Assembly (NCBI GenBank): GCA_017466005.1
Contig: JAFTUZ010000070.1
Coordinates: 1 to 8,035 of the forward strand
Direction of reading: 5' to 3'
Length of the DNA: 8,035 bases
Origin: Clostridia bacterium
GTDB lineage: Bacteria; Bacillota_A; Clostridia; Christensenellales; UBA1242
In this document: positions 1 through 8,035 of the stretch, one piece after another
Numbering within the stretch: position 1 is the first letter of the stretch
How the letters are laid out: each line of letters begins with the position of its first letter
Translations under genes and position numbers: made by a program
Notes under the pieces: generated by a model
The model's input: the letters and a program-made list of their open reading frames with translations, nothing else
Told to the model about the DNA's origin: nothing
Databases searched by the model: none

Positions 1-326
1 ATTTCTGGGTGTTTTGCAACATAAGCCACCTTGCCACTAATTTCTTCATTATGTAAAAGTTCTTCATCAACTTCTTCACCGTTTGCCAAAACAAAAGGAG
101 TTTCATCACGATATTCAACTTTTAATTGAACATCTTTTAAAGCATCTATTATTTGCTCTTTACTTGTAAAATCAACACCACTTTCAAAACATTTTAAAGT
201 TAGAACTCTGTACAAACTACCTGTGCTAAAAAATTTAAACCCAAGGTCGTGTGCCAGCAATTTTCCTGCGGTAGATTTACCAGTGCTTGCGTCTCCATCT
301 ATTGCTATGTTAATAAATTTTTCCAT
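1..326 (-). CDS. cmk: Cytidylate kinase (CMP/dCMP kinase), N-terminal 108 residues, cut by window edge
   Basis: The product phosphorylates CMP and dCMP to the diphosphates with ATP, in cytosolic pyrimidine salvage and CTP/dCTP supply. The visible part starts MEKFINIAIDGDASTGKST, which is the Walker A loop (G11 to T19, K17 contacting phosphate). The family's nucleotide-monophosphate segment follows as STGSLYR (residues 34-40), where most members read DTGAMYR. A stretch ending in VLANGEEVDEEL fits the NMP-binding domain that distinguishes CMP kinase from other small kinases. The usual length is about 215-230 residues, so roughly half is missing off the left edge, including the lid and Walker B-like part. 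The start is supported by a strong ribosome site (AAAGGTGG, 333-341 region, about 7 bases before the ATG) and a promoter just upstream. The P-loop has Asp12 where Pro is usual, which is tolerable. The family call rests on the N-terminal half only. Confidence 0.88.
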   Translation of the reverse strand, partial: MEKFINIAIDGDASTGKSTAGKLLAHDLGFKFFSTGSLYRVLTLKCFESGVDFTSKEQIIDALKDVQLKVEYRDETPFVLANGEEVDEELLHNEEISGKVAYVAKHPE

Positions 327-359
327 ATTATGCCCACCTTTAATGTAAAATCTTAAAAA

Positions 360-388
360 AGATTACCACATATTACAGTTTTTGTCAA
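360..388 (-). promoter_or_regulatory. Vegetative sigma-70/sigma-A promoter for cmk
   Basis: Read on the minus strand, TTGACA (383-388) is followed by a 17-base spacer and TAATCT (360-365). The -10 preceded by TGG makes it an extended -10 (TGn). Transcription would begin near 353, giving a leader of about 27 bases that contains the ribosome site. The 144 bases between this promoter and the terminator of the upstream gene (389-532) are AT-rich, and I see no gene or clear structure in them. Confidence 0.78.
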
Positions 389-532
389 TTAACTACACCA
401 CTCTAACACAACATCAATAAATATCGTAAATTTAACATTATGTATGCAAAAAGTATAGGTATAGTGCTAAAAAACGTATATTATAATATATAATTTTACT
501 TTTATATTAAATTCAAAAGTTAAATATAAAAT

Positions 533-562
533 AAAAAAGTATATCAATTGATATACCTTTTT
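533..562 (-). terminator. Intrinsic terminator of the lipoprotein gene
   Basis: A perfect palindrome at 539-556 (GTATATC, loop AATT, GATATAC) is flanked by A-runs and T-runs. Read on the minus strand, the hairpin is followed by TTTTTT, and it lies 7 to 36 bases beyond the stop codon of the lipoprotein gene. The stem itself is AU-rich, so it relies on the flanking A/U pairing. It could also stop weak transcription on the plus strand. Confidence 0.8.
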
Positions 563-568
563 ATTATA

Positions 569-3049
569 TTAGTTTAACACAATGTAATCAATAATTTTAT
601 CATCTTCATCAAAGATTGCAATGCTTAATGCAACGTTTGCAGTGTTTACTTTATAACCAGCAAACATATTTTCGGCTTCGTTGTATCCATCTAAATCAAA
701 TACATATGTGTTTGTTGTTTCATCATAGAAATATTTAATTCCTGCATAACCTTCAATATTAGTCCAAACTTGGTTTTGTGCTATTGTACCTGTAAAGTTT
801 GTTTTATCTTTAAATACACCAAGTTTTATACCTGTGTCAAAACTTTCAGCATCTGCACTTAAAGTAGCTTCTTTTACAATGTTAAGCAATAATGTACTAT
901 TATCAGCATCTTCTTCACTTTTACCAGCAGCATAAGCACTTAAATATACTTTAAATTTAGCAGCTGTTACTGTGCTTGCACTACCTTTGTTTATAACAAT
1001 ATTACCTGAGGTATCTACAGAATATCCAAGGCTTTCTATTGGTTGCATCGAACCATTACCGTTAATATTTGTGTTGTTTGCAGTATTAAAGTCAAGTTCG
1101 TTAAGACCTGAATTAAATCCATACAACAAACTAGAGAAGTGGTTTTGGTTGTATCTAATTGTTCCGTTGTTTACTGTTCCGTTTTTAACTGTAATTACTT
1201 TTGGTTTATTAGTTTCGTTACAAGAACTGTTACCAATTAACATACCAAATTCTTTTAACGCATATACATCACCATTATTTACACAGTGGTCAAATGTAAG
1301 AGTTAAATCATAATCAGAAGTTCTTGCATATCCACCAATAAATATACCAGCATAACCTTCCATTATATAGTTTGCATTGTTTATACAATCTTTAAATGAT
1401 GCACTTGCAGCAAATACGTGACAAACAAAAGGACTTTCGTTAGTATCATCTGCTGTAAATACTGTGTAATCTACACCTGGCATATTTTCTATAACAACGT
1501 TTTCAAACTCAATACTTTCCCCTCTTGCAATATATACAAAAGAAGTAATACGGTCTGAAAGAGCAACTGTAAGGTTTTTAATTACAAGATTTATAGAAGT
1601 ATTAATCATCATACCAGCGTTGTTAGCAAAAGTAGAAGCTTTAGGATTAATTATTTTATAACCATTTCCATCAATACTACCTGCAAAAGTATCAACACCC
1701 AAATTATCTGCCAATGAAGATAAATCTATATCAGCAATTAATTTAAAGTATTTATAACTTTGTTCATCAGGGCAAGCATTTAACATTGTTATCCATTGTT
1801 CTGCTGTTTCTACCATATATGGATTTGCTTGAGAACCATCACCATATACAGCATTAACAGTTATATCATTCGCTTCTAAAGTATAGTCTTCCCAAACACC
1901 TGCAAAACCATTTTTAACAGGAACAGCAGGTTCGGTTTGAAGTGTACCATCTGTAACATAATAATCTACTTCATCATACATTGCCCCACCAACTTTAAAT
2001 GTTGCAGTGTATTGTGTAATTTCTTTTGTTTTATTACCAAATGTTGCAACTTGGTTTGCTGTTATTCTTTGGATAGATACAGTTTCGTTTTGAGCGTAGT
2101 AGTATTTTTCATAAACATTAACAAGGTCTTTGTTATTTTTAATTTCTACATCAAAAGCACCAGTAGTAAGGTTTGCATAACTAACACCTTGAGGTTCGCA
2201 ACCTATGTAAATGTTATTATCGTTACCAACAAAGTTGTTGTTTTCTATAACAACTTTTCCCGAAATACTACCTGCTGTTTGACCTGCAGCCCAAGCATCG
2301 CTAGGTTTATCGGTAGAACCAAGACGAGTTTTTATAGATATTGCAACATCTTTTACACCTGCTGGTGTTGTAGCACTAAAAACAGAGTTTTTAATTACTA
2401 TGCTGTTTGTTGTAGCACTATAAATGTTAAGGTCTAAAGCATAACCGTTTGTTTCACCAGCCATACCCAAAACACCTGTAAATGTACAACCATCAAAAGT
2501 TATGTTTGCAGGAGCTGTTAAGTAAACACAAGGTTCACCATTAGCACCAGCCTTAAATGTACAATCTATAAATATAAAATCTGCTTTTACTGAAGAAGAA
2601 ATTGGTTCATTAAAAACACAGTTTTCATAAACATAAATTTTAGGTGCATCTGTTTGACTTACGTTATCATCTGCTACCCATTTTGTATTTGGGTTTGTTG
2701 TAAAGGTTTGACCACCAGCAATTGAATCAACAGTTTTTAATGAAACACTACCTGTTGTAATTTTATATAATGCTGTGTCTTTGGGTGTAAATGTCCAGTT
2801 ATATTTATTTACACCAGGTTTTATTGTTTGGTTTTCGTCCCATTCAATAATTCCTTTTATATTACCCTCTACATCTGCCCTTATTGCAGGAAGAGTATCT
2901 ATAACATACTCTTGTCCAACAACTGCAACAACATTAACATCTTTCGCTTCAGGTTTGTTACAGCCGGCAAAAATCATTATAGAAGCAAGTAATATAAAGG
3001 AAAAAACTAAACTAAAAATAGTTTTACTGCTTGTAAGAATTTTACTCAT
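569..3049 (-). CDS. Secreted multidomain lipoprotein: Ig-like, beta-helix, InlB-like and GLUG-like modules
   Basis: A protein of 826 residues, exported and probably lipid-anchored on the outer face of the membrane. Residues 1-30 are a lipoprotein signal peptide: basic start, hydrophobic core, and lipobox FAGC with the lipidated Cys30 (Phe at -3 is slightly atypical). In order I then see an Ig-like module (about 36-107, with the FTPKDTALY signature), a right-handed beta-helix (about 112-310, turns such as YENCVF, FIDCTF, FDGCTF), an InlB B-repeat-like module (about 346-402, 'YTATF...GVWEDYTL...VNAVY'), then GDGSQANPYMVETAEQW opening a GLUG-like second helix (about 403-660, with LIADIDLSS and SIDGNGYKI), and a beta-rich C-terminal part (about 690-826). 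There is no LPxTG motif or catalytic motif. A role in adhesion or glycan binding is inference from module types. This ATG is chosen because AAGGA (3059-3063) lies 9 bases upstream and the signal peptide begins here. The frame stays open to 3232, but that extension runs through the promoter and the upstream gene. Confidence 0.85.
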   Translation of the reverse strand: MSKILTSSKTIFSLVFSFILLASIMIFAGCNKPEAKDVNVVAVVGQEYVIDTLPAIRADVEGNIKGIIEWDENQTIKPGVNKYNWTFTPKDTALYKITTGSVSLKTVDSIAGGQTFTTNPNTKWVADDNVSQTDAPKIYVYENCVFNEPISSSVKADFIFIDCTFKAGANGEPCVYLTAPANITFDGCTFTGVLGMAGETNGYALDLNIYSATTNSIVIKNSVFSATTPAGVKDVAISIKTRLGSTDKPSDAWAAGQTAGSISGKVVIENNNFVGNDNNIYIGCEPQGVSYANLTTGAFDVEIKNNKDLVNVYEKYYYAQNETVSIQRITANQVATFGNKTKEITQYTATFKVGGAMYDEVDYYVTDGTLQTEPAVPVKNGFAGVWEDYTLEANDITVNAVYGDGSQANPYMVETAEQWITMLNACPDEQSYKYFKLIADIDLSSLADNLGVDTFAGSIDGNGYKIINPKASTFANNAGMMINTSINLVIKNLTVALSDRITSFVYIARGESIEFENVVIENMPGVDYTVFTADDTNESPFVCHVFAASASFKDCINNANYIMEGYAGIFIGGYARTSDYDLTLTFDHCVNNGDVYALKEFGMLIGNSSCNETNKPKVITVKNGTVNNGTIRYNQNHFSSLLYGFNSGLNELDFNTANNTNINGNGSMQPIESLGYSVDTSGNIVINKGSASTVTAAKFKVYLSAYAAGKSEEDADNSTLLLNIVKEATLSADAESFDTGIKLGVFKDKTNFTGTIAQNQVWTNIEGYAGIKYFYDETTNTYVFDLDGYNEAENMFAGYKVNTANVALSIAIFDEDDKIIDYIVLN

Positions 3050-3080
3050 GACTCTATTTCCTTTTATTTTTAATATAAGT

Positions 3081-3109
3081 AGTATAGCCCTAATTATAAA
3101 AATTGTCAA
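3081..3109 (-). promoter_or_regulatory. Strong sigma-70/sigma-A promoter of the lipoprotein gene
   Basis: On the minus strand, a consensus TTGACA (3104-3109) is followed by exactly 17 bases and TATACT (3081-3086, 5 of 6 consensus). The predicted start lies near 3074, giving a leader of about 25 bases that carries the AAGGA ribosome site. This is the best-scoring promoter by eye in the window. Together with the terminator just upstream (3161-3184) it makes the lipoprotein gene an independent unit. Confidence 0.85.
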
Positions 3110-3160
3110 TGATATTTGCATTTTAAGTAATAAAAAATAAAATTTTGTAATTATAAAAAT

Positions 3161-3184
3161 AAAAAAGCCAAAATTGGCTTTTTT
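3161..3184 (-). terminator. Intrinsic terminator of the MetRS-like gene
   Basis: The hairpin core is GCCA / TGGC (3167-3170 with 3175-3178), with A6 on one side and T6 on the other. On the minus strand the stem is followed by TTTTTTATTTTTAT. It begins one base after the stop codon of the MetRS-like gene and lies about 50 bases upstream of the lipoprotein promoter. The symmetry would let it act on either strand. Confidence 0.82.
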
Positions 3185-3185
3185 A

Positions 3186-5132
3186 TTAAAGTTGTGTTGG
3201 GTGCTTTTTAAAGAAATCAAATTTAGATTCAAGGAATTTAAATTGAGTAACGTCTGGACAAATTTCTTTAAATGTTTTTTCTATATTATTCCAATCCCAC
3301 AATTTATCTTCTGCTTTCATATATTCTGCAACAAGTTCACTACCACTAGGTGCTATTGGGTGAAGCAATATTACACCTGTTTTAATTATATGAATAGTAT
3401 CGGCTATAAGTTGTTTTCTTGCTTCAATGTCATCATTTTTAGAACGTACTGACCAATCTTGGTTAGCAGCACGGAAAAACTCATCTAATAAAATCATAAC
3501 ATCGCTAAATTTAAATTTTTCAACTTTATCTTGATATGCTTCCACAACATCAACACATTGTTCTTTTGTTTTTTGGCTTGGTTCGTTTTCTGGAATTATG
3601 CCATCTAACATTGTTTGACAACTGTAAATAACCGAACGAACAAGACGGTTAAAAATATTTGTTAACATATTACCATATGCAAGCATAGGGTCGCCAGTAC
3701 CTTCAAATTCTTCTGGGTAAAATGCTTTTGATTTAAAGTTGCAAGCAGTACTGTTGGTGTTTAAACTTAAAAAATAACAACGCAATTGTTCGGGAGTGTA
3801 AAAATCTAACAATTCGTCTGTTGTAGGTGCCCTTGCCTTACCGCTACTACTAGCTTTAATTCCATTTAACAAAATATGTTTAGTAGCAACAAATGTAGGC
3901 ATTTGTAATTTACCATTTTCGGGTTTTTCGTTGTTTTCCTTACCATTAACAGCCATAAATATTGCAGGCTCGGCAAGGCAATAAAAATAAATATTATCTT
4001 CACCTAAAAATTGTACAATGCTAGATTGTTTATCACACCACCAATCTTTCCAATTTAGATTACTATTAATTTCTTCCAAATAAGTTTTGGTAAAAGAAAT
4101 TGGTGCCCATAAAGATTCTGGCCATACATAAAAAGTTAAGCCTTTTGCTTCTGGTTCAATTTCTGGCACCTTTACCCCCCAATCTAAATTACCTGTAATA
4201 CGCAAAGGTGCTAACGATTTATTTGTGGTGTATTTAATGCCTTTAGTTTTTAATATTTCACACACTACATCACGGTCTTTAATATTACCAAACACTAACT
4301 CTACACGATTTTTCTTTTCATCTACTTTAAGTTCAAAAGTATTAGGTAATTCAACACTATCAAGTTCTCCCTTGTTTTCATCTTTTATGAAAATGGCAGG
4401 GCGAACCATATAATCACGCATTTCTTTAAAAATGAATTTATGTGTAACTTCATTATCTTTCCAATAATTAAGTAAATTCATTAAATTTTCTCTGTACTCG
4501 TCTAACGAAAAATAATAGTTTGTTACATCTTTAAAAACAGGTTTGGTGCCCGATAAAGTACTTACTGGGTCTATTAAATCACGAGGGCTATATTGGTGCC
4601 CCAAAGCACACTCATCTGCATAACCAACTTCACTACAACACCCTTCTACCGGGCATTTACCTTCTACCTGCCTACCATTTAAAACAACCCCGTATTTTTC
4701 ATCATAAAACTGTTCGGTTACACGTTTTTGCATCTTACCGTTTTTCAACATTTCTTCAAAGAAATATGCAGAGATTTCTGTATGATTATCAAGTGCTGGT
4801 TGCAAACAAGAAGCATAGAAGTTGTTTAATGAAATATTGTATTTTTTTATTCCTTCTTTTTGTATTTTGTTAAAATTTTCTACATATTCTGCCAACGATA
4901 TATTAATCTCACCTTGCTCACTTAACTTACGGTGTTTTTCGGCAGATACAGAACCAAAACCATCTGTTCCACATACATAAATAACATTCTCACTTCCTAT
5001 GCGGTCTCGCATATATCTAGCATAAAAATCACTTAATATAAACTGACTTATATGCCCCAAATGCAAAGGTTTGTTACCATACGGCATACCTGCCGTAACC
5101 ACCACTCTTTTAGGGAAATTTCTTTCTTTCAT
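3186..5132 (-). CDS. Methionyl-tRNA synthetase homologue (class I tRNA ligase family) with altered active site
   Basis: A cytosolic class I aminoacyl-tRNA synthetase fold of 648 residues, related to MetRS, which charges tRNA with methionine. Seen: HLGH (24-27, the HIGH motif), Asp57 (the usual anchor of the substrate amino group), a zinc-knuckle segment with Cys160, Cys165/166, Cys175 and His179, LRITGNLDWGVKVP (310-323), and an all-helical C-terminal part in the place of the anticodon domain. Odd: KMSKS is replaced by KASSS (426-430), the methionine pocket is changed (WPES at 337-340, Tyr384 and Glu388 for the expected His and Trp), and residues about 243-308 are an insert not found in E. 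coli MetRS. The start is set by GGAG (5138-5141) 5 bases before ATG. A longer in-frame start at 5174 has no ribosome site. Automatic annotation would say metG. I withhold that symbol because canonical methionine activity is doubtful. I recall similar proteins in Clostridia named only as class I tRNA ligases. Confidence 0.85.
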   Translation of the reverse strand: MKERNFPKRVVVTAGMPYGNKPLHLGHISQFILSDFYARYMRDRIGSENVIYVCGTDGFGSVSAEKHRKLSEQGEINISLAEYVENFNKIQKEGIKKYNISLNNFYASCLQPALDNHTEISAYFFEEMLKNGKMQKRVTEQFYDEKYGVVLNGRQVEGKCPVEGCCSEVGYADECALGHQYSPRDLIDPVSTLSGTKPVFKDVTNYYFSLDEYRENLMNLLNYWKDNEVTHKFIFKEMRDYMVRPAIFIKDENKGELDSVELPNTFELKVDEKKNRVELVFGNIKDRDVVCEILKTKGIKYTTNKSLAPLRITGNLDWGVKVPEIEPEAKGLTFYVWPESLWAPISFTKTYLEEINSNLNWKDWWCDKQSSIVQFLGEDNIYFYCLAEPAIFMAVNGKENNEKPENGKLQMPTFVATKHILLNGIKASSSGKARAPTTDELLDFYTPEQLRCYFLSLNTNSTACNFKSKAFYPEEFEGTGDPMLAYGNMLTNIFNRLVRSVIYSCQTMLDGIIPENEPSQKTKEQCVDVVEAYQDKVEKFKFSDVMILLDEFFRAANQDWSVRSKNDDIEARKQLIADTIHIIKTGVILLHPIAPSGSELVAEYMKAEDKLWDWNNIEKTFKEICPDVTQFKFLESKFDFFKKHPTQL

Positions 5133-5164
5133 ACTAACTCCAATTAAAAATTTATATAAGTAAA

Positions 5165-5192
5165 ATAATAGCAAACATTATTTGTTTACCAA
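5165..5192 (-). promoter_or_regulatory. Possible proximal promoter of the MetRS-like gene
   Basis: On the minus strand, TTGGTA (5187-5192), a 16-base spacer and TATTAT (5165-5170) would give a start near 5158 and a 25-base leader with the GGAG site. It is weaker than the distal candidate at 5260-5288, and in sequence this AT-rich it could be chance. Confidence 0.35.
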
Positions 5193-5208
5193 AATTTAAC
5201 CACTATTA

Positions 5209-5248
5209 ACTTGATTAGAAAAGTTGCACACTTTTATATTACTCAAGT
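5209..5248 (-). other. Nested stem-loop in the 5' leader of the MetRS-like gene
   Basis: The outer stem ACTTGA / TCAAGT (5243-5248 with 5209-5214, 6 pairs) encloses an inner hairpin AAAAGT / ACTTTT (5230-5235 with 5219-5224, 6 pairs, 5-base loop). If transcription starts from the distal promoter this structure would sit within about 5 bases of the transcript's 5' end. I see no T-box sequence, which is the usual leader control of synthetase genes in Bacillota. The role is unknown. A 5'-stabilising structure is one possibility. Confidence 0.4.
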
Positions 5249-5259
5249 ATTTTATAGGC

Positions 5260-5288
5260 ATTATACTATTTTAATTATTTTTTTGCAA
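5260..5288 (-). promoter_or_regulatory. Distal promoter of the MetRS-like gene
   Basis: On the minus strand, TTGCAA (5283-5288, 4 of 6) is followed by 17 bases and a perfect TATAAT (5260-5265). The start would be near 5253, leaving a leader of about 120 bases before the ATG at 5132. The long leader is unusual beside the 25-27 base leaders of the two other minus-strand genes here. Confidence 0.6.
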
Positions 5289-5373
5289 TAGTTTAAAAAC
5301 ATTTTAATAAACAAATATAATTTCAAACTTAAATAATTAAATGTAAAAAATTGTAAAAAATATTGTTATTTAT

Positions 5374-5402
5374 TTGTAATTTTTTTTTAAATATTATATA
5401 AT
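5374..5402 (+). promoter_or_regulatory. Promoter of pyruvate kinase, placed for a leaderless transcript
   Basis: TTGTAA (5374-5379, 4 of 6), a 17-base spacer and a perfect TATAAT (5397-5402). The ATG begins only 9 bases after the -10 box, so a start at the usual distance (near 5409) leaves about 3 bases of leader. There is no G between 5377 and 5413, so no Shine-Dalgarno sequence is possible there from any upstream start. A weaker alternative (TTGTAA 5351-5356, 18 bases, TGTAAT 5375-5380) would give a leader of about 25 bases, also without a ribosome site. Confidence 0.6.
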
Positions 5403-5411
5403 CTAAATATT

Positions 5412-6437
5412 ATGAAAAGATTTACGAAAGTTATTTGTACGCTTGGCCCTGCGTGCAACAATGAAAAAATTTTAGAAACAATGTTTAAAGAGGGTATGAA
5501 TATTGCAAGGCTTAATATGAGCCACGGCACACACGAAACACATCAAGAGCTTATAGACAAAATTGCTCCGTTAAGAAAAAAAGGTTTAAAACTTTTAATA
5601 GATACCAAAGGCCCTGAAATTAGAATAGGAACTTTTAAAAATGGTTTTACCCAACTTGTGGAAGGTGAAAAATTTACTTTTACCAGTAAAGATATAATAG
5701 GCAATGATAAGGAGGTTAGCCTTAAATACAAAAACTTGGTAAACGAAGTAAAAGTTGGTGACCGAATTTACGCAAGCAATGCTTTAATAGTTTTAGAGAT
5801 TTTAAAAGTTACCAAAACAGATATTAAATGTAAAGTTATTTTTGGTGGCAAATTATCTAATAATAAAAGTTTAAATGTTCCTGGTGTTATACCTAGCACA
5901 CCTTATTTATCAGAAGTAGATAAACAAGATATTTTATTTGGTATTAAAAACAAAGCAGATATTTTAGCAATATCATTTGTAAGCAACAAGCAAAACGTTT
6001 TGGATATTAGAAAATTCCTTAAAGAAAACGGTGGCGAAAATATAGAAATAATTTCTAAAATAGAAAACTCTAGTGGTGTTGATAAAATAGACCAAATTAT
6101 AGACGCAAGTGACGGGATTATGGTTGCAAGAGGTGATTTGGGTGTAGAAATTCCTATTGAAAAAATACCACCAGTTCAGAAAAAACTAGTTTCGCTTTGT
6201 AATGTTAAAAAGAAAACCTGTATTGTAGCAACAGAAATGCTGGAAAGTATGACAAACTCTACCCGCCCTACCCGTGCGGAAGTTAACGATGTTGCAACCG
6301 CTGTGTACGAAGAAGCAACAGCAACAATGCTTTCGGGAGAAACAGCATCTGGTATAGACCCTGTGGGTGTTGTAAAAACTATGGTTAGAATTATAAATGA
6401 AACAGAAAAACATATTTACGGTGTTAATGTAAAATAA
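5412..6437 (+). CDS. pyk: Short pyruvate kinase lacking the C-terminal regulatory domain
   Basis: Catalyses the last glycolytic step, phosphoenolpyruvate + ADP to pyruvate + ATP, in the cytosol. Recognisable sites: KVICTLGPA at the N-terminus, ARLNMSHG (32-39, with Arg33, Asn35 and Ser37), IDTKGPEIR (63-71), the B domain (about 73-165), ISKIE with catalytic Lys216 and metal ligand Glu218, VARGDLG with Asp242, ATEML with Thr274, RPTRAE, and MLSGETA (306-312). The family is usually about 470-590 residues. This one has 341 and ends cleanly after the helix following MLSGETA, where the C domain with the effector site should begin. A terminator overlaps its stop codon, so it is not a recent truncation with remnants downstream. 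The loop before MLSGETA is EEATA where DGxDA is usual. There is no ribosome site, and the -10 box abuts the ATG. The start is chosen by family alignment, since pyruvate kinases begin a few residues before the KIVCTLGP motif. Confidence 0.93.
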   Translation: MKRFTKVICTLGPACNNEKILETMFKEGMNIARLNMSHGTHETHQELIDKIAPLRKKGLKLLIDTKGPEIRIGTFKNGFTQLVEGEKFTFTSKDIIGNDKEVSLKYKNLVNEVKVGDRIYASNALIVLEILKVTKTDIKCKVIFGGKLSNNKSLNVPGVIPSTPYLSEVDKQDILFGIKNKADILAISFVSNKQNVLDIRKFLKENGGENIEIISKIENSSGVDKIDQIIDASDGIMVARGDLGVEIPIEKIPPVQKKLVSLCNVKKKTCIVATEMLESMTNSTRPTRAEVNDVATAVYEEATATMLSGETASGIDPVGVVKTMVRIINETEKHIYGVNVK

Positions 6438-6465
6438 AAAAATATGGAAAAATCCATATTTTTTT
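6436..6465. terminator. Shared bidirectional terminator between two convergent genes
   Basis: A perfect 13-pair stem (6436-6448 with 6453-6465) with an AAAA loop. The central GGA/TCC and ATAT pairs are flanked by A7 and T7 runs, so either strand has a U-tract after the hairpin. It lies between the pyruvate kinase stop (6435-6437, two bases inside the stem) and the stop of the opposing gene (6469-6471), and serves both. Confidence 0.9.
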
Positions 6466-6468
6466 ATT

Positions 6469-8035
6469 TTATGCTGTAGGTTGTCCATTATTTGAAGTTG
6501 GTTGTTGACTACTTGGAACTAAACAGTTTTCATCAATCATTTCGCCCTCACCTGTACCAGAATCATTAATATCTAACAACTCTTTTAAAACAGCTTTTCT
6601 TTTCTTTAATATATGTTTTGAAGATTCGTAATTATAGTAAAATTTTTCTACTGCTGTACCATTTTCTTTTAATTTCCATGGTTTTATTACAGGTTTTAAT
6701 TTAATGTTTAAAGCATCTTGAACAAAAGGAATAAATCCACCTACTCTTATTTCATCAACAACTTTACCCTTTTTATCTTTAACATCTTTATAAATATCTA
6801 CATTTAAAACTTTGTTAAATCTTTGAATTGTAGAAATAAATTCATTTAAAGAACCTTCTTTTAACAACTCTCTAGCATATGCTTTTTCTTCTGGAGTTGC
6901 CAAATAAGCATTTTCAATTTTTGCTTCTTCAAATTTCTTATCAAAGAACAAACCTGTCATAGAAGTTAAATCTAAAATAGAACCACTAGTTTTATAAGTT
7001 TCCAAGAAATAGTTTACAAATTTAATTGCATACGCCCTATCATACAACATTCCACCAAACTCACCAAATGCTTGCACCATATCTACACGTTTTTTATTAT
7101 CGTATCCTAAATCCCAAGCATTTTTCATAGAAATTAATTTATTGTTTTGTTGTGGGTCACGATAATTCATTTTTTTCCTTTGGTCAATAAGGTCAACATA
7201 CCATTCCAAACGTTGGTGCGGTTTTGAGTTATCCATAACATTTAAATCACTTTTCAAAAATGCAGAAGGGTCGTGTTTTGCAATTAAGTTTAAAATTTGA
7301 ACTTCTTCATCAATAATTTGGTCCATTGTTTTAAAATCTGTATTTTCTGTATATTTTTGCAATTCGTTAATTAATGTTTTAATACTCTCTTCACTTGGCA
7401 AAAACATAAGTTTTTCTAACGAATATGCGTTACCAAAATTATATAAACGTTCGTAATCATAAAGCAAACTTTCTTTTGCAAATTTTGGGTTACCAATCAA
7501 GCAATAACTTCTAATATTATTTTTACCTATAAACGCTTGGTTGTTAAGTGTTAATTCTTCTAAAACACTACCATCTGCATTTAATAATTCCACAATATTA
7601 CAAGCATTTTTTATTTGGTCTAAATCCAATCTTATATCATTTAATGCTTTTTGTAAGTATTTACGGTAAGTTTCATTATTAATTTTGTTTGAAAGCCACA
7701 AATCACAAAAATCAGCAGATGCTATTAAATACAAATATTCTTTATCATCAACTCTTTTTCTTCTTAAACTTAAAGATTCGTGTGTTTTATTTCTTGCAAC
7801 AGTAAAACATTGTTTAAATGTTTCGTAATTAATATCGCCATCTTTCAATTCCACTTGTGCAATTGGTATTTCTGATAAAGATTTTAATTCACCATCAGGA
7901 TTAACAAACATAGTGTGTTTTGCATCTAACACACCTTTTTCTGATACTTTTTTAGATTTTTGTACGTTTTTTCTAAAACCACCAGTTGCAATACTATAAT
8001 CTAAAAATGAGTTATATGTGGCTAATTTTTTATAA
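6469..8035 (-). CDS. Protein of unknown function, 5' end beyond the window (521 residues visible)
   Basis: I do not recognise the family. The frame is open for 521 codons from the right edge to TAA at 6469-6471. No ATG occurs in the first 34 visible codons, so the true start is outside the window. A GTG at 7930-7932 has no properly spaced ribosome site and is preceded by a basic in-frame stretch (GGFRKNVQKSKKVSEKG). The visible protein looks soluble: no signal peptide can be judged, no membrane segment is seen, and it has many charged and aromatic residues (for example a segment around FGEFGGMLYDRAYAIKFV). It has a Lys/Arg-rich helix near KHILKKRKAVLKELLDI. The C-terminal 30 or so residues are low-complexity and rich in Gly, Ser, Gln, Pro, Thr and Asn, probably a disordered tail. 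Codon use and base composition match the neighbours. It faces pyruvate kinase tail to tail, so context gives no functional hint. Confidence 0.8.
   Translation of the reverse strand, partial: YKKLATYNSFLDYSIATGGFRKNVQKSKKVSEKGVLDAKHTMFVNPDGELKSLSEIPIAQVELKDGDINYETFKQCFTVARNKTHESLSLRRKRVDDKEYLYLIASADFCDLWLSNKINNETYRKYLQKALNDIRLDLDQIKNACNIVELLNADGSVLEELTLNNQAFIGKNNIRSYCLIGNPKFAKESLLYDYERLYNFGNAYSLEKLMFLPSEESIKTLINELQKYTENTDFKTMDQIIDEEVQILNLIAKHDPSAFLKSDLNVMDNSKPHQRLEWYVDLIDQRKKMNYRDPQQNNKLISMKNAWDLGYDNKKRVDMVQAFGEFGGMLYDRAYAIKFVNYFLETYKTSGSILDLTSMTGLFFDKKFEEAKIENAYLATPEEKAYARELLKEGSLNEFISTIQRFNKVLNVDIYKDVKDKKGKVVDEIRVGGFIPFVQDALNIKLKPVIKPWKLKENGTAVEKFYYNYESSKHILKKRKAVLKELLDINDSGTGEGEMIDENCLVPSSQQPTSNNGQPTA

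Follow-up and report, generated by a model that had tools for sequence, protein, structure and literature searches.

The locus raises the question of what a methionyl-tRNA synthetase (MetRS) homologue does once its methionine pocket has been rebuilt. In the window, by which we mean the whole stretch of 8,035 nucleotides analysed here, such a gene lies on the minus strand, with a reading frame that starts at an ATG at 5132, preceded by GGAG, and stays open to a stop at 3186. A preliminary description had claimed an intact frame, which was borne out; the range that it gave, 3836-5060, spans roughly the stretch from HIGH to KMSKS and misses both ends of the gene. We propose that the encoded MetRS-like protein is very probably a glutaminyl-tRNA synthetase (GlnRS) that evolved from MetRS (class Ia), and not the GluRS-derived class Ib GlnRS. 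Glutamine is the amino acid that it would most likely load, judging from an RNA switch that precedes the gene in some members of the family and from the genes that it appears to replace. The specific substrates suggested here, tRNA-Gln and glutamine, go beyond what the preliminary description had proposed.

The window also holds a pyruvate kinase gene of 341 aa (5412-6437, plus strand) that encodes little beyond the barrel domain, with a match that ends near position 340 of the longer models (470-590 positions). A large ORF at 569-3232 (minus strand) shows a lipoprotein-like signal by eye and no Pfam match, and an ORF at 6469-8034 (minus strand), of at least 521 aa, runs off the window and matched no Pfam or NCBIfam model.

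Homology of the 648-aa protein to MetRS is clear: it matches Pfam tRNA-synt_1g (E 2.3e-70), has the class Ia MetRS fold with a HIGH motif, and its top matches, in fold as well as in sequence, are MetRS. A search against MetRS families, as suggested in the preliminary description, nevertheless placed it far below the curated MetRS cut-offs, with 215.9 against 336.35 bits for TIGR00398 and 253.4 against 587 bits for NF001100. In the NCBIfam search at E 0.001 the protein did not match TIGR00440, the class Ib GlnS family. Such best matches would also be given by a divergent second methionyl-tRNA synthetase, a reading against which these scores already speak.

Related proteins are numerous. At E 0.001, 5988 of 7997 scored candidates matched, canonical MetRS possibly among them, and the best 120 of these 5988 matches are 44-100% identical to the query and cover 70-100% of it. 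Among the matches listed, NCBI names are mostly "class I tRNA ligase family protein" with a few "methionine--tRNA ligase", and the JGI name is "methionyl-tRNA synthetase". Scanning genome contigs with the single protein as query returned no loci, and a 41-row family alignment returned the best 80 of 589 loci. These 80 come mostly from Clostridia MAGs and isolates (Herbinix, Anaerocolumna), with some labelled Spirochaetales and one Erysipelotrichaceae. The rebuilt MetRS-like protein is present in many gut bacteria. Conservation was read from 119 database rows (the top 120 of the 5988 matches minus one, dropped for its length), which include the window's own protein and form an unbiased set; in a 217-sequence set, the locus-derived rows had been chosen by a WPES-like pattern.

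Table 1. Positions of the MetRS-like gene and of the elements of its product in the window.
Feature	Position	Strand	Basis or remark
MetRS-like protein gene, complete	3186..5132	minus	648 aa; proposed MetRS-derived glutaminyl-tRNA synthetase
HLGH, class I HIGH motif, residues 24-27	5052..5063	minus	sequence; H24 and H27 invariant in 41-row family alignment
Asp57, equivalent of E. coli Asp52	4962..4964	minus	alignments
Putative Zn-knuckle equivalent, C160/C165/C175/H179 (CCCH replacing CCCC)	4596..4655	minus	conservation
Insertion of ~65-85 residues (about 246-310)	4203..4397	minus	no counterpart in canonical MetRS compared
WPESLWAP, residues 337-344, rebuilt first pocket wall	4101..4124	minus	identical in 119 database rows except one A343S
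N380 to E388, rebuilt second pocket wall (I297>N380, H301>Y384, W305>E/Q388)	3969..3995	minus	profile alignment and 119 rows
KASSS, residues 426-430, altered KMSKS loop	3843..3857	minus	K426 in 119/119, S429 in 118/119 rows
Helical anticodon-binding domain	3297..3794	minus	Pfam Anticodon_1 and helices in structure model
Family-specific C-terminal tail DFFKKHPTQL	3189..3218	minus	D639, F640, F641, H644, Q647 invariant in 41-row family alignment

Much of the MetRS architecture is kept (Table 1). HLGH and Asp57 are retained, as had been claimed; Asp57, which is found in 118 of the 119 database rows and falls in a gap in the remaining one, aligns with E. coli Asp52, which we take to bind the amino group of the substrate. 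The four residues of the putative Zn knuckle are invariant in the 41-row family alignment and in the 217 sequences, the latter read with the pattern-based choice of rows in mind. The insertion is predicted by the structure model to be a small alpha/beta unit of strands and helices. Pfam Anticodon_1 covers residues 528-602 with 24.7 bits, slightly below its cut-off of 25.1. In the MAFFT alignment, which is less sure in this domain, E. coli N391 and R395 align with N495 and R499, neither of which varies in the 119 rows, and a shorter stretch replaces the PW461 element.

The amino-acid pocket is where the protein departs from MetRS. In a profile-profile alignment against 10 canonical MetRS (probability 100) the pocket is ungapped, and the E. 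coli residues correspond as W253>W337, A256>S340, P257>L341, Y260>P344, I297>N380, H301>Y384, W305>E388 and K335>S429, so that of the methionine pocket and KMSKS only W253, the first lysine and the serines are retained. A MAFFT multiple alignment with E. coli MetRS instead opened a 3-residue gap in the pocket and paired LDAPIGY with LWAPISF, a version that would leave fewer pocket residues changed. This pairing was set aside in favour of the ungapped version, because related genomes have canonical MetRS in which WVEAVWGY or WIEAVWGY lines up with WPESLWAP residue for residue. The ungapped alignment also reproduces the pocket that had been aligned by hand in the preliminary description (W337-P344, Tyr384, Glu388), in which the changes listed were correct and I297>N380 was overlooked.

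The rebuilt pocket is strongly conserved. W337-P338-E339-S340-L341-W342, P344, N380, Y384, K426 and S430 never vary in the 119 database rows, and position 388 is E in 89 rows and Q in 30. Since the substitutions are fixed across these rows, the altered pattern is not due to chance, and a greasy methionine pocket has given way to a conserved polar one; decay of a MetRS copy is rejected for the same reason. The KMSKS motif had been described as lost, which holds for its second lysine, and the first lysine is retained. Human TyrRS is active with a KMSSS loop, so loss of the second lysine need not impair activation. A loss of function via KASSS was not accepted, given the retained first lysine and the existence of active synthetases with single-lysine loops. 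With residues fixed among relatives and only general names in the sources, the earlier view of a conserved family without an assigned function is supported.

T-box leaders point to the amino acid that the protein may load. Of 101 distinct loci with 350 bp or more of upstream sequence, 19 have a T-box ahead of the MetRS-like gene (counted after removal of repeats, as four loci of the 30 class-sample carriers described below are already among the first 80, and L041 matches L042). The Rfam RF00230 gathering score was passed by 10/10 leaders in a first run and 4/5 in a second; the leader of L098 reached 76.4 bits against a gathering score of 93. All 19 distinct leaders carry a glutamine specifier, with synonymous variation between CAA in 15 (L010, L019, L021, L023, L025, L031, L036, L038, L049, L062, L068, L069, L098, L112 and L118) and CAG in four (L013, L027, L041, whose leader is identical in L042 and L110, and L099). 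Of these loci, L036 belongs to Anaerocolumna aminovalerica and L025 to Herbinix hemicellulosilytica. A further T-box, in L012, lies in a leader that is cut off. L038 and L049 are two contigs of one Herbinix MAG (JAQSYO01), each with a MetRS-like gene and its own Gln T-box, which reflects either two copies or a mixed bin.

The specifier register, defined in Rfam as the three bases before the base that precedes the closing stem, was read in Rfam alignments for 14 of the 19 leaders, and by the same motif for L010, L019, L025, L027 and L038. Since none of 20 canonical glnS leaders has a T-box, leaders of LeuRS, ValRS and MetRS genes served as a control: five LeuRS leaders gave CUC, two ValRS leaders GUA and three canonical MetRS leaders AUG. 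These are 10 of the 14 leaders found, L152 (metG) and three of IleRS-sized genes being left out; the LeuRS and ValRS genes were identified by NCBIfam cut-offs and metG by TIGR00398. The leader base opposite the tRNA discriminator is C or T; a C would pair with G73 of tRNA-Gln and a T would wobble, which is consistent, if weakly, with a Gln T-box. Expression of the MetRS-like gene is predicted to be tied to uncharged tRNA-Gln in that part of the family.

The same leaders bear on the second-MetRS reading. In three genomes (G021, G017 and G011) the metG leader reads AUG and the leader of the MetRS-like gene reads CAA. Moreover, canonical metG is present in 24/24 carriers tested, so that methionine charging by the MetRS-like protein is unneeded, and every row examined shows the methionine-pocket residues replaced. 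Despite its best matches being MetRS, we thus consider it extremely unlikely that the protein is a second methionyl-tRNA synthetase. The fixed altered residues and the universal metG of these carriers also uphold the earlier proposal of a different substrate or a non-canonical role, not decay.

We then compared the MetRS-like protein with the known routes to Gln-tRNA-Gln in two genome samples: 294 genomes of the class of carrier G022, taken as Clostridia (minimum completeness of 97 requested), and 148 genomes of its family, taken as the Ruminococcus-containing one (93 requested). The samples overlap by 8 genomes, among them the carriers G022 and G289. In addition, 24 genomes from the 80 loci, chosen for long contigs and variety, were searched for GatB, GlnRS and metG. 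Many of the genomes are drafts, and single gene absences can therefore be gaps. In the class sample, the MetRS-like protein occurs in 30 genomes, GatB in 218 and GlnRS in 189; GlnRS is found in 1/30 carriers versus 188/264 non-carriers (Fisher p 1.4e-13, kinship ignored). The 76 class genomes without a GatB match comprise 66 with GlnRS only, 1 with both GlnRS and the MetRS-like protein, 7 with the MetRS-like protein only and 2 with neither. The 37 family genomes without GatB divide into 25 with GlnRS and 12 with the MetRS-like protein, none having both and none neither (Fisher p 5.4e-10, kinship ignored). In the 111 family genomes with GatB, the MetRS-like protein alone occurs in 25, GlnRS alone in 13 and neither in 73. 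Genomes lacking both GlnRS and GatB thus have the MetRS-like protein in 12/12 cases in the family and 7/9 in the class.

Several observations set limits on the GlnRS reading. A T-box accompanies only about one fifth of the loci, and GatB is present in most carriers (22/30 in the class sample, 25/37 in the family sample and 20/24 of the locus-chosen genomes). Canonical GlnRS also occurs beside the MetRS-like protein in the one class-sample carrier and, over cut-off, in 4/24 locus-chosen genomes (G005, G006, G017 and G021), each of which has a Gln T-box on the MetRS-like gene.

The seven class-sample carriers without GatB and GlnRS have no GatA, GatB or GlnRS over cut-off, and merely weak GluRS-type matches to the GlnRS profile at E 0.001. 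GatA was searched in 15 genomes; it was over cut-off in none of these seven, G012-G014, G153, G077 and G259, and was found in both GatB-bearing controls, G205 and G160. One of the seven carriers, G248, is assembled as a single contig of 3,122,901 bases and has a CAA T-box on the MetRS-like gene and a tRNA-Gln(UUG) gene; GatA, GatB and GlnRS are not found over cut-off there, where two sub-cut-off amidases are present. In two other genomes of the class sample, G077 and G259, none of GatA, GatB, canonical GlnRS and the MetRS-like protein was found at the thresholds used. On a 38-protein tree (the 30 class carriers, 7 chosen others and the window) absence of GatB maps to 6-7 changes, so that the pattern of GatB loss is not one event. 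We think it quite likely that GlnRS was invented twice in bacteria, and that the MetRS-derived one, whether or not GatCAB is also present, now serves Clostridia and some Spirochaetales-labelled MAGs, where it has repeatedly permitted the loss of GatCAB.

These genomes also help to judge whether the protein could be a tRNA-Gln-specific GluRS, similar to GluRS2, that loads Glu onto tRNA-Gln for later amidation by GatCAB or another enzyme. The frequent presence of GatB in carriers would suit such an enzyme, and the T-box would read tRNA-Gln in either case. However, 21 distinct carriers (18 in the two samples, 3 locus-chosen) lack both GatB and canonical GlnRS, and GatA was over cut-off in none of the 10 of these that were searched for it, which deprives them of the known route for correcting Glu-tRNA-Gln. 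In addition, E/Q388, N380 and Y384, together with the lack of any gained Arg or Lys at the pocket positions inspected in the alignment, fit an amide better than a carboxylate. We regard this alternative as very unlikely, and direct glutamine loading as the better account.

A GluRS gene does recur beside the MetRS-like gene: it lies directly upstream, on the same strand and 6-205 bases off, in 20/105 distinct loci, and is the sole neighbour found at the same place in over 8 loci, the neighbourhoods otherwise varying widely. The upstream GluRS is up to 558 aa long; in L026, L029, L109 and others it is about 545-558 aa, exceeds the 470-position gltX_bact model and forms an apparent operon with the MetRS-like gene. 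Two examples scored 288.0 (just under) and 295.4 bits (over) against the TIGR00464 cut-off of 289.95. The genomes with this arrangement that were searched with the GlnRS profile each gave a single GluRS-type match, and the adjacent GluRS therefore presumably serves tRNA-Glu; the profile may have overlooked a second GluRS there.

Genes for tRNA-Gln could be read in 21/24 carrier genomes, with UUG and/or CUG anticodons, U1-A72 and mostly G73. An A73 discriminator was seen in L167 (G022), L175 (G012) and L155 (G014; acceptor end read by eye), all from genomes without GatB and GlnRS. The canonical GlnRS of E. coli uses G73; an A73 would agree with a different enzyme recognising these tRNAs.

It is also conceivable that the protein has a non-translational role in which, like the MetRS-like hydrazine synthetases, it activates some amino acid to make a metabolite, glutamine status being no more than the signal that controls it. 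A bacterial MetRS paralogue of this kind is known; it is reported always to stand beside canonical MetRS, and its family to depend on a cupin and on a lysine monooxygenase (PMC2922099). In the hydrazine synthetases PyrN and Spb40, the MetRS-like domain is a bacterial MetRS paralogue retargeted to another amino acid, in the case of PyrN to L-Glu; the partners of PyrN are a cupin and N6-hydroxylysine, and no tRNA takes part (PMC8664883). PyrN (9l8v) is a Foldseek match at rank 21 and is not in the 50-entry VIA list. The varied neighbourhoods of the MetRS-like family would agree with such a role. Nevertheless, Pfam detected no cupin in the MetRS-like protein, in the window's four neighbours or in 20 neighbours from 7 loci, and no lysine N6-monooxygenase was found among the same neighbours; a hydrazine synthetase identity was set aside for lack of these partners among the neighbours scanned. 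Moreover, the recurrent neighbour is GluRS, and genome-by-genome replacement of GlnRS is not expected of a metabolite enzyme. A role outside translation therefore appears very unlikely, and we retain that in aminoacylation with glutamine.

The window's own copy belongs to a clade with G001 (its nearest relative), G003 and G004 that branches apart from the remaining rows of the 38-protein tree. GatB is present in these three genomes and GlnRS over cut-off in none of them; no T-box was found in the window or in its closest relatives, L001-L007. As this clade is without a T-box and has retained GatB, the function proposed for the window's copy rests on homology and an identical pocket. Both routes to Gln-tRNA-Gln may coexist in these genomes.

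From the pocket and the domain layout, a course of the reaction can be proposed. ATP and glutamine would be bound as ATP and methionine are in MetRS, with the side-chain amide of glutamine read by the polar N380, Y384 and E/Q388 that replace I297, H301 and W305. Glutamine would be activated to Gln-AMP by the single-lysine KASSS loop, and the helical domain would read the UUG/CUG anticodon, so that glutamine could be passed to tRNA-Gln. In species with a T-box, uncharged tRNA-Gln would raise synthesis of the enzyme.

Compared with MetRS (E. coli MetG, P. abyssi 1rqg), the protein differs in the pocket, KASSS, the ~246-310 insertion and the C-terminal tail, its scores lie below the MetRS cut-offs, and its T-box, where present, reads Gln and not Met. 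It would share its reaction with canonical GlnS (class Ib, GluRS-derived, TIGR00440), and the two replace each other among genomes; in contrast, it is of another subclass and ancestry, and the canonical glnS leaders are without a T-box (0/20). With GatCAB and a non-discriminating GluRS it would share the product, by a route without the amidation step, and unlike that system it is present in genomes where neither GatA nor GatB is over cut-off. A 2020 review gives bacterial GlnRS a eukaryotic origin and spread by transfer, and names amidotransferase routes for bacteria without GlnRS (PMC7373986). We found no report of a MetRS-derived GlnRS in the open-licence PMC literature, an absence that is not proof of novelty.

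If the proposed function is correct, GlnRS would have a second origin besides the GluRS-derived enzyme, and the protein would be for glutamine the counterpart of what class I LysRS is for lysine. Hundreds or more proteins (589 loci) would then carry a wrong name, "methionyl-tRNA synthetase" or "class I tRNA ligase". For genetic-code work the family would be of use as a natural case of a MetRS pocket remodelled to take a polar amino acid, and it would explain how glutamine codons are decoded in Clostridia without GlnRS and GatCAB.
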